The translations under genes and the position numbers were made by a program. Of a stretch of DNA of 64,000 nucleotides, positions 1 to 64,000 are shown in pieces (position 1 is the stretch's first letter; each line of letters starts with the position of its first letter). The notes under the pieces were generated by a model. It was not told the origin of the DNA and did not search any database. It saw only the letters and a program-made list of their open reading frames with translations. The DNA is from Erythrobacter ramosus (GTDB taxonomy: Bacteria > Pseudomonadota > Alphaproteobacteria > Sphingomonadales > Sphingomonadaceae): positions 682,001 to 746,000 of the forward strand of contig NZ_WTYB01000002.1 in NCBI RefSeq assembly GCF_009828055.1. Reading direction: 5' to 3'.

Positions 1-1379
1 TACTTGTAGCAGACCTTGCGCGCTGCAGCCGCAATTCGGGCCGGATCAATCAGCGCGAGCTTTTCGAGATTGGCAGCATAGGGTAGCGGCACGTCTTCGT
101 TGCACACCCGCAGCACTGGCGCATCGAGGTGGTCGAAGCCTTCCTCCATGCAAATGCTGATGATTTCGCTTGCGATCGAACAGGTCGGCCAACCTTCCTC
201 GGCTACGATGAGCCGATTGGTCTTGGCGAGGCTATCTAGCATGGTCTGCTTGTCGAGCGGGCGCAGCGTGCGCAGGTCGATCACTTCGGCATCAATACCT
301 TCATCCGCCAGCGTTGCTGCCGCTTCGAGCGCCATGCCGACCCCGATCGAATAGGTGACGATGGTCACATCGCTGCCTTCGCGCATGATCCGCGCCTTGC
401 CGATGGGCAAGACGTAATCATCCATATCCGGCACATCGAAGCTGCGGCCATAGACCAGCTCGTTTTCGAGGAAGACGACCGGGTCTTCGCAGCGGATCGC
501 GGCTTTCATCAGCCCCTTGGCATCGGCCGCGTCAAATGGCGCGATCACGATCAGGCCGGGGACGCTGGCATACCACGGGCCGTAGTTCTGCGAGTGCTGC
601 GCGCCGACGCGGGAGGCCGCGCCGTTGGGGCCGCGGAACACGATCGGGCAACGCATCTGGCCACCGGACATGTAGTTCGTCTTGGCCGCAGAGTTGATGA
701 TGTGGTCGATCGCCTGCATCGCAAAGTTGAAGGTCATGAATTCGACGATCGGGCGCAGTCCGCCCATCGCCGCGCCCGTGCCGATCCCGGCAAAGCCGTA
801 TTCGGTGATCGGCGTATCGATCACGCGCTTGGGACCGAACTCCGCCAGCAGTCCCTGGGTGACCTTGTAGGCGCCCTGATACTGGGCCACTTCCTCACCC
901 ATCACGAAGACACGCGGGTCGCGCCGCATTTCCTCGGCCATGGCATCGCGCAAAGCTTCCCGCACTGTGGTGCTGGTGAGGGTGGTTCCGGCAGGGATCG
1001 CGGGATCAGCAGCCGCAGGGGCGCGCGCTGGGGCCGCTGCCTTGGGCGCCGGAGCCTGTTCGGGCACAGACGCTGGCGCAGCAGCGGGTGTTTCCGCCTC
1101 GGCCGGAGTGGGTGCGGGCGCCGCAGACGGTTCGTCCCCTTCCCCGGCGATCAGCGCAATTACTGCGCCGACCGCGACATCTTCCGTCCCGGCTGCGACC
1201 AGGATCTTCTCCAGCACGCCTTCGTCGATGGCTTCGAATTCCATCGTTGCCTTGTCGGTCTCGATCTCGGCGAGGATATCGCCCGGTTCGATCCGGTCGC
1301 CCTCCTGCTTGAGCCACTTGGCGAGCGTGCCCTGTTCCATCGTCGGCGACAGCGCCGGCATCTTCAGTTCAATCGCCAT
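1..1379 (-). CDS. pdhB: Pyruvate dehydrogenase E1 component subunit beta with N-terminal lipoyl domain (3' end cut)
   Basis: Beta subunit of the thiamine-diphosphate E1 enzyme of the pyruvate dehydrogenase complex, which decarboxylates pyruvate and passes the acetyl group to lipoamide. The protein opens with a biotinyl/lipoyl domain (lipoylation site ETDKATMEF near residue 43), then an Ala/Pro-rich linker to about residue 130, then the transketolase-like beta domain ([18 protein letters not shown]). A lipoyl domain fused to E1-beta is typical of alphaproteobacteria. The last readable residues are KVCYK followed by the bases TA, so the window probably ends inside the stop codon. It lies 3 nt after pdhA and is surely co-transcribed with it. 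Confidence 0.95.
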
Positions 1380-1382
1380 GGC

Positions 1383-2450
1383 TCAATACGCCTCCACCAG
1401 AACATCGGTGTAGAGTTCGGCTGCACCGGGCTCGGGCGAGGTTTCCGCAAAGTCAGCAGCGGATGCCACCTCGGCGCGGATCGCCTTGTCGATCGCTTTC
1501 AAATCGTCCTCGGTCTTGCCTGCTTCGATCAGGGTCTTCTTCAGCCCCTCGATCGGATCGTGGTGGTCACGCTGCTCCTGCACTTCCTCGCGGGTGCGGT
1601 ACTTGGCCGGATCGGACATCGAATGCCCGCGATAGCGATAGGTGTTGCACTCCATCAGCACCGGGCCCTTGCCCGCGCGGACATGGGCGAAAGCGACTTC
1701 GGCCGCCGCGCGCACTTCGAGCACGTCCATGCCGTTCACTTCCATCCCCGGGATGCGGAAGGCGGTGCCGCGGCGGTGGAACCGGGTTTCGGCCGACGAC
1801 CGCGAACTTGCGGTGCCCATCGCGTATTGGTTGTCCTCAACCACGAAGACGATGGGGAGGTTCCACAAGGCCGCCATGTTGAAGGTCTCATACACCTGAC
1901 CCTGGTTGGCCGCGCCGTCACCGAAATAGGCCAGGCACAGCCCGCCGTCATTGTTGTACTGGTGGGCGAGCGCAAGGCCCCCGCCAAGCGCCACCTGCGC
2001 GCCGACGATGCCGTGGCCGCCATAAAACTTATGCTCGGTCGAGAACATGTGCATCGACCCGCCCTTGCCCTTGGAAATCCCGGCTTCGCGCCCGGTCAAC
2101 TCCGCCATGATCACCTTGGGATCGATCCCGTAGGCGAGCATATGGCCGTGATCGCGGTAGCCGGTGATGACGCTGTCGCGCTCGTTATCCAGCGCGCTCT
2201 GCAACCCGATCGCGACCGCTTCCTGGCCGATATAGAGGTGGCAGAAACCGCCGATCAGACCGAGGCCGTAAAGCTGGCCGGCCTTTTCCTCGAACCGGCG
2301 GATCAGCAGCATCTGGCGGTAAAACTCCAGCATCTCTTCCGGCGAAGCGTCATAGCGCTTCTTGGCCTCGAAGGCGGCTTGCAACGAGTGGAGCATGAAA
2401 TCGGCGTCGTCCGCAGCGGTTGCGGACTTCTTTGCAGGCTGTTTGGCCAA
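1383..2450 (-). CDS. pdhA: Pyruvate dehydrogenase E1 component subunit alpha
   Basis: Alpha subunit of pyruvate dehydrogenase E1; with PdhB it forms the heterotetramer that decarboxylates pyruvate. The thiamine-diphosphate signature runs from GDGAANQG to VVEDN (about residues 177-207). An in-frame ATG lies at 2480, but I prefer TTG at 2450: GAGAGG sits about 10 nt upstream, whereas the ATG is preceded by a pyrimidine stretch, and the protein then starts LAKQPAKK as Ala/Lys-rich PdhA N-termini usually do (355 aa). The start is the only uncertain point. Confidence 0.93.
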   Translation of the reverse strand: MAKQPAKKSATAADDADFMLHSLQAAFEAKKRYDASPEEMLEFYRQMLLIRRFEEKAGQLYGLGLIGGFCHLYIGQEAVAIGLQSALDNERDSVITGYRDHGHMLAYGIDPKVIMAELTGREAGISKGKGGSMHMFSTEHKFYGGHGIVGAQVALGGGLALAHQYNNDGGLCLAYFGDGAANQGQVYETFNMAALWNLPIVFVVEDNQYAMGTASSRSSAETRFHRRGTAFRIPGMEVNGMDVLEVRAAAEVAFAHVRAGKGPVLMECNTYRYRGHSMSDPAKYRTREEVQEQRDHHDPIEGLKKTLIEAGKTEDDLKAIDKAIRAEVASAADFAETSPEPGAAELYTDVLVEAY

Positions 2451-2598
2451 GACAAGTATCCCTCTCTCTGGCGCACTCATGGGGAGGAGAAGCGCATCGT
2501 GGCTCTATAGGCAGGGAGATAAGGCCCGCGCAACGCCAAGCCGTAACGGTAATCGCTCACGCATACGAAATCAGGTGAGCCGAGCCGGCTACCCGAAG

Positions 2599-2940
2599 TC
2601 AGTCTTCGAGCGTGATCACGACCTCATCTTCGCGCATCACGCCAAGCTGATCGCGCACCAGCTCGCTGGCCAGATCAGGATCAGCGGCTTCAGGATCAAG
2701 GAGCATCACGCGGTTGCGCAGTGCATCGCGCTTGGCGGTGAGTTTGGCGATTTCGCTCTCGCGCACTTCGAGCGCGGCGGCATTTTCGCTCCAGGCGAGC
2801 AGGCCCGTCGGACCGGCCACAGCCACGCCCGTCAGCAGCAGCAAGGCACCCAAGGCGCCAAACCGCTTCAGCCTGTTTTCAGATCCTGGTTTGCGCATCG
2901 CCGCGAATGATCCCTCGTCCGTTAAATCGAACAGAATCAT
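2599..2940 (-). CDS. FtsB/DivIC-like septum formation initiator protein
   Basis: Small bitopic protein of the FtsB/DivIC family, which links FtsL and FtsQ in the divisome. It has a short cytoplasmic N-terminus, one membrane helix (LGALLLLTGVAVAGPTGLLAW) and a short coiled coil (VRESEIAKLTAKRDALRNRV), ending in an acidic tail. The ATG at 2940 has AGAGG about 10 nt upstream. The ATG at 2898 (MRKPGSEN) would give a 99-residue protein closer to the usual family length and is a real alternative. It lies upstream of pdhA on the same strand, with a 118-nt or longer gap. Confidence 0.8.
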   Translation of the reverse strand: MILFDLTDEGSFAAMRKPGSENRLKRFGALGALLLLTGVAVAGPTGLLAWSENAAALEVRESEIAKLTAKRDALRNRVMLLDPEAADPDLASELVRDQLGVMREDEVVITLED

Positions 2941-3014
2941 ATCTGCTCGGCCTCTGCAAGAATAATGCGACACAATGGGACACAATGCTTGCAATTCCTT
3001 GGGGATTGCAGGTT

Positions 3015-4178
3015 TCAGTAGCTTCGCGGCAACCCCAGCACGTGTTCAGCGAGGTAGGAGAGGATGAGGTTGGTTGAAATCGGCGCCACGGTGTAGAGTC
3101 TCGCCTCGCGAAACTTGCGCTCGACATCATATTCTTCGGCGAACCCGAAGCCGCCGAAGGTCTGCACGCACATGTCGGCTGCGGCCCAGCTGGCTTCGGA
3201 CGCGAGCAACTTGGCCATGTTGGCCTCCTCGCCCGGATTGCCGCCCTCATCGTAAACCCGCGCGGCATGGTACACCATCAGCTCAGCGGCGCGCATCTGC
3301 GCGTAACAACGGGCGATCGGGAACTGAACACCTTGATTCTGGCCGATGGGCCGTGCGAAGACAGAGCGGTCTTTGGCATAGCCCGTCGCCTTCTCGATAA
3401 ACCACTTGGCATCGCCGATGCACTCGGCGGCGATCAGGATGCGTTCGGCGTTCATCCCCGACAGGATGTAGCGGAAGCCCTTCCCCTCCTCGCCCACCAG
3501 CGCCGATGCGGGAATGCGCAGGTCGTCGAAGAACACTTCGCAGGACGAGTGGTTCATCATCGTGCGGATCGGCTTGACCGACATGCCGCACGCCAGCGCG
3601 GCCTGCATGTCGACGAGGAAGATCGACAGCCCCTCTGTCTTACTCGCCACATCCTCGCGCGGGGTGGTGCGGGCGAGCAGCAGCATCAGGTCGGAATGTT
3701 CGGCGCGGCTGGTCCAGATCTTCTGGCCGGTGATGACATACTCGTCACCATCCCGGACTGCGCGGGTCTTCAGGCTAAGGGTATCGGTGCCACTGGTTGG
3801 CTCGCTGACGCCAAACGCCTGCAACCGCAATTCGCCGCTAGCGATGCGCGGCAGATAGGCCGCCTTCTGCGCCTCCGAGCCGTACCGCAGCAGCGTGTTC
3901 ATGATGTACATTTGCGCATGGGCGCTGGAGCCGTTGCACCCCGAGGCCTGAATCTCCTCCATGATCACGCAGGCCGCCTCCAAGCTGAGACCGCTGCCTC
4001 CGTGTTCAACTGGGATCAGAGCGGCGAGGAAGCCCGCCTTGGTCAGCGCGTCGACGAACTCCGCAGGATAGGCCCGAACCGCATCCTTGGCGCGCCAATA
4101 GTCCCCCGGAAAACCATCGCACAGGCTGCGGACCGCACGCCGGATTTCGGTGATTTCCTCGGGTTCGTGACGGGACAT
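3015..4178 (-). CDS. Acyl-CoA dehydrogenase family protein
   Basis: FAD enzyme of the acyl-CoA dehydrogenase superfamily, 387 aa. The N-terminal helical domain is followed by the FAD/substrate strand motif FGVSEPTSGTDT (about 122-133), GQKIWTSRAEHSDL (151-164) and the C-terminal FGGFGFAEEYDVERKFREAR (341-360). The usual catalytic Glu near the C-terminus (EGT motif) is absent: the chain reads YTVAPIS there. A Glu at 245 (NAER) sits where isovaleryl- and long-chain-type enzymes carry their base, so the enzyme may still be active. The start at 4178 has AGGAGAGAAGG just upstream; an ATG at 4283 has no such signal. Substrate unknown. Confidence 0.88.
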   Translation of the reverse strand: MSRHEPEEITEIRRAVRSLCDGFPGDYWRAKDAVRAYPAEFVDALTKAGFLAALIPVEHGGSGLSLEAACVIMEEIQASGCNGSSAHAQMYIMNTLLRYGSEAQKAAYLPRIASGELRLQAFGVSEPTSGTDTLSLKTRAVRDGDEYVITGQKIWTSRAEHSDLMLLLARTTPREDVASKTEGLSIFLVDMQAALACGMSVKPIRTMMNHSSCEVFFDDLRIPASALVGEEGKGFRYILSGMNAERILIAAECIGDAKWFIEKATGYAKDRSVFARPIGQNQGVQFPIARCYAQMRAAELMVYHAARVYDEGGNPGEEANMAKLLASEASWAAADMCVQTFGGFGFAEEYDVERKFREARLYTVAPISTNLILSYLAEHVLGLPRSY

Positions 4179-4328
4179 CGACAAGCCTTCTCTCCTGCTA
4201 TTGGCGGGAGGCTTGCCCGCTCCCCGCGGCCAAGTCCACCTCATCAATTTGGGTGCTTTTGGGCAAGACGGCGGGCATAGCAATCCCGTTTCGATCTGCT
4301 ACTCACCATGGTGATGGGAGGAACCGCC

Positions 4329-5246
4329 ATGCAAATCATCGCTCACGATCCGGCGCGCTTTGCCGCTTTGCCCGATTATCCTTTTGCCGAAAACTGGCTG
4401 ACGATCGACCTTGGCCAAGGGCTGTCAGCGCAAATGCACTATCTCGATGAAGGGCCGAAGGATGCCCCTCCCCTGATCCTGTTTCATGGCGAGCCAAGCT
4501 GGTCCTACCTCTACCGCAAGATGATCCCGCTGCTCGTGCAAGCAGGGTTCCGCTGCCTGGCGCCCGACCTCATTGGCTTCGGCAAGAGCGACAAGCCGGA
4601 CGATCAGGCCTTCTACACCTATGCCCGCCATGTCGATTGGCTCAAGCAGTGGCGCGATGCCGTGGTACCGGAAGTCGCCGGGCTGTTCTGTCAGGACTGG
4701 GGCGGGCTGCTGGGCCTGCGCATCGTCGGGCAGGAGCCGGAGCGCTTTGCCCTTGTCGTCGCCAGCAACACCTTCCTGCCCACTGGTGGCGGCAAAGCCT
4801 CACCGGGCTTTCTTGCGTGGCGCGAATTTGCCCGTTCGTCGCCCGACTTCAAGATCGGCGGGATCATGGACCGCGGCTGCCAGAGCGAACTCAGTGCTGT
4901 CGAGATTGCCGCCTATGACGCCCCCTTCCCTGATGAACCCAGCAAGGCCGGTGCGCGCGCCTTCCCGCAGCTGGTCCCGGTCGAGGATGACAAGGACGGG
5001 GTCGCTGACAACATCGCCGCGTGGGATGGGCTCGCCGCCTTCGACAAGCCGTTCCTGACCCTGTTCGGGGAGGATGACCCAGTGCTCGGCCAAGCAGGCC
5101 CGCTGCTTTCCAAACGCATTAAGGGCGCCGAGGGCCAGCCCCATGCAATGCTGCCCAAATGCGGCCACTTCAGTCAGGAAGACCGCCCGGCCGAGCTTTC
5201 CCAAGGCGTGATCGACATGGCACGGCAGGCAGGGTTCCTCGCTTGA
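4329..5246 (+). CDS. Haloalkane dehalogenase, subfamily HLD-I (DhlA-like)
   Basis: Alpha/beta-hydrolase that hydrolyses carbon-halogen bonds of alkyl halides to alcohol plus halide. The pattern matches Xanthobacter DhlA closely: oxyanion motif HGEPSWSYLYRKMIP (53-67), nucleophile Asp123 followed by halide-binding Trp124 in CQDWGGLLGL, second halide Trp at 164 (GFLAW), cap motif APFPD, an acid near 249-250 in LFGEDDPVLG and catalytic His280 in KCGHFSQED. Length 305 aa against about 310 for DhlA. Start ATG 4329 has GGGAGG at 4317-4322. It overlaps the following transporter by the TTGA junction. Natural substrate cannot be read. Confidence 0.92.
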   Translation: MQIIAHDPARFAALPDYPFAENWLTIDLGQGLSAQMHYLDEGPKDAPPLILFHGEPSWSYLYRKMIPLLVQAGFRCLAPDLIGFGKSDKPDDQAFYTYARHVDWLKQWRDAVVPEVAGLFCQDWGGLLGLRIVGQEPERFALVVASNTFLPTGGGKASPGFLAWREFARSSPDFKIGGIMDRGCQSELSAVEIAAYDAPFPDEPSKAGARAFPQLVPVEDDKDGVADNIAAWDGLAAFDKPFLTLFGEDDPVLGQAGPLLSKRIKGAEGQPHAMLPKCGHFSQEDRPAELSQGVIDMARQAGFLA

Positions 5247-6448
5247 CCCAGACCGCGCCCGTTCCTGCCTATCTCACCCGCACGCAGGAACGGGCGCTGG
5301 CGCTCACCATCGCGGTGGTGACAGCGAACGCCTATTACATCCACCCGATCATCGGCGAAGTCGCCCGCGCTTTCGGTGTTGGCGAGGCGGAGATCGGGTT
5401 GGTGCCGGCGCTCAACCAGTTGGCGCTGGCGCTGGGCATTCTGCTGCTGCTGCCGCTGGGCGACTTCTATTCGAACCGGCGGCTGTGCATCGTGTTCGTC
5501 GCCGCGCAAACTGTGTGCCTTGGCGGCATGGTGCTGGCACAGGATCTGGTGCTGTTCACCGCCGCTTCCACTCTGCTCGGCTTCGTCACCATCGCGCCCT
5601 ATTTGATCCCCGCCTTCGCTTCGAAACGCGTCGCGCCCGAGCGGCTGGGACAGGTCACCGCGCAACTCACCGCGGCGGTGATCTTCGGCATTCTCGTCGC
5701 GCGGGTCGGTGCGGGGATCATTGCCGAGCATGCCGACTGGCATACGGTCTACGTCGGGGCCTTCGGGTTGATGGCTGCAGTGACGGCCTTTCTGCCTATC
5801 GCCATGCGCAGCGAGCCTGCCGCGCCCAAGCAATCGCAGGCCCGTTACGGCGCGCTGATCGCTTCAGTCTTCACGCTGGCGGCCAAGCACCCCGACATGC
5901 GGATTTCAGCCGCGATCCAGGGGCTGAACTTTGCGATCTTCACCGCCAGTTGGCTGGCACTAGCGCTGCACCTCACCAGCCCCGCCATGGGCTACGGCAC
6001 GGATGATGTCGGCTATCTTGCGGGCGTTGCGGCGATCAGCGTGTTCACCACGCCTCGGCTGGGGCGCTGGGCCGATAAAGTCGGCCCGCGCAAGGCCCGA
6101 CTGACGGCGGCGGCGGTGCAGATTTTCGGCATCGCGCTGTTCTATCCGCTGGGCTTCAGCATCTGGGGCGTGCTGGTGCCACTGCTGGTGGTCAACATGG
6201 TCGGGCCGACCATTGATGTGACCGGTCGGATGACCCTGTTCACCCTCGCCCCGGAAATCCGCACGCGGCTGACCACGTCCTATATCGTGACGATGTTTGT
6301 CGGCGGCGCGATCGGCAGCGCGCTGGGCACGGCGGTGTATGATTTTGGTGGCTGGGGCGGCACCTGCGCGCTGATGCTCGCCATGTCGAGCGGGGTGCTG
6401 GGGTTGGCCCTCCACGCCGAGCGGCGCTGGCAGCGGCTGCAAGCATAG
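5243..6448 (+). CDS. MFS transporter
   Basis: Twelve-segment major facilitator protein, about 401 aa. It has YIHPIIGEVARAFG at the first helix and the loop motif LLPLGDFYSNRRL (a variant of the MFS motif A). The start is read as TTG at 5243, inside the dehalogenase stop (TTGA), which fits the family N-terminus; an ATG at 5159 in the same frame would overlap the dehalogenase by 88 nt. The tight coupling suggests that substrate, product or halide of the dehalogenase reaction is moved by this protein, but that is inference. Its stop codon directly abuts the CCA end of the antisense tRNA. Confidence 0.9.
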   Translation: MTQTAPVPAYLTRTQERALALTIAVVTANAYYIHPIIGEVARAFGVGEAEIGLVPALNQLALALGILLLLPLGDFYSNRRLCIVFVAAQTVCLGGMVLAQDLVLFTAASTLLGFVTIAPYLIPAFASKRVAPERLGQVTAQLTAAVIFGILVARVGAGIIAEHADWHTVYVGAFGLMAAVTAFLPIAMRSEPAAPKQSQARYGALIASVFTLAAKHPDMRISAAIQGLNFAIFTASWLALALHLTSPAMGYGTDDVGYLAGVAAISVFTTPRLGRWADKVGPRKARLTAAAVQIFGIALFYPLGFSIWGVLVPLLVVNMVGPTIDVTGRMTLFTLAPEIRTRLTTSYIVTMFVGGAIGSALGTAVYDFGGWGGTCALMLAMSSGVLGLALHAERRWQRLQA

Positions 6449-6525
6449 TGGTGACCCCGGCGCGATTCGAACGCGCGGCCCCCAGATTAGGAATCTGATG
6501 CTCTATCCGGCTGAGCTACGGGGTC
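6449..6525 (-). tRNA. tRNA-Arg (anticodon CCU)
   Basis: A 77-nt cloverleaf reads on the minus strand from GACCCCG to CGGGGTC, then discriminator A and an encoded CCA. The anticodon stem TCAGA/TCTGG closes a seven-base loop TTCCTAA with anticodon CCT; the T-loop GTTCGAATC and D-arm GCTCAGCCGGATAGAGC are standard. It decodes AGG. The encoded CCA ends one base after the MFS stop codon on the other strand. Confidence 0.96.
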
Positions 6526-6553
6526 CCGAGGCGCTTCATAGCAGCCGCGCGTT

Positions 6554-7021
6554 TCAATTCAACTTTTCGGGCGGCGCCACGGGGAACGGCAGCGGAGCGA
6601 CCGGCACGCCTTCGTCAATCAGCGCCTTGGCCTCGGCGAGGCTCGCCTGCCCGTGGATCGGAGCTTCGTCACGCTCGCCATAATGCATCTTGCGGGTTTC
6701 CTCGGCGAACTTGTCGCCAACCCATGTGCTGTTCTTCAGCGCCGCAGCCTGCGCTTTTGCGAGCGCGGCAAGCGCCTTTTGCACCTCGGGCGGCATCGGC
6801 GTGTTGGCAACCTGCCGCGGTGCCTCGGGCGGGAGGACTTCCTGCCGGGTGTTGCCCTTGGCCGGCACGGCTGGGGCCATCGGAGCCTTGCTCACCTCGG
6901 CCGAGCCGCAGGACGGGCAGGCGAGCAATCCGCGCTCCTGCTGATCCGCATAATCGGTCGAGGAGGAAAACCAGCCCTCGAAGCGGTGGCCTTCATGGCA
7001 GGAGAGGTCGAAAACGATCAT
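6554..7021 (-). CDS. DUF1178 family protein
   Basis: Conserved alphaproteobacterial protein of unknown function, 155 aa. The N-terminus MIVFDLSCHEGHRFEGWF with a later CPSCGS pair matches the DUF1178 family and looks like a small zinc-ribbon-like module (C8, H9, H12 and C36/C39 region). The C-terminal half is Ala/Pro-rich and then helical (VQKALAALAKAQAAALK). It lies 6 nt downstream of the nitrilase gene and is probably co-transcribed with grxC and the nitrilase, which are common neighbours of this family. Confidence 0.88.
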   Translation of the reverse strand: MIVFDLSCHEGHRFEGWFSSSTDYADQQERGLLACPSCGSAEVSKAPMAPAVPAKGNTRQEVLPPEAPRQVANTPMPPEVQKALAALAKAQAAALKNSTWVGDKFAEETRKMHYGERDEAPIHGQASLAEAKALIDEGVPVAPLPFPVAPPEKLN

Positions 7022-7027
7022 CGCAAA

Positions 7028-7849
7028 TCACGATGTGGCAATTTGGCGGCGGTTGGCAAGAGCGGGCACCTGCGCCCGAACTTCGGCGATGCGGGCAAGG
7101 TCAATGTCACAGAACGCCAAGCTGGGCGCATCGCCGCCCATATCGAGCAAAACCTCACCCCACGGATCGACGACGAGGCTGTGGCCATAGGTCTCACGCC
7201 CGTCCTCATGGCTACCGACCTGTGCAGCTGCAATCACGAAGGCGCTCGCCTCGATCGCACGGGCGCGCAGCATCACGTGCCAATGGGCGGCGCCGGTGGG
7301 TTTAGTGAAGGCGGCTGGCACGGCAATCGCATCGCAGCGCCGGTTGCCGAGCTCGCCGAAGAGTGCGGGAAAGCGCAGATCGTAGCAGATCGTCAGGCCA
7401 AGCCGACCGACGGGCGTGTTTTCGACGGTCACAACCTCGCGCCCCGGTTCATAGGCATTGCTTTCCCGCCAAGTCTCACCCGTCGCCAGTTCGACATCGA
7501 ACATATGGATCTTGTCATAGGTCACCGGCTGCGCGGCGGCGGGGGCGAATAGCATTGAGCGGTTGGCGTTCTTGCCGCCCGGCACAGCCACAGCCATGGA
7601 ACCAAGCGCGATAGTCAGCCCCGTATCGCGCGCCAGATCGGCCAGGAAGGGCACAAAAGGCGACTGGTCCTGGGACACGATATGCTCTGCCGCCCGAGAA
7701 CGGTTGCGGTCAAGCAACAGCGACATTTCCGGAGTAAAGAGCATCGCCGCCCCGCCCTCGCGAGCAGCATAAGCGGCATCGCGGATGCAATCGAAATTGC
7801 GGCCCGGATCAGTCCCCGAGCACATCTGCAAGACCGCGATCTTCGGCAT
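7028..7849 (-). CDS. Carbon-nitrogen hydrolase (nitrilase superfamily, Nit-type amidase)
   Basis: Nitrilase-superfamily amidase, 273 aa. The catalytic triad is visible: Glu41 in LFTPEMS, Lys113 in YDKIHMFDV and Cys155 in TICYDLRFP. The sequence is closest in style to Nit1/deaminated-glutathione amidases, which would repair deaminated glutathione; that role fits its place next to glutaredoxin but is inferred. Its ATG overlaps the grxC stop codon by one base (TGATG). Confidence 0.9.
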   Translation of the reverse strand: MPKIAVLQMCSGTDPGRNFDCIRDAAYAAREGGAAMLFTPEMSLLLDRNRSRAAEHIVSQDQSPFVPFLADLARDTGLTIALGSMAVAVPGGKNANRSMLFAPAAAQPVTYDKIHMFDVELATGETWRESNAYEPGREVVTVENTPVGRLGLTICYDLRFPALFGELGNRRCDAIAVPAAFTKPTGAAHWHVMLRARAIEASAFVIAAAQVGSHEDGRETYGHSLVVDPWGEVLLDMGGDAPSLAFCDIDLARIAEVRAQVPALANRRQIATS

Positions 7850-8112
7850 CAGCCCGCCAGCAACGCATCAAGCTTGCCCGCAGCTTCCAGCGCGGCGAGA
7901 TCGTCCGACCCGCCAACGTGCACATCGCCGATGAAGATTTGTGGCACTGTCATCGCGTTGGGTGCGCGGGCGAGCATCTCGTCGCGTCGTGCTCCACCCA
8001 TGGTGATGTCATGTTCGGTGAATTCGGCGCCCTTTTGCGTCAGCAGCCGTTTGGCCCGCACGCAGAAGGGGCAGGCGAACTTGGTGTAGATATCGATCTG
8101 CGGGCTAGCCAT
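7849..8112 (-). CDS. grxC: Glutaredoxin 3 (GrxC-type)
   Basis: Dithiol glutaredoxin of 87 aa that reduces disulfides using glutathione. The active site is CPFC at residues 14-17 (YTKFACPFCVRAK), with the cis-Pro motif TVPQIFIGDVHVGGSDDL in the C-terminal half. The ATG at 8112 has GAGGG a few bases upstream; the longer reading frame upstream is not needed. First gene of a small operon with the nitrilase and the DUF1178 protein, divergent from the heat-shock gene. Confidence 0.94.
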   Translation of the reverse strand: MASPQIDIYTKFACPFCVRAKRLLTQKGAEFTEHDITMGGARRDEMLARAPNAMTVPQIFIGDVHVGGSDDLAALEAAGKLDALLAG

Positions 8113-8133
8113 AGGTCCCTCTTGCCAAATGCT

Positions 8134-8161
8134 CTTGAAAGCACGGGTGGATAAACCAGAT
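8134..8161 (+). promoter_or_regulatory. Putative sigma-32 (RpoH) promoter of hsp20
   Basis: CTTGAAA at 8134-8140, then a 15-nt spacer, then CCAGAT at 8156-8161. The first element matches the heat-shock consensus exactly, the second only in part. Position about 115 nt ahead of a small heat-shock gene supports the call. Confidence 0.5.
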
Positions 8162-8212
8162 AGGCGGTGTCGCCGCGTTTCGCCAGTCTTGGGAAACGGC
8201 AACGGCGACAAG

Positions 8213-8271
8213 GCGGGTGCTGCATCCGGCAGGCCCGCATCCGAACCAAATTGCTCAGCCAAGAGGATTTG
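8213..8271 (+). promoter_or_regulatory. Putative ROSE-type RNA thermometer in the hsp20 leader
   Basis: Two adjacent hairpins can be drawn. One is 8213-8238 (GCGGG/CCCGC plus CTGC/GCAG, loop ATCCG). The other is 8247-8271: CAAATTGCT pairs with AGGATTTG, leaving one bulged G and an eight-base loop, so the Shine-Dalgarno AGGA is covered. TTGCT pairing with AGGA around a bulged G is the hallmark of ROSE elements, which block translation of alphaproteobacterial hsp20 mRNAs until the temperature rises. Confidence 0.6.
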
Positions 8272-8276
8272 CAACT

Positions 8277-8756
8277 ATGTCCCGTTTCGATTTCACCCCC
8301 TACCGCCGCTCCACCGTGGGCTTTGATCGTCTGTTCGACCTGCTCGAAAATCAGGCGCGCCTGAATGCTGGCGACAATTACCCCCCCTTCAACATCTCGC
8401 GCCGGGGCGAGGACAATTACCGCATCACCCTCGCGGTGGCTGGTTTCCGCCCGCAAGATATCGACATCACCGCCCAGCAGAACCTGCTGGTGGTGCAAGG
8501 CCGTAAGCGCGACGAGGCTGAGGATGGCTCGGAGCTGATCCATGTCGGAATCGCCAACCGCGGTTTCGAGCGGCGCTTCGAACTGGCCGATTTCGTCCGG
8601 GTCGAACGTGCTGATCTGGCCGACGGCTTGCTGATCATCGATCTGGTGCGCGAAGTGCCCGATGCGATGAAGCCCCGCAAGATCGCGATTGGTGGCACCA
8701 CGACGCTCACCGCCGTCCCGACCAACGAAGGTGACGATACGGCCAGCGCTGCCTGA
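8277..8756 (+). CDS. Small heat-shock protein, Hsp20/IbpA family
   Basis: ATP-independent holdase of 159 aa with an alpha-crystallin domain: NISRRGEDNYRITLAVAGF, DIDITAQQNLLVVQGRK and the late GIANRGFERRFELADFV loop that is typical of IbpA-type proteins. The N-terminus MSRFDFTPYRRSTVGFDRLF is also the class-A form. ATG 8277 follows AGAGGA at 8263-8267. Heat control at two levels is suggested by the sigma-32-like promoter and by the leader hairpin covering the ribosome binding site. Confidence 0.93.
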   Translation: MSRFDFTPYRRSTVGFDRLFDLLENQARLNAGDNYPPFNISRRGEDNYRITLAVAGFRPQDIDITAQQNLLVVQGRKRDEAEDGSELIHVGIANRGFERRFELADFVRVERADLADGLLIIDLVREVPDAMKPRKIAIGGTTTLTAVPTNEGDDTASAA

Positions 8757-8791
8757 AGCACGCCCGGTTCAAGCCGATAATGTAAATTAAA

Positions 8792-8817
8792 GGGGGCGAA
8801 TCTTGCGATCCGCCCCC
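8792..8817 (-). terminator. Strong hairpin, possible terminator
   Basis: GGGGGCG (8792-8798) pairs with CGCCCCC (8811-8817); after one mismatch ATC/GAT adds three pairs and the loop is TTGC. On the minus strand the stem is followed by TTTAATTT, so it best ends a minus-strand transcript coming through pyrG. It could also protect the hsp20 mRNA 3' end on plus, where no T-run follows. Confidence 0.5.
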
Positions 8818-8922
8818 CGCGGCTTGCGCCGCCTCATCTGAACCTATCCGTCCGGGTCGCAGAAGACGGACAAGACCAGACAAGCCTGTTTCATAGAGAC
8901 CCGTCTAAGCGGGGTCGAATCA

Positions 8923-8938
8923 CTGTACAGTTGTACAG
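8923..8938. promoter_or_regulatory. 16-bp palindrome CTGTACA-gt-TGTACAG, lux-box-like
   Basis: Perfect 7-bp inverted repeat with a 2-nt centre. It keeps the CTG-N10-CAG spacing of LuxR-type binding sites and lies about 12 nt upstream of TTGACC (8950-8955), a possible -35 element. No gene in the window is an obvious target. Confidence 0.4.
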
Positions 8939-9186
8939 CAGCAATTCGTTTGACCCAGCGCAATCGTCCCTAGAAAACCGTTAAATCCGGGCTCCGTCTA
9001 ATGCGTAAAGGCAACAACACGCAAGGCCTATCTGCAAACCATGTAAGGAAACGACACAGAAAGTCCGGCTTGCGAAACAAAGGATTGCAAAGACTTGCTA
9101 AACGCCGGTTTACACTGCGCGGAAGGGTTCAAATGACGTAGCTAACGGCCCGAATTGCGGGCTAAGAAAAGTGACAGGACCTCGAT

Positions 9187-10824
9187 TTAAACGAGTCGTG
9201 ACTGTTCCAGCGCAGCTGCGATAAACCCGGCGAACAGCGGGTGCGGATCAAATGGCCGCGATTTCAACTCCGGGTGGAACTGCACGCCCACGAACCACGG
9301 ATGGTCGGGCCGCTCGACAATTTCGGGCAGCAACCCGTCAGGCGACATGCCAGCAAAGATCAGGCCCTGCTTTTCCAGCGGCTCGATGAAGGCGCTGTTG
9401 ACCTCATACCGATGGCGATGGCGTTCGGAGATGACCTCGGCCCCGCCATAGATCTGCGAGGTGTGGCTGTTAGGGCTGAGCTTGGCCGGGTAGGCGCCCA
9501 GACGCATGGTGCCGCCCAGATCGCCGCCTTCGGCGCGGCTTTGGAGGCCTTCCTTGCTCATCCACTCGGTGATGATGCCGACCACCGGGCTATCAGTCGG
9601 ACCGAACTCGGTCGACGAGGCATCAGCAAAACCGGCCGCACGCGCACCTTCGATGCAGGCCATCTGCATGCCGAGGCAGATGCCAAAGAACGGCACGTTG
9701 CGTTCCCGCGCAAAGCGGACGCTGGCGATCTTGCCTTCGCTGCCACGCTCACCAAAGCCGCCGGGGACGAGAATGCCGTGCATCGGCTCCAAAGCGGCGA
9801 TGATCTGCGATTCGTCGTCGCCTTCGAAGATTTCGGCGTCGATCCACCGGATGTTGACCTTGACCCGGTTGGCCAGACCACCATGCACCAGCGCTTCGTT
9901 GAGGCTTTTATAGGCGTCCTGAAGACCGACATATTTGCCGACCACAGCGATGGTCACTTCGCCTTCGGGGTTGAACTGGCGGTCGGTCACATCCTCCCAC
10001 GCCGAAAGGTCGGGCGCGGGGGCATCGGTGATACCGAATGCGCGGAGCACCTCGGCGTCGAGACCTTCGGCGTGATATTGCTGCGGCACCGCATAGATCG
10101 AAGGCGCATCAAGCGCCTGGATCACCGCTTCGGTGCGCACGTTGCAGAACTGCGCGATCTTGCGGCGGTCGCTTTCCGGGATCGGATGCTCGGCGCGGCA
10201 CAGCAGAATGTCGGGCTTGATCCCCAGGCTCGCCAACTCACGCACGGAGTGCTGGGTCGGCTTGGTCTTCAGCTCGCCCGCGGCCTTGATATAGGGCACC
10301 AGCGTCACGTGAACCGAAAGGGTCTGGAGCGGTTCCAACTCGTTCCGGAGCTGGCGGATCGCTTCCATGAAGGGCAGCGATTCGATGTCGCCCACCGTGC
10401 CACCAATCTCGCACAGGATGAAATCGTGATCGTCCTGATCGGCGAGCGCGAAGGCTTTGATCTCGTCAGTGACGTGCGGGATCACCTGCACCGTCGCGCC
10501 AAGATAGTCGCCGCGCCGTTCGCGCGCGATAATGTCGCGGTAAACCCGGCCAGAGGTGATATTGTCGCTTTGCCGCGCGGAGACCCCGGTGAAGCGTTCG
10601 TAATGCCCTAGGTCGAGATCGGTCTCGGCCCCGTCATCGGTCACATAGACCTCACCGTGTTGGTACGGGCTCATCGTGCCCGGATCGACATTGAGATAGG
10701 GATCAAATTTACGGATGCGGACCTTGAAGCCGCGCGCCTGCAGGAGGGCCGCCAGTGAGGCTGCCATGAGACCTTTGCCGAGCGAGGAGACCACGCCGCC
10801 GGTTATGAAAATGTACCGCGCCAT
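9187..10824 (-). CDS. pyrG: CTP synthase
   Basis: Makes CTP from UTP, ATP and glutamine. At 545 aa it has both expected parts: the amidoligase domain, starting [17 protein letters not shown] and containing the [20 protein letters not shown] strand, and the class I glutamine amidotransferase domain with the nucleophile motif [12 protein letters not shown] near residue 385 and the His/Glu motif [12 protein letters not shown] near the end. It is third in the order tpiA-secG-pyrG, 127 nt after secG, an arrangement common in sphingomonads. Confidence 0.97.
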
Positions 10825-10951
10825 GGGATTTGGGCCTTAAGCAACAGGAGGGATTCGGAGCAAGCGAATTGCGCCGCACAGGATGCGCGCCATCCACAGT
10901 CACGTAGATTTTATGGCCGCGGGGCAGCAGCGCGCCGCCCCTTGCGGACGA

Positions 10952-11341
10952 TTACTGGCCGGCCGGAGCCGCAGGTGCCGGTGCAGCGGGCGCGGGCGCC
11001 GCTTCGTTCGGGGCCGGAGCCGGAGCAGGATCGGCCAACAGGTCAGGCACTGCCGGAGCCGCTGCACCCGGTGCATTGCGGTCGAGCGTGCTCGTCACCC
11101 CGCCGACGCGGCTTTCACGCACGGCGAGCGCTGCCAGAACGATCGAGAGCGTCACGAAGGCCACTGCCAGCCACTTGGTCGACCGGGTCAGGAAATCCGC
11201 CGCACCGCGCGCGCCAAATGCCCCGCCGGGGCTGGAGCCGATACCGAGCCCGCCGCCTTCGGAGCGCTGCATCAGCACGACGCCGACCAGCGCGGCGGCC
11301 ACGAGGGCCTGGATCACGGTGAGGAAGATGAACAGGGACAT
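10952..11341 (-). CDS. secG: Preprotein translocase subunit SecG
   Basis: Small membrane subunit of the SecYEG channel, 128 aa. Two membrane segments (FIFLTVIQALVAAALVGVVL and LAVAFVTLSIVLAALAV) flank the family motif LMQRSEGGGLGIG. The C-terminal 45 residues are an Ala/Pro tail, long for SecG but usual in sphingomonads. Start taken at ATG 11341 (MSLFIFLTV), which matches family N-termini; the upstream extension is not credible. Between tpiA and pyrG on the same strand. Confidence 0.93.
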   Translation of the reverse strand: MSLFIFLTVIQALVAAALVGVVLMQRSEGGGLGIGSSPGGAFGARGAADFLTRSTKWLAVAFVTLSIVLAALAVRESRVGGVTSTLDRNAPGAAAPAVPDLLADPAPAPAPNEAAPAPAAPAPAAPAGQ

Positions 11342-11463
11342 GAACGATTCTCGTGGCCGAGGGCGATTGACCGCCCGGTTGCATTGCTTGCGCGCCATGT
11401 AGGGGCGCAAGGCCTGCGCGGCAAGCCCGCACCGCCTTCACGCCCGTCACAGCATTGGCGCGC

Positions 11464-12237
11464 TCAGTTCTCGAACGGCTCGCTTGCGGCAAGGGCTATG
11501 CCCATGAAGCTATCCGCCGTCAGGCTCGCCCCGCCCACCAACGCGCCGCCGACATCGGGGACAGCGAAGATCGCAGCGGCATTCTCGGGCTTAACCGAGC
11601 CGCCATAGATAATGCGCACGTCGCGCCCATGCTCCTCGCCGAACAGCTCGACCAAAAGCGCGCGGATCGCGCCGTGCATCTCGGCGATATCGTCGGTGGT
11701 GGCGGCATTGCCGGTGCCGATCGCCCAAATCGGCTCATAGGCGACCGTCAGCTTGTCGCCTATGTCGGCGGGCAGTTGGTCCGCTGGCGGGAGTGAGGCC
11801 TTGAGCTGCCTCTTCACGAAGGCGACCGCCTTGCCCGATTCGCGCGTCTCCGCGCTTTCGCCGCAGCACATGATGATCCGCAGGCCCGCGGCCAGCGCGG
11901 CTTCAGCCTTGGCGCGCACGCGGGCATCGCCTTCGCTATGTTCGGTGCGGCGTTCGGAATGGCCGAGGATCACGAACTTCGCGCCCGCATCAGCGATCAT
12001 CGCCGCCGAGATATCGCCCGTATGCGCGCCGCCATCCATATGGTGGCAGTCCTGCGCGCCAACGCCGATCTGTTCGGCTTCGCGGTGGATCGGATGGATC
12101 AGCGTGTAAGGCGGCGCAAGCGCCACCTCGACCTTCATGTGACGCTGAGCCGCACGGTCGATCGCGCGCGCTTCGGACAGCATCGCGCGGGTACCGTGCA
12201 TCTTCCAGTTTCCGACGATATAGGGTCGGCGGGTCAT
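11464..12237 (-). CDS. tpiA: Triosephosphate isomerase
   Basis: Interconverts dihydroxyacetone phosphate and glyceraldehyde 3-phosphate. The 257-aa protein shows all catalytic residues: Asn10 and Lys12 (VGNWKMHG), His93 (ILGHSERR) and Glu168 (VAYEPIWAIGTG), plus the phosphate-binding YGGSVKPENA near the end. AGGAC lies 6 nt before the ATG and TATAAA about 15 nt upstream, so the leader may be very short. Divergent from ppiD. Confidence 0.97.
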   Translation of the reverse strand: MTRRPYIVGNWKMHGTRAMLSEARAIDRAAQRHMKVEVALAPPYTLIHPIHREAEQIGVGAQDCHHMDGGAHTGDISAAMIADAGAKFVILGHSERRTEHSEGDARVRAKAEAALAAGLRIIMCCGESAETRESGKAVAFVKRQLKASLPPADQLPADIGDKLTVAYEPIWAIGTGNAATTDDIAEMHGAIRALLVELFGEEHGRDVRIIYGGSVKPENAAAIFAVPDVGGALVGGASLTADSFMGIALAASEPFEN

Positions 12238-12481
12238 GACTTGTCCTGCACTTTATATAATTGAGAGGGATAGCCCTGGGCGGGTTATGATTCTGTGCTC
12301 GCTGTAGTGGCCCGGGTCCCGGTTCGCTAGCCGAGGAAGTCGGACTAGTCAAAACGCGCAGCCACCTGTTGCCGTGCGGTCGCAGGGCCTCTAAAGCGCC
12401 CGGGCAACGCGAGTGATCGCGGTGTGCGCTAAGGGCGCTCGCGTCCTGCCATCAGCCAGCCTCGGATGGGTCAATTACGCC

Positions 12482-14413
12482 ATGTTTTCGTTTTTCCGCC
12501 GCTTTTTCCAGTCGAAGATCGGGCTGCCGATCTTTCTTGCGTTCCTTGGCCTGATGGCGCTGGCCTTCGTGGCGTCGGACCTCGGCAACACGAATTTCGG
12601 CGGCGTGACCAATACCGACCGCATGGCTGTGGTGGGCGGTGAAGCGATTCCGATTTCCGATCTTACCGTCTCGGCGAACAACGCGCTGGCGCAGGTTCGC
12701 CAGCGCAATCCGACGCTGACCATGCCCGAATTCATCGCTGAGGGTTCGCTTGACGAAGTGGTCAAGCAGATGATCGATCGTTTCGCCGTGGGCCAATATG
12801 GCAAGGACTATGGCCTGCGCGCGGGCGAAAACCTGGTGAACAGCGAGATTTTGCAGATTCAGGCCTTCCAGGGTCTCACCGGCCAGTTCGACCAGCAGGC
12901 CTATCTTGCCGCTATCGGCCAGCGCGGCCTTACTGACGCGACCTTCCGCCGTGACCTCGCGATTGATCTGATCGAACAGCAATTGCTGCGCTCGGCAGTG
13001 GCCTCGCCGCAGTTGCCTGAAAAGGTCGCGCGACAATATGCCGCGCTGGTGCTGGAAAAGCGCAAGGGCGAGATCGCTCTGATTCCGAGCGCCGCGTTCG
13101 CTCCCGCCGGAAACCCGTCCGAAAGCCAGCTGACCGCCTGGTATAACGACAACCGTGCCCAGTTCATCCGCCCCGAGCGGCGCACGCTGCGTTTCGCGGT
13201 GTTGGGTACGGACACGCTCAAGGTCAACGCCGCGCCCACCCAGGCCGAAATCGCCGAGCGGTTCAAGCGCGATGCCGCCAAGTATCAAGCGAGCGAGAGC
13301 CGCATCGTCTCCAGCTTTGTTGTGCCTACCGAGGACGCGGCCAAGGCGCTCGCCGCCCGCATCCGCGCCGGAGCCTCGCTTGAGGCGGTCGCGCGCGAGG
13401 CGAACTTCACCGCCTCACGCTCACCGGCGCGCACCCGCGAAGCCATGGCAAGCGCCACCAGCTTCGCCTTTGCTCAGGCCGCCTTCAAGGCAAGCGAGGG
13501 CGGCGTTGTCGATCCGGCACAGGGGACGCTCGGCTGGTATGTGGCGCGGGTCGACACAATCCAACGCGCGCCCGCCCGCACGCTGGCGCAGGTCACGCCT
13601 GAACTGACCGAACAGCTCACCACCGAAAAGCGCGCCGCCGCAATCGCCGATCTCACCTCGGAAATCGAAGCCGAAATCGATGGCGGCACGGCCCTGGCCG
13701 AAGTGGCCAAGGCCTATGGGCTGAAGGTCGAGACCACGCCGGCGCTGCTGGCGGATGGGCGCGCCTTCGGGCAGCCGCAGGTGCAGATCGTTCCGCAGCT
13801 CGCACCGCTGCTCAGCACTGCCTTCCAGATGGAAGAGAGCGAGCCGCAGCTGGCGCAGATCGAAGCCGAACAATTCGTGATCTTCGAAGTCGCCCGGGTC
13901 GATGAAGCTCGCGCCGCGCCGCTCGCCGAAGTGCGTGAAGGCGCAATCGCCGGGTGGAAGCGCAGTCAGGGTGCGGTCCTCGCCAAGCAGGCGGCTGACC
14001 GGATCATGGCCAAGGTGCGTGCCGGAACCCCGCTGGCCGCTGCGATGGCCGCCGAAAACAAGCCCGGTTTCGAGCGTGAAGCGATCAATCTGGAACGCCG
14101 CGAACTGCTCGCCAGCCAGCGCCAGCGGATTGCGCCGCCGTTGGTGCTGCTGTTCAGCATGGCCGAAGGAACGGTGAAATCGCTCGAAGGCCCGCGCGGG
14201 CTCGGCTGGTATGTCGTCGCGCTGGAGGACATCAGCACCCTGCCGCTCGACCAGGAACCCAACCTCGTCACCCAGACCCGCCAGCAGCTTGGCACGGCGC
14301 TGAGCGATGAATATCGCGCGCAGGCGGCGGCTGCTATGCGCAAGTCGCTGGGCGTGACCCGCAACGAGCCCGCCATCGCGGCGGTGCGCAAGCGGCTCTC
14401 GGGCGAACAGTAA
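12482..14413 (+). CDS. Membrane-anchored periplasmic peptidyl-prolyl isomerase, PpiD/SurA-like
   Basis: Chaperone for envelope proteins, 643 aa. A short cytoplasmic start (MFSFFRRFFQSK) leads into one membrane helix (IGLPIFLAFLGLMALAF), then a SurA-N-like region beginning FGGVTNTDRMAVVGGEAIP and a central parvulin-type domain at about 270-380 in which the typical signature is weak. Family length for PpiD is about 620-640 aa. It is followed after 20 nt by trpE and there is no visible terminator between them. The ATG at 12482 fits the usual N-terminus better than the upstream ATG at 12413. Confidence 0.88.
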   Translation: MFSFFRRFFQSKIGLPIFLAFLGLMALAFVASDLGNTNFGGVTNTDRMAVVGGEAIPISDLTVSANNALAQVRQRNPTLTMPEFIAEGSLDEVVKQMIDRFAVGQYGKDYGLRAGENLVNSEILQIQAFQGLTGQFDQQAYLAAIGQRGLTDATFRRDLAIDLIEQQLLRSAVASPQLPEKVARQYAALVLEKRKGEIALIPSAAFAPAGNPSESQLTAWYNDNRAQFIRPERRTLRFAVLGTDTLKVNAAPTQAEIAERFKRDAAKYQASESRIVSSFVVPTEDAAKALAARIRAGASLEAVAREANFTASRSPARTREAMASATSFAFAQAAFKASEGGVVDPAQGTLGWYVARVDTIQRAPARTLAQVTPELTEQLTTEKRAAAIADLTSEIEAEIDGGTALAEVAKAYGLKVETTPALLADGRAFGQPQVQIVPQLAPLLSTAFQMEESEPQLAQIEAEQFVIFEVARVDEARAAPLAEVREGAIAGWKRSQGAVLAKQAADRIMAKVRAGTPLAAAMAAENKPGFEREAINLERRELLASQRQRIAPPLVLLFSMAEGTVKSLEGPRGLGWYVVALEDISTLPLDQEPNLVTQTRQQLGTALSDEYRAQAAAAMRKSLGVTRNEPAIAAVRKRLSGEQ

Positions 14414-14433
14414 GCGACTGGCGGGCTGGCTTC

Positions 14434-15987
14434 GTGACTGCACCCCTCTCCGGCGCTGCCACAGGCCTGCCCGAAAACGCCGCCGTAGCCGCAGCCATGC
14501 TGGCCGAGGGCCGCGCGGCGCTGGTGTGGCGGCGGATCATTGCCGACAGCGACACGCCCGTGGGCGCAGCGCGGCGGCTGATCGTGCCGGGGCGCGGCGA
14601 TTTCCTGCTCGAATCGGTCGAAGGCGGCGAAGTGCGCGGGCGTTACAGCCTGCTGGGCCTCGACCCTGATCTGGTGTTCCGGGCCAAAGGCAACGCGGCC
14701 GAGATTAACCCCGACTGGCGCATTGACCGCGAGGCCTTCTCCCCCTGCCCCGGCGGTGCGCTGGCGGAACTGCGCGCGCTGGCGGCCACCTGCCGCATCG
14801 ACCCGATGCCTGAAGGCCTGCCGCCCGCGCTTGCGTGCCTCGTCGGCTATCTGGGTTACGAGACCATCGGGCTGGTCGAGACCCTGCCCCGCGCCGCCGA
14901 CAGCTCGCTCGATCTGCCCGACATGCTGTTCGTGCGGCCCACGGTCATTCTGGTGTTCGACGGCCTGACCAACGCGCTGTTCGCCATCGCCCCGATTTGG
15001 GAGGCGAGCGATCCCGCCGCCGCCGTCGAACGCGCGGGCGAGCGGATCGACGCGACCCTCAGCCAGCTCGGTCAGGCCATGCCTGCGGCCCCTGTCGATG
15101 CGGTGCCAGACAGCTTGCCCGATCTTGCCCCCGTCATCGCGCCGGACGACTACAAGGCGATGGCCCTGCGCGCGAAGGACTACATCCTCGCGGGCGACAT
15201 CTTCCAAGTGGTGTTGGCCCAGCGCTTCACCTGCCCCTTCACTCTGCCCCCCTTGGCGCTCTACCGCGCGCTTCGGCGGGTGAACCCCTCGCCGTTCCTC
15301 TATTTCCTTGACCTTCCGGGCTTCGCGCTGGTGGGATCGAGCCCCGAAATCCTCGTCCGGGTGCGTCCGAACGACAAGGGCGAGAACGAAGTTACCATCC
15401 GCCCGATTGCCGGCACCCGCCCTCGCGGCGCGACGCGTGAGGAAGACCTCGCCAACGAAGCCAGCCTGCTCGCCGATCCCAAGGAGCGGGCCGAGCATCT
15501 GATGCTTCTCGATCTCGGGCGCAATGATGTCGGCCGGGTCGCGGCGGCGGGAACGGTGGAGGTCACCGACAGCTTCACGATCGAGCGTTACAGCCACGTC
15601 ATGCACATCGTCAGCAATGTCATCGGCAATCTCGCGCCCGACAAAGACGCACTCGACGCGCTGTTTGCAGGCTTCCCGGCAGGCACCGTATCAGGCGCGC
15701 CCAAGATCCGCGCCTGCGAAATCATCGCTGAACTCGAGCCCGAAACGCGCGGAGCCTATGCGGGCGGCGTGGGCTATTTCGCCCCGGATGGCAGCCTTGA
15801 TAGCTGCATCGTGCTTCGCACCGCCGTGGTGAAGGACGGGGTGATGCATGTGCAGGCGGGCGCGGGCATCGTCGCCGATTCCGATCCCGATTACGAACTC
15901 GCCGAATGCCGCGCCAAGTCCGGCGCGCTGATCGCCGCCGCGCGTGAGGCTGTGCGGGTCGCGGGCGAGCCGGGGTATGGCCAGTGA
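14434..15987 (+). CDS. trpE: Anthranilate synthase component I
   Basis: Converts chorismate and ammonia (from TrpG) to anthranilate. GTG start, 517 aa. The tryptophan feedback motif FLLESVEGG is present near residue 53, and the chorismate-binding part shows GDIFQVVLAQRF, IRPIAGTRPRG and SGAPKIRACEIIAELE. It starts only 20 nt after ppiD, leaving no room for a promoter, leader peptide or attenuator, and its stop overlaps the next GTG start. Confidence 0.96.
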   Translation: MTAPLSGAATGLPENAAVAAAMLAEGRAALVWRRIIADSDTPVGAARRLIVPGRGDFLLESVEGGEVRGRYSLLGLDPDLVFRAKGNAAEINPDWRIDREAFSPCPGGALAELRALAATCRIDPMPEGLPPALACLVGYLGYETIGLVETLPRAADSSLDLPDMLFVRPTVILVFDGLTNALFAIAPIWEASDPAAAVERAGERIDATLSQLGQAMPAAPVDAVPDSLPDLAPVIAPDDYKAMALRAKDYILAGDIFQVVLAQRFTCPFTLPPLALYRALRRVNPSPFLYFLDLPGFALVGSSPEILVRVRPNDKGENEVTIRPIAGTRPRGATREEDLANEASLLADPKERAEHLMLLDLGRNDVGRVAAAGTVEVTDSFTIERYSHVMHIVSNVIGNLAPDKDALDALFAGFPAGTVSGAPKIRACEIIAELEPETRGAYAGGVGYFAPDGSLDSCIVLRTAVVKDGVMHVQAGAGIVADSDPDYELAECRAKSGALIAAAREAVRVAGEPGYGQ

Positions 15988-16826
15988 CGCGCGCATCTCT
16001 GCTTACCGCCGGTCTGATCCTCGCCCTCTCCGCTTGTTCCGAGGCGCCGGCGGGTGATGCGGTGGTCACCGTCAACCTTGATGGGTCGCCGGTCAAGCGA
16101 GGCACTTCGCCCTCCCCCACGCCTAGCGTGGCTGCCGGACCGTCCGCTTGCCGCAGCGTGACTTTTGAAACCGTCGCGCTCACCCATTGCATTGCCGATC
16201 CCGCCACGCACGCGATCACCATGGCGAACCTGAGCGCAGACAAGCAGCCCTTCGGTTCGCTCTCTGCCTTCGCGGGGAGCGTCGATCCCGAACGTATCGC
16301 CTTCGCCGTCAATGGCGGGATGTACGGCGATGACCTCAAACCCATCGGCTACTACGTCCAGAACGGCGAGCGGCTGGGCGAGCTCAACCGCGCAAACGGC
16401 GACGGCAATTTCTACATGAAGCCCAACGGGGTGTTCTTCGGCACCGGCAACACATGGCGGGTGCTGGGGAGCAACACCTTCTTCGAGACGGTGGGCGACC
16501 GGCCGAATTTCGGCACGCAATCCGGCCCGCTGCTGTTGATTGATGGTAAGCTCCACCCGGAGATTCAGGCCGACGGCCCGTCAAAGGCGATCCGCAACGG
16601 CGTTGGCGTCGATGCTTCGGGCAAAGCGCATTTCGTGATTTCCGACGCGCCGGTCAGCTTCGGGCAATTGGCGCGCTTCTTCCGCGATGAGCTGAAGGTG
16701 TCGACCGCGCTCTACCTCGACGGGCAGGTGTCGAGCCTGTGGGACCCGGCGAGCGGGCGGCAGGATAAGGGCCGCGTGGGGCCAATCATCGTGGTGACCA
16801 AGCGCGAGAAGGCAGCCGCAGAATGA
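15984..16826 (+). CDS. Phosphodiester glycosidase family lipoprotein (DUF2233/NAGPA-like)
   Basis: Protein of 280 aa with a lipoprotein signal (LLTAGLILALSAC, lipid on the Cys), a short Ser/Pro linker, and one domain of the NAGPA-like phosphodiester glycosidase family: IAFAVNGGMYGDDLKPIGYYV, FYMKPNGVFFG, GTQSGPLLL and TALYLDGQVSSLW. Members remove sugars linked through phosphodiesters, or are uncharacterised envelope hydrolases. It starts at a GTG inside the trpE stop (GTGA) and its stop overlaps the trpG ATG, so it is translated as part of the trp operon although it has no known role in tryptophan synthesis. Confidence 0.87.
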   Translation: MTRASLLTAGLILALSACSEAPAGDAVVTVNLDGSPVKRGTSPSPTPSVAAGPSACRSVTFETVALTHCIADPATHAITMANLSADKQPFGSLSAFAGSVDPERIAFAVNGGMYGDDLKPIGYYVQNGERLGELNRANGDGNFYMKPNGVFFGTGNTWRVLGSNTFFETVGDRPNFGTQSGPLLLIDGKLHPEIQADGPSKAIRNGVGVDASGKAHFVISDAPVSFGQLARFFRDELKVSTALYLDGQVSSLWDPASGRQDKGRVGPIIVVTKREKAAAE

Positions 16827-17434
16827 TTCTCGTTATCGACAATTACGACAGCTTTACCTTCAACCTCGTCCATTACCTGATGGAGCTGGGGGCCGAGGTG
16901 CGCGTGGAACGCAACGACGCAATGACGGCCGGAGATGCCTTGCGCACCAATGCGGCAGGCTTCCTGATCTCGCCCGGTCCCTGCACGCCGACCGAGGCGG
17001 GCATCAGCCTCGATCTGGTCGCGGCCTGTGCCGATGCGGGCAAGCCGCTGATGGGGGTGTGTCTCGGCCATCAAGCAATCGGCCAGCATTTCGGCGGCAC
17101 CGTGCAGCGCGGCGGGTTGATGCATGGCAAGACCTCACCGGTCACGCATGACGGGACGGGCGTGTTTGCCGGCCTGCCTTCGCCGTTCATCGCGACCCGG
17201 TACCACAGCCTTGAGGTGGTGAATGTGCCGCCCGAGTTGATCGCCAATGCTCACGCGGAAACGCCCGGCTCCGATCACCCGAGCGTGATGGGCTTCCGCC
17301 ACGAAAGCCTCCCGATCCACTCGGTGCAATTCCACCCCGAAAGCATCGCCACCGAACATGGCCACGCGCTGCTGGCGAATTTCGTGCGGCTGTGCGGTCT
17401 GGAGCCGGTGATGCCTGCAAGGCTGACGGCATGA
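16823..17434 (+). CDS. trpG: Anthranilate synthase component II (glutamine amidotransferase)
   Basis: Supplies ammonia from glutamine to TrpE; 203 aa. The class I triad is visible as Cys80 (GVCLGHQAIG), His171 and Glu173 (VQFHPESIA), with the oxyanion loop SPGPCTPTEAG. In many bacteria this subunit also serves 4-amino-4-deoxychorismate synthase; no pabB is seen here. ATG overlaps the preceding stop and its own stop overlaps trpD by four bases. Confidence 0.96.
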   Translation: MILVIDNYDSFTFNLVHYLMELGAEVRVERNDAMTAGDALRTNAAGFLISPGPCTPTEAGISLDLVAACADAGKPLMGVCLGHQAIGQHFGGTVQRGGLMHGKTSPVTHDGTGVFAGLPSPFIATRYHSLEVVNVPPELIANAHAETPGSDHPSVMGFRHESLPIHSVQFHPESIATEHGHALLANFVRLCGLEPVMPARLTA

Positions 17435-18423
17435 ACACCCTCCCCGATGTCAACGCACCGCTCAGCGAGGCCGAGGCCGAAGCCGCCTTCGGCGTGCTGT
17501 TGGATGGCGCACCGTCCGAAAGCGAGATCGAAGCCTTCCTCGTCGCCCTGTCGGCGCGCGGGGAGACGGCGGACGAAATCGCGGGCGCAGCGCGGGCGCT
17601 CCGGGCACGCCTGATCCCGATCAACGCCCCCGAAGACGCAATCGACGTCTGCGGGACGGGGGGCGACGGGCATCACACCTTGAACGTCTCGACCGCCGTC
17701 AGCCTCGTGGTTGCCGCCTGCGGTGTGCCGGTCGCCAAGCACGGCAACCGTGCGGCGTCGTCGAAAGCGGGCGCGGCGGATACGCTGGAAGCGCTCGGCC
17801 TCGACATGGACGCCGCTGGGCGGACGGCGGAACGCACCCTCGCCGAAATCGGCATCTGCTTCCTGTTTGCCAAGAACCATCACCCCGCGATGGCGCGCAT
17901 CCAGCCCATCCGCCTGAAAATCGGCAAGCGCACGATCTTCAACCTGATGGGCCCGCTGTCGAATCCCGCGAAGGTGACAAGCCAGCTGATCGGCATTGCT
18001 CGACCCGCCTATGTCCCGATCTATGCCGGCGCGATGGCGCGGCTCGGCACCGGCAAGTCGCTGATTGTCTCGGGCGACGAAGGCCTCGACGAATTGAGCC
18101 TCGCGGGCGGCAACGAGGTGGCAGTGGTCACCGGCAACGCCTTTACGATGGAGCGCTTGGATGCGAGCATCGCCGGATTGCCGCACGCCCCGATCGAAGC
18201 GATCCGCGGTGATGATGCGAAGCACAATGCGGCGGCATTGAAGGCGTTGCTGATGGGCACCCCCGGCCCCTATCGCGATGCTGTGCTGCTCAATGCAGCC
18301 GGTGCGCTGACGGTCGCGGGCCGCGGGAACGACTGGACGGAACGCGCAGCAATGGCGGGCGAGGCGCTGAATTCGGGCGCGGCGATGGGGCTGCTCGAAC
18401 GCTGGATCGAAATGGCAAAGTAA
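17431..18423 (+). CDS. trpD: Anthranilate phosphoribosyltransferase
   Basis: Transfers the phosphoribosyl group of PRPP to anthranilate; 330 aa. The PRPP-binding motif DVCGTGGDGHHTLNVST (about 73-89) and the substrate motifs KHGNRAASSKAG and FAKNHHPAM are intact. The ATG at 17431 overlaps the trpG stop (ATGA). The gene ends 106 nt before trpC, and this gap is taken up by a REP pair. Confidence 0.96.
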   Translation: MNTLPDVNAPLSEAEAEAAFGVLLDGAPSESEIEAFLVALSARGETADEIAGAARALRARLIPINAPEDAIDVCGTGGDGHHTLNVSTAVSLVVAACGVPVAKHGNRAASSKAGAADTLEALGLDMDAAGRTAERTLAEIGICFLFAKNHHPAMARIQPIRLKIGKRTIFNLMGPLSNPAKVTSQLIGIARPAYVPIYAGAMARLGTGKSLIVSGDEGLDELSLAGGNEVAVVTGNAFTMERLDASIAGLPHAPIEAIRGDDAKHNAAALKALLMGTPGPYRDAVLLNAAGALTVAGRGNDWTERAAMAGEALNSGAAMGLLERWIEMAK

Positions 18424-18429
18424 CCCCAC

Positions 18430-18518
18430 CCGTTCGCCCTGAGCTTGTCGAAGGGCCGTACTTCCTCTTATCTGCCGCTCGAAGAAAAACGGTGCTTCGA
18501 CAGGCTCAGCACGAACGG
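18430..18518. repeat. Inverted pair of REP-type palindromic elements
   Basis: Two 29-nt copies in opposite orientation, 18430-18458 and 18490-18518, identical at 24 of 29 positions when one is reversed. Each has the core CTGAGCnTGTCGAAG flanked by a small hairpin; the closing bases differ between copies (GCCC/GGGC against GTGC/GCAC) but remain paired. Together they fold into a long hairpin, followed three bases later by six T (18522-18527). Confidence 0.8.
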
Positions 18519-18529
18519 TAGTTTTTTAG

Positions 18530-19324
18530 GTGAACAAGCTCGAAGAAATCTGCGCCACCAAGCGCGAGGAAGTCGCGGCCCGCAAGCCGCAGGCGACCCT
18601 CGCCGCGCTCGAAGCCGCTGCCGCCGCGCAGACGGCCCCGCGCGGGTTCGAGGCTGCCCTGCGCGCGCGCGCTGCCGATGGCTACGCCCTGATCGCCGAG
18701 ATCAAAAAGGCGAGCCCGTCCAAAGGCCTGATCCGCGCCGATTTCCACCCCGCCGCCCACGCCGCCGCCTATGAAGCAGGGGGTGCAGCGTGCCTATCGG
18801 TGCTGACCGACGCGCCCTATTTCCAGGGGCACGAGGATTACCTCATCGCCGCCCGCGCCGCCTGCGCACTGCCGGTGCTGCGCAAGGATTTCATGGTCGA
18901 CCCGTGGCAATGTCTTGAAGCCCGAAGCATCGGGGCCGACGCGATCCTGATCATCGTCGCCGCGCTGGAGGACAGCGTTATGGCCGAAATCGAGAGTGCG
19001 GCGCGCGATCACGGCATGGACGTGCTGGTCGAAGTCCATGACGAGGCCGAGCTGGAGCGCGCCGCGCGTGTGCTCAAATCGCGCCTGATCGGGGTCAACA
19101 ACCGCGACCTCAAGACTTTCACCACCAGCCTCGCCGTCACCGAACGCCTCGCCCCGCTCGCGCCGGAAGGCACGCTGCTGGTGGGCGAAAGCGGGATCAA
19201 CACCCATGCCGACATCGCCCGGCTGGAAGCCGCAGGCGTGCGCACCTTCTTGGTCGGCGAAAGCCTGATGCGCGCTGACGATATTGCGAGTGCCACCACC
19301 GCGCTGCTGAGCGGGCTGGCCTGA
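18530..19324 (+). CDS. trpC: Indole-3-glycerol phosphate synthase
   Basis: Closes the indole ring in tryptophan synthesis; 264 aa TIM barrel. Family motifs are clear: [59 protein letters not shown] and VGESGINT. The GTG start at 18530 gives the usual N-terminus ([10 protein letters not shown]) but has no Shine-Dalgarno: it is preceded directly by the REP hairpin and TTTTTTAG. Not fused to trpF, which is absent from the window. Confidence 0.95.
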
Positions 19325-19501
19325 TCAAAGCGCTGACTGTCCTACTTGGTGAAAATCGGGCAAGGCTTCAGCCATGACACACCCGCCCCAACCCCTTAGC
19401 CAAGTCCACGACCGTGCCTGCGCCTGGCCGGGTTTTTCGCTTCTGGACGGTGTCTCACGTGTCTCCAACACGGTGGTTCGGCAAGCTTGTGGGGCTTCAA
19501 G

Positions 19502-19987
19502 ATGAACGATAGCGGTGCGCGACTCACTCACCTTAGCGAAGACGGCGCGGCCCGCATGGTCGATGTCGGCGGCAAGCCCGCCACCGCGCGGCGGGCTGTG
19601 GCGTCGGGCCGGATCACCATGTCCGAGCAGGCGCTTGCCGCGATCCGGGCGGGCAACGCGCCCAAGGGCGATGTGCTCGGCACCGCACGCATCGCCGGGA
19701 TCATGGCAGCCAAGCGCACTGGCGATCTCATCCCCCTGTGCCACCCGCTCGGGCTTGAAGCGGTAAGCGTGGACTTCGAATATGAGGAAGGCGCCATCCG
19801 CGCCACCGCCACCGCCTCGCTGACCGGGCGTACCGGCGTAGAAATGGAAGCGATGACAGCGACTTCTGTAGCACTCCTCACAATCTATGACATGGCCAAG
19901 GCCATCGACAAGGGCATGGTCATCTCCGACATCCGCCTGATCGCCAAGTCCGGTGGCAAGTCGGGCGACTGGAACGCGCCACTTTGA
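19502..19987 (+). CDS. moaC: Cyclic pyranopterin monophosphate synthase
   Basis: Second step of molybdopterin synthesis, with MoaA. The 161-aa protein has the family signatures [39 protein letters not shown] and [12 protein letters not shown] 177-nt gap separates it from trpC, and I see no recognisable riboswitch there. The ATG at 19502 is chosen over an in-frame GTG at 19487. Its stop overlaps the TTG start of moeA. Confidence 0.95.
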
Positions 19988-21165
19988 CCGACCTGCTGGG
20001 CCTCGAACAAGCGCAAGCCCGTCTGCTGGCGCTGGCCCCGCTGCTGCCGCTGGAGTCGATCCCAACCGAGGCGGCGCTTGGCCGCATCATCGCCGAGGAT
20101 ATCCGCGCGGCCCGCACCCAGCCTGCTGCCGACCTGTCGGCGATGGACGGCTATGCGCTCACCCCCGATGAAGGTCCGTGGACGCTTGTCGGGGAGAGCC
20201 GTGCCGGTGCACCCTTCCCCGGCACGCTTACCCCAGGCGAATGCGTGCGGATCTCAACCGGTGCGATCGTGCCCCAAGGCGCGGACCGGGTGTTGCTTCA
20301 GGAAGACGCGGTGCGAGACGAAAGCACCGTCACCGCCACCGAACTGCCTCCGCCCGGCCGCCACATCCGCCTGGCCGGGTTCGACTTTCGCAGCGGCGAC
20401 CTGCTCCTGACCCGTGGCACCCGCATCACCGCGGGCCGGATGGCGCTGGCGCTGGCCGCTGGGCATGGGCAAGTCACGGTCACCCGCCCCGTCCGCGTCG
20501 CAGTGATGGACAGCGGGGACGAGCTGGCGAGCGACCCGGCCCACTGCCTCCCCCACCAGATCCCCGCCAGCAATGCCGCGATGATCGCGGCCCTGATCGC
20601 GCCATTGGGCTGCGAGGTCGTCCGGATCGGTCCCGTCCCCGATGACCGCGCGGCGCTCGCCGCGGCGCTGGCACAGGCCGAAGCGTCCGACATCCTCATC
20701 ACCTCGGGCGGCGCGTCGGTCGGCGATCATGACCTCATTAAGCCTGCACTGACCGATTGGGGCGCGCAGATCGCGTTCTGGAAGATCGCGATCAAGCCGG
20801 GCAAGCCGCTGCTGGTCGCCACGCGCGGCTCGCAAGTGGTGCTGGGGCTTCCGGGCAATCCGGTGTCGAGCTTCGTCACCGCGCTCCTGTTTGCCCTGCC
20901 GCTGATCCGCGCGAGCCAGGGCGATCCCGATCCGCTGCCCAAGCCTGAGACGCTGCGCGCGGGCGAGGATCTGCCTGCGGTCGGTCCTAGGCGCGAGTTC
21001 CTGCGCGCGGTGCGTAATGGCGACCATGTGCGACTGGCCGGATCGCAGGATTCCTCCGCACTGTCCGCATTGGCCGAGGCCGATTGCTTGATTGACCGCC
21101 CAGCGCATTCTCCTGCCCTGCACGCAGGCGAGCCCGTTCCGGTGTTCAAGCTCCAAAATGGCTGA
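19984..21165 (+). CDS. moeA: Molybdopterin molybdenumtransferase
   Basis: Inserts molybdate into adenylated molybdopterin; 393 aa. Starts with TTG at 19984 within the moaC stop (TTGA). Visible are the MoeA N-terminal motif [11 protein letters not shown], the MoCF-binding domain with [27 protein letters not shown] and the [17 protein letters not shown] motif, and a C-terminal beta domain. The trpDC-moaC-moeA-lexA order is frequent in alphaproteobacteria. Confidence 0.95.
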
Positions 21166-21192
21166 AATGCGCGGATTTGGCGCAAGGCGCGC

Positions 21193-21221
21193 TTGACACC
21201 TGACATTGAGTTGCCTAATTG
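21193..21221 (+). promoter_or_regulatory. Putative lexA promoter
   Basis: TTGACA at 21193-21198 and TAATTG at 21216-21221, 17 nt apart. The -35 is consensus and the -10 is weak. The start point would fall in or just after the LexA box, giving a leader of about 130 nt. Confidence 0.55.
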
Positions 21222-21235
21222 TTCCTTGTTCGTTC
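21221..21235 (+). promoter_or_regulatory. LexA operator (SOS box)
   Basis: GTTC at 21221-21224, seven bases, then GTTC at 21232-21235: the exact direct-repeat LexA box of alphaproteobacteria. It overlaps the end of the -10 element, so LexA should repress its own gene. Confidence 0.88.
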
Positions 21236-21366
21236 ACCTTAATGGCGGATCGAACGTGCATGCAACGCACCACGCGCTGACCGGCGCGGGTGCCTCTTGG
21301 AGCACAAGTGGGACTGGCGCTTGGCCGATGGGTCGGGCGTGAATGCGACCAAGGGAGATTTGATCC

Positions 21367-22059
21367 ATGCTGACGGCCAAGCAGCACGAGTTGATCCGTT
21401 TCATCCAGCAGCGGCTGGAGGAGACCGGGATCTCGCCGAGTTTCGAGGAAATGAAGGAAGCGCTCGAACTGAAGAGCAAGTCGGGCGTGCACCGGCTGAT
21501 TTCCGCACTGGAAGAACGCGGCTTCCTGCGCCGCCTGCCCAACCGGGCGCGTGCGCTGGAAGTGATCCGCCAGCCTGAAGATGCGACTCCTACCCGTGCC
21601 GCTGTGTCCGCGGGTGACAACGTGGTGCCAATGGTTCCGCCCGCCCCGCGCGTTGCGGAAGCGGTCGCCGCGAACGATGTGATCGAACTCCCGCTGCATG
21701 GCCGGATCGCGGCTGGCGCCCCGATAGAGGCGCTGGAAGGCCAGACCACCTTGCCGGTACCGGCTGCACTGCTTGGGCCGGGTGAGCACTATGCGCTCGA
21801 AGTGTCGGGCGACTCGATGGTCGAGGCCGGAATCTTCGATGGCGATTTCGCGCTGGTGCGGCGGACAAACACCGCACGTGACGGGGAGATCGTGGTTGCG
21901 CTGGTGCGCGGCGAGGAAGCGACGCTCAAGTACTTGCGGCGCGAAGGGAGTCAGGTGCGGCTTGATCCGGCCAATGCGGCCTATGATCCGCAATTCTACC
22001 GCCCTGACGAAGTCGAAGTGCAGGGCAAGCTGGCAGGTTTGCTGCGGCGCTATCACTGA
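21367..22059 (+). CDS. lexA: LexA repressor
   Basis: SOS repressor of 230 aa with self-cleavage activity. The N-terminal winged helix starts [21 protein letters not shown]; the cleavage site is Ala116-Gly117 (GRIAAGAP); the peptidase dyad is Ser150 ([14 protein letters not shown]) and Lys188 ([11 protein letters not shown]). The linker of about 30 residues is longer than in E. coli LexA (about 202 aa), as usual for alphaproteobacteria. Autoregulated through the upstream GTTC-N7-GTTC box. Confidence 0.96.
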
Positions 22060-22146
22060 GGCGCTGGCGCTGTTTGCGGATGCAGAGCGTGTTTTCGGTC
22101 GTGATTACCCCGCGATTGCAAACGCTTAGAGAAATGTAAGGCCGCG

Positions 22147-24519
22147 TCACGGGATCCCTTGAGGCGGCCTTGCTGGTTCCAGCCCCCCGTCAGGCTGCGT
22201 TTGGCCCACGTTAGGCCCGCCTGGGTCCGGACTCGTTGCGGCTGCCGGGAGGGCGCGGCGGGGGCGATCTTCCTTAATCCGCCACCAGCCATGCGAACCT
22301 TGCCCCGCCGCGACCGTCGTCACGGTCTGACTGGCGAGATTGATCGACAGTCCCCCGCTCCGCCGCAGATAGCGCCGATCCGCCTTGAGCCAGCGCGGAC
22401 GGCAGGAGCGGGGGAGAAACCGCTCCGATATAACCACATCCGCCTCGGCGCAGGCCGCGGCCAAGGCGCGCTCCTCGACCTGCTCACGCCCGCGCCCCAG
22501 CAAGAGCACCCAGTCCCGCCCGCCGCGGTCCAAGATCAGCGTGCAGAACGCCGAAGTGCAACGCGCGCCCTCCCAGTCCGCCAGCGGCAAAGGCTCAGCC
22601 GCAACGCCGGCAAGCTCCATCAGATTGTCGAGGGTGTAGGACGAACGGCTGTCGTGCAAAGACAGCAGCTGCGGCGATCCATCAGGACCGGGGACAGTGA
22701 TGCCCACCTGCTGCCCGTCACCTGCCACCAATAGATCGGGGATCGGGGTCAGCGCCACCAGCACGCTCGCCAGCATTACTGGGACCAACCCCGCAAGCCG
22801 AACCGACCCGCTCCAGAGCCCGAGCCATAGCCCGCCCGCCGCAAACAATCCGACCGCAAAGCCGCTGATCTGCGGCATCAGCGTGACCGCCCCCGCCTGC
22901 CCCGCCGTAACATGGGCAATGGCGAGCAACAGCGCGAGCGAGCGCCCGACCAGCCACCACGCCGGGCCGCCCAAGCCGATCAGATCGAATAACAAACCCA
23001 GCGCAATCAACGGCATGGAGACGAAGGTGACCAACGGAATCGCAACCACATTGGCGACCGCGCCGTACAATCCGGCCCGATGGAAATGGAACAGCACGAT
23101 CGGCATCAGTGCCAATTCGATCACCACCCCGGTCACGAACAGCATCACAACTTGACGCCCTAGCCGCACAAACCAAGCCTCCTCGCGTGGGGCAAGAAAG
23201 GCGCGGACCGGCGCGCTGTTCGACAGGGCGATGATCGCCAGCACTGCGGCAAAGCTCATCTGGAAGCTCGGGCCAATCGCGCTCTCGGGCCAGAGCAGCA
23301 GCACGAAGCCCGCCCCCACCGCCACCATCCGCAGCGAGAGTGCCTCCCTGCCCAGCGCCAGCGCACCCAGCACCAGCAGCGCGGCAATGCAGCTGCGCAC
23401 CGTGGGCACCTCCGCGCCGGTCAGCAGCGTATAACCGATCCCGGCCAGCGCGCCGACCCCCGCCGCGACTACCGGCAGCCGCACCCGCAAGGCCAGCGCC
23501 GGCCACAGCGCCAGCAGGCGTAGCGCGGCGAAATAGGCCGCCGCGATCACCGCGCTGACGTGCAGCCCGCTGATCGACAGCAGGTGGGTGAGGCCCGAAT
23601 CGCGCATCGCTACCTCGTCAGCCTCGGCGATCCCCCCGCGGTCACCGCTGGCAAAGGCCGCTGCGATGGCCCCCGGCGAACCCTCAACCCGCGCGCGGAC
23701 ATAGGTCGAAAGCCACCGCTGCACATTGGCTATCCCGCCGTCTTCAGGCGCGGGTCGAATCAGCGTCAACGGGCCAACCATAGTGCCGGTCGCCGCCAAG
23801 CCCTTGAACCACGCCGCTCGCGCAAAGTCATAGCTCCCGGGCAGCATCGGGCTCGCTGGCGGCATCAACCGGGCGCGCAGGCGCACCACCGCGCCCTCGG
23901 TGAGGCCAGCGGGCACCCCGGCCTCGCCAAGGGCTGCCAGCGGCACGTTGACTCTGACCTTGCGCGCCGCTCCGGTCTCAGCGCCTTCCACTGGCAGCCG
24001 CACCGCCAAGGTCAACCGCAACCTGTCATCGGCTGGCTGATCCTCGCGCGCCAGCACATGGCCTTCGAGCAAGGTGACAACCGGAGCGAGGATCGGCGGC
24101 GCCCCTACAATCGCCGAGCGGGCCCACACGGTCGCAATCCCGCCTGCGAACACCAGCCCGCACACGACCAGCGCGAGGCGCAGATTAGCGCGGGCCTCAT
24201 CAGCGCCACTCCCGGTCGGCCATACCGTCAGCGCGCCCAGCGCGATCCCGACGCCGCCCGCCATCGCCGCGATCCAGTGCCACCCCTGAGGCAGCACAAA
24301 CCATGTGATAATCCCGAGCGCGAACACCACCGCCAGCCACGGCGCGCGGTCGAAACCGGCCTCGCCCAAAAAGCGCTCGGCCCTGTCCAGTAGCCGCCCG
24401 CCGAGGCCTCGGGTGCTGGACATTCGGCGCATGGTTTGCCAAGGGCGCGGCGTCGGTTCTCCGGGGCTACTCAGGCCGCCCGGGTTCTCCCCCATCGGAA
24501 TGATCGGCACATCGCGCAT
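22147..24519 (-). CDS. ComEC/Rec2 family DNA-uptake channel protein
   Basis: Inner-membrane competence protein that takes up single-stranded DNA. The 790-aa reading has an N-terminal DUF4131-like part, a polytopic competence domain ([20 protein letters not shown] is the diagnostic motif; [19 protein letters not shown] follows) and a C-terminal domain with [20 protein letters not shown]. The metallo-beta-lactamase motif HxHxDH is missing from that domain, so it is probably not a nuclease. ATG 24519 has GGGGGGAC ahead of it; an ATG at 24702 would overlap gltX. No other competence genes are seen. Confidence 0.9.
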
Positions 24520-24586
24520 CGGCTTGTCCCCCCGACAGGCCCGGCATGCGCCCAAGCCGTTCAAATTGAACAGGAAGTCGAAGCCA

Positions 24587-26023
24587 ATGGCAAGCGAAAG
24601 CAGCACCCCCCTCGCAAGCGCGCCGGGCGAAGTCGTGACCCGCTTCGCCCCCTCGCCCACCGGGTTCCTGCACATCGGCGGCGCGCGCACCGCGCTGTTC
24701 AACTGGCTCTATGCCCGCCACCACGGCGGCCGCACGCTGCTACGGATCGAGGATACCGACGCCAAGCGTTCCACCCAGGTGGCGATTGACGCGATCATCG
24801 AAGGGCTCGATTGGCTCGGGCTCGATTACGATGCGCCGCCGGTGTTCCAGTCAGACCGGGCCGAGCGCCATGCCGAAGTCGCGTGGCAATTGCTGAAAGC
24901 AGGCCACGCTTACAAGTGCTTCGCCACCCCCGAAGAGCTTGAAGCGATGCGCAACGACCAGCGCATGAACAAGCAACCCCTGCGTTATGACGGGCGTTGG
25001 CGCGACCGCGACCCTTCGGAGGCGCCGGAGGGCGCGCCCTTCACGATCCGTCTCAAGACCCCGACCGAGGGCGACGTCACCATCCACGACCAGGTGCAAG
25101 GCGCGGTGACGGTGAGGAACGAGGAAATCGACGATTACATCATCCTGCGCGCGGACGGGACGCCGACCTATATGCTCGCGGTGGTGGTCGACGATCACGA
25201 CATGGGCGTGACCCACGTCATCCGCGGCGATGATCACCTCAACAATGCCTTCCGCCAGCTACCGATCAACCGCGCGATGAACGCGATCGAGAGCAATTGG
25301 CCCGATCCGGTCTATGCTCACATTCCGCTGATCCACGGATCGGACGGGGCAAAGCTGTCCAAGCGCCACGGTGCGCTTGGCGTTGAGGCCTATCGCGACG
25401 AATTCGGCATCCTGCCCGAAGCGCTGTTCAATTACCTGCTGCGGCTTGGCTGGGGCCACGGCGACCGCGAGGAAATCACCCGCGATGAGGCCGTCGAACT
25501 GTTCGACCTGGCCGGCGTTGGCAAGAGCCCGTCGCGCTTCGACATGAAGAAGCTCGAAAACCTGAACGGCCATTACCTGCGCGAGGCCGAGGATGCGCGC
25601 CTTGCCGCATTGGTTGCCGCGCGGATTGGCGAGACGGCCGACGAAGACCTGCTCGCCCGCGCCATGCCAGTGCTCAAAGTGCGCGCAAAGAACCTCAATG
25701 AAGTGGTTGAAGGCGCAACATTTCTGTTCGCCAAGCGTCCGCTCGCCATGACCGAGAAGGCCGCTGCTTTGCTCGAAGGCGATGCGCCCGCGATCCTACG
25801 CAAGATTCACGACCATTTGGCTGCGCAAAACGACTGGACAAGCGAGGCGCTCGAAGCCACTACGAAGGCGCTCGCCGAGGAGCAGGGATTGGGACTTGGC
25901 AAGCTGGCGCAGCCGATGCGAGCGGCGCTGACCGGGACGACCACTTCACCCGGTATCTTTGACGTACTGGTCCTCTTGGGCCGGGACGAAGCTCTCGCTC
26001 GGCTCGACGCACAGGCTGCGTAG
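24587..26023 (+). CDS. gltX: Glutamate--tRNA ligase
   Basis: Charges tRNA-Glu (and possibly tRNA-Gln); 478 aa class I synthetase. The HIGH-type motif [19 protein letters not shown] is at about 20-38 and the KMSKS-type motif appears as [12 protein letters not shown]. The C-terminal anticodon-binding part includes the typical [25 protein letters not shown] 24587 has AGGAAG at 24572-24577. A 13-nt palindrome (GTTCAA-a-TTGAAC) lies directly in front of that site, in the short gap to divergent comEC. Confidence 0.96.
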
Positions 26024-26066
26024 CCGCGCCGCTGCGGGGGCAGAAAACTTGGACAGGAGAAACATC

Positions 26067-27353
26067 GTGGCAGACAAGCTGGCGAAACTCGAACTCGGGG
26101 GCAAAACCTTCGACTATTCCGTGCTCGAAGGCAGCACCGGGCCGGATGTGATCGACATCCGCAAGCTCTACGCACAAACCGGGGCCTTCACCTTCGATCC
26201 GGGCTTCACCTCGACCGCCAGCTGTGAAAGCGCGCTGACCTATATCGATGGCGATGAAGGCGTGCTGCTGCACCGCGGCTACCCGATCGGGCAACTGGCC
26301 GAGCATTCGAGCTTCATGGAAGTCAGCTACCTGCTGCTCAATGGCGAGTTGCCGAGCAAGGATGAGCTTGACGACTTCAGCTACACCATCACCCGCCACA
26401 CTATGCTGCACGAGCAGCTGATGACCTTCTACCGCGGCTTCCGCCGCGATGCGCACCCGATGGCGATCATGTGCGGCGTGGTCGGCGCGCTGTCGGCGTT
26501 TTATCACGACAGCACCGATATTTCCGATCCGACCCACCGCACGATCAGCTCGCACCGGCTGATCGCCAAGATGCCGACCATTGCGGCGATGGCGTACAAG
26601 TATTCGGTCGGCCAGCCCTTCGTCTATCCGGACAACTCGCTGAGCTACACCGGCAACTTCCTGCGCATGACCTTCGGCGTGCCGGCTGAGCCCTACATCG
26701 TGAACCCGGTGGTGGAGCGCGCGCTCGACCGCATCTTCATCCTCCACGCCGATCACGAACAGAACGCTTCGACCTCGACTGTGCGTCTTGCCGGTTCCTC
26801 GGGCGCGAACCCGTTTGCCTGCATCGCGGCCGGCATTGCCTGTCTGTGGGGCCCGGCGCATGGCGGCGCGAATGAAGCTGCGCTCAACATGCTCAAGGAA
26901 ATCGGCACGCCCGACAAGATCCCGCATTACATCGAGCGGGCAAAGGACAAGAACGATCCGTTCCGCCTGATGGGCTTCGGCCACCGCGTGTACAAGAACT
27001 ACGACCCGCGCGCGACCGTGATGCAAAAGACCGTACGTGAGGTGTTCGAAGCGCTGAAGGTCACTGATCCGCTGTTCGAAACCGCGCTGCGGCTGGAAGA
27101 GATCGCATTGAACGATCCCTACTTCATCGAGAAGAAGTTGTTCCCGAATGTCGACTTCTATTCGGGCATCATCCTTTCGGCGATCGGCTTCCCGACCACC
27201 ATGTTCACCGCGCTCTTCGCGCTGGCCCGCACCGTCGGCTGGGTGGCGCAGTGGAACGAAATGATCAGCGATCCCGGCCAGAAGATCGGGCGTCCGCGCC
27301 AGCTCTACACCGGCCCGACCGAGCGCGATTACATCTCGCTCGATAAACGCTAA
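26067..27353 (+). CDS. gltA: Citrate synthase
   Basis: Condenses acetyl-CoA with oxaloacetate at the entry of the TCA cycle; 428 aa, the length of hexameric type I enzymes. Active-site motifs: [33 protein letters not shown] (first catalytic His) and [17 protein letters not shown], followed by the [20 protein letters not shown] segment with the catalytic Asp. The start is GTG 26067 with AGGAGA seven bases upstream ([12 protein letters not shown]). Confidence 0.96.
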
Positions 27354-27368
27354 GCCGAGTAAATACCT

Positions 27369-27563
27369 ATGATGATGCTCCGCGCGGCAGGCATATTCCT
27401 GTTCGCGATGGGCATCATCTGGGCCTTACAGGGCGCCGGATTATTGGCGTGGCCAGCGGACAGCTTCATGCTCGGGCAAGACAATTGGGTGCTGCGCGGA
27501 CTTGCGACGGCGGCAATTGGCGGCGCGCTGCTTGGCCTGGTTCATTACCGTCAGCGCAGGTGA
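27369..27563 (+). CDS. Small two-helix membrane protein of unknown function
   Basis: A 64-residue protein starting 15 nt after gltA. It has two hydrophobic segments, RAAGIFLFAMGIIWALQGAG (about 5-24) and LRGLATAAIGGALLGLVHY (about 42-60), and a basic C-terminus YRQRR. No family recognised. Close spacing to gltA and the good membrane pattern argue that it is real; the ribosome binding site is weak. Confidence 0.6.
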   Translation: MMMLRAAGIFLFAMGIIWALQGAGLLAWPADSFMLGQDNWVLRGLATAAIGGALLGLVHYRQRR

Positions 27564-27598
27564 CGTTCTAAGGTGGGATTGGCGAAACGCGGTCTACC

Positions 27599-29011
27599 TC
27601 AGCCGCGCGGCAGTTCGAGCCGGAACAATGCTCCTCCACCCTGCGCACTCTCCACTGTCAGACTGCCATCCATCGCCTCGGCCAGACGGCGCGAGATATA
27701 GAGGCCGAGACCTGAACCCCTATCTCGTCCGCCGTCATTGTCGCGGCCCAGACGCTCGCCCTTGTCGAAGATCCGCTCGGCCTGTTCGGGTGTGACGCCG
27801 GAGCCTTCATCGGCGACGGTGACAGCCACCCTGCCCTCACTCGCTCCGTGCGCCGTGATCGTGACTGTGCTCGCCGCGGGCGAATAGGCGATCGCATTGC
27901 CGATCAGGTTGATGAGGATCTGGAGCACCCGCCGGAACTCGGCCGTGGCAACCGCCTCGCCATGCACGCCCTCGGTCACCAGCACGGTGTCGCGGTTGCG
28001 CGCACGCACACCGAGAATGCCTGCGGCCCGCACGGCTGCATCAGCCAGATCGACCGGTTCTTTCGCCGTGGCAAAGCCGGGGGTCTCGACCACTTCAAGA
28101 TCGGCGAGATCATCAAGCATCGCGGCAAGATGCTGCCCGGCGCTGGCGATGGTGCCGGCATATTCGCTGTATTCGTCGCGCAACGGCCCGGCGAGCCGAG
28201 CGCGGATCGTCTCGGCATTGGCGATGATGCGTGCGACCGGCTGGCGCAACACCGGGGTGAGCGCAGTGCCGACAAGCCGTGTGGGCGAGGTTTCGGGTGC
28301 GCCGTCCTCGGCCGGATCGGGCTCGATCGGCGCGGTGAGCGGCTCCTCGGCGATCAGCAGCAATTCGAAGCCCGCCGGGTTCTGCACATCCGTCCCCAGC
28401 GGGATCAATCGCACGCGCCAATGGCGCTGCGACCCGGCAAAGCGGCAAGTCGCCCCGTCGAGCAGCCGCCAGTGCAAGGGCTGGTGGTGGGTGATGCCGG
28501 TAAGTTCGACCAACTCGCTCCACACCGTGGCGGGCGCGGCCAGCGCAGCGAGCTGGAGCGCGGCGGCATCGGCTGCGCGGGCGCTCAACACCTGCAAGCG
28601 CTGGCGGGCATCGAGCCGGGCGCTAACTTCGGCGGTGGCGCGGTCGATCGCGTCGATTTTCTCTGCGAAGTCGCGGGCGCTGGGGGGCGTGAGCGGGCTG
28701 CGCTGCCAGTTCTCGACCAGCACTTCGCACCCGCCGCCATCATCCTCGGCCAGGGGATGGATGCGGGCGAAGCCGGAGATCTCGGCATCCCCGTCAAAGG
28801 CGCTGAAGGCGCGCGCGATCCTGAGTCCCATGCGCCGCGCTTGCTGCACCAGCGCCAAAAGCTCGGGGATCGCCAGCGTGCCGGGCAAATCGCCGCCGCA
28901 CCGCTCCTGCAATTCGGCGAGCGGCGCATCGGCGCTCAGCAGCCGGTCACGCGCATCGGTGAGGCCATAGGCGCCCAGAAGGCCGTCCGTGCGGTCCATC
29001 GTGTTCATCAC
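27599..29011 (-). CDS. Histidine-kinase-like protein lacking the phospho-accepting His
   Basis: Soluble 470-aa protein. Residues 1-240 are Ala/Leu-rich with no membrane segment and may hold a sensory fold (HHQPLHWRLLDG region). A DHp-like helical pair follows at about 245-305, then a full HATPase_c domain: N box NLIGNAIAYSP (368-378), G1 DEGSG (401-405) and G2 GSGLGLYI (432-439). Where kinases read S-H-E-L-R-T-P-L, this one reads LTPVLRQPV with Pro253 at the His position. ATP binding should be possible but autophosphorylation at the usual site is not. Its ATG overlaps the stop of the DUF2336 gene. Annotators would call it a sensor kinase; pseudokinase is the more careful name. Confidence 0.85.
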   Translation of the reverse strand: MMNTMDRTDGLLGAYGLTDARDRLLSADAPLAELQERCGGDLPGTLAIPELLALVQQARRMGLRIARAFSAFDGDAEISGFARIHPLAEDDGGGCEVLVENWQRSPLTPPSARDFAEKIDAIDRATAEVSARLDARQRLQVLSARAADAAALQLAALAAPATVWSELVELTGITHHQPLHWRLLDGATCRFAGSQRHWRVRLIPLGTDVQNPAGFELLLIAEEPLTAPIEPDPAEDGAPETSPTRLVGTALTPVLRQPVARIIANAETIRARLAGPLRDEYSEYAGTIASAGQHLAAMLDDLADLEVVETPGFATAKEPVDLADAAVRAAGILGVRARNRDTVLVTEGVHGEAVATAEFRRVLQILINLIGNAIAYSPAASTVTITAHGASEGRVAVTVADEGSGVTPEQAERIFDKGERLGRDNDGGRDRGSGLGLYISRRLAEAMDGSLTVESAQGGGALFRLELPRG

Positions 29012-29943
29012 AGCCCGCCGCCGCCGAGCAGCGCGGCGGCCCGTTCGGCCGAAACCCCGCCAAAGCCGCGCGGCAACCGGCCCGAAGGCTCGACCAGCAA
29101 CAGCTGACGCTCAATCGCGGTGGGGGACAGTTCGCCCGCGCGCAGCATAAGGGCAAGCCGCAAGCCCTGCCCTTCGTGGCAGGCGAGCACCGCGTCTCCG
29201 CGCAGTTGGCGTGTGGTGATCGACAGCGCACTCGCAAACAGCGCCAGCCCGGCATGATCCAGCGCCAGCGCCGCCATCGCCCCGCGCCGCATCGCTGCGA
29301 CCAACCGCGCGAGCAGGCCGAGCCGCCCGGTCGCCTCGTCATAACCTGCCTGCAATCGCCCTAGCGCCGCGGCGTCCTGCGCTTCGGTCTGGGCCCTGCC
29401 GATCAAGCGGTGGAACAGTTCGGCGGGCAATTCGCCCAACGGCAGCTCCATGCGGCGTTGGCCTTGGACGAACCGCGATTGCGCGGCGAGCGTGCTCATG
29501 GCGAGGCTGGCGATGGCCGGGTCTTCGGAGGCGATCAACTCCTGCAAGAGCGGGCTCAGCACCGGATCGATCGCGTGGCGTTGGTGCAAGCGTTCGGCAA
29601 TCAGCCCCTCGGCCGCGAGCGCATGGCAGAAAGCGAGCAGGACCTCGTCCGCCATCAAGACCGCGGCAAGCCGGTCGAGCGCGGCGGGATCGGCGGAGGC
29701 GTGCGCGCGGGTGACAGGATCGCGGCCCGCAAGCGCGGCCAGCAATTGCGCGGCGAGATCAAAGATCATGCCCCGGACGCGGGCGAGGATCGCCTCGCTT
29801 ACCAGCGCTTCAGCATCGCTGCTCAGAAGATGGCGCAGAACGGGGACGACCGCCGCCAGCGCGCGGCTTTCCCGCGCGAATTCATCCGTGAGGATCGCCT
29901 CGACATCAGCGTCGGCGGCCAGGTCCATCGTCTTTTCGCCCAT
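29008..29943 (-). CDS. DUF2336-like protein
   Basis: All-helical cytoplasmic protein of about 311 aa, resembling the alphaproteobacterial DUF2336 family (unknown function, often beside signalling genes). Recognisable parts are ESRALAAVVPVLRHLLSSD, VSEAILARVRGMIFDLAAQL and a central LARASADPAALDR-like repeat pattern; no catalytic motif is seen. The start could be 29943 (MGEKTMDLA) or 29928 (MDLAADAD). Its stop overlaps the kinase-like start, so the two are probably made in fixed ratio. A CtrA-like box lies in the 42-nt gap upstream. Confidence 0.7.
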   Translation of the reverse strand: MGEKTMDLAADADVEAILTDEFARESRALAAVVPVLRHLLSSDAEALVSEAILARVRGMIFDLAAQLLAALAGRDPVTRAHASADPAALDRLAAVLMADEVLLAFCHALAAEGLIAERLHQRHAIDPVLSPLLQELIASEDPAIASLAMSTLAAQSRFVQGQRRMELPLGELPAELFHRLIGRAQTEAQDAAALGRLQAGYDEATGRLGLLARLVAAMRRGAMAALALDHAGLALFASALSITTRQLRGDAVLACHEGQGLRLALMLRAGELSPTAIERQLLLVEPSGRLPRGFGGVSAERAAALLGGGGL

Positions 29944-29968
29944 ACTTGCAGGCCATAGCGCCCACATA

Positions 29969-29984
29969 GTTAAGACGGCGTTAG
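29969..29984 (-). promoter_or_regulatory. CtrA-like box upstream of the DUF2336 gene
   Basis: On the minus strand CTAA, seven bases, TTAAC: eight of nine positions of the CtrA consensus TTAA-N7-TTAAC. It begins 26 nt before the proposed ATG at 29943 and sits in the only non-coding gap here. Confidence 0.4.
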
Positions 29985-29985
29985 A

Positions 29986-31182
29986 TCAAACCCGGTCAGG
30001 ACGCAGCAGCAAAGCGAAGAGTAGCCCCAAGGCGAGACAGGCCAATCCTTCAGGCAAGACGCCAAAGGCGGCGGCAAGCGCCAGCGCGAGCAACAAGCTC
30101 GCACGGTCAGAGGCGGGGGCAGCCAACATTGCGCCGGGCTGCCCCGCGGTCAGGCGGGCGAGACCGACCACCACTGGCCCCAGCACCGCGAGCGGTTGCC
30201 ATTCGGGCCAGGGCGACAGCGCAAACCATGTGGTGAGCGCCGCCAGCCCGTCTACCGCCGCCGCCAGCACGGCTGGCCCGCGTCCTGGATCGCCCGCCCG
30301 CCTGAGCCTTGCGGATAATGCGGTATAGTCGATCGCAACGCGCGCTGCGAAGGCACCCAGCCCCGCGAGCACCAGCCCCACAGCAGGCGGGCCGAATGCT
30401 GCAAACATCACACCGATCAGCAGCAGCGCCAAAGCCAACCCGCCCGCTGCAAGCCCGCCCTGTTCAAGTCCCCTCGGAGCCAGCGCGCGCACGAGTATCG
30501 CCGCCAGCGTCGCAAGCGGCGCGCGCCAGTTGGTCGGCGCGGCGGCATCGGCGATGAGCGCCTGCTCGGCCTCGGCAACGGCAGCTGTGCCATCGGCCAG
30601 CAACCAGCGTTCCGGCACCAGCTCGCGCGCGGCGAGATCGCGGCACGGGGTTCCGGCCTGCAAGGCAAGGCGCAGCAGTAAAGAGACTGCGTCGGCATCG
30701 TCAGGAAATTCGGCCAGCTGCTGCACCGGCGCGCCGCGCATCACCAGCACGCCCGCCCAATGGCGCGCGGCATCAATCCGCTCAAAATCATCGGGGTAAG
30801 CGGCAGCGAGCGCGTGGTCAGCCGGGATGGCCGCGATCACCCTTTGCAGCGCAACGTCTCCCCCGAGCACCGCCCGCACGACCGCTGGATCGGGCACCAG
30901 CCCATCGCGCAGAATGATGAGGTCATCCTCTGACCGCACCAACGCAGGCAGTGCGGCAAAGTTCGGCAGCGCATGAAACGCCGCCCCGCCCGCTTCGATC
31001 CTGTGCTGCAATTGCAGCACTTCGTCAGAGGTGGTCTCTGTCAGGCACAGCACCCGCTCAGCGCCCAAGGATTGCAGCAGATCCGCCTGCCAGGCGAGAA
31101 CGCTGCGCCCGGCGAGCGGAAGTTCGGCGCGAAGTCCACCATCCGCGCTGCGCCGGATTGCGGCAATCAGGCCGATGCGCAT
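29986..31182 (-). CDS. Membrane protein with possible degenerate nucleotidyltransferase-like N-domain
   Basis: 398-aa protein in two parts. Residues 1-210 start MRIGLIAAIRRSADGGLRAE and contain PLAGRSVLAWQADLLQSLGAERVLCL and ILRDGLVPDPAVV, a layout like MobA/GlmU-type nucleotidyltransferases, but the glycine-rich GxGTRM nucleotide motif is missing. Residues about 225-398 are five or so membrane helices (GGLALALLLIGVMFAAFG; LLALALAAAFGVLPEG). ATG 31182 has AGGGGG upstream. Function unknown; the fold comparison is tentative. It lies between the Hpt-like and the DUF2336 genes on the same strand. Confidence 0.75.
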   Translation of the reverse strand: MRIGLIAAIRRSADGGLRAELPLAGRSVLAWQADLLQSLGAERVLCLTETTSDEVLQLQHRIEAGGAAFHALPNFAALPALVRSEDDLIILRDGLVPDPAVVRAVLGGDVALQRVIAAIPADHALAAAYPDDFERIDAARHWAGVLVMRGAPVQQLAEFPDDADAVSLLLRLALQAGTPCRDLAARELVPERWLLADGTAAVAEAEQALIADAAAPTNWRAPLATLAAILVRALAPRGLEQGGLAAGGLALALLLIGVMFAAFGPPAVGLVLAGLGAFAARVAIDYTALSARLRRAGDPGRGPAVLAAAVDGLAALTTWFALSPWPEWQPLAVLGPVVVGLARLTAGQPGAMLAAPASDRASLLLALALAAAFGVLPEGLACLALGLLFALLLRPDRV

Positions 31183-31295
31183 TTCCAACCCCCTTCCCTT
31201 AAGCCGCCAGCAAGCGGCCAAGGATTGGCGGTTTCAGAGCAGAGGTTCAAGCGGCACTGCGCGGTTTGCCCCGACGCAGCGCACGGCGCGACGAA

Positions 31296-31619
31296 TCAGC
31301 GCCGGATATCGCGATTTTGCGCGCGGTTGAAGCGGGCAAGCACAGCCTCGACCTCGCGGATCGCCATCGGCTCGCCCGGCGCAGCATGGAGCGCGATTTC
31401 AGCGGCCTGGAGCAGGTCTTCAGCGTGGAAGCTGGCAGCAAGGCCCTTCAGCCGCATCGCTGCGACATGCCAATTGCCATCACAGCGCGCGCGCTTGAGC
31501 AGATCTAGCTGCTTGGCAGCGCTTTCAAGGAAGGCAGCGCGCAGCTCACGCAGCAAGGCGGCATCGTCGCCGGCCGCTGCCGCAAGAGTCGCATCAAGAG
31601 CACCGTGATTGAAAGCCAT
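31296..31619 (-). CDS. Hpt-like protein lacking the phospho-accepting His
   Basis: Helical 107-aa protein with the framework of a histidine phosphotransfer domain: LRELRAAFLESAAKQLDLLKRA, then the core helix HVAAMRLKGLAASFHAEDLL. In Hpt domains the core reads A-H-x-L-K-G; here Met55 replaces the His. His51 lies one turn earlier and is the only His near. It may bind response regulators without transferring phosphate. Start ATG 31619 (MAFNHGALD); a TTG at 31637 in frame would add six residues. First gene of the minus-strand cluster. Confidence 0.78.
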   Translation of the reverse strand: MAFNHGALDATLAAAAGDDAALLRELRAAFLESAAKQLDLLKRARCDGNWHVAAMRLKGLAASFHAEDLLQAAEIALHAAPGEPMAIREVEAVLARFNRAQNRDIRR

Positions 31620-31642
31620 GTCAGGCAGATAGACCAAATTGG

Positions 31643-31658
31643 GTTAATGCGGGGTTTA
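31643..31658. promoter_or_regulatory. CtrA-like box in the divergent gap
   Basis: On the minus strand TAAA, seven bases, TTAAC: eight of nine positions of TTAA-N7-TTAAC. It occupies the 58-nt gap between the Hpt-like gene and the coiled-coil gene, so it could control both. Confidence 0.4.
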
Positions 31659-31677
31659 TCCCGATTCCGGCTGTGGT

Positions 31678-34239
31678 ATGACGTGGCTTATGGCAGGACG
31701 GCACCAGATGCGCGCGTTGGGGCGCAAGAGCGGCGATGACGGCGCAGGCGACATGGCTTTTGCAGAGGCTGATGGGCAGGATGGGGCATCCGAAGGGATG
31801 CTCGATCTGTCCGAAACCTGGGCAGAGGATGATGAGCTAGCGCCCTCCCCCACGCGATCCGGCTGGCTCGCGCCAAGCCTTGCGGTGCTGGTGATTGCCG
31901 GATGGAGCGGGTTTTTCGTCTGGGCTCACCTTGCTGACATTCGCGCCGGAGCCGTGCCTGCGCAATGGGCTGGCTGGGTGGTCGAATGGGCCATGCCGGT
32001 GGCCTTGGTGGGTATCGTGTGGCTGCTGGCGATGCGGTCCTCACACGCTGAGGGCAGGCGGTTTGCCGCGACCGCTGCGATGATGAATCGCGAAGGCGCC
32101 GCTCTCGAAGCGCGGCTTAAGGTGGTGAACCGCGAATTGAGCTTGGCGCGCGAATTTCTCGCCGCCGAAGCCCGCGATCTTGAGGCGCTTGGCCGGATCG
32201 CAGCGGAGCGCCTGTCCACTCATGCCGGCGAATTGCAGGCGCTGATCACCACCAATGGCGCGCAGGTCGAAGCGATTGGCACCACCAGCGAAACCGCGCT
32301 GGGCAATATGAACCGGCTGCGCGACGATCTGCCGGTGATCGCCAATGCCGCGCGCGATGTCGCCAACCAGATCGGCGGAGCGGGCCGCGTTGCAGAAGAT
32401 CAGTTGGCGCGGCTTTCGAGTGGGTTTGACCGGCTCGGCACCGCCGGCGCCGAGAGTGAGGCGCAGGTTACGCGCCTAACTGTGCAGGTGGGCGATACAC
32501 TCGGCCAGTATGAGGCGCAGCTGACCCGGATCGAAGCTATCGTCACGCAGCGGTTTGCGACCTTGCAGACGGAGGCCGAGGCCTTTCGCACCCGCATCGC
32601 CGCGCTCGAAGAAGAAGCGCTGGCTTCGCATGGCGAGCGGGCGCAAGCCGTCGCCAGCCAAAGCGAAGCGCTCGCCAATCAGTTGCGCGAAGCGGGAGAG
32701 AACGCGCGCACCAGCTATGCCGCCGCGATTGCCGCGCTGCACGAGACGCTGGTGGAGAAGCTCAATCTGGTCGACCAGCTCGACCGCAATTCTGCAACCG
32801 TTGCAAACGAGCGGATCGCCAAGCTCCGCGAAGAAGCGGTGCAATTTGAAGAGCAGCTGACGACACGCAACCGCCAGTTCGACGAGCTGATCGAACAGCG
32901 GCAGGCGGCCTTTGAGACCCATGAAGCGCAGGCGAGCGAGGTGTTGGCCCAGCGGCTGGCGGCGCTTGACGATGCGCTCGCCCAGCGGCGCGAGGCGCAG
33001 GTTGCCGAAATCGAAAAGCTGGTCGTGCAGGGTGAAGCGATGACCGAGCGGGTCGCGGAACTCGGGCGGGTCTTGGCCGAGATTGACCAGACCAGTGCGG
33101 CTGCGCGAGAGAGCCTTGGCGCGGGCCTTGGTACGCTGTCCCAGCAGCTTGGCGAGAAGCGCGCTGTGATCGCCGCAACCGAAGCACAATTGCTCCAACT
33201 GACCGACAGCAGCGTGCGTTTGCTGGAGATTTTGCAGTCCGGCGCGCGCACGTGCCACGAAGACCTCAGCACCGCGATCAGCGGAGCTAACATCGCTCTG
33301 GAAGGGGTCGAAGCGCGGGCCGACAAGGTCGAGGCGCTGATGCTGCGCAGCACGCAGGCGGGCAGCGAGTTGTCGGACTATCTCCTTCGCACCCGCGCGG
33401 AGATCGACACGGCTGAAATTGCGATTGCCGGGTTCAAGTCCCATCTCGCCGAAGAAACCGAAGATGCCCTCGCCCGACTGCAAGGCCTGCGCGGCGGCTT
33501 TGCGCGGCTTGCCGAAGAAAGCGGCACGCTGGCGGTCGAGACGCAGGACAGCCTGCGCGCATCGCTTGCGGCGCTAGAAACCGCGATCAACCGGGCCTTC
33601 GCCACGCTTGATGAAGGCGCGCGCGAGAAGACGCTGGCGCTGGCGAACAACCTCGGCGGCGAAGCGGTTGAGGTGCTCGAACGCGCGCTTCGCAACGAGG
33701 CTGCTGCGACTCTCGGCAAGCTTGAGCAGTCAGCCGCTCACGCCTCGGGCGTCGGCCGCGAGGCGGCGATCCAACTGCGCGATCAGTTGGTGAAGGTGAA
33801 CGAACTCACCGGCAATCTCGAACAACGAGTTATGCACGCGCGCGAACTCGCCGAAGAGCAGGTCAACAACGACTTCGCCCGTCGCATGGCGCTGATCACC
33901 GACAGCCTGAATTCCGCCGCGATCGACATCACTGGAGCCTTGGCCGACGAAGTGGCCGACACGGCGTGGGAAGCCTATCTCAAGGGCGACCGCGGCATCT
34001 TCACCCGCCGCGCGGTGCGGCTGATCGACAATGGCACCGCCAAGGATATCGCCGCGCTGTACAGCGCGGACGAAGCGTTCAAGGCCAATGTCAGCCGCTA
34101 CATCCACGACTTTGAAGCCATGCTGCGCCAGACGCTCTCGACCCGCGATGGCCATGTCCTGAGCGTGACGATGCTGGGTTCGGACATGGGCAAGCTCTAC
34201 GTGGCGCTGGCTCAGGCGATCCAGCGTTTCCGGACTTAA
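31678..34239 (+). CDS. Large membrane-anchored coiled-coil protein, TipN-like architecture
   Basis: 853-aa protein. An acidic cytoplasmic start (about 1-60) is followed by two membrane helices (LAPSLAVLVIAGWSGFFVWA at 64-83; WAMPVALVGIVWLLAM at 104-119) and then about 620 residues rich in Ala, Glu, Gln, Arg and Leu with heptad character, i.e. a very long coiled coil. The last 110 residues (from ALADEVADTAWEAYLKGDRG to LYVALAQAIQRFR) look like a separate conserved globular domain. Caulobacter TipN, a pole marker, has the same plan (two N-terminal membrane segments plus long coiled coil, about 880 aa), but I cannot show homology. Divergent from the Hpt-like gene. The stop shares the palindrome TTAA with the opposite DUF1467 gene. 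Confidence 0.8.
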   Translation: MTWLMAGRHQMRALGRKSGDDGAGDMAFAEADGQDGASEGMLDLSETWAEDDELAPSPTRSGWLAPSLAVLVIAGWSGFFVWAHLADIRAGAVPAQWAGWVVEWAMPVALVGIVWLLAMRSSHAEGRRFAATAAMMNREGAALEARLKVVNRELSLAREFLAAEARDLEALGRIAAERLSTHAGELQALITTNGAQVEAIGTTSETALGNMNRLRDDLPVIANAARDVANQIGGAGRVAEDQLARLSSGFDRLGTAGAESEAQVTRLTVQVGDTLGQYEAQLTRIEAIVTQRFATLQTEAEAFRTRIAALEEEALASHGERAQAVASQSEALANQLREAGENARTSYAAAIAALHETLVEKLNLVDQLDRNSATVANERIAKLREEAVQFEEQLTTRNRQFDELIEQRQAAFETHEAQASEVLAQRLAALDDALAQRREAQVAEIEKLVVQGEAMTERVAELGRVLAEIDQTSAAARESLGAGLGTLSQQLGEKRAVIAATEAQLLQLTDSSVRLLEILQSGARTCHEDLSTAISGANIALEGVEARADKVEALMLRSTQAGSELSDYLLRTRAEIDTAEIAIAGFKSHLAEETEDALARLQGLRGGFARLAEESGTLAVETQDSLRASLAALETAINRAFATLDEGAREKTLALANNLGGEAVEVLERALRNEAAATLGKLEQSAAHASGVGREAAIQLRDQLVKVNELTGNLEQRVMHARELAEEQVNNDFARRMALITDSLNSAAIDITGALADEVADTAWEAYLKGDRGIFTRRAVRLIDNGTAKDIAALYSADEAFKANVSRYIHDFEAMLRQTLSTRDGHVLSVTMLGSDMGKLYVALAQAIQRFRT

Positions 34240-34517
34240 TCGGCAGCGGACGGCGGCTTGGGCAGAAAGTCGATATCGGCGGCGGTGATCCAGCCATAGG
34301 TATAGTTGGCGACGAACAGCGCGGTCGCCACCGCCGCCACTATGGATGCGCGCGCAGCGACCTTGCCCGGCTGGAAGTTGACCGGAGCGCTGTCTGCCTG
34401 CCCAGGCACCTTCTCGATCCCCGCCTCGTCCGCCGTCTTCACGCCGAACGGCAGCATCATGAAGCCGCTCATCACGAAGAACAGGAAGTAGATCGCCGCA
34501 ATCGAGGTGATCTGCAT
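34236..34517 (-). CDS. DUF1467 family membrane protein
   Basis: 93-aa protein with two membrane helices (ITSIAAIYFLFFVMSGFMML; ARASIVAAVATALFVANY) and the loop FGVKTADEAG-x-EKVPGQADSAP that is typical of the alphaproteobacterial DUF1467 family. Unknown function. Its ATG touches the rnj stop, and the rnj-DUF1467 pairing is recurrent in this group. Confidence 0.9.
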   Translation of the reverse strand: MQITSIAAIYFLFFVMSGFMMLPFGVKTADEAGIEKVPGQADSAPVNFQPGKVAARASIVAAVATALFVANYTYGWITAADIDFLPKPPSAAD

Positions 34518-36172
34518 CAGGCCGCCGCCCCCGGCATCACCACCCGCACCTGCGGCTTCTTACCCGACCAGCGCTGCGCCGCTCGGCGAGCAGCAAGGCG
34601 TGCGGCCTCACGGATCCCGGCCACATCGCGCGCATCCTTGCCCTTCAAGCGATTGATCGCGGTCAGCACATCGCCCGCAGCTTCCTCAAGGAAGTCGGGC
34701 AAGTCCTCGTCGAGCGGCAAGCCGATCGCCTCGATCACGGGCTTAGCGCCGCGCGCCAACACCACGATCAGCACACCATCACCCGAAATGCGGCGGCGCA
34801 TGGTGATTGCGTCGCCGTCAGCCGCCGTGATGATATCGCCATCCAGCACCAGACGCCCGGCGCGCACTTCGGCGAGTTTGCCCGGCTTGCCAGGGGCGAG
34901 ACGGACCATATCGCCGTTCTTCTGCACCACCTGATGCGGGATGCCCGCAGCCTTACCGACCCGCGCCTGCTCGGCCATGTGGCGGATTTCGCCGTGGACC
35001 GGTACGAGAATTTCAGGCTTCAGCCAGCTGTAGAGCGCTTCCAACTCCGGCCGCCCCGGGTGACCCGAGACGTGGATCAGGGCCTGACGGTCGGTCACCA
35101 TCTGGATTCCGCGCGCAGCAAGCTGGTTCTGGATCTTGCCAATCGGAATTTCGTTGCCGGGGATCTGGCGTGAGGAGAACAGCACCACATCGCCTGCGAC
35201 CAGCTCAATCGGGTGGTTCATATCCGCCATGCGGCCCAAGGCGGCGCGGGGCTCACCCTGCCCCCCGGTGGCGATGATCAGCACCTCACCGCGCGGCAGG
35301 CCCATCGCGGTCTCGAAGCTGATCGGGGTCGGGAAGTCCTCAAGATAGCCATTGTCCTGCGCCACCTCGATAATCCGGTCGAGCGAACGGCCGGCGACAC
35401 ACAGCTTCCGCCCCGTCTCAATCGCGACTTCGCCGAGAGTTTGCAGGCGAGCGACATTGCTGGCGAAGGTGGTGACGACGACCCGCTTGCCCTTGTGGCG
35501 CGCGACTTCCTCCATCAGCGCACTATGGACTGCGCCTTCCGAGCCCGAGGTGTTCGGATTGAACACATTGGTCGAATCGCACACCAGTGCGAGCACGCCT
35601 TCATCGCCGATTTCGCGCAGTTCTTCCTCGGTGGTCGGTTCGCCGATGATCGGATCGTCATCGAGCTTCCAGTCGCCCGTGTGGAAAATGCGGCCGTGCG
35701 GCGTGTCGATCAGCAGCGCGTTGCCCTCGGCAATCGAGTGCGCCAGCGGGAGGTAGGTGATGGTGAATGGGCCAAGCTCAATTTCACCATGATCTTCTTC
35801 GATGATGATAATCTCGACCTTGCCGAGCAGCCCGGCCTCTTCCAGCTTGCGCGCCACCAGATCGGCGGTGAACGGCGTGGCATAAAGCGGCACGCCCAGC
35901 TCGCCCGCGAAATAGGGAACCGCGCCGATGTGATCCTCGTGCGCGTGGGTGAGGACGATGCCGATCAGGTCCTTGCGGCGCTCCTCGATGAAATCGAGAT
36001 CGGCGAAGACCAGCTCGACACCGGGATATTCATTGCCCGAAAAGGTCATGCCGAGATCGACCATGATCCACTTGCCCTGGCAGCCGTAGAGATTGACGTT
36101 CATGCCAATCTCCCCGGAACCGCCAAGGGCGAGAAACAGGAGTTCGTCTTCGGGGGTAAAATCTTTCTTCAA
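34517..36172 (-). CDS. rnj: Ribonuclease J
   Basis: Metallo-beta-lactamase-fold 5'-3' exonuclease and endonuclease for RNA maturation and turnover; 551 aa. Metal ligands are seen in THAHEDHIG (75-83), PLAHSIAEGNALLI, FHTGDWKLDD and the beta-CASP signature HVSGHPGRPELEALYSWLKPE. Only one RNase J is present here, as usual in alphaproteobacteria. 26 nt downstream of coaX on the same strand. Confidence 0.95.
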   Translation of the reverse strand: MKKDFTPEDELLFLALGGSGEIGMNVNLYGCQGKWIMVDLGMTFSGNEYPGVELVFADLDFIEERRKDLIGIVLTHAHEDHIGAVPYFAGELGVPLYATPFTADLVARKLEEAGLLGKVEIIIIEEDHGEIELGPFTITYLPLAHSIAEGNALLIDTPHGRIFHTGDWKLDDDPIIGEPTTEEELREIGDEGVLALVCDSTNVFNPNTSGSEGAVHSALMEEVARHKGKRVVVTTFASNVARLQTLGEVAIETGRKLCVAGRSLDRIIEVAQDNGYLEDFPTPISFETAMGLPRGEVLIIATGGQGEPRAALGRMADMNHPIELVAGDVVLFSSRQIPGNEIPIGKIQNQLAARGIQMVTDRQALIHVSGHPGRPELEALYSWLKPEILVPVHGEIRHMAEQARVGKAAGIPHQVVQKNGDMVRLAPGKPGKLAEVRAGRLVLDGDIITAADGDAITMRRRISGDGVLIVVLARGAKPVIEAIGLPLDEDLPDFLEEAAGDVLTAINRLKGKDARDVAGIREAARLAARRAAQRWSGKKPQVRVVMPGAAA

Positions 36173-36198
36173 TGTGTTTCCGGTTCTGTGAGAGAGGA

Positions 36199-36993
36199 TC
36201 AGGCGGCTTCTGCCTGCCTGGCAAGTATGGCGAGGCCGTCCAGTGTAAGGTCGGCATCAACGTGGTCGAAGATTTCGGTGGCGTCGTCGAACAATATGGC
36301 AAGCCCGCCGGTGGCTACAACCTTTGCGGGGCGGCCAATTTCGGCCTTCATCTTGGCAACCATGCCTTCCATCATCGCGACATAGCCCCAGAAGACGCCG
36401 ATCAGCATCTGGTCTTCGGTGTTGCGGCCGATGACACTGCGGCTGGAGGGGGCCTTGATGGCGATGCGCGGCAGCTTGGCGGTCTTGCCCACCAGCGCGT
36501 CCAATGACAGGTTAATCCCCGGCGCGATCGAGCCGCCCTTGTAGGCGCCAGTGAAGTCGACCGCTTCGAACTTGGTGGCGGTGCCGAAGTCGACGATTAT
36601 GAGGTCGCCGCCATACTTGTGGTGCGCGGCAAGAATGTTGAGCGCGCGGTCGGCCCCGAGCGAGGACGGTTGGTCGACATCAATCTCGAAGCGCCAGCGC
36701 GCGGTTCCCTGCCCAGCGAACAACGGTGTGATGCCGAAATACTTTTCGCACAATACGGTGAGATTGTGGTCCGCGCGCGGGACGACCGATGCGACGATAA
36801 TCTGGGAGATGTCCGAGCGTTCGAACCCTTCGATCTTGAGCAATTGCAGCAGCCACACCGCATATTCATCGCCCGTCCGGCGCGGGTCGGTGGCGATGCG
36901 CCAGCGCGCACGAATATGGTGCGTGCCGTCCTCCCCATAGGTGAACAGGGCGAAGACGACATTGGTGTTCCCGACATCGGCGGCGAGCAGCAT
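36199..36993 (-). CDS. coaX: Type III pantothenate kinase
   Basis: First step of coenzyme A synthesis, phosphorylating pantothenate. 264 aa of the ASKHA fold: phosphate-binding [16 protein letters not shown] at the N-terminus, [16 protein letters not shown] with the catalytic Asp region, and [15 protein letters not shown]. The alphaproteobacterial order nuoN-birA-coaX-rnj is kept. It starts 15 nt after birA ends. Confidence 0.95.
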
Positions 36994-37008
36994 CTGGCAG
37001 TCCTTAAC

Positions 37009-37719
37009 TTACGAAATGTCGCCTGCGCGAATGACACGTTCACTGCCATCCGCCAAGCGTAGCCGCAAAGCGCCGTCGCTTTCCTCAAGGCCAGCAAAGG
37101 AGCCCGACAGCACCGAGCCGTCGGTATCGTGAACAGTTACGGCGGAACCCTGCGCATGGATGGAGCGGCTGAGGAAGGCGTGGAGTGTCGCGCCAAGGCC
37201 GTAGGTGCGCCAGCTTTCCAGCCTGCGATCAAAGGCTGCGGCGAGGTTCGCAGCAAAATCTTCCAGCGGCGGCGGCGGAATCACATCCGCGAGCGCCGCC
37301 GTCTTGCGGTCAGGCAGGTCAGGCGCGCGGGCGAGGTTCACCCCGATCCCGACGACAATGTGCCTGCGCACCATCTCCAAGAGGATGCCGGACAGCTTGC
37401 CGCCATCTAGTAGCACGTCATTGGGCCATTTGAGCGCCAGCGCGGTATCGTCGGGCAATGCGGCTGCCGCGGCATCGCGGACGGCCAGCGCCGCGACGAA
37501 GCTGAGGCTAGCGGGCGGCGGACCACCCTCCCCCAGGCTTACCACGGTCGAGCCCATGAAATTGCCCGCGCCGTCAAACCATGCGCGCCCTTGCCGCCCG
37601 CGTCCTGCGGTCTGGCGGCGGGCAACCAGCCAGCGCCCCTCGGCCCAGCCCTCACCCGTGCGCAAGGCGGCGGCGAGGTCGGCGTTGGTCGAGCCGGTCT
37701 GTTCGGCGAAGGCGATCAA
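37009..37719 (-). CDS. birA: Biotin--[acetyl-CoA-carboxylase] ligase
   Basis: Attaches biotin to the carboxyl-carrier protein. 236 aa, the short form without a DNA-binding domain, so it is not a transcriptional repressor. Motifs: AEQTGSTNADL, ARRQTAGRGRQGRAWFDGAGNFMGS (biotinyl-AMP loop, split here: RQTAGRGRQGRAW), LKWPNDVLLDGGKLSGILLE and IVVGIGVNLAR. Its ATG overlaps the nuoN stop by four bases. Confidence 0.94.
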   Translation of the reverse strand: MIAFAEQTGSTNADLAAALRTGEGWAEGRWLVARRQTAGRGRQGRAWFDGAGNFMGSTVVSLGEGGPPPASLSFVAALAVRDAAAAALPDDTALALKWPNDVLLDGGKLSGILLEMVRRHIVVGIGVNLARAPDLPDRKTAALADVIPPPPLEDFAANLAAAFDRRLESWRTYGLGATLHAFLSRSIHAQGSAVTVHDTDGSVLSGSFAGLEESDGALRLRLADGSERVIRAGDIS

Positions 37720-39194
37720 ACCGTAAGGAACAGCGAGGCCGCAGCCTTGTCAGCCAGATCGGTGAGCGACGGGGTAAGCAGATAACCCAGCGGCGAGACG
37801 ATCAGCGCCGTCAGCCCCAGCAGCACCCAGTGGGCCGCGCCGCTCTTGCCAGTGACTACGCCCGCAGGCTCATCGAAGAACATCACCTTGACGAACTTGA
37901 TGTAATAGAACGCGCCGATCACGCTCGCCGCGATAGCGATCGCGCCGAATGCCACCAGCCCGGCCTCGATGGTCGCCTGGAACACCACGAACTTGCTATA
38001 GAAGCCGAGCAGCGGCGGAATGCCGGCGAGGCTGAACATGAACAGCAGCAGCGCCCACGCAATTGCGGGCTGCGTCACGGAAAGCCCGCGGATGTCGGCA
38101 AAGGTTTCGAACAGCGCGCCATCTTCGCCGCGCAGCATCAACAGCGCGACAAAGCTGCCAAGGCTCATGGCGACATAGATGAACAGGTAAACCAGCATCG
38201 CGCTCGCCCCATCGGCATTGGCCACCGCAAGCCCAAGCAGGATAAAGCCGATATTGTTGATCGAGGAATAGGCGAGCAGCCGTTTCAGGTTCTCCTGACC
38301 GATCGCTCCCAAAGCGCCGAAGATGATCGAGGCCAAGGCCATGAACATCACGATCTGCTGCCACGCGGCGACTTGCCCCCCGAACACCTCGAACACCACC
38401 CGCGCGGTGAGCGCAACGGCGGCAACCTTCGGTGCAGTGGCAAAGAAGGCGGTGACCGGCGTCGGCGCGCCTTCATAGACGTCGGGCGTCCACATGTGGA
38501 ATGGCACAGCGGAAATCTTGAACGCGAGGCCGGAGAGCACGAAGATCACTCCGAACAGCGCGCCGTAACCCATCTCGCCCGTCAGGCCTGCACGGACAGC
38601 GGTGAAGGACGTGCCACCGGTGAAGCCGTAGAGCAGACTCATCCCGTAGAGCAGGATGCCCGATGCCAGCGCGCCCAGCACGAAATACTTGAGCCCCGCT
38701 TCGCCCGAGCGCGGATCACGCCGCAGGATCGCCGCAAGGACATAGGCCGACAGACTGTTGAGTTCGAGCCCGAGGTACAGGCTCATGAAATCATTGGCCG
38801 AGACCATGATGCTCATGCCAACCGCAGCGAACAGGATCAGCACCGGGTATTCCGCGCGCATCCCGCGCTCGGAGCCCGCCGAGGGGCCATCGAAGAACGG
38901 CGGCGCGATCATCAACGCGCCGATCGCGGCGAGGTAGATCAGCGCCTTGGCAAACAGGGCGAAGCTATCGACTTTGATCAACCCGCCGAATGCCAGCGTG
39001 GCGGGGCCATCAACGCCGAAATGGAGGCCCGGCACCAGCAGTAACCCGGCCGCGAACAGCGCAGCGGCGGCAGCGATGGCGATCAAGCGTGCGGCCTTGT
39101 CCCCGCCCCAGGCAGCGACCAGTAGCAGCACAAGGCCAGCTGCGATCAGCACCAGCTCGGGCATCACAAGTGCGAAAGAAGCAGCGAATTCCAT
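37716..39194 (-). CDS. nuoN: NADH-quinone oxidoreductase subunit N
   Basis: Antiporter-like proton-translocating subunit of complex I; 492 aa with about 14 membrane helices. Family motifs: LYLGLELNSLSAYVLAAI with the functional Glu, FKISAVPFHMWTPDVYEGAP with the pumping Lys, and LLAYSSINNIGFILLGL. Last nuo gene of the operon; one-base overlap with nuoM. Confidence 0.96.
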   Translation of the reverse strand: MEFAASFALVMPELVLIAAGLVLLLVAAWGGDKAARLIAIAAAAALFAAGLLLVPGLHFGVDGPATLAFGGLIKVDSFALFAKALIYLAAIGALMIAPPFFDGPSAGSERGMRAEYPVLILFAAVGMSIMVSANDFMSLYLGLELNSLSAYVLAAILRRDPRSGEAGLKYFVLGALASGILLYGMSLLYGFTGGTSFTAVRAGLTGEMGYGALFGVIFVLSGLAFKISAVPFHMWTPDVYEGAPTPVTAFFATAPKVAAVALTARVVFEVFGGQVAAWQQIVMFMALASIIFGALGAIGQENLKRLLAYSSINNIGFILLGLAVANADGASAMLVYLFIYVAMSLGSFVALLMLRGEDGALFETFADIRGLSVTQPAIAWALLLFMFSLAGIPPLLGFYSKFVVFQATIEAGLVAFGAIAIAASVIGAFYYIKFVKVMFFDEPAGVVTGKSGAAHWVLLGLTALIVSPLGYLLTPSLTDLADKAAASLFLTV

Positions 39195-40759
39195 CAGTGC
39201 GCGCCCTCCTTGGCGCTCGAAGTCTCGGAGCCCTCATGATGTGGCATCGCATTGGCAGCCGCAGCGCGCGGGGCGCCGGGGGCCAGCTTCGCATCACCCG
39301 CCGGAGCGGCTGCCGCAAGCCGCGCGTCAAGCACGGCGATGTCGGCGCGCATCGGCGCAAGGAAGCTCTCAGGATAGACACCCATCCACATCACCGCTGC
39401 CGCAATCGGGGCCATCATCACCCACTCACGCGCCGAGATATCACGCATCGCGGCCGCGTCCTCGTTCACCTGTCCGCCAAAGGCAACGCGGCGATAGAGG
39501 TACAGCATATAGGCCGCGCCAAGGATGATGCCGGTGGTGCAGATCAGCGCCACGAGACTCGAAGTCTGGTAGATGCCCGCCAGCGACAGGAACTCGCCGA
39601 CGAAACCGCTGGTGCCCGGCAGGCCGATGCTCGCCATGGTGAACAGCAGGAAGAACAGCGCATAATAGGGCATGTTGATCGCGAGCCCGCCGTAACGCGC
39701 GATCTCGCGGGTGTGGAGGCGGTCGTAGATCACACCGACGCACAGGAACAGCGCACCCGAAACGAGGCCGTGGCTGAGCATGACGATCATGGCACCCTCC
39801 AGCCCCTGCACATTGAAAGCGAACAGGCCGACCGTGACAATCGCCATGTGCGCGACGGAGGAATAGGCGATCAGCTTCTTCATGTCGGTCTGCACAAGCG
39901 CGACCAGCGAGGTGTAGACCACCGCGATCATCGACAGAGCAAACACCAGCCAAGCGAACTGCGCGCTAGCCTCGGGGAACATCGGCAGGCTGAAACGGAT
40001 GAAGCCGTATCCGCCCAGCTTCAGCAGCACGCCGGCAAGGATCACCGAACCCGCGGTCGGCGCCTGCACGTGCGCATCCGGCAGCCAGGTGTGGAGCGGC
40101 CACATCGGCACCTTCACCGCAAAGCTGGCGAAGAAGGCGAGCCATAGCCACGTCTGCGCGCCTGCCGGGAAGCTGTACTGCATCAGCGTCGGGATGTCGG
40201 ACGTGCCCGCTTCGGCCACCATCCAGAACATCGCGATCAGCATCAGCACCGATCCGAACAGCGTGTAGAGGAAGAACTTGTAGCTGGCGTAAATGCGGTT
40301 GTCCCCGCCCCACACCCCGATGATCAGATACATCGGGATGAGGCCCGCCTCGAAGAAGACGTAGAACAGGAACAGGTCTTGCGCCGCGAAGGTGCCGATC
40401 ATCAGCACTTCCATGAACAGGAAGGCGGCCATGTATTCGCCCACGCGCTTCTGCACCGATTCCCAGCTCGCCAGAATACAGACCGGCATCAGGAAGACGC
40501 TCAGCATGATCAGCATCAGGGCGATCCCGTCGATCCCAAGCTTGTACTGGAAACCGGCGAAGAGGTTCGCTTCTTCGGTGAACTGCCACTGCGGTCCGCC
40601 GATCTGGTAATTCGACCACAGCACGACGCCGAGCACGAAGGTGACAAGCGTCGCGCCGAGCGCGATCCAGCGGGCCGCAGCTGCGCCCGCAAACAGGCAC
40701 GCCGCAGCGCCCGCCAGCGGCGCGAGCATCATCAGCGACAGGATGGGAAGGCCTTCCAT
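39194..40759 (-). CDS. nuoM: NADH-quinone oxidoreductase subunit M
   Basis: Second antiporter-like subunit of complex I; 521 aa. [17 protein letters not shown] carries the conserved Glu, [20 protein letters not shown] the conserved Lys region, and [19 protein letters not shown] the central helix. The C-terminus has an extra 40-residue Ala-rich tail ([20 protein letters not shown]) beyond the last helix, unusual for NuoM. Confidence 0.96.
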
Positions 40760-40773
40760 TACGAAGCGCGCTC

Positions 40774-42765
40774 CTAAAGCAGAACAAAAGTGACAGCGGC
40801 GACCAGCCCGAGCAGCATGATCAACGCGTAGGTGTAGACGTAGCCCGACTGAATCGACTTGGCGGCGACCGAAGAGCGTTCGACCGCCCAGGCGATACCG
40901 TTGGGGCCGAAGCGGTCGATGGTGCCGATATCGCCGAGCTTCCAGAACTTGTTACCGAGCCAGAAGGCGGGCTTTACGAAGATCGCATCGTACAACTCGT
41001 CGAAGTACCACTTGCGGTAGACGAAGTTATGCAGCGCGCCGAAGGTCGCTACGAACTTTGCAGGGATATCGGGCTTGGCGATGTAGGCGACATAAGCGCC
41101 CGCAAACCCGATCAGCATCACGATCAGCGCGGTGTACTTCACCCAGTAGGGCACGGCGTGCATGGCGTGGATCAGATCCTCGTTGTAGAAGATCGACCCG
41201 TTCCAGAAGGCCGCGCTGTCGAGGAAGCTGGGCGCAAACACCTGCCCTGCGGCAATCGCGCCGATGGTCAGCAGGCCGAGCGGGATCAGCATCGTGATCG
41301 GGCTTTCATGCGGATGATAACCGCCCGTGGTGTCCTCGCCAGCTTCGGCAGGTGTCTTGTGCACCGAGTGCTGGATATGCTCGCTCTCAATCCAGCGCGG
41401 CTTGCCCCAGAAGGTCAGGAACATCAGGCGCCACGAATAGAAGCTGGTCAGCAGCGCCGCGATGGCACCGGCCCAGAAGGCGAACTGGCCGGCACCATTG
41501 TGGCGCGCATAAGCGACTTCAAGGATCGCGTCCTTCGACCAGAACCCTGCAAAGCCGACACCGAGGTGATAGACCCCCAGCCCCGTGATCGCCAGCGTGC
41601 CGGCCAGCATCGCGTAGAAAGTGAACGGGATGTGCTTTCTGAGGCCGCCGTAATAGCGCATGTCCTGCTCGTGGTGCATCGCGTGGATCACCGAACCAGC
41701 ACCCAAGAACAGCAGCGCCTTGAAGAAGGCGTGGGTGAACAGGTGGAACATCGCCGCGCCATAAGCACCGACGCCCGCGGCAAAGAACATGTAGCCTAGC
41801 TGCGAGCAGGTCGAATAGGCGATCACCCGCTTGATGTCCCACTGCGTCGTGCCGATGGTTGCGGCAAAGAAGCAGGTGGCGGCGCCCACGATGGTAACGA
41901 TCGTCAGCGCGGTCGGCGCAGTCTCAAACATCGGCGAGAGGCGGCACAGCATGAACACGCCGGCCGTCACCATGGTCGCGGCGTGGATCAGCGCGGAGAC
42001 GGGCGTCGGCCCCTCCATCGCGTCCGGCAGCCAGGTATGCAGGCCCAGCTGCGCCGACTTGCCCATCGCGCCGATGAACAGCAGGATGCACAGGATGTCC
42101 ATGGTGTAGAGCCGCATGCCGACAAAGGTGATCGTCGATCCGCTCATGCCCGGGGCCGCCGCCAGTATCTCGGGAATCGAGGTGGTCTGGAACACCAGAT
42201 AGGTGCCGAAAATGCCGAGCATGAAGCCCAAGTCACCGACGCGGTTGACCACGAAGGCCTTGATCGCGGCGGCGCCAGCGCTTGGCTTCTTGAACCAGAA
42301 ACCGATCAGCAGGTAGGACGCAAGACCAACCCCTTCCCAGCCAAAGAACATCTGGACGAGGTTATCGGCCGTCACCAGCATCAGCATCGCGAAGGTGAAC
42401 AGCGAAAGGTAGGCGAAGAACCGCGGCTGATCCGGGTCTTCCTCCATATACCCCCACGAATAGAGGTGCACGAGCGCCGACACAGTGTTGATCACGACCA
42501 GCATGATCGCGGTCAGCGTATCGACCCGCAGCGCCCAATCGAAGTTGAGCGTGCCGCTTTCAACCCACTTCAGCACCTGAACGACCTCGGCGCTTTCCGT
42601 CCCACCGATAAAGCCAAGGAAGATCGGCCAGCTCAGGCCCGCAGACAGCAGCAGCGCGCCGGTGGTGACGGACTTGGCCGCCACATTGCCGAGGAACCGG
42701 TTGCCCAACCCTGCGATGAGGGCAGCAACCAGCGGCGCAAAAACGATGATGAGGATGGTATGCAC
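40774..42765 (-). CDS. nuoL: NADH-quinone oxidoreductase subunit L
   Basis: Distal antiporter-like subunit of complex I; 663 aa. [38 protein letters not shown] and [20 protein letters not shown] are the standard motifs; the long C-terminal lateral helix region is present ([19 protein letters not shown] onward). It lies 7 nt after nuoK and 14 nt before nuoM. Confidence 0.97.
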
Positions 42766-42772
42766 GTCGCGC

Positions 42773-43078
42773 TTACCCCTTCATCCGGTTGATATCGTCA
42801 ACCGCGATCGACCCGCGGGTGCGGAAATAGATCACCAGGATCGCCAGCCCGATCGCCGCTTCGGCCGCAGCCACGGTCAGCACCAGCATCGCGAAGACCT
42901 GACCCACCAGATCCTGCATGAAGGCGCTGAAGGCGACGAGGTTGAGGTTCACGCTGAGCAGGATCAGCTCGACCGCCATCAGGATGACGATCACGTTCTT
43001 GCGGTTGAGGAAAATCCCCAGCACACCCAGCACGAACAGGATCGCGCCCACGGTGAGATAATGTTCGATGCCGATCAC
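42773..43078 (-). CDS. nuoK: NADH-quinone oxidoreductase subunit K
   Basis: Three-helix membrane subunit of complex I, 101 aa. [20 protein letters not shown] and the [20 protein letters not shown] helix with its conserved Glu are clear, as is [13 protein letters not shown]. Overlaps nuoJ by ATGA. Confidence 0.96.
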
Positions 43079-43698
43079 AGTTCGACCCCTTGCCCGATCT
43101 CCGGGTTTTTCATAACGGTTGCATCTTCCGGGCGGCGGCGGATCTGCTTGCCCACGTCCTGCCGCGCACGCGCGCCGGGCTTGGGCGGCTGGAAGGTCAG
43201 CACGATCGCGCCGATCATCGCGACCAGCAGAATGATCCCGGCGATCTCGAACAGCACGATGTAGCGGCCATACAGCAGCGCGCCGAGCGCTTCGATATTG
43301 CTGCTGTCAGTCGCTTGCATCGCGCTGCCATCCGGCGTGCCCAACTGGATACCCCCGGCACCATAGGCCCCCGCTGCCAGGAGCAATTCCGCCAGCAAGA
43401 TAGCTGCGATCAGCAAACCCAGCGGCGCATTGCGGCTGAAGCCCGCGCGCATCGCGGCAAAATCGATGTCGAGCATCATCACAACGAACAGGAACAACAC
43501 CGCGACCGCGCCGACATAGACGATCACCAGCAGCATCGCGATGAACTCCGCGCCAACCAGCACCATCAGGCCGGCCGCGTTGAAGAACGCCATGATCAGC
43601 CAAAGCACCGAGTGCACGGGGTTCTTCGCCATGATCGTCATCACAGCGGCGGCGACGACGATGGTCGCGAAGAAATAGAAGGCGATGACCTGTATCAT
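43075..43698 (-). CDS. nuoJ: NADH-quinone oxidoreductase subunit J
   Basis: Five-helix membrane subunit, 207 aa. [20 protein letters not shown] starts the protein; [20 protein letters not shown] is the characteristic pi-bulge helix. The ATG at 43698 has GGAG upstream (an ATG at 43755 does not). The C-terminal 35 residues are polar and charged ([19 protein letters not shown]). A 148-nt non-coding gap precedes it, the only sizeable gap in the operon. Confidence 0.95.
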
Positions 43699-43846
43699 GA
43701 CTTTACTCCGCCGATCCGCAGCCCCGGCGTAACGCCCGAGCCCAGAAAGCGGCAATGTGATCCCTAGTCCAAGTTCCGTCCCGGTCCCGATCCCTCGGTG
43801 CCGGGGCAGTATTTATGTTGACCCCGTGTCCATCGTCCGCCGCGCC

Positions 43847-44335
43847 CTAACGATAGGGTGCGTCGGCTTCAAGGTTGGCCGCGATGGCCCGTTCCCACTT
43901 GTCACCATTCGAAAGCAGCTTGGCCTTGTCGTAAAGCAGCTCTTCGCGCGTTTCGGTGGCGTATTCGAAATTTGGTCCCTCGACGATGGCATCCACCGGA
44001 CAAGCTTCCTGACAGAAGCCGCAATAGATGCACTTGGTCATGTCGATGTCGTAGCGGGTGGTGCGGCGGCTGCCGTCTTCACGCGGTTCGCTCTCGATGG
44101 TGATCGCCTGCGCGGGGCACACGGCCTCGCACAGCTTGCACGCAATGCAGCGTTCCTCGCCGTTCGGATAGCGCCGCAAGGCATGCTCACCGCGGAAGCG
44201 GGGCGAAAGCGGGGCCTTCTCGAAGGGATAGTTGATCGTCACCTTGGGCCTGAAGAAATATTTCAGCGTCAAGGCGTGCGCCTTGAGGAATTCCCAGAGG
44301 GTGAACGATTTGATGAGGTGGGAGACGGTGGTCAT
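43847..44335 (-). CDS. nuoI: NADH-quinone oxidoreductase subunit I
   Basis: Electron-transfer subunit with two [4Fe-4S] clusters (N6a, N6b); 162 aa. The two ferredoxin motifs are [13 protein letters not shown] and [13 protein letters not shown]. The N-terminal amphipathic segment ([19 protein letters not shown]) anchors it to the membrane arm. Four-base overlap with nuoH. Confidence 0.97.
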
Positions 44336-45465
44336 GACTGGCCTCTCACAGCGACAGGCTGCGCAGGGGTGGTTTGGACGATTTCGGTGGAGGTCGCAGG
44401 CGCCGTCGGCGCTATCGAGCGGTCAAAATGCCCAGTCGCCATCAGATACCCGCTGGTCACCGCGACAAACACGAGGCTCATCGGCAGGAACACCTTCCAC
44501 CCGAGGCGCATCAGCTGGTCATAGCGGTAGCGCGGCACGGTCGCCCAGATCCAGCTGAACATGAAGAAGAACATGAAGGTCTTCAGCAGGAACCAGATGA
44601 TCCCCGGCACCATGTAGAGGACCGGAATGTCGAGCGGCGGCAGCCACCCGCCCCAGAACAACAGCGTGTTCAGCGAGCACATCAGCAGGATGTTCGCATA
44701 CTCGCCGAGCCAGAACAGCGCGAAGCTCATCGAGGAATATTCGGTCTGGTAGCCCGCGACGAGCTCGCTTTCCGCCTCGGTGAGGTCGAAGGGCGCGCGC
44801 GCGGTTTCGGCGAGCGAGGAGATGAAGAACACCACCCACATCGGGAACAGCAGCGGGTGCACGACATAGGCGTTGATCAGCCCAAGGCCGAAACCGCGCT
44901 GCTCGTTGACGATGCCCGAGAGGTTGAACGTGCCTGCAAACAGCACCACGCACACCAGCACGAAGCCGATCGACACCTCGTAGGAAATCATTTGCGCCGA
45001 GGCGCGCATCGCCGAGAAGAACGGGTATTTGGAGTTCGACGCCCACCCGCTCATCACCACGCCGTAAACCCCCATTGAGGAGATCGCGAGGATGTAGAGC
45101 AGGCCCACGTTGATATCGGCCAACACCACGCCCGCCGAGAATGGGATCACCGCCCAGGCCGCCAGCGCGACGGTGAATGTGATGATCGGAGCGAGGAGGA
45201 AGATGCCCTTGTTCGCGGCTGACGGGATGATGGTTTCTTGCAGGAAGACCTTCAAACCGTCGGCGAAAGACTGCAGCAAGCCGAACGGCCCGACCACATT
45301 CGGCCCTCGCCGCATCATGATCGCGCCCAGCACCTTGCGGTCGACATAGATCACCATGGCGACACTGAACATGACGAGCAGCGAAATCACAATGATCCCG
45401 GTCAGCGTCGCGACGGTCCAGGCCCATTCGTAGCTGAGGCCGAGGGATTGGAAGAAGGCGGTCAT
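44332..45465 (-). CDS. nuoH: NADH-quinone oxidoreductase subunit H
   Basis: Quinone-site membrane subunit; 377 aa. [40 protein letters not shown] and [20 protein letters not shown] are the family signatures. The last 30 residues are a polar Thr/Pro tail not present in E. coli. Overlaps nuoG and nuoI by ATGA junctions. Confidence 0.97.
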
Positions 45466-47477
45466 TCCGCAGCCTCCTTCACATCGGCCCCATGAAGCAG
45501 CTCATCCGAGCAACGCTGCATCACCTCGCTGGCGCGGGCGATGGGGTTGGTGAGGTAGAAGTCCTTGATCGGGTAGCCCACAAGCTCGCCTTCGAACTTC
45601 GCGCCGGCGTCTGCCTTGGGCAGCGCGCCGTAATCTGCGAGGCCCTCTTCGCCCAGCGCCGGGACCGCAGCGATCATCTTGGCCTGCAATGCGGCAAAGC
45701 TGTCGAAGCCGACGGTTACGCCAAGCGCATCGGCGAGCGCGCGCAGGATCGTCCAATCCTCGCGGGCATCGCCGGGGGCGAAGACCGCCTTCTCGGCGAA
45801 CTGCACCCGGCCTTCGGCGTTGACGTAGGTGCCGTCCTTCTCGGCATAGGATGCGCCCGGAAGGATGATGTCAGCGTGATGCGCACCCTTGTCGCCGTGG
45901 TGACCGATAAAGACCTTGAGGCTGTTCGGAAACGCCGCGTAATCCATCTCGTCCGCACCGAGGCTGAGCAGCACCTTGGGCGAAGCCGCAGCGATATCGC
46001 CCATCCCGCCGGGAAGCGTGAAGCCGAGCATCAGCGAGGCCATGCGCGCCGCCGAAATGTGCAGCACGTTGAAGCCGTTCCAACCGTCCTTCACCAGACC
46101 GAACTTGTCGATCAGCTTCAGGCCCGCCGGAAGCGCGCCCTTCGCCAGCGCCGCCGCGCCGAGGATCACCGCCGGACGCTTCGCGGACTTCATGACGTCA
46201 CCCAATTCCTTGGGGATGCGGTTCAGCAGCTTGAGGTCGGAGCCGAGGAAAGTCGCCGGATAGGTCGGGTTCCACTCGGAGCCGATAATATAGACCTTCG
46301 CCCCCGCCTTCACCGCCTTGCGCAGGCGGACATTGAGCAGCGCGGCTTCCCAGCGGACATTGCTGCCCACGATGAGGATTGCGTCAGCGGTCTCGATCCC
46401 TGCGAAGGTCGAGTTAAAGTTCACAGCCGCAAGGTTCGACACGTCATAGGTCATGCCGGTCTGGCGCGCTTCGGTGAGCTGCGAACCGCAGGCGTTGACC
46501 AAAGCCTTGGCGGCAAACATCGTCTCGGCATCGAGCAGATCGCCAGCGACCGCCGCGATGCTCGCCTTGTCGCCTTCCAGAGCGCCCGCGATCAGGCCGA
46601 ACGCCTCGGTCCACTCGGCAGGCTGGAGTTTGCCGTCACGGCGCACCCACACCCGGTCCAAGCGCCGCTTGGTCAGACCATCGACCTGATAGCGGCCCTT
46701 GTCCGACAGCCACTCCTCGTTGACGTCGTCATTCACCCGCGGAAGCGCGCGCATGACTTCGCGGCCCTTGGAATGGAGCGTGATGTTGGCGCCCACCGCG
46801 TCGGAGACGTCGATGCTGAGCGTCTTCTTCAGCTCCCACGGCCGCGCCTCAAACGCATAGGGCCGCGAGGTCAGTGCGCCGACCGGGCACAGGTCGATGA
46901 CGTTGGCCGAAAGCTCGTGCGCCGCCGCCTGCTCGAGATAGGTGGTGATCTGCATATCCTCGCCGCGATACAGCGCGCCGATCTCGTCCACGCCCGCGAT
47001 CTCTTCCGAGAAGCGCACGCAGCGGGTGCAGTGGATGCAGCGGGTCATAATCGTCTTGATCAGCGGGCCCATGTATTTCTCGGTCACCGCACGCTTGTTC
47101 TCGTGATAGCGCGAGCCGCCGCGGCCATAGGCGACCGCCTGATCCTGCAGATCGCACTCACCGCCCTGATCGCAGATCGGGCAATCGAGCGGGTGGTTGA
47201 TGAGCAGGAACTCCATCACCCCCTCGCGGGCCTTCTTGACCATCGGGGAGTCGGTGCGGATTTCCTGACCCTCGGCAGCGGGAAGCGCGCAAGAGGCCTG
47301 CGGCTTGGGCGGCCCGGGCTTCACCTCGACAAGGCACATCCGGCAATTGCCCGCGATGCTCAGGCGCTCGTGATAGCAGAAGCGCGGGATTTCCTTGCCC
47401 GCCAGCTCGCACGCCTGCAACACAGTCGCGCCCGCCGGGACTTCGATTTCCTGACCGTCTACGGTGACTTTAGGCAT
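45462..47477 (-). CDS. nuoG: NADH-quinone oxidoreductase subunit G
   Basis: Large iron-sulfur subunit of the peripheral arm; 671 aa. N-terminal [2Fe-2S] ligands [19 protein letters not shown], then [15 protein letters not shown] and the [16 protein letters not shown] motif, followed by an inactive molybdopterin-oxidoreductase domain. The length matches the shorter alphaproteobacterial/mitochondrial form rather than the 900-aa E. coli form. Confidence 0.97.
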
Positions 47478-48769
47478 TACTCGGCTGCCTCTTGGAATTG
47501 CGCATTATGCTCGTTGATCCGCCGCTCAAGCTCAGGCCGGAAGTGGCGGATGAGGCCCTGAATCGGCCACGCCGCCGCATCGCCCAGCGCGCAGATGGTG
47601 TGTCCTTCGACCTGCTTGGTGACTTCCTGCAGCATGTCGATTTCCTCGATTGCTGCGTCCCCGGTGCGCAGGCGTTCCATCATGCGCCACATCCAGCCCG
47701 TGCCCTCGCGGCAGGGGGTGCACTGGCCGCAGCTTTCGTGTTTGTAGAAATAGCTCAGGCGGCTGATCGCGCGGACGATGTCGGTCGACTTGTCCATCAC
47801 GATAACCGCCGCCGTGCCGAGGCCGGAGCCCAGTTCCTTCAGCCCGTCGAAATCCATCGGCGCGTTACGGATCTGCGCGGCCGGGACCAGCGGCACGGAC
47901 GAACCGCCGGGGATCACCGCGAGCAGGTTATCCCACCCGCCGCGAATGCCGCCGCAGTGCTTTTCGATCAGCTCTTCAAACGAGATGCTCATCGATTCTT
48001 CAACCACGCAGGGCTTTTCCACGTGGCCAGAAATCTGGAACAGCTTGGTGCCCTTGTTGTTCTCGCGCCCGAAGCTTGAGAACCAAGATGCCCCGCGCCG
48101 CAAAATCGTTGGCGCGACCGCGATACTTTCGACATTGTTGACCGTGGTCGGGCAGCCATAGAGGCCTGCGCCCGCCGGGAACGGGGGCTTGAGGCGCGGC
48201 TGGCCCTTCTTGCCTTCAAGGCTCTCGATCATCGCGGTCTCTTCGCCGCAGATGTAGGCGCCCGCGCCGCGGTGCATGAAGACGTCGAAATCATAGCCCG
48301 AACCGCAGGAGTTCTTGCCGATCAGCCCGGCTTCGTAAGCCTGATGGATCGCGGCCTGAAGCGTTTCGGCCTCACGGATGTATTCGCCGCGCACGTAGAT
48401 ATAGGCCGCCCGGGCACGCATCGCGAAGCCGGCGACCAGCGCGCCTTCGACCAATTTGTGCGGATCATGGCGCAGGATTTCGCGGTCCTTGCAGGAACCG
48501 GGCTCGGATTCGTCGGCGTTGATGACGAGGAAGCTCGGACGGCCGTCGCGCGATTCCTTGGGCATGAAGCTCCACTTGAGCCCGGTGGGGAACCCTGCCC
48601 CGCCGCGCCCGCGCAGGCCCGATGCCTTCATCTCTTCGATAATCGCTTCCGGCCCGCGCGCCAGCAGAGCCTTGGTGTCGTCCCAGTCGCCGCGCGCCTG
48701 CGCTGCCTTCAGGCCCCAGTCCTGGAAGCCATAGACGTTGGTGAAGATGCGGTCCTTATCCGCGAGCAT
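47477..48769 (-). CDS. nuoF: NADH-quinone oxidoreductase subunit F
   Basis: NADH-oxidising flavoprotein subunit; 430 aa. NADH/FMN motifs [17 protein letters not shown] and [20 protein letters not shown] are intact, as are the N3 [4Fe-4S] ligands [12 protein letters not shown] with the distal Cys in [13 protein letters not shown]. The start overlaps the end of a small membrane-protein gene by 14 nt. Confidence 0.97.
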
Positions 48770-48956
48770 CGCTGCGTCCTTCTTCTTCGGCCTTCTTCTT
48801 AGCGCGCTTGATCCGCACCAACGAAATCACTTGAAACATCAGGCCCATACCCATCAGGATCACGCCCATCTCGAACGGGCCCGTCGCCGTCAGCACCGCT
48901 CCCAGCGCAAAACCGGTGAGGCCGAGGATGGCAAAGGCGAGGGTCACCGGATTCAT
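48756..48956 (-). CDS. Small two-helix membrane protein between nuoE and nuoF
   Basis: 66-residue protein starting [19 protein letters not shown], with two hydrophobic stretches (4-24 and about 29-49) and a strongly charged C-terminus ([19 protein letters not shown]). ATG 48956 has GGGAG about 8 nt upstream and overlaps the stop of the preceding 47-residue frame (ATGA); its end overlaps nuoF by 14 nt. No family recognised. Placement suggests an accessory or assembly role for complex I, which is inference. Confidence 0.65.
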
Positions 48957-49096
48957 CCGATCGCTCCCGACTGCCACAGGCCCGCAAGCACTGCGATGAT
49001 GAGCAGGATCACGCCGACGCGCACCAGCCCCATCAGCACCTTATAGGCGATGAAGGCCAGCAGCAGCGCGCCGAAGATGGAGACGACTGCGGTCAC
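48953..49096 (-). CDS. Very small membrane protein (47 aa) between nuoE and nuoF
   Basis: A 47-codon frame begins with GTG at 49096, inside the nuoE stop (GTGA), and ends in an ATGA junction with the next gene. The product is almost wholly hydrophobic: VSIFGALLLAFIAYKVLMG, then a short Arg-containing turn, then VILLIIAVLAGLW. Exact coupling at both ends and the uninterrupted membrane pattern argue for a real gene despite its size. Confidence 0.6.
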   Translation of the reverse strand: MTAVVSIFGALLLAFIAYKVLMGLVRVGVILLIIAVLAGLWQSGAIG

Positions 49097-49761
49097 CACT
49101 CGCCCCGATAATCGTGATTGGCGCTGACCATGTCCTTCAGCGAGGTCGGACCGCCCGAAGGCTCAGACGTGTGCCGCCCAGGCTCCTGCGTGCCAGCCTT
49201 GGGCGTCTGGCCCGCGGCCAGCGCATCGAGCACCGCGTCGAGGCGTTCCGGCGTCAGATCTTCGTAATTGTCGTCGTTGATCTGGACCATCGGCGCGGTG
49301 GCGCAGTTGCCCATGCATTCGACTTCGGTGAGGGTCCACAGGCCATCGGCCGAAACGTGGCCCTTCTCCATCCCGCGCTTCTTGCAGGCGGCGATGATAT
49401 CGTCCGAGCCGCGCAGCATGCAGGGCGTGGTTCCGCACACCTGCACGTGGAATTTGCCCACGGGCGTCAGGTTATACATGAAGTAGAAGCTGGCGACTTC
49501 GAGCACGCGGATTACCGGCATCCCGAGATAGGCAGCGACATATTCGATCACCGGCAGCGGTAGCCAGCCCTGCGTGTCAGTCTCCGCGCCGACCTGCCGC
49601 TGGGCGAGATCAAGCAACGGCATCACCGCCGAGCGTTGACGCCCTTCGGGATACTTGGCGATGTGCCAGTCGGCGGTTTTCTTGTTTTCCGGCGTCCACG
49701 CAAACGCGCTCCAGCGGGCGCGCAGTTCAGGGGTGTCGGGTGCGGGGGTACGGTCAGCCAT
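49093..49761 (-). CDS. nuoE: NADH-quinone oxidoreductase subunit E
   Basis: [2Fe-2S] (N1a) subunit of the NADH-input module; 222 aa. Thioredoxin-like fold with ligands Cys109, Cys114 (CGTTPC), Cys149 and Cys153 (ECMGNC). The C-terminal 45 residues (from LDALAAGQTPKAG) are a polar extension ending DYRGEW. ATG 49761 shares a base with the stop of the NTF2-like gene. Confidence 0.96.
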   Translation of the reverse strand: MADRTPAPDTPELRARWSAFAWTPENKKTADWHIAKYPEGRQRSAVMPLLDLAQRQVGAETDTQGWLPLPVIEYVAAYLGMPVIRVLEVASFYFMYNLTPVGKFHVQVCGTTPCMLRGSDDIIAACKKRGMEKGHVSADGLWTLTEVECMGNCATAPMVQINDDNYEDLTPERLDAVLDALAAGQTPKAGTQEPGRHTSEPSGGPTSLKDMVSANHDYRGEW

Positions 49762-50102
49762 TAGCGGATGAACTCCACGCGAGAGCACTTGTCGCCCTCG
49801 AAGGAATAGACGGACATGACTTCGAAGGGCTCGGCGGTGGCCGAACGGTAGACCCGTTCATGCAGCACAGCATACTCGCCCAATTCGTAGCCTGTGATGA
49901 TTTCAGCCCGGTTCTCGGGAAACTCGGCGAACATCGCCTTGAGCCCGGTGCGCGTGCCTTCGCGCCCCTCACGGATCACCGCCCCGCGATAGCCTGCCTC
50001 GCAGGCATTATCCGTCATCAGCGACACATAGGCATCGGCATCCTGCGCATTGTAATGCGCGATCATCTGCTCGGCGATGGCGAGGCGGTTAGTCATCGTC
50101 AC
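49761..50102 (-). CDS. NTF2-like/SnoaL-like protein inside the nuo operon
   Basis: 113-aa protein of the NTF2-like fold: N-terminal helix [25 protein letters not shown], then cone strands ending FEVMSVYSFEGDKCSRVEFI. Such proteins may bind small ligands or act as enzymes; no catalytic set can be assigned. Starts at ATG 50102 or 50096 within the end of the previous gene and abuts nuoE (TAATG), so it is made with complex I. Confidence 0.85.
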   Translation of the reverse strand: MTMTNRLAIAEQMIAHYNAQDADAYVSLMTDNACEAGYRGAVIREGREGTRTGLKAMFAEFPENRAEIITGYELGEYAVLHERVYRSATAEPFEVMSVYSFEGDKCSRVEFIR

Positions 50103-50346
50103 TTAGCTTTTTGAATGCGCGGTTCGCGCAGTATATCTGCATCAAACAAACACCGAAGAACGCGACCATTGGGGGAATGAAGTTGGGGCTGGCTCGGTCT
50201 TCCCCCGCAAAGACGAGATAAACAAGCAGGAGGAAAGCAGGCAAACCAATGACCCAAGTGATCGCTTTGGCCCAAGTCGGCAATGCTGCCCACGCCCAAC
50301 CTTCATCAACAAAGGCCTCTTGCTGCTTATCGTTGAAGGTGCTCAC
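50089..50346 (-). CDS. Small membrane protein (85 aa) between nuoD and nuoE
   Basis: Starts with GTG at 50346 inside the nuoD stop (GTGA). [20 protein letters not shown] is cytoplasmic and acidic; [20 protein letters not shown] and [20 protein letters not shown] are membrane helices; the tail is KKLSDDD. A much longer open frame upstream in this phase lies inside nuoD and is not coding. No family recognised. Confidence 0.72.
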
Positions 50347-51554
50347 CGGTCGCACTCCCCGAACACCACATCGATCGCACCCAGAATGGCGGTAGCGTCG
50401 GGGAGCATGTGGCCTTTGCACATAAAGTCCATCGCCTGAAGGTGCGAGAACGCCGTGGGGCGGATCTTGCAGCGGTAGGGCTTGTTGGTGCCGTCGCTGA
50501 CGAGATAGACGCCGAATTCGCCCTTGGGGCTTTCGGTCGCCACGTAAACCTCGCCCGCAGGCACGTGGAAGCCTTCGGTATAGAGCTTGAAGTGGTGGAT
50601 CAGCGCTTCCATCGACTGCTTCATCTCGCCGCGTTTGGGCGGGGAAACCTTGCCGTCGCTGCTCGCAATCGGCCCCTGCGGCATATCGCGCAGACACTGG
50701 CGGATGATCTTGGCGCTTTCGTAGACTTCCTTCACGCGCACCATGAAGCGGTCATAGCAGTCCGAATTGGTGCCGACCGGAATGTCGAATTCCATGCGGT
50801 CATAGACGTCGTAGGGCTGGCTCTTGCGCAGATCCCACGGAATGCCCGCCGCGCGGATCATCGGGCCGCTAAAGCCCCAAGCAATCGCGTCCTCGCGGCT
50901 GACGATGGCGATATCGACATTGCGCTGCTTGAAGATGCGGTTGTCGAGCACAAGGCTCATCGCGTCTTCGAACAGCTGGAAGAAGCGATTATCGAGCCAG
51001 TCGCCAATGTCGACCAGCAGCTTTTCTGGCACGTCCTGATGGACACCGCCCGGGCGGAAGTATGCGCTGTGCATCCGCGCGCCGCTCGCCCGCTCGAAGA
51101 AGTTCAGGCAATCTTCGCGGAGGTCCATGATCCACAAGTTCGGCGTGAACGCGCCGACATCGAGGATGTGCGCGCCCATGTTGAGCATGTGGTTGCAGAT
51201 GCGGGTCAGCTCGGCGAAGAGCACGCGCAGATATTGCGCGCGGATCGGCACTTCGAGATTCAGCAGCTTTTCGATGGCGAGCACATAGGAATGCTCCATC
51301 GCCAGCGGCGAACAATAGTCGAGCCGGTCGAAATACGGCAGCGCTTGCAGGTAGGTCTTGTGCTCGATCAGCTTTTCGGTGCCGCGGTGAAGCAAGCCAA
51401 TATGCGGATCAATCCGCTCGATCACTTCGCCGTCCAGCTCCATCACCATGCGCAGCACGCCGTGCGCAGCCGGGTGCTGAGGGCCGAAGTTGATGGTGTA
51501 GTTGGAGATGACCTCGCCGGTGGTTGTGAGCGATTCTTCGCGTTGCATGGTCAC
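50343..51554 (-). CDS. nuoD: NADH-quinone oxidoreductase subunit D
   Basis: 49-kDa quinone-site subunit; 403 aa. [20 protein letters not shown] with the quinone His, [20 protein letters not shown] with the conserved Tyr region, and the C-terminal [20 protein letters not shown] are all present. Separate from nuoC, as in alphaproteobacteria and mitochondria. Overlaps nuoC by ATGA. Confidence 0.97.
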
Positions 51555-52333
51555 TTTCCGCCCTCCTTCGAGGTGGGATCGGGCGCACCGGGGGCGTCTT
51601 GGGTGCTAGCCTTCTGCGCGGCCGAAGTACGCTTCTCGGCGTTGGCATTGGCCGCAGCGCCTGCCCCGGTCTGACCGGGCTTTTCAGTGGTCTTCACATC
51701 ATTCACCGTCGGCGCACCGCGCGATTTTTCATCGCCGGGCAGCTCGTAATCAGCGCCTTCCCAAGGGCTGAGGAAGTCGAAGCTGCGCATTTCCTGCGCC
51801 AGTTCGACGGGTTCGTACACCACGCGCTTTTCCTCTTCGGAATAGCGCAATTCGGTGTAGCCCGTCATCGGGAAGTCCTTGCGGAACGGGTGGCCTTCGA
51901 AGCCATAATCGGTGAGGATGCGGCGCAGATCCGGGTTGCCGGCGAACGTCACGCCGTACATGTCGAACACCTCGCGCTCGAGCCAGCCGGCATTGGGCCA
52001 CAGCGTGGTGACGGTCGGCACCGGCGTATCCTCGGAGGCCGAGCACTTGACCATCACGCGGTGGTTCTTGGTCAGGCTCTGGAGCATGTAGACGACTTCG
52101 AACCGTTCGGCCCGGTCGGGGTAATCGACGCCCGCGATCTCCATCAGCTGCTGATAGGCGTGATCATCGCGCAGCGTCTCAAGCACGCGGGCGATATCGT
52201 CGCGCTTCACGCGGAAGCTGACTTCGCCGTGGGCTTCGCCAGCGTCAATCAGCCAGACGCTGATGCTCTCGCTGATTGCGTCAATCACGCCTTCATTCGA
52301 GGCAAACTTCGGAGCGGAATGGAGAACGGCCAT
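51551..52333 (-). CDS. nuoC: NADH-quinone oxidoreductase subunit C
   Basis: 30-kDa subunit of the connecting module; 260 aa. The core ends with the classical motif [20 protein letters not shown], then [16 protein letters not shown] and [16 protein letters not shown]. The last 50 residues (from [18 protein letters not shown]) form a low-complexity polar tail rich in Ala, Thr and Lys that is absent from shorter homologues. Confidence 0.97.
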
Positions 52334-52339
52334 GCGCCC

Positions 52340-52918
52340 TTACCTCTCGATCGTGCCGACGCGGCGGATCTTCCGCTGCAACTGCATGACGCCGTAAAGC
52401 AGCGCTTCGGCGGTCGGCGGGCAGCCGGGAACGTAGATGTCGACCGGCACAATCCGGTCGCAGCCGCGCACGACGCTGTAGGAATAGTGGTAATAGCCGC
52501 CGCCATTGGCGCAGCTGCCCATGCTGATCACATATTTAGGATCGGACATCTGGTCATAGACCTTGCGCAGCGCCGGGGCCATCTTGTTGCATAGCGTGCC
52601 GGCGACGATCATCACATCCGACTGGCGCGGGGACGCGCGCGGGGCCGCGCCGAAGCGCTCCATGTCATAACGCGGCATGTTGACGTGGATCATCTCGACC
52701 GCGCAGCAGGCGAGCCCGAAGGTCATCCACCACAGCGAGCCAGTGCGCGCCCATTGGAACAGGTCCTCGGTCGAAGTGACGAGGAAGCCCTTGTCATTCA
52801 CCTCGGTCTGCATCGCGGTGAAATAGGACGCATCGGGCTGACGCACATCACCGCCAGCGGCGGTCGTCAGCGCGGAAATGTCGGGCAGTCCTTGGGGAGG
52901 AGTAACGATGGTATTCAT
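52340..52918 (-). CDS. nuoB: NADH-quinone oxidoreductase subunit B
   Basis: Carries cluster N2, the last electron donor to quinone; 192 aa. Ligands are the tandem Cys71-Cys72 (GLACCAVEM), Cys136 (GSCANGGG) and Cys166 ([11 protein letters not shown]). ATG 52918 is preferred to an in-frame ATG at 52945 and gives the ATGA overlap with nuoA. Confidence 0.97.
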
Positions 52919-53289
52919 TCCCAGTCCAACGCCCCTTTCTTCCATTCATAAGCAAGCCCGACCGCGAGGATGAACAGGAACACCATCATGCCGCCCCAGC
53001 CAACCCAGCCCGTCTCACCCAGACTGACCGCCCAGGGGAACAGGAAGGCGGCTTCGAGGTCGAACACGATGAAGCTGATCGCGACCAGATAGAAGCGCAC
53101 GTCAAACTGGCTGCGCGCATCTTCGAACGCGGGGAAGCCGCATTCATACTCGGAGAGCTTTTCCGCATCGGGATTGTGGGTGCCCGTGAGGCGCGACACC
53201 GCCATGGGCGCGACCACAAACAGGATCGAGAGCCCGAAAGCCACGAGCACGAATAACAGTATCGGCAGATACTGACTGAGGTCGACCAC
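52915..53289 (-). CDS. nuoA: NADH-quinone oxidoreductase subunit A
   Basis: Three-helix membrane subunit at the quinone cavity; 124 aa from a GTG at 53289 ([12 protein letters not shown]), which matches family N-termini. A TTG at 53301 is the alternative. [20 protein letters not shown] is the conserved loop with the Cys, followed by [20 protein letters not shown]-like helix. First gene of the nuo operon; the promoter should lie in the 127 nt upstream, where no clear -35/-10 pair is seen. Confidence 0.94.
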
Positions 53290-53416
53290 GACGATGTCCA
53301 AGCTGTTAATCCCGTTCGTCGCCCTAAGCCTGTCGCACGCGGGGCGCAAGCCTGCGACTCGCGGAAAACCCCTCAGGTATGTTGCAGGAAATCGAACAAA
53401 GGTTGCGACAGGTCGT

Positions 53417-54646
53417 TCAGCGCGGCGCGAGCCGCAAGCGGCGGATCACGCTGGGGATGGCGGTCATGCCGTCGCGCAGGCGCCCTTGTTCGTAACGGTC
53501 CCACTGGCCGGTGGCGACATAGTAGAGCGCTCCTTTGGCGATGCTGCCGCCCAGCGGCTCGGTCCAATCGGGGTGCGCTTGTTCCAAGATGAGGTGTCCG
53601 ATGATCCGAGTGCCGTCCTCAGAAAGAGCGAAGGCACTAATCCGCATCGGACTGGTGCCGTTCTGCACCGCAATAAGCTCGCGGCCATGCAGCCACAGCC
53701 CATCCACCCCGTCGAGCGCGGCCGGAACGTCGCTGGAAAGCCGCGTCAGCGCGCCGCTGGCGAGCTCGATCACTGCGAGGCCATAGCGGTAATCGCTGAC
53801 ATAAAGCCGCGCCCCGTCCGCACTGACCGCCAGCCCTTGGGGCGAGCGCAGTGCCCCGGGCCCGACCAGCGCTGACAGCTCGGCCGCAGACGGCGAAGCG
53901 CGATAGATGCCGCCGCCCACGGGGTCGCTGGCATAGACCGTGCCGTCCGGCCCGGCCGCGAGATCGGACACGGCCACACCTGCCGGAGCAGGAATAAGGC
54001 GAAACTCGCTGGGTTCGCCGGTCAATCCGATCAAGCCGGAGAACCGTTCCGGATCAACGGGCGAACCGTCGATATTGCCCGACGCGATCCAGCCCGTCCG
54101 CCCATCGGGGGCAGAGACAATGCCAGACAGGGCATAAGCGCGCGGGGTTGCGATCTCCTCCCACGCGTCGCCGGGCCCGCGAGCATAAACGGACCGGAGA
54201 GAGACCGAGGTTGCCAACGCTTCGATGCCGTTTGGCGCGACAAACACGCTCTCGATTAACCCGGCTTCGGCCTGTACCTCGTCAAAGATAGTGCTTGCAG
54301 CGACCACCTCGGCGGTGGGCAACAGCAGCGCGCGCGCAGCCTCGGCGTGGGCCGCGCCGATCAGGACCGGGATCTGCGCCTGCGCGCGCTCGCTGAATAC
54401 ATGACCGCGCTCCCGAAGCCACGCGAGACTGGCGAGCGCCCCCGCGCAATCGCCCGCCTCAAGTTGCGCATTGAACAACCGCAGCCGCACGCTGGCGCTG
54501 TCAGGAAAATCGCGCGCCAGCTGCTCCAGCCCTGCGACATCCGCGATAGCGCCCGTCGCAGGATCGACCGCGCGCCACGCCGGCGGCTCCTCAGCACCGA
54601 GCGGCGCCAACAGAAGCACAGCCAGCGCGGCGGCGAGCGCCTTCAT
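53417..54646 (-). CDS. Secreted beta-propeller protein (SMP-30/NHL-like)
   Basis: 409 aa with a signal peptide ([19 protein letters not shown], cleavage near residue 18). Residues about 30-120 are helical and TPR-like ([20 protein letters not shown]). The rest is made of repeats with [20 protein letters not shown] and [20 protein letters not shown], as in SMP-30/gluconolactonase and NHL propellers. No clear metal set, so a binding role is as likely as an enzyme. ATGA overlap with the aldehyde dehydrogenase. Confidence 0.8.
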
Positions 54647-56073
54647 TTCATCATGTTCGCCGCAGCCTTCTCGGTCGCCTTGCCATAGGGCGGCTTCATG
54701 CCGGCGAGCTTGGCGATGTCGATCTTGGGCTGGTGATAGACCGCGCGGGCGTGGCTGAATTCGCGGAAGCCCTCGATCGCGTGGTAGCTGCCCATCCCCG
54801 ACGGGCCGACCCCGCCGAACGGAAGGTCTTCCATCGATACGTGGAACACCACGTCATTGGTGGTCACTCCGCCCGAGATGGTCCTTGTCAGCACGCGCTC
54901 CTGCTCGCCCTTGTCCTCACCGAAGTAATAAAGGCCGAGCGGGCGGTCATGCTCGTTGATGTAATCCACCGCCTGATCAACCGCCTTGTAGGTCATCACC
55001 GGCAGAACCGGGCCGAAGATTTCCTCCTGCATCGCGGCCATGCCGTCGTTCACATTCTTGAGGATCGTGAGCGGCATCTTGCGCTGGTTGGAGTTGGCGA
55101 AATCCTCGCTCGCCGGATTGACCTCGATCACCTCGGCGCCCTTGCCCTTGGCGTCGGACACGAGGCCCTGCAAGCGCTCGAAATGACGGTCGGATACGAT
55201 CGAGGCATAATCGTCATTGTCGAGCAGAGTGGGATACATCGCGCTCGCTGCGCCAACGACGCCCGCCACGGCCTCGTCCTGCTTGTCTTCGGGCACGATC
55301 AGGTAGTCAGGCGCAAGGCAGATCTGGCCCGCGTTCATCATCTTGCCGAGCGCAATCCGCTCCCCCGCCTTGGCGAAGTCGGCGCTGCGCCCCATGATGA
55401 CGGGCGACTTGCCGCCGAGTTCGAGCGTCACGGGCACGAGATTCGCTGCGGCGGCCTGCATCACGCGGCGGCCGGTTGCGGTCGATCCGGTGAAGACGAG
55501 ATGATCGAACGGCAGCGAGGAGAATGCCGCGGCGACTTCGGGGCTGCCGGTCACGACAGCGACTTCCTCAGGTGCGAAATATTCCGCCGTCAGCTCAGCC
55601 ATCAACTCGCTGGTGCGCTCGGTGAATTCAGATGGCTTAATCATCGCCCGGTTGCCCGCGGCCAACACCTGCATCAGCGGGCCGAAAGCCAACTGCACCG
55701 GGAAGTTCCACGGCGAGAGAATGCCGATCACGCCCTTGGGTTCGTAACGCACCTCGGCCTTGGCCCCCAACAGGCCGAGCGGGAATTGCACCTTGCGCTT
55801 TTCAGGCTTGGCCCAAGCGTCGAGGTGCTTGAGTGCATGATTGCCCGCCCCAACCGTGGCGGCAATATCGGTCAGCATTGACTGCGCGTAGGAACGATTG
55901 CCGAAATCGGCGCTCATCGCCTTGGCGAAGGCCTCACCGTGGTCCTTCACCAGTGCCATCGCGCGGCGGATGCGGTCCTTGCGCTGCGACAGCGGCTCTG
56001 GGCGCGAGGCGGTGAAGGCGGCGCGCTGGCGCGCAAGCAGGGCTTCGAGTTCATCGCGGCGATCATCGGCCAT
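54643..56073 (-). CDS. Coniferyl-type aldehyde dehydrogenase
   Basis: NAD(P)-dependent aldehyde dehydrogenase, 476 aa. Catalytic Cys252 in NAGQICLAPDYLIVP and Glu218 in TLELGGKSPVIMG are present, with the cofactor motif SPWNFPVQLAF and FTGSTATGRRVM. The short C-terminus SFGPSGMG-type end (GVGPSGMGSYHAIEGFREFS) places it with coniferyl aldehyde/fatty-aldehyde dehydrogenases rather than betaine-type enzymes. True substrate unknown. Confidence 0.9.
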   Translation of the reverse strand: MADDRRDELEALLARQRAAFTASRPEPLSQRKDRIRRAMALVKDHGEAFAKAMSADFGNRSYAQSMLTDIAATVGAGNHALKHLDAWAKPEKRKVQFPLGLLGAKAEVRYEPKGVIGILSPWNFPVQLAFGPLMQVLAAGNRAMIKPSEFTERTSELMAELTAEYFAPEEVAVVTGSPEVAAAFSSLPFDHLVFTGSTATGRRVMQAAAANLVPVTLELGGKSPVIMGRSADFAKAGERIALGKMMNAGQICLAPDYLIVPEDKQDEAVAGVVGAASAMYPTLLDNDDYASIVSDRHFERLQGLVSDAKGKGAEVIEVNPASEDFANSNQRKMPLTILKNVNDGMAAMQEEIFGPVLPVMTYKAVDQAVDYINEHDRPLGLYYFGEDKGEQERVLTRTISGGVTTNDVVFHVSMEDLPFGGVGPSGMGSYHAIEGFREFSHARAVYHQPKIDIAKLAGMKPPYGKATEKAAANMMK

Positions 56074-56236
56074 GTCATTCTCCCGTGAGACATAGATGCG
56101 TTTTCATTTGCGACGCGTTCTCGCCCAAAGGCGTAGCCAAGGCAAGGCGCTTCGATCCGGGCCGTGATTGCGTTTGACGCATTGCAGCATTACATCCGCC
56201 ACCGGAACACCCCCCATGTCACGCAAGGACTTTGCC

Positions 56237-57433
56237 ATGACCCAGCTCTCCCCCGCCGATCCGATCGTGATCCTCTCCTACGCCCGCACCCCGATGGGCG
56301 CGATGCAGGGCGCGTTGTCCGATGTGTCGGCGACCGATCTGGGCGCTGTCGCGGTCAAGGCTGCGGTTGAGCGCGCGGGCGTGGCGGGCGAGGATATTGA
56401 CCGTGCCTATATGGGCTGCGTGCTGCCCGCTGGGCTTGGGCAAGCACCAGCGCGTCAGGCGGCGATCAAGGCGGGCTTGCCGCTTTCGGTCGAGGCGACC
56501 ACGGTCAACAAGGTCTGCGGCAGCGGTATGCAGACCGTGATCATGGGCAGCGAAGCGCTCGCCAGCGGCACGGTCGATGTGGTGGTCGCAGGCGGGATGG
56601 AGAGCATGACCAATGCGCCTTACCTGCTCAAAAAGCACCGCTCGGGCGCGCGGCTCGGGCATGACACGGCCTATGACCACATGTTCCTCGATGGCCTCGA
56701 AGACGCTTACGAGCCAGGCCGGGCCATGGGCACCTTCGCGCAGGACACCGCCAATGCCTACCAGATGACCCGCGAGGACATGGACGCCTATTCGATCGAG
56801 TCGCTTGCCCGCGCCAACCGCGCGATTGCCAGCGGCGCCTTCGCTGACGAAGTGGTGGCTGTCACGGTTTCGACCCGTACGGGCGACGTGGTGGTCGAAC
56901 ATGACGAAGCCCCCGGCAAGGGCCGCCCCGACAAGATCCCGCAGCTGAAGCCCGCCTTTGCCAAGGACGGGACGATCACGGCCGCCACCTCAAGCTCGAT
57001 CTCGGACGGGGCGGCCGCAGTTGTGCTGACCCGTGCCAGCATCGCCGAGGCCAAGGGCCTTACACCGGTCGCCCGCGTGGTCGCGATTGCGTCCCACGCC
57101 CAAGCCCCCGCGCAGTTCACCACCGCGCCGATCCCCGCGATCCAGAAGGTCCTCGCCCGCGCTGGCTGGGGCGTGGACGATGTCGATCTGTTCGAGGTGA
57201 ACGAGGCTTTCGCCTGCGTCGCGATGTTCGCGATGCGTGACCTCGGCATCCCGCACGACAAGATCAACGTGAACGGCGGCGGCACCGCACTCGGTCACCC
57301 GATCGGGGCGAGCGGCACGCGGATCATCGTCACCTTGCTCAATGCGCTGAAGCAACAGGGCAAGACACGCGGCGTCGCCTCGCTGTGCATCGGCGGCGGG
57401 GAAGCGACGGCGGTTGCGGTCGAACTGATCTGA
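56237..57433 (+). CDS. Acetyl-CoA C-acetyltransferase (thiolase)
   Basis: Biosynthetic-type thiolase of 398 aa that condenses two acetyl-CoA or splits acetoacetyl-CoA. Nucleophilic Cys94 in NKVCGSGMQTV, catalytic His in GTALGHPIGASGTRI and the second Cys in ASLCIGGGEATA. ATG 56237 has AAGGA 7 nt upstream; an ATG at 56216 has none. Divergent from the aldehyde dehydrogenase, convergent with the SH3 gene. Confidence 0.94.
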   Translation: MTQLSPADPIVILSYARTPMGAMQGALSDVSATDLGAVAVKAAVERAGVAGEDIDRAYMGCVLPAGLGQAPARQAAIKAGLPLSVEATTVNKVCGSGMQTVIMGSEALASGTVDVVVAGGMESMTNAPYLLKKHRSGARLGHDTAYDHMFLDGLEDAYEPGRAMGTFAQDTANAYQMTREDMDAYSIESLARANRAIASGAFADEVVAVTVSTRTGDVVVEHDEAPGKGRPDKIPQLKPAFAKDGTITAATSSSISDGAAAVVLTRASIAEAKGLTPVARVVAIASHAQAPAQFTTAPIPAIQKVLARAGWGVDDVDLFEVNEAFACVAMFAMRDLGIPHDKINVNGGGTALGHPIGASGTRIIVTLLNALKQQGKTRGVASLCIGGGEATAVAVELI

Positions 57434-57453
57434 TTTGGGCGCGCTGGGCGGCG

Positions 57454-57951
57454 TTATTCGTCGCCCGGCAGCGTGTCAGAGCCCCACAGGCGCGCGGCGC
57501 TTATCCAGCCCTTGCGCCCAGCAATATCGACCTCGCACCAGCCCGTGCGGCACGCCTTGAGCTTGGTGACCACGCCCGGTTCGGCCCGCCATTTCACGGC
57601 CGCCGCTGTGCTGGGCTCGGCTCGTACCTCGGCAAGACCCGCTCCGATCACCAACCCGCCCCGCGCCGGATCGAGCTGGCTCGAAGCCACCCAGCCCTGC
57701 GTGCCTTCGTGGTCTTCGACCAGACGCCAACCTTCGCGCACCCGAACCACCTTCACCGGCATCCCCTGCCGCAGATAGACCCAGGTGACGGGATATTCCG
57801 CGCTCGGCCCAACGCGCATATTGACCTTCTCGTACCGCAGGCTCGCCCAATAGGGCAGCGTCCGATCCTGCGCGCTGAGCGGCGCGATCATGAAGGTTGC
57901 GGCCAGCATCAGCACAAGGCCGAGCGTCGAGAAGAAACGGAATCTCTGCAT
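57454..57951 (-). CDS. Exported protein with two bacterial SH3-like domains
   Basis: 165 aa with a signal peptide (FFSTLGLVLMLAATFMIAPL, cleavage after SAQ). Two SH3b-type repeats follow: VNMRVGPSAEYPVTWVYLRQ with WRLVEDHEGTQGWV, and AEVRAEPSTAAAVKWRAEPG with WCEVDIAGRKGWI. Such proteins usually contact peptidoglycan. Convergent with the thiolase, 20 nt apart. Confidence 0.9.
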   Translation of the reverse strand: MQRFRFFSTLGLVLMLAATFMIAPLSAQDRTLPYWASLRYEKVNMRVGPSAEYPVTWVYLRQGMPVKVVRVREGWRLVEDHEGTQGWVASSQLDPARGGLVIGAGLAEVRAEPSTAAAVKWRAEPGVVTKLKACRTGWCEVDIAGRKGWISAARLWGSDTLPGDE

Positions 57952-58047
57952 TCCCGATGCGATAGCGCCTTAGCCCCTGCGGATTCAAGCAGCGCGAGTG
58001 CATCCGCGCCTTGACCGCGAAGCCCCAGTAGCATTAGCCCGTCAGCC

Positions 58048-59061
58048 ATGACCCAGCGCCCCACCCGTCCGCTCGCCAATGTCCCGCGCGTTATCGTCAC
58101 CCGCCACCTGATGCCGGAGGTCGAGGCGCGGATGCGCGAGCTGTTCGATGTGGTGCTGAACGCAAGCGATGTGCCGCTCACGCGCGAGCAATTGGCCAAG
58201 GCGATGCAAGACTGTGATGTGCTGGTGCCGACCGTAACTGACCGGATCGACGCCGATCTGATCGCCGGTGCTGGCGAGCGGCTGGGCCTGATCGCCAATT
58301 TTGGCGCTGGCACCGAGCATATCGACCTGCCCGCCGCCGCCGCGCGCAAGATCCTCGTCACCAACACCCCCGGCGTCTTCACCGATGATACGGCCGATAT
58401 CGCCATGGCGGGTATCATCGGCGTGCCGCGCCGGATTCGCGAAGGCACAGGCCTCGTGCGCAGCGGCAAGTGGACCGGCTGGGCGCCATCAGGCCTGCTC
58501 GGACGCAAGTTGGCAGGCAAGGTGCTCGGCATCATCGGCATGGGCCGCATCGGCCAGGCGGTCGCCCACCGTGCCCGCGCCTTCGGGCTGGAAATCGCCT
58601 ATTATAACCGCAAGCCGCTGCCCGAAGCGCTCGAACGGATGCTGGGCGTACGCTATGTCGGCGATGTCGATGCGCTGATGGCCGAGGCCGATATCCTCAC
58701 CCTGCACTGCCCGCTGACCGAGGACACCCGCCACCTGATCGACGCGCGCCGGATCGCGCTGATGAAGCCGGGCAGCAGCATCATCAACACCGCGCGCGGC
58801 GAATTGATCGATCAGGAAGCGCTGATCGCAGCGCTGGAATCGGGGCATCTGGCCGGCGCCGGGCTCGACGTGTACCCGGACGAGCCCCACGTCGACCCGC
58901 GCCTGATCGCGCATCCCAACGTGATGACCCTCCCCCACATCGGCAGCGCCACGGCCGAGGGGCGCGAGGATTCGGGCCACAAGGTGATCGCCAACATCCG
59001 CATGTGGGCCGACGGCCACCGCCCGCCCGATCAGGTGCTGACAGCGCTGGTGTGGGGCTGA
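58048..59061 (+). CDS. D-isomer-specific 2-hydroxyacid dehydrogenase (glyoxylate/hydroxypyruvate reductase type)
   Basis: 337 aa. NAD(P) motif GMGRIG at 164-169 and the catalytic set Arg250 (NTARGELID), Glu279 (YPDEP) and His297 (LPHIGSAT). The residue pattern after strand beta-2 (YYNRKP) favours NADP over NAD. Likely reduces glyoxylate or hydroxypyruvate. Divergent from the SH3 gene. Confidence 0.92.
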   Translation: MTQRPTRPLANVPRVIVTRHLMPEVEARMRELFDVVLNASDVPLTREQLAKAMQDCDVLVPTVTDRIDADLIAGAGERLGLIANFGAGTEHIDLPAAAARKILVTNTPGVFTDDTADIAMAGIIGVPRRIREGTGLVRSGKWTGWAPSGLLGRKLAGKVLGIIGMGRIGQAVAHRARAFGLEIAYYNRKPLPEALERMLGVRYVGDVDALMAEADILTLHCPLTEDTRHLIDARRIALMKPGSSIINTARGELIDQEALIAALESGHLAGAGLDVYPDEPHVDPRLIAHPNVMTLPHIGSATAEGREDSGHKVIANIRMWADGHRPPDQVLTALVWG

Positions 59062-59086
59062 TCGCCGCCAACACCGCGCCGCAGGG

Positions 59087-60490
59087 TCAATCCCCCGTCA
59101 AAATCCGCTCGACCAGTTCGCCCACGCTCGGCGTGTAGCCGTTGGAGAAGAACGGATCGGTTTTGAAGCGGTAAGCGGCGTGGCCCGCGAAGGCGAGGTT
59201 GTTGTCCGGATCATCGCCGTGGGCAATGTCCTGCAACGTCTTCTGGATGCAGAAGCTGCGCGGGTCGGCCAGACGTCCGGTGGTGAAGTCGTCGTGGTCC
59301 TTCCAGCTGGAAAAACCGCAATGCGACAGGCAGCCCATGCAATCCTGCTGGTCCTTGCGGATGGTGTCGCGTGCTTCGGGGGTGACGAACACGATCGTGT
59401 CATCAGGGGTCTTGAGCGGCTCGGTATGACCGGCGCGCATCCACATTTCGGCCTTGGCCTTGTCTTCCGGCTTGACCCAGAAGCTGCGGGCCTTGCCGTC
59501 TTCGCCCAGCTGCACCGTGCCTTCTTCCACGCCGCGCTTGAAGTAAGGCACTTGGCGCTCCGAACGGTGCATCAGGTCATAGAGGAACGGGGTCTTCACC
59601 GCGCTCGAATAGAAGCCGGTGGGTGAGAACTTGTGGAGCAGCACATCACCGGGCTCGACGGTGCGCAGCAGGTCCTTCCAGATTTGCGGGATCGGGCTTT
59701 CCTGCGTCAGCAAGGGCCGCGTGCCGAACTGGAAGGCGATTTTGCCCAGCTCGGGATTGTCGATCCAGTTGTTCCATTCGCGCAGGTACCAGACCCCGCC
59801 CGCCATCACGATCGGCACGTCATCGCTGACGCCTTCGGCACGCATCATGTCGCGCAGCACCTTGACGCGCGGATAGGGATCTTCGGGCTTGGTCGGGTCT
59901 TCGGCGTTGGAAAGGCCATTGTGCCCGCCCGCCAGCCACGGGTCTTCATAGACCACAGCCGCCATCAGATCGGGCACCTTGTGATAGGACCGCTTCCACA
60001 GCGCGCGGAAGGCGCGGCCCGAACTCACGATCGGCAGGTAGCAGACGTTAAAGCGCGCCGCGATTTCGGCGAGCTTATAGGGCATCCCCGCCCCGCAAGT
60101 GACGCCGGTCACCATGCCGCGGGTGTTTTCCAGCACACCTTCGAGCACGGCCTGCGCCCCGCCCATTTCCCACAGCACGTTGATATTGATCGCGCCCTTG
60201 CCGTTCGCGATTTCATAGGCCTGTTTGACCTGCGTGGTCGCGCCGTCGATGGCGTAGCGGATCAGTTCCTGATGCCGTTCCTCACGGGTGCGGCCGTGGT
60301 AGATCTGAGGGATGGGATTGCCGTCATCGTCATAGCTGTCCGCATTGACCGCACTGACCGTGCCGATCCCGCCAGCAGCGGCCCAAGCGCCGGAACTCGC
60401 ATGATTGGTTGCCGATACACCCTTGCCGCCTTCTACCAGCGGCCAGACTTCACGACCGCCATAAACGATCGGGCTCAATCCCTTGAACAA
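59087..60490 (-). CDS. NPD-type (nitronate monooxygenase-like) flavoprotein with Cys-rich C-terminal extension
   Basis: 467 aa, longer than the 320-360 aa of ordinary nitronate monooxygenases. FMN-binding barrel motifs: AAGGIGTVSAVNA, TGVTCGAGMPYKLA, VPIVMAGGVWYL and GKIAFQFGTRPLLT. After about residue 345 an added segment contains Cys384, Cys387, Cys391 and Cys414 (DCMGCLSHCG; RSFCIQ), spaced like an iron-sulfur or zinc site. The catalytic His of true nitronate monooxygenases cannot be placed with confidence, so the substrate is open. Confidence 0.85.
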   Translation of the reverse strand: MFKGLSPIVYGGREVWPLVEGGKGVSATNHASSGAWAAAGGIGTVSAVNADSYDDDGNPIPQIYHGRTREERHQELIRYAIDGATTQVKQAYEIANGKGAININVLWEMGGAQAVLEGVLENTRGMVTGVTCGAGMPYKLAEIAARFNVCYLPIVSSGRAFRALWKRSYHKVPDLMAAVVYEDPWLAGGHNGLSNAEDPTKPEDPYPRVKVLRDMMRAEGVSDDVPIVMAGGVWYLREWNNWIDNPELGKIAFQFGTRPLLTQESPIPQIWKDLLRTVEPGDVLLHKFSPTGFYSSAVKTPFLYDLMHRSERQVPYFKRGVEEGTVQLGEDGKARSFWVKPEDKAKAEMWMRAGHTEPLKTPDDTIVFVTPEARDTIRKDQQDCMGCLSHCGFSSWKDHDDFTTGRLADPRSFCIQKTLQDIAHGDDPDNNLAFAGHAAYRFKTDPFFSNGYTPSVGELVERILTGD

Positions 60491-60582
60491 TGAAAATCCC
60501 CTTTGCGCGAAAGCCGCGCTTTTCTACGTATTCTTGCCATAGTCGGGGCGGGCTCGCCTCGCAACCTCATGGGTTGGCGCCG

Positions 60583-61311
60583 TCAGCCTGCCTCGCAGAC
60601 GTTGATCGCGTCAGGCGCGGTGCGTTTGGTGCCGCGCTGGAAGCGTGCGAAATATCCCTTGATGTCAGGGCGTTCGATGTACTCGACCAGCACATAGCCG
60701 ACCGCTTCGAACTCGCAGAACAGCAACGTGTGCGGCAGCCCGTGACGGCCAACCGGACTGTCGCTTTCCACGACCACGATCTGCCCCCCGGCGTTCAGCG
60801 CGGGCCACATGTTCCACAGGAAGGCGTAAGGATCGGTCACTTCATGGTACATGTGGACCATGAAAATGCGGTCGAAACTGTCGGGCGGAAGCTGCGGATT
60901 GTCGGCATCACCGAACTTGATCGAGATGTTCTCGAGCCGCTCGCGCTCCACTCGCCGGCCGAGCCGGTCGAGCGCTTCGCGGCTGATGTCCTGCGCCAGC
61001 ACGCGCCCATCGGCGCCGACCCGTTCGGCCAGGCGCACGGTGTAGTACCCCTCGCCCGCGCCGATATCGGCAACGGTCATGCCGGAGCGAAGGTCAGCAA
61101 GGTCCATGACGACCTGTGCTTCATTTCGCTCGTCACGCGCGTCTTCGTTGGAGAACTGGTTGGAAACGACCTTGGCGATCGGGCGATCGGGCTTGGGGAA
61201 GCTCACTTCGCCTGCGGCCGGATCGCCGGTGACAGGCGCAATGCCATCGCACCCGGCCAACAGCAGCGCTGCGCCCACTCCCAAACCAGACCAGACCGCA
61301 GGGCGCCGCAT
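60583..61311 (-). CDS. Class I SAM-dependent methyltransferase with lipoprotein signal
   Basis: 242 aa. The first 21 residues are a clear lipoprotein signal (VGAALLLAGC, lipid Cys21). The rest is a Rossmann-fold methyltransferase: TVADIGAGEGYYTVRLAE (79-96), a second acidic loop at LAQDISREALDRL, GDADNPQLPPDSFDRIFMVH and the post-motif GGQIVVVESDSP. The predicted destination outside the cytoplasm is odd because SAM is made inside. Six nt downstream of prfB. Confidence 0.85.
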   Translation of the reverse strand: MRRPAVWSGLGVGAALLLAGCDGIAPVTGDPAAGEVSFPKPDRPIAKVVSNQFSNEDARDERNEAQVVMDLADLRSGMTVADIGAGEGYYTVRLAERVGADGRVLAQDISREALDRLGRRVERERLENISIKFGDADNPQLPPDSFDRIFMVHMYHEVTDPYAFLWNMWPALNAGGQIVVVESDSPVGRHGLPHTLLFCEFEAVGYVLVEYIERPDIKGYFARFQRGTKRTAPDAINVCEAG

Positions 61312-61316
61312 CGGGC

Positions 61317-62444
61317 TTACTCCACGTCCTCGATGTCGACCTTCTCACCCGTCACCCGCTGAGCAAGCGCAGCCGAGATGAAGGGATCAATTGCGCCATC
61401 GAGCACAGCGTCAGGGGCGGTCGAAACCACCCCGGTGCGCAGGTCCTTGACCATCTGGTAGGGCTGCAAGACGTAGGAACGGATCTGGTGGCCCCAGCCA
61501 ATGTCGCTCTTGGCCGAGTGTTCGGCGCTGGCGGCTTCCTCACGCGACCGCATCTCCGCCTCGTAAAGCCGTGCCTTGAGCATGTTCATCGCGATTTCGC
61601 GGTTCTTGTGCTGACTGCGATCCTGCTGGCTGGCGACCACGATGCCGGACGGCTGGTGCGTGATACGCACCGCGGAATCGGTGGTGTTGACGTGCTGCCC
61701 GCCCGCGCCGGACGCGCGATAGGTATCGATCTTGAGGTCGGCGGGATTGATGTCGATCTCGAAGGAATCGTCGATCACCGGATAGACCCAGACACTCGAA
61801 AAGCTGGTGTGGCGGCGGGCGCTGCTATCATAGGGGCTGATGCGAACCAGACGGTGGACGCCGCTTTCGGTCTTGGCATAGCCGTACGCGCCGTCACCCT
61901 TGATCAGCAGCGTCGCAGACTTGATGCCAGCCTGCTCGCCGCTCTGATACTCGACCGTCTCGACCTTGAAGCCGCGCCGTTCGGCCCAGCGGCCATACAT
62001 GCGAAACAGCATTTCGGCCCAGTCCTGGCTCTCCGTCCCGCCCGCGCCGGCGTGGATTTCGAGATAGGTGTCATTGCCATCAGCTTCGCCCGAAAGCAGC
62101 GCCTGCACCTTATCGGCATCCGCCCGGTCGGCGAGACGTTGCAGGGTTGCCAAGCCATCCTCGACGATGGTGTCTTCGCCCTCGGCCTCGCCCATTTCGA
62201 TGAACTCGATCGCGTCGGCCATTTCGGCGGCGATTTCGTTCACGGTGTTCACCGCCGTCTCAAGCGTCTTCTGCTCGCGGCTGATCGCCTGCGCCTGCTT
62301 GGGATTATCCCATAGGTTCGGGTCCTGCACCCTCGCGTTCAACTCATCGAGCCTCCGCAGCGCGCGATCCCAATCGAGCGACAGGCGCACCAGCGCCAGC
62401 GCCGCTTCGATCCGGTTGATGTAAGCCTGGCCTTCGGCCCGCAT
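61317..62444 (-). CDS. prfB: Peptide chain release factor 2
   Basis: Reads UAA and UGA stop codons and triggers peptide release; 375 aa. The catalytic loop SGAGGQHVNTTDSAVR is present. The codon-recognition tripeptide is SPY (ISPYDSSARRHTSF) instead of the E. coli SPF. The frame is continuous from MRAEGQAYI, so there is no programmed +1 frameshift site such as E. coli prfB uses for autoregulation. Confidence 0.96.
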   Translation of the reverse strand: MRAEGQAYINRIEAALALVRLSLDWDRALRRLDELNARVQDPNLWDNPKQAQAISREQKTLETAVNTVNEIAAEMADAIEFIEMGEAEGEDTIVEDGLATLQRLADRADADKVQALLSGEADGNDTYLEIHAGAGGTESQDWAEMLFRMYGRWAERRGFKVETVEYQSGEQAGIKSATLLIKGDGAYGYAKTESGVHRLVRISPYDSSARRHTSFSSVWVYPVIDDSFEIDINPADLKIDTYRASGAGGQHVNTTDSAVRITHQPSGIVVASQQDRSQHKNREIAMNMLKARLYEAEMRSREEAASAEHSAKSDIGWGHQIRSYVLQPYQMVKDLRTGVVSTAPDAVLDGAIDPFISAALAQRVTGEKVDIEDVE

Positions 62445-62509
62445 CGTCTATCCTTCAGTGATGCTCTAAAAAAAGTCGGCCCCGCTTAGCGCTGCGCGCG
62501 CGATTGTAA

Positions 62510-62524
62510 AGCGGCTGCGCCGCT
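62510..62524 (-). terminator. Possible short terminator after the peroxiredoxin gene
   Basis: AGCGGC pairs with GCCGCT around a three-base loop, 10 nt after the peroxiredoxin stop; on the minus strand only TTTA follows, so it is weak. Confidence 0.3.
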
Positions 62525-62534
62525 GCCTGAGGCC

Positions 62535-63083
62535 CTACTTCTTGAGCGCGCGCACCGCCGCCAAGGTCTTTTCGACATGGCCGCGATAATCGGCGGCCGA
62601 ATGCACTGCGACGATGCTGCCGTCGCGCGCGATCACGTAAGATGTGCGGCTGGCATAGCCCGAGCCACTGCCGGCCACATCATAAGCCGCCATGATCTTG
62701 GCCGAGGCAACGCCGACCGGGAAGGCATCGCGGCATTCTTCGCGGCTGAAGCGCTTTAGGGTTTCGATATCGTCGTTCGACATCCCGATGACGCTCGCAC
62801 CCGCCGCCTTGAACTGCGGCATCGCGGCGGCAAAGGCATTGGCTTCCAGCGTGCAGCCGCTGGTGAAGGCCTTGGGGTAGAAATAGAGCACCACCGGCCC
62901 CTTGGCCAAAGCGGCGCTAAGCGTAAATCCAAACTCCGACCCGGCGAGCGCGGCGCGGGTGGCAAAGGCGGGGGCCTTGGCACCCTTGGGCAGTTCAGCC
63001 GAAGCGGAGGTGACGGTCATCGCGGCGAGCCCGATCAGGGCGAGCGCGGCGAAGGGGGTGAAGCGGGTCCGGGTGCTGGTCAT
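62535..63083 (-). CDS. Exported BCP/PrxQ-type peroxiredoxin
   Basis: 182-aa thiol peroxidase. The signal peptide (AALALIGLAAMTVTSASA, cleavage near residue 29) sends it to the periplasm, unusual for Bcp-type enzymes. The peroxidatic Cys77 is in the PxxxTxxC motif (YPKAFTSGCTLEA). Cys117 (REECRDAF) is the only other Cys and could resolve the sulfenic acid, but it is not in the usual PrxQ place five residues later. The reductant is unknown. Confidence 0.88.
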   Translation of the reverse strand: MTSTRTRFTPFAALALIGLAAMTVTSASAELPKGAKAPAFATRAALAGSEFGFTLSAALAKGPVVLYFYPKAFTSGCTLEANAFAAAMPQFKAAGASVIGMSNDDIETLKRFSREECRDAFPVGVASAKIMAAYDVAGSGSGYASRTSYVIARDGSIVAVHSAADYRGHVEKTLAAVRALKK

Positions 63084-63125
63084 GGCACACTAACCCGCCA
63101 GCCCCGCGACCGGTTCCACGCAAGA

Positions 63126-64000
63126 TCAGTCAACCCCGCCTTCATCGATGAATTCGACCGCATCCGGGGCAGGCTCGTCAACCACCGCGCTTTCAGCGTT
63201 CTGCCGCCCGGCGCGGATCAGCGCGAGGATTTCGTTGCGCTTGGCCGCGATGGCGTCCTGCCGGGTGTAACGCTCTGGCTCAGTGTCGGGCTTGAAGGCT
63301 TCCCAGATGATCGCGGAGCGCGGGTCGTCTGTCGGCCAGCCATCGAACACGCGCTTGCCCGAGCGGCGGTCAACCCGCACCATGCGGACACCCGCAGGCG
63401 CCACTGCAGGAAGGTCAGACCACTTGGGCTTGGTCTTCTCGATCAGGCTCTTGATGATCGGCGCGGCAATCGTGCCGCCAAAGGCATAGCCGCCCATATT
63501 CCGGGGTTGGTCGAAACCGATATAGGCGCCAGCGATCATCTGCTGCGTGCCGCCAATGAACCACACGTCCTTGGGGCCGGTGGTGGTGCCGGTCTTACCG
63601 AACAGCGGCAGGTTCAGCGGATTGAGCACGGTCGCGGTCCCACGGCTGACCGCGCCGCGCAGCATGTGCATCACCTGAAACGCGGTGCGCGCGTCCATCG
63701 CCTGCGCGCCGCGCACGCCGAAGCGCGGCATCGGCTTGCCATCCCATTTGGCCATGTTGCAGCCACGGCATTCACGGTCGTCAGCGCGCCACAGCACCTT
63801 GCCGCGGCGGTCCTGCACATAGTCGATCACGGTCGGCGGATTGAGCCGCCCGTGATTGGCAAGCGCGCTATACGCGGCAACCATCTTGACCAGCGTCGTC
63901 TCACCTGCGCCCAGCGCAGTCGAGGGATAGGCCGGGAACTTGCCGATCCCGATCTTCTCGATGCCTTTGACAACATTGTTCATGCCCGCCGTCATGCCGA
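63126..64000 (-). CDS. Class A penicillin-binding protein, C-terminal part (5' end beyond window)
   Basis: At least 291 residues from the transpeptidase half of a PBP1A/MrcA-like enzyme that builds peptidoglycan. FPAYPSTALGAGETTLVKMV and LFGKTGTTTGPKDVWFIGGT (with the third active-site motif KTG) are typical; the SxxK and SxN motifs lie beyond the window edge. An insertion with DDRECRGCNMAKWDG between them and the KTG box is usual for this type. It runs off the right edge. Confidence 0.94.
   Translation of the reverse strand, partial: GMTAGMNNVVKGIEKIGIGKFPAYPSTALGAGETTLVKMVAAYSALANHGRLNPPTVIDYVQDRRGKVLWRADDRECRGCNMAKWDGKPMPRFGVRGAQAMDARTAFQVMHMLRGAVSRGTATVLNPLNLPLFGKTGTTTGPKDVWFIGGTQQMIAGAYIGFDQPRNMGGYAFGGTIAAPIIKSLIEKTKPKWSDLPAVAPAGVRMVRVDRRSGKRVFDGWPTDDPRSAIIWEAFKPDTEPERYTRQDAIAAKRNEILALIRAGRQNAESAVVDEPAPDAVEFIDEGGVD

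Follow-up and report, generated by a model that had tools for sequence, protein, structure and literature searches.

CheA has an Hpt domain, P1, that receives its phosphate from a kinase domain with a His-less dimerization domain. Hpts are also found as stand-alone bacterial proteins (PF01627), such as HptB of Pseudomonas aeruginosa (7c1i) and ShpA of Caulobacter (2ooc). In plants, AHP6 has been described as an Hpt in which the acceptor His is replaced and which inhibits the phosphorelay (PMC3572949). DivL of Alphaproteobacteria is presented elsewhere as a kinase-like protein without an acceptor His that regulates another kinase, and Osp and FixT as receiver-like kinase inhibitors, in which a two-component fold binds without phosphorylation (PMC9430884). 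Our literature searches on pseudo-Hpts, pseudo-kinases, the Hpts of Sphingomonadales and DUF2336, with partial journal coverage that leaves absence unproven, returned plant pseudo-Hpts and no bacterial pseudo-Hpt family. In the literature searched, pseudo-Hpts are known in plants and the DivL pseudo-kinase in Alphaproteobacteria, and a conserved clade of bacterial pseudo-Hpts near a His-less kinase was not found.

The window analysed here, a stretch of 64,000 nucleotides of Erythrobacter ramosus, contains on its minus strand the gene of an Hpt-fold protein of 107 aa, P0001 (31296..31619; ORF from the ATG at 31619 to the stop at 31296). Its core helix, residues 51-63 (HVAAMRLKGLAAS; 31431..31469, minus strand), has lost the phospho-accepting His of the A-H-x-L-K-G motif and carries Met55 at the phosphotransfer position. 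This confirms what the earlier note had claimed, the codon (31457-31455) falling inside the segment which that note had singled out. P0001 has the same fold and size as the stand-alone bacterial Hpts, and resembles them in the Trp five residues ahead of the acceptor and in the A-x-x-L-K-G frame, but P0001 and 100 of 102 family rows are without the acceptor His, and the family has a fixed F64 where His-bearing rows have Ile or Val. AHP6 and P0001 are both of Hpt fold with a replaced His, which in P0001 is conserved as such; however, AHP6 belongs to another kingdom and presumably arose independently, and the P0001 gene lies near that of a His-less kinase-like protein. Osp and FixT, in turn, have a receiver fold and not that of an Hpt.

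Taken from one sequence, the assignment of P0001 as an Hpt is marginal, because the Pfam scan gave Hpt at E 0.056 and 14.1 bits, under the cut-off of 24.6. The Pfam Hpt domain was present at E<=0.1 in 35 of 59 P0001 orthologues (best 4.9e-6), and the profile of these 59 sequences was aligned by hhalign with 17 Hpts that bear His (one of this family and 16 of other families in the order) at a probability of 97.9 and E 3.3e-13, with Met55 on the phospho-His. Run over 385 genomes of the class, this family profile gave matches in 31, and 26 of those lie outside the family. Of 44 aligned rows, 43 have His in the column of Met55; the remaining one (L237) is a segment within a 314-aa ORF whose locus has none of the genes that neighbour P0001. 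The AlphaFold2 model of P0001 has five helices (mean pLDDT 91.3, pTM 0.82). With this model, the best 13 rows of Foldseek were all Hpt or phosphotransferase structures or complexes, at E of at least 0.19, and the best 16 rows of VIA-align comprised 15 entries titled as Hpts or complexes of them (Z 12.3 to 10.2) and one titled only 'Crystal structure'; helical bundles score easily, and for them a Z below about 13 is not decisive alone. The family profile, when run against the sequences of solved structures, gave no Hpt match and eight chance matches at E 0.04 or worse. With the family profile, the P0001 family is firmly placed by sequence comparison as an Hpt homologue, with a predicted helical-bundle fold homologous to PF01627. 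The family profile match to Hpts and the model thus bear out the earlier claim that the fold is probably intact.

A search of 249 genomes of the family for P0001 gave a match at E 1e-3 in 166 and none in 83. Reading covered 118 of these 166 in total (G040, locus L225, included), and the site counts refer to one set of 102 rows, the window plus 101 other family genomes. Residue 55 is Met in 33 of these rows, Leu in 26, Gln and Trp in 14 each, Ala in four, Ser, Gly, His and Glu in two each, and Arg, Tyr and Val in one each. It is therefore not His in 100 of 102, and 87 rows have M, L, W or Q. By entropy, in rising order, this column ranks 81st of 100. Around it, each of the columns 53-64 except site 55 has one residue in at least 76 of 102 rows; W50 and F64 are invariant (102/102), R56 is kept in 101 and K58 in 76, and site 59 (H+4) is only Gly, Ser or Ala (G89 S9 A4). 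Since Glu, the only acidic residue at site 55, occurs there in just two of the 102 rows, this site is not a phosphomimic. A second sample, of 80 titled loci with the window added, has M72 L7 Q2 and no His; both sets may share genomes, so their counts are not to be added. The alignment of orthologues that had been proposed as a check accordingly shows the acceptor missing across the main clade, in 100 of the 102 rows and in every one of the 80 titled rows, and the change is no local mutation. The P0001 gene is under strong selection, with dN/dS values of 0.050-0.127 against ten relatives.

Two rows of the derived clade, L071 (AAHRLKG) and L078 (AAHRLQG), have His back at site 55 beside a kinase-like neighbour that is still without His; site 55 can therefore still become His. 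At another locus (L236, genome G137), homologues of P0003, P0004 and P0005 are present and the match to the Hpt family is a stretch of 34 residues only, so that the Hpt there looks truncated or lost, with the rest of the cluster staying. This fragment and the 83 of 249 family genomes without a match indicate that an Hpt of the P0001 type can be lost. In addition, 15 weak in-family matches that were read later, together with G056, divided into eight non-His and eight His rows. The eight non-His rows belong to the same clade as the main family rows, and in three of them R56 is Lys; the eight His rows come from four genomes of genus g85, three of genus g6, and G056.

The earlier note had taken orthologues with a normal His as evidence against its reading. 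Such orthologues exist outside the main clade, but inside it His is not the rule, and the His-bearing orthologues show an ancestral state and not an activity of the Met protein. In other families of the order, 28 genomes gave a match, and all 17 loci that were read (L221-L224, L226-L235, L238-L240) have His. In the same family, nine genomes outside the main clade have a His-bearing Hpt. A P0005 homologue adjoins the His-bearing Hpt in 16 of the 17 other-family loci (the contig of the remaining one is short), and in 16 of 17 the downstream genes include one for a receiver-like protein and one for a second Hpt. Within the family, G040 and G056 have a His-bearing Hpt with this same arrangement, G007 has the His in a broken frame, and in G052 the receiver and the second Hpt are present and the first Hpt was not detected. 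The second Hpt was thus found in four of 119 family genomes (G040, G056, G007 and G052) and was not found in the genome of the window.

CheY-type receivers have their phospho-Asp at a position where the receiver-like protein of this ancestral-type module has Asn (SNW[DEQ]M) in 20 of 20 rows (L221-L231, L233-L235, L238-L240, L249-L251); therefore, it may be a pseudo-receiver too.

In a first tree of 121 rows, which left out L236, L237 and L251, the 102 family rows were separated (support 100/96) from the 19 that bear His, and a minimum of three changes between His and non-His was needed. A second tree of 76 rows, which included g6 and g85 and 42 of the 102 family rows and left out L236, L237, L251 and L288-L292, again required three changes and held the derived clade together (100/98). 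The weak matches L289-L292 were kept out of the orthologue counts. As both trees are built on about 100 columns, with long branches and a weakly supported root, the deeper branching is unsure; the simplest reading of these sequences would be one early loss of His followed by two returns, in L071 and L078.

The kinase-like neighbour P0003 (27599..29008, minus strand) has HisKA and HATPase_c domains, the latter at a Pfam E of 1.2e-25. It has Pro253 at the phospho-His position and keeps the N, G1 and G2 motifs; residue 253 is counted from the GTG at 29011, and the ATG at 29008 overlaps the P0002 stop. Among 63 rows the acceptor position is P44 A7 R5 Q2 K2 N1 V1 T1, with no His, and in the titled set it is P70 A1 (71 rows). 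On the other hand, N368, N372, D401, G403, G434 and G436 are each present in 63 of 63 rows and G405 in 62, and each of these columns is kept in 70 of 71 rows of the titled set, the remaining row being a gap. The earlier note had called P0003 a dead kinase. This holds for the acceptor His, lost in 63 of 63 rows, but the protein is not wholly dead, as its ATP-binding motifs are kept; what was lost is therefore the acceptor and not the ATP site. In further loci of the derived clade, the acceptor site of the kinase is Arg (G114, L301), Glu (G084, L302) or Gln (G174, L306). As a control, the genome of the window gave 14 HisKA matches, of which one is P0003 and one (L260) has Tyr. The other 12 all have His, nine of them through the H-box motif and three as AASHDLIQP (L266), GVAHDFNN (L268) and GIAHDFNN (L271).

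Elsewhere in the same genome, L260 (G000:C3:404699-404899, in a 787-aa frame) is DivL-like, with Tyr for the H-box His (SYEFRTPL). DivL and P0003 are both kinase-like proteins without an acceptor His, but P0003 has Pro where the DivL-like L260 has Tyr, and with this separate Tyr-bearing kinase in the genome it appears unlikely that P0003 is DivL.

The order of the two losses can be approached through two genomes of genus g6, G099 (L298) and G210 (L299), in which a His-bearing Hpt is followed by a DUF2336 protein and then by a kinase-like protein. These kinase-like proteins match HATPase_c (E 3.3e-24 and 5.5e-24) and gave no HisKA match; when aligned to P0003, they have Arg and Gly, respectively, at the acceptor site and all seven ATP-motif residues. 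The L298 kinase has a His five positions beyond the aligned acceptor site (LERPFQSHI). A His-bearing Hpt and a His-less kinase thus occur in one cluster, and the loss in the kinase is seen without that in the Hpt. The earlier idea of a shared design therefore stands in so far as each loss is conserved, but G099 and G210 mean that the two need not have happened together. As in CheA, these genomes combine a His-bearing Hpt with a His-less ATP-binding kinase; however, these are separate proteins with a DUF2336 gene between them, and the Hpt of the window is also without His. In G005, also of g6, the Hpt bears His and no kinase gene was found within 6 kb. In genus g85, the gene after the Hpt has a CDP-alcohol phosphatidyltransferase domain (L296 by domain scan, L293 similar by reading), and a P0003-like gene was not found within 6 kb of the Hpt.

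The remaining genes of the cluster differ in their constancy. P0005 (853 aa; 31678..34239, plus strand) adjoins the Hpt gene divergently and, as read from its sequence, has a coiled coil and hydrophobic segments near the N-terminus. It is adjacent to P0001 in 102 of 102 loci and lies beside the Hpt gene in 79 of 80 titled loci. P0004, P0002 and P0003 lie downstream of P0001 on the same strand; P0004 is adjacent in 86 of 102 loci, and P0003 was found at 62 of 72 loci with 5-kb flanks and not found at the other ten. P0004 (398 aa; 29986..31182, minus strand, from the ATG at 31182) had no match in the Pfam scan. In its sequence, the N-terminal part is weakly similar to a nucleotidyltransferase-like region and the C-terminal half is hydrophobic, and it may be a degenerate relative of the gene, nucleotidyltransferase-like plus CDP-alcohol transferase, that follows the His-bearing Hpt in g85 (L293-L296). 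P0004-related matches were obtained by phmmer on L282 and L283 (E 6e-6 and 2.7e-6), and a direct BLASTP gave E 0.30. Five loci (L032, L057, L155, L188 and L192) have no P0004 match and carry P0002 directly after the Hpt gene, so that P0004 looks dispensable to the cluster.

P0002 (306 aa; 29008..29928, minus strand) is modelled as all-helical (pLDDT 93.3). It gave no match to Pfam and none below E 0.19 in a fold search against the PDB, which is no evidence for a new fold. It appears DUF2336-like through relatives in the same slot: DUF2336 (PF10098) was detected in one of 54 members of the P0002 family, at 0.023, and the occupants of the slot over the DUF2336 cut-off are L301 (E 1.4e-21), L302 (1.4e-23) and L299. 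P0002 is probably a divergent DUF2336 protein, because L301 and L302, of the derived clade, carry a clear DUF2336 in the slot and the P0002 profile finds nine of 25 slot occupants (best 2.2e-20); a direct hhalign comparison to the L298 DUF2336 protein fails.

Homology to Hpts, loss of the acceptor, conservation, synteny and the kept ATP motifs of the neighbour are all observed. We consider it somewhat probable (roughly 0.55) that P0001 is a pseudo-Hpt, incompetent in phosphotransfer, kept as a binding module or adaptor with P0003 as its partner. Binding is the likeliest function because acceptors are missing in both proteins, no universal His exists and the old active site is strongly conserved. 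The ancestor would have been a canonical stand-alone Hpt, divergent beside the same coiled-coil gene (P0005). Early in the main clade this Hpt would have lost its phospho-accepting His, after which selection would have retained it as a binding module, with the old acceptor site turned into a mostly hydrophobic or Gln patch framed by W50, F64 and R56. P0001 would be a regulatory or adaptor subunit bound to the His-less, ATP-binding P0003 and perhaps to the DUF2336-like P0002; the assembly would be linked to the membrane and include P0005, and no phosphoryl transfer would pass through P0001 or P0003. The contact is suggested by adjacency and by the former docking face, adjacency being no proof of contact; a lack of phosphotransfer in vitro and a controlling role of the assembly would likewise be expected. 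The conserved ATP site of P0003 suggests that the nucleotide state still matters. We counted against this binding reading the return of His in L071 and L078, the ten of 72 loci where P0003 was not found, the fact that the Hpt can be lost, the His-bearing Hpt of G005 without a nearby kinase, and Lys at R56 in three of the eight further rows.

A tentative wider reading is a stepwise abandonment of phosphorylation, from the module with receiver and second Hpt, through a "CheA in pieces" as in the side branch g6, where the His-less kinase could phosphorylate the His-bearing Hpt in trans, to a pair, in the main clade, of ATP-driven pseudo-kinase and pseudo-Hpt that would signal only by conformation and contact.

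Among the alternatives to binding of P0003, P0001 might act by analogy with AHP6, docking to the receivers or hybrid kinases used by real Hpts and blocking the phosphorelay by competition. The plant precedent (PMC3572949), the largely kept L-K-G (H+2 to H+4) with its small residue at site 59 in 102 of 102 rows, and a genome whose single Pfam Hpt match lies in an 818-aa frame and which has 14 HisKA matches including P0003 would agree with it. However, the receiver and the second Hpt found next to the His-bearing gene in other genomes are missing here. Furthermore, a study on Ypd1 describes the H+4 glycine as mattering for the geometry of transfer and not for affinity, Ser and Ala being tolerated, Val, Leu and Glu nearly abolishing transfer and Gln impairing it (PMC6341664), so that a small residue kept at H+4 does not on its own indicate receiver docking. 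We regard this inhibitor role as doubtful. It is unlikely, in turn, that P0001 is only a scaffold serving the coiled-coil P0005 with no two-component link left: P0005 is indeed the most constant neighbour (102 of 102 loci and 16 of 17 His-bearing other-family loci) while P0003 and P0004 vary, but at 62 of the 72 loci with long flanks P0001 is accompanied by P0003 with its conserved ATP site, and in G099 and G210 even the His-bearing Hpt has a kinase-like gene after it.

That phosphotransfer persists through another residue is very improbable. His51 lies, by residue numbering, about one helical turn ahead of Met55 and had been put forward as a substitute acceptor, and His65 occurs in 60 of 102 rows. 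However, residue 51 is His in only four of 102 rows, residue 65 stands just past the helix 47-63 in the AlphaFold2 model, and the 102-row alignment contains no universal His column, residue 65 being the best, so that His51 or any other His as acceptor was rejected on these column counts. Neutral decay, with the gene on its way out as the 83 of 249 family genomes without a match at E 1e-3 and the fragment in G137 might suggest, is hardly credible and, as recent decay, was rejected for the lineage of the window, where dN/dS of 0.05-0.13, invariant residues and constant synteny contradict it, in line with the earlier statement that this is not chance decay.

It should be noted that surveys can discard Hpt and kinase sequences without an acceptor; in one large census, such sequences were dropped while hypothetical and partial proteins were filtered (PMC4558063). 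The pseudo-Hpt clade, spread across many genera, and the His-bearing orthologues in the same neighbourhood form a before-and-after series that can be used to explore which roles remain for a phosphorelay protein after the loss of phosphorylation.
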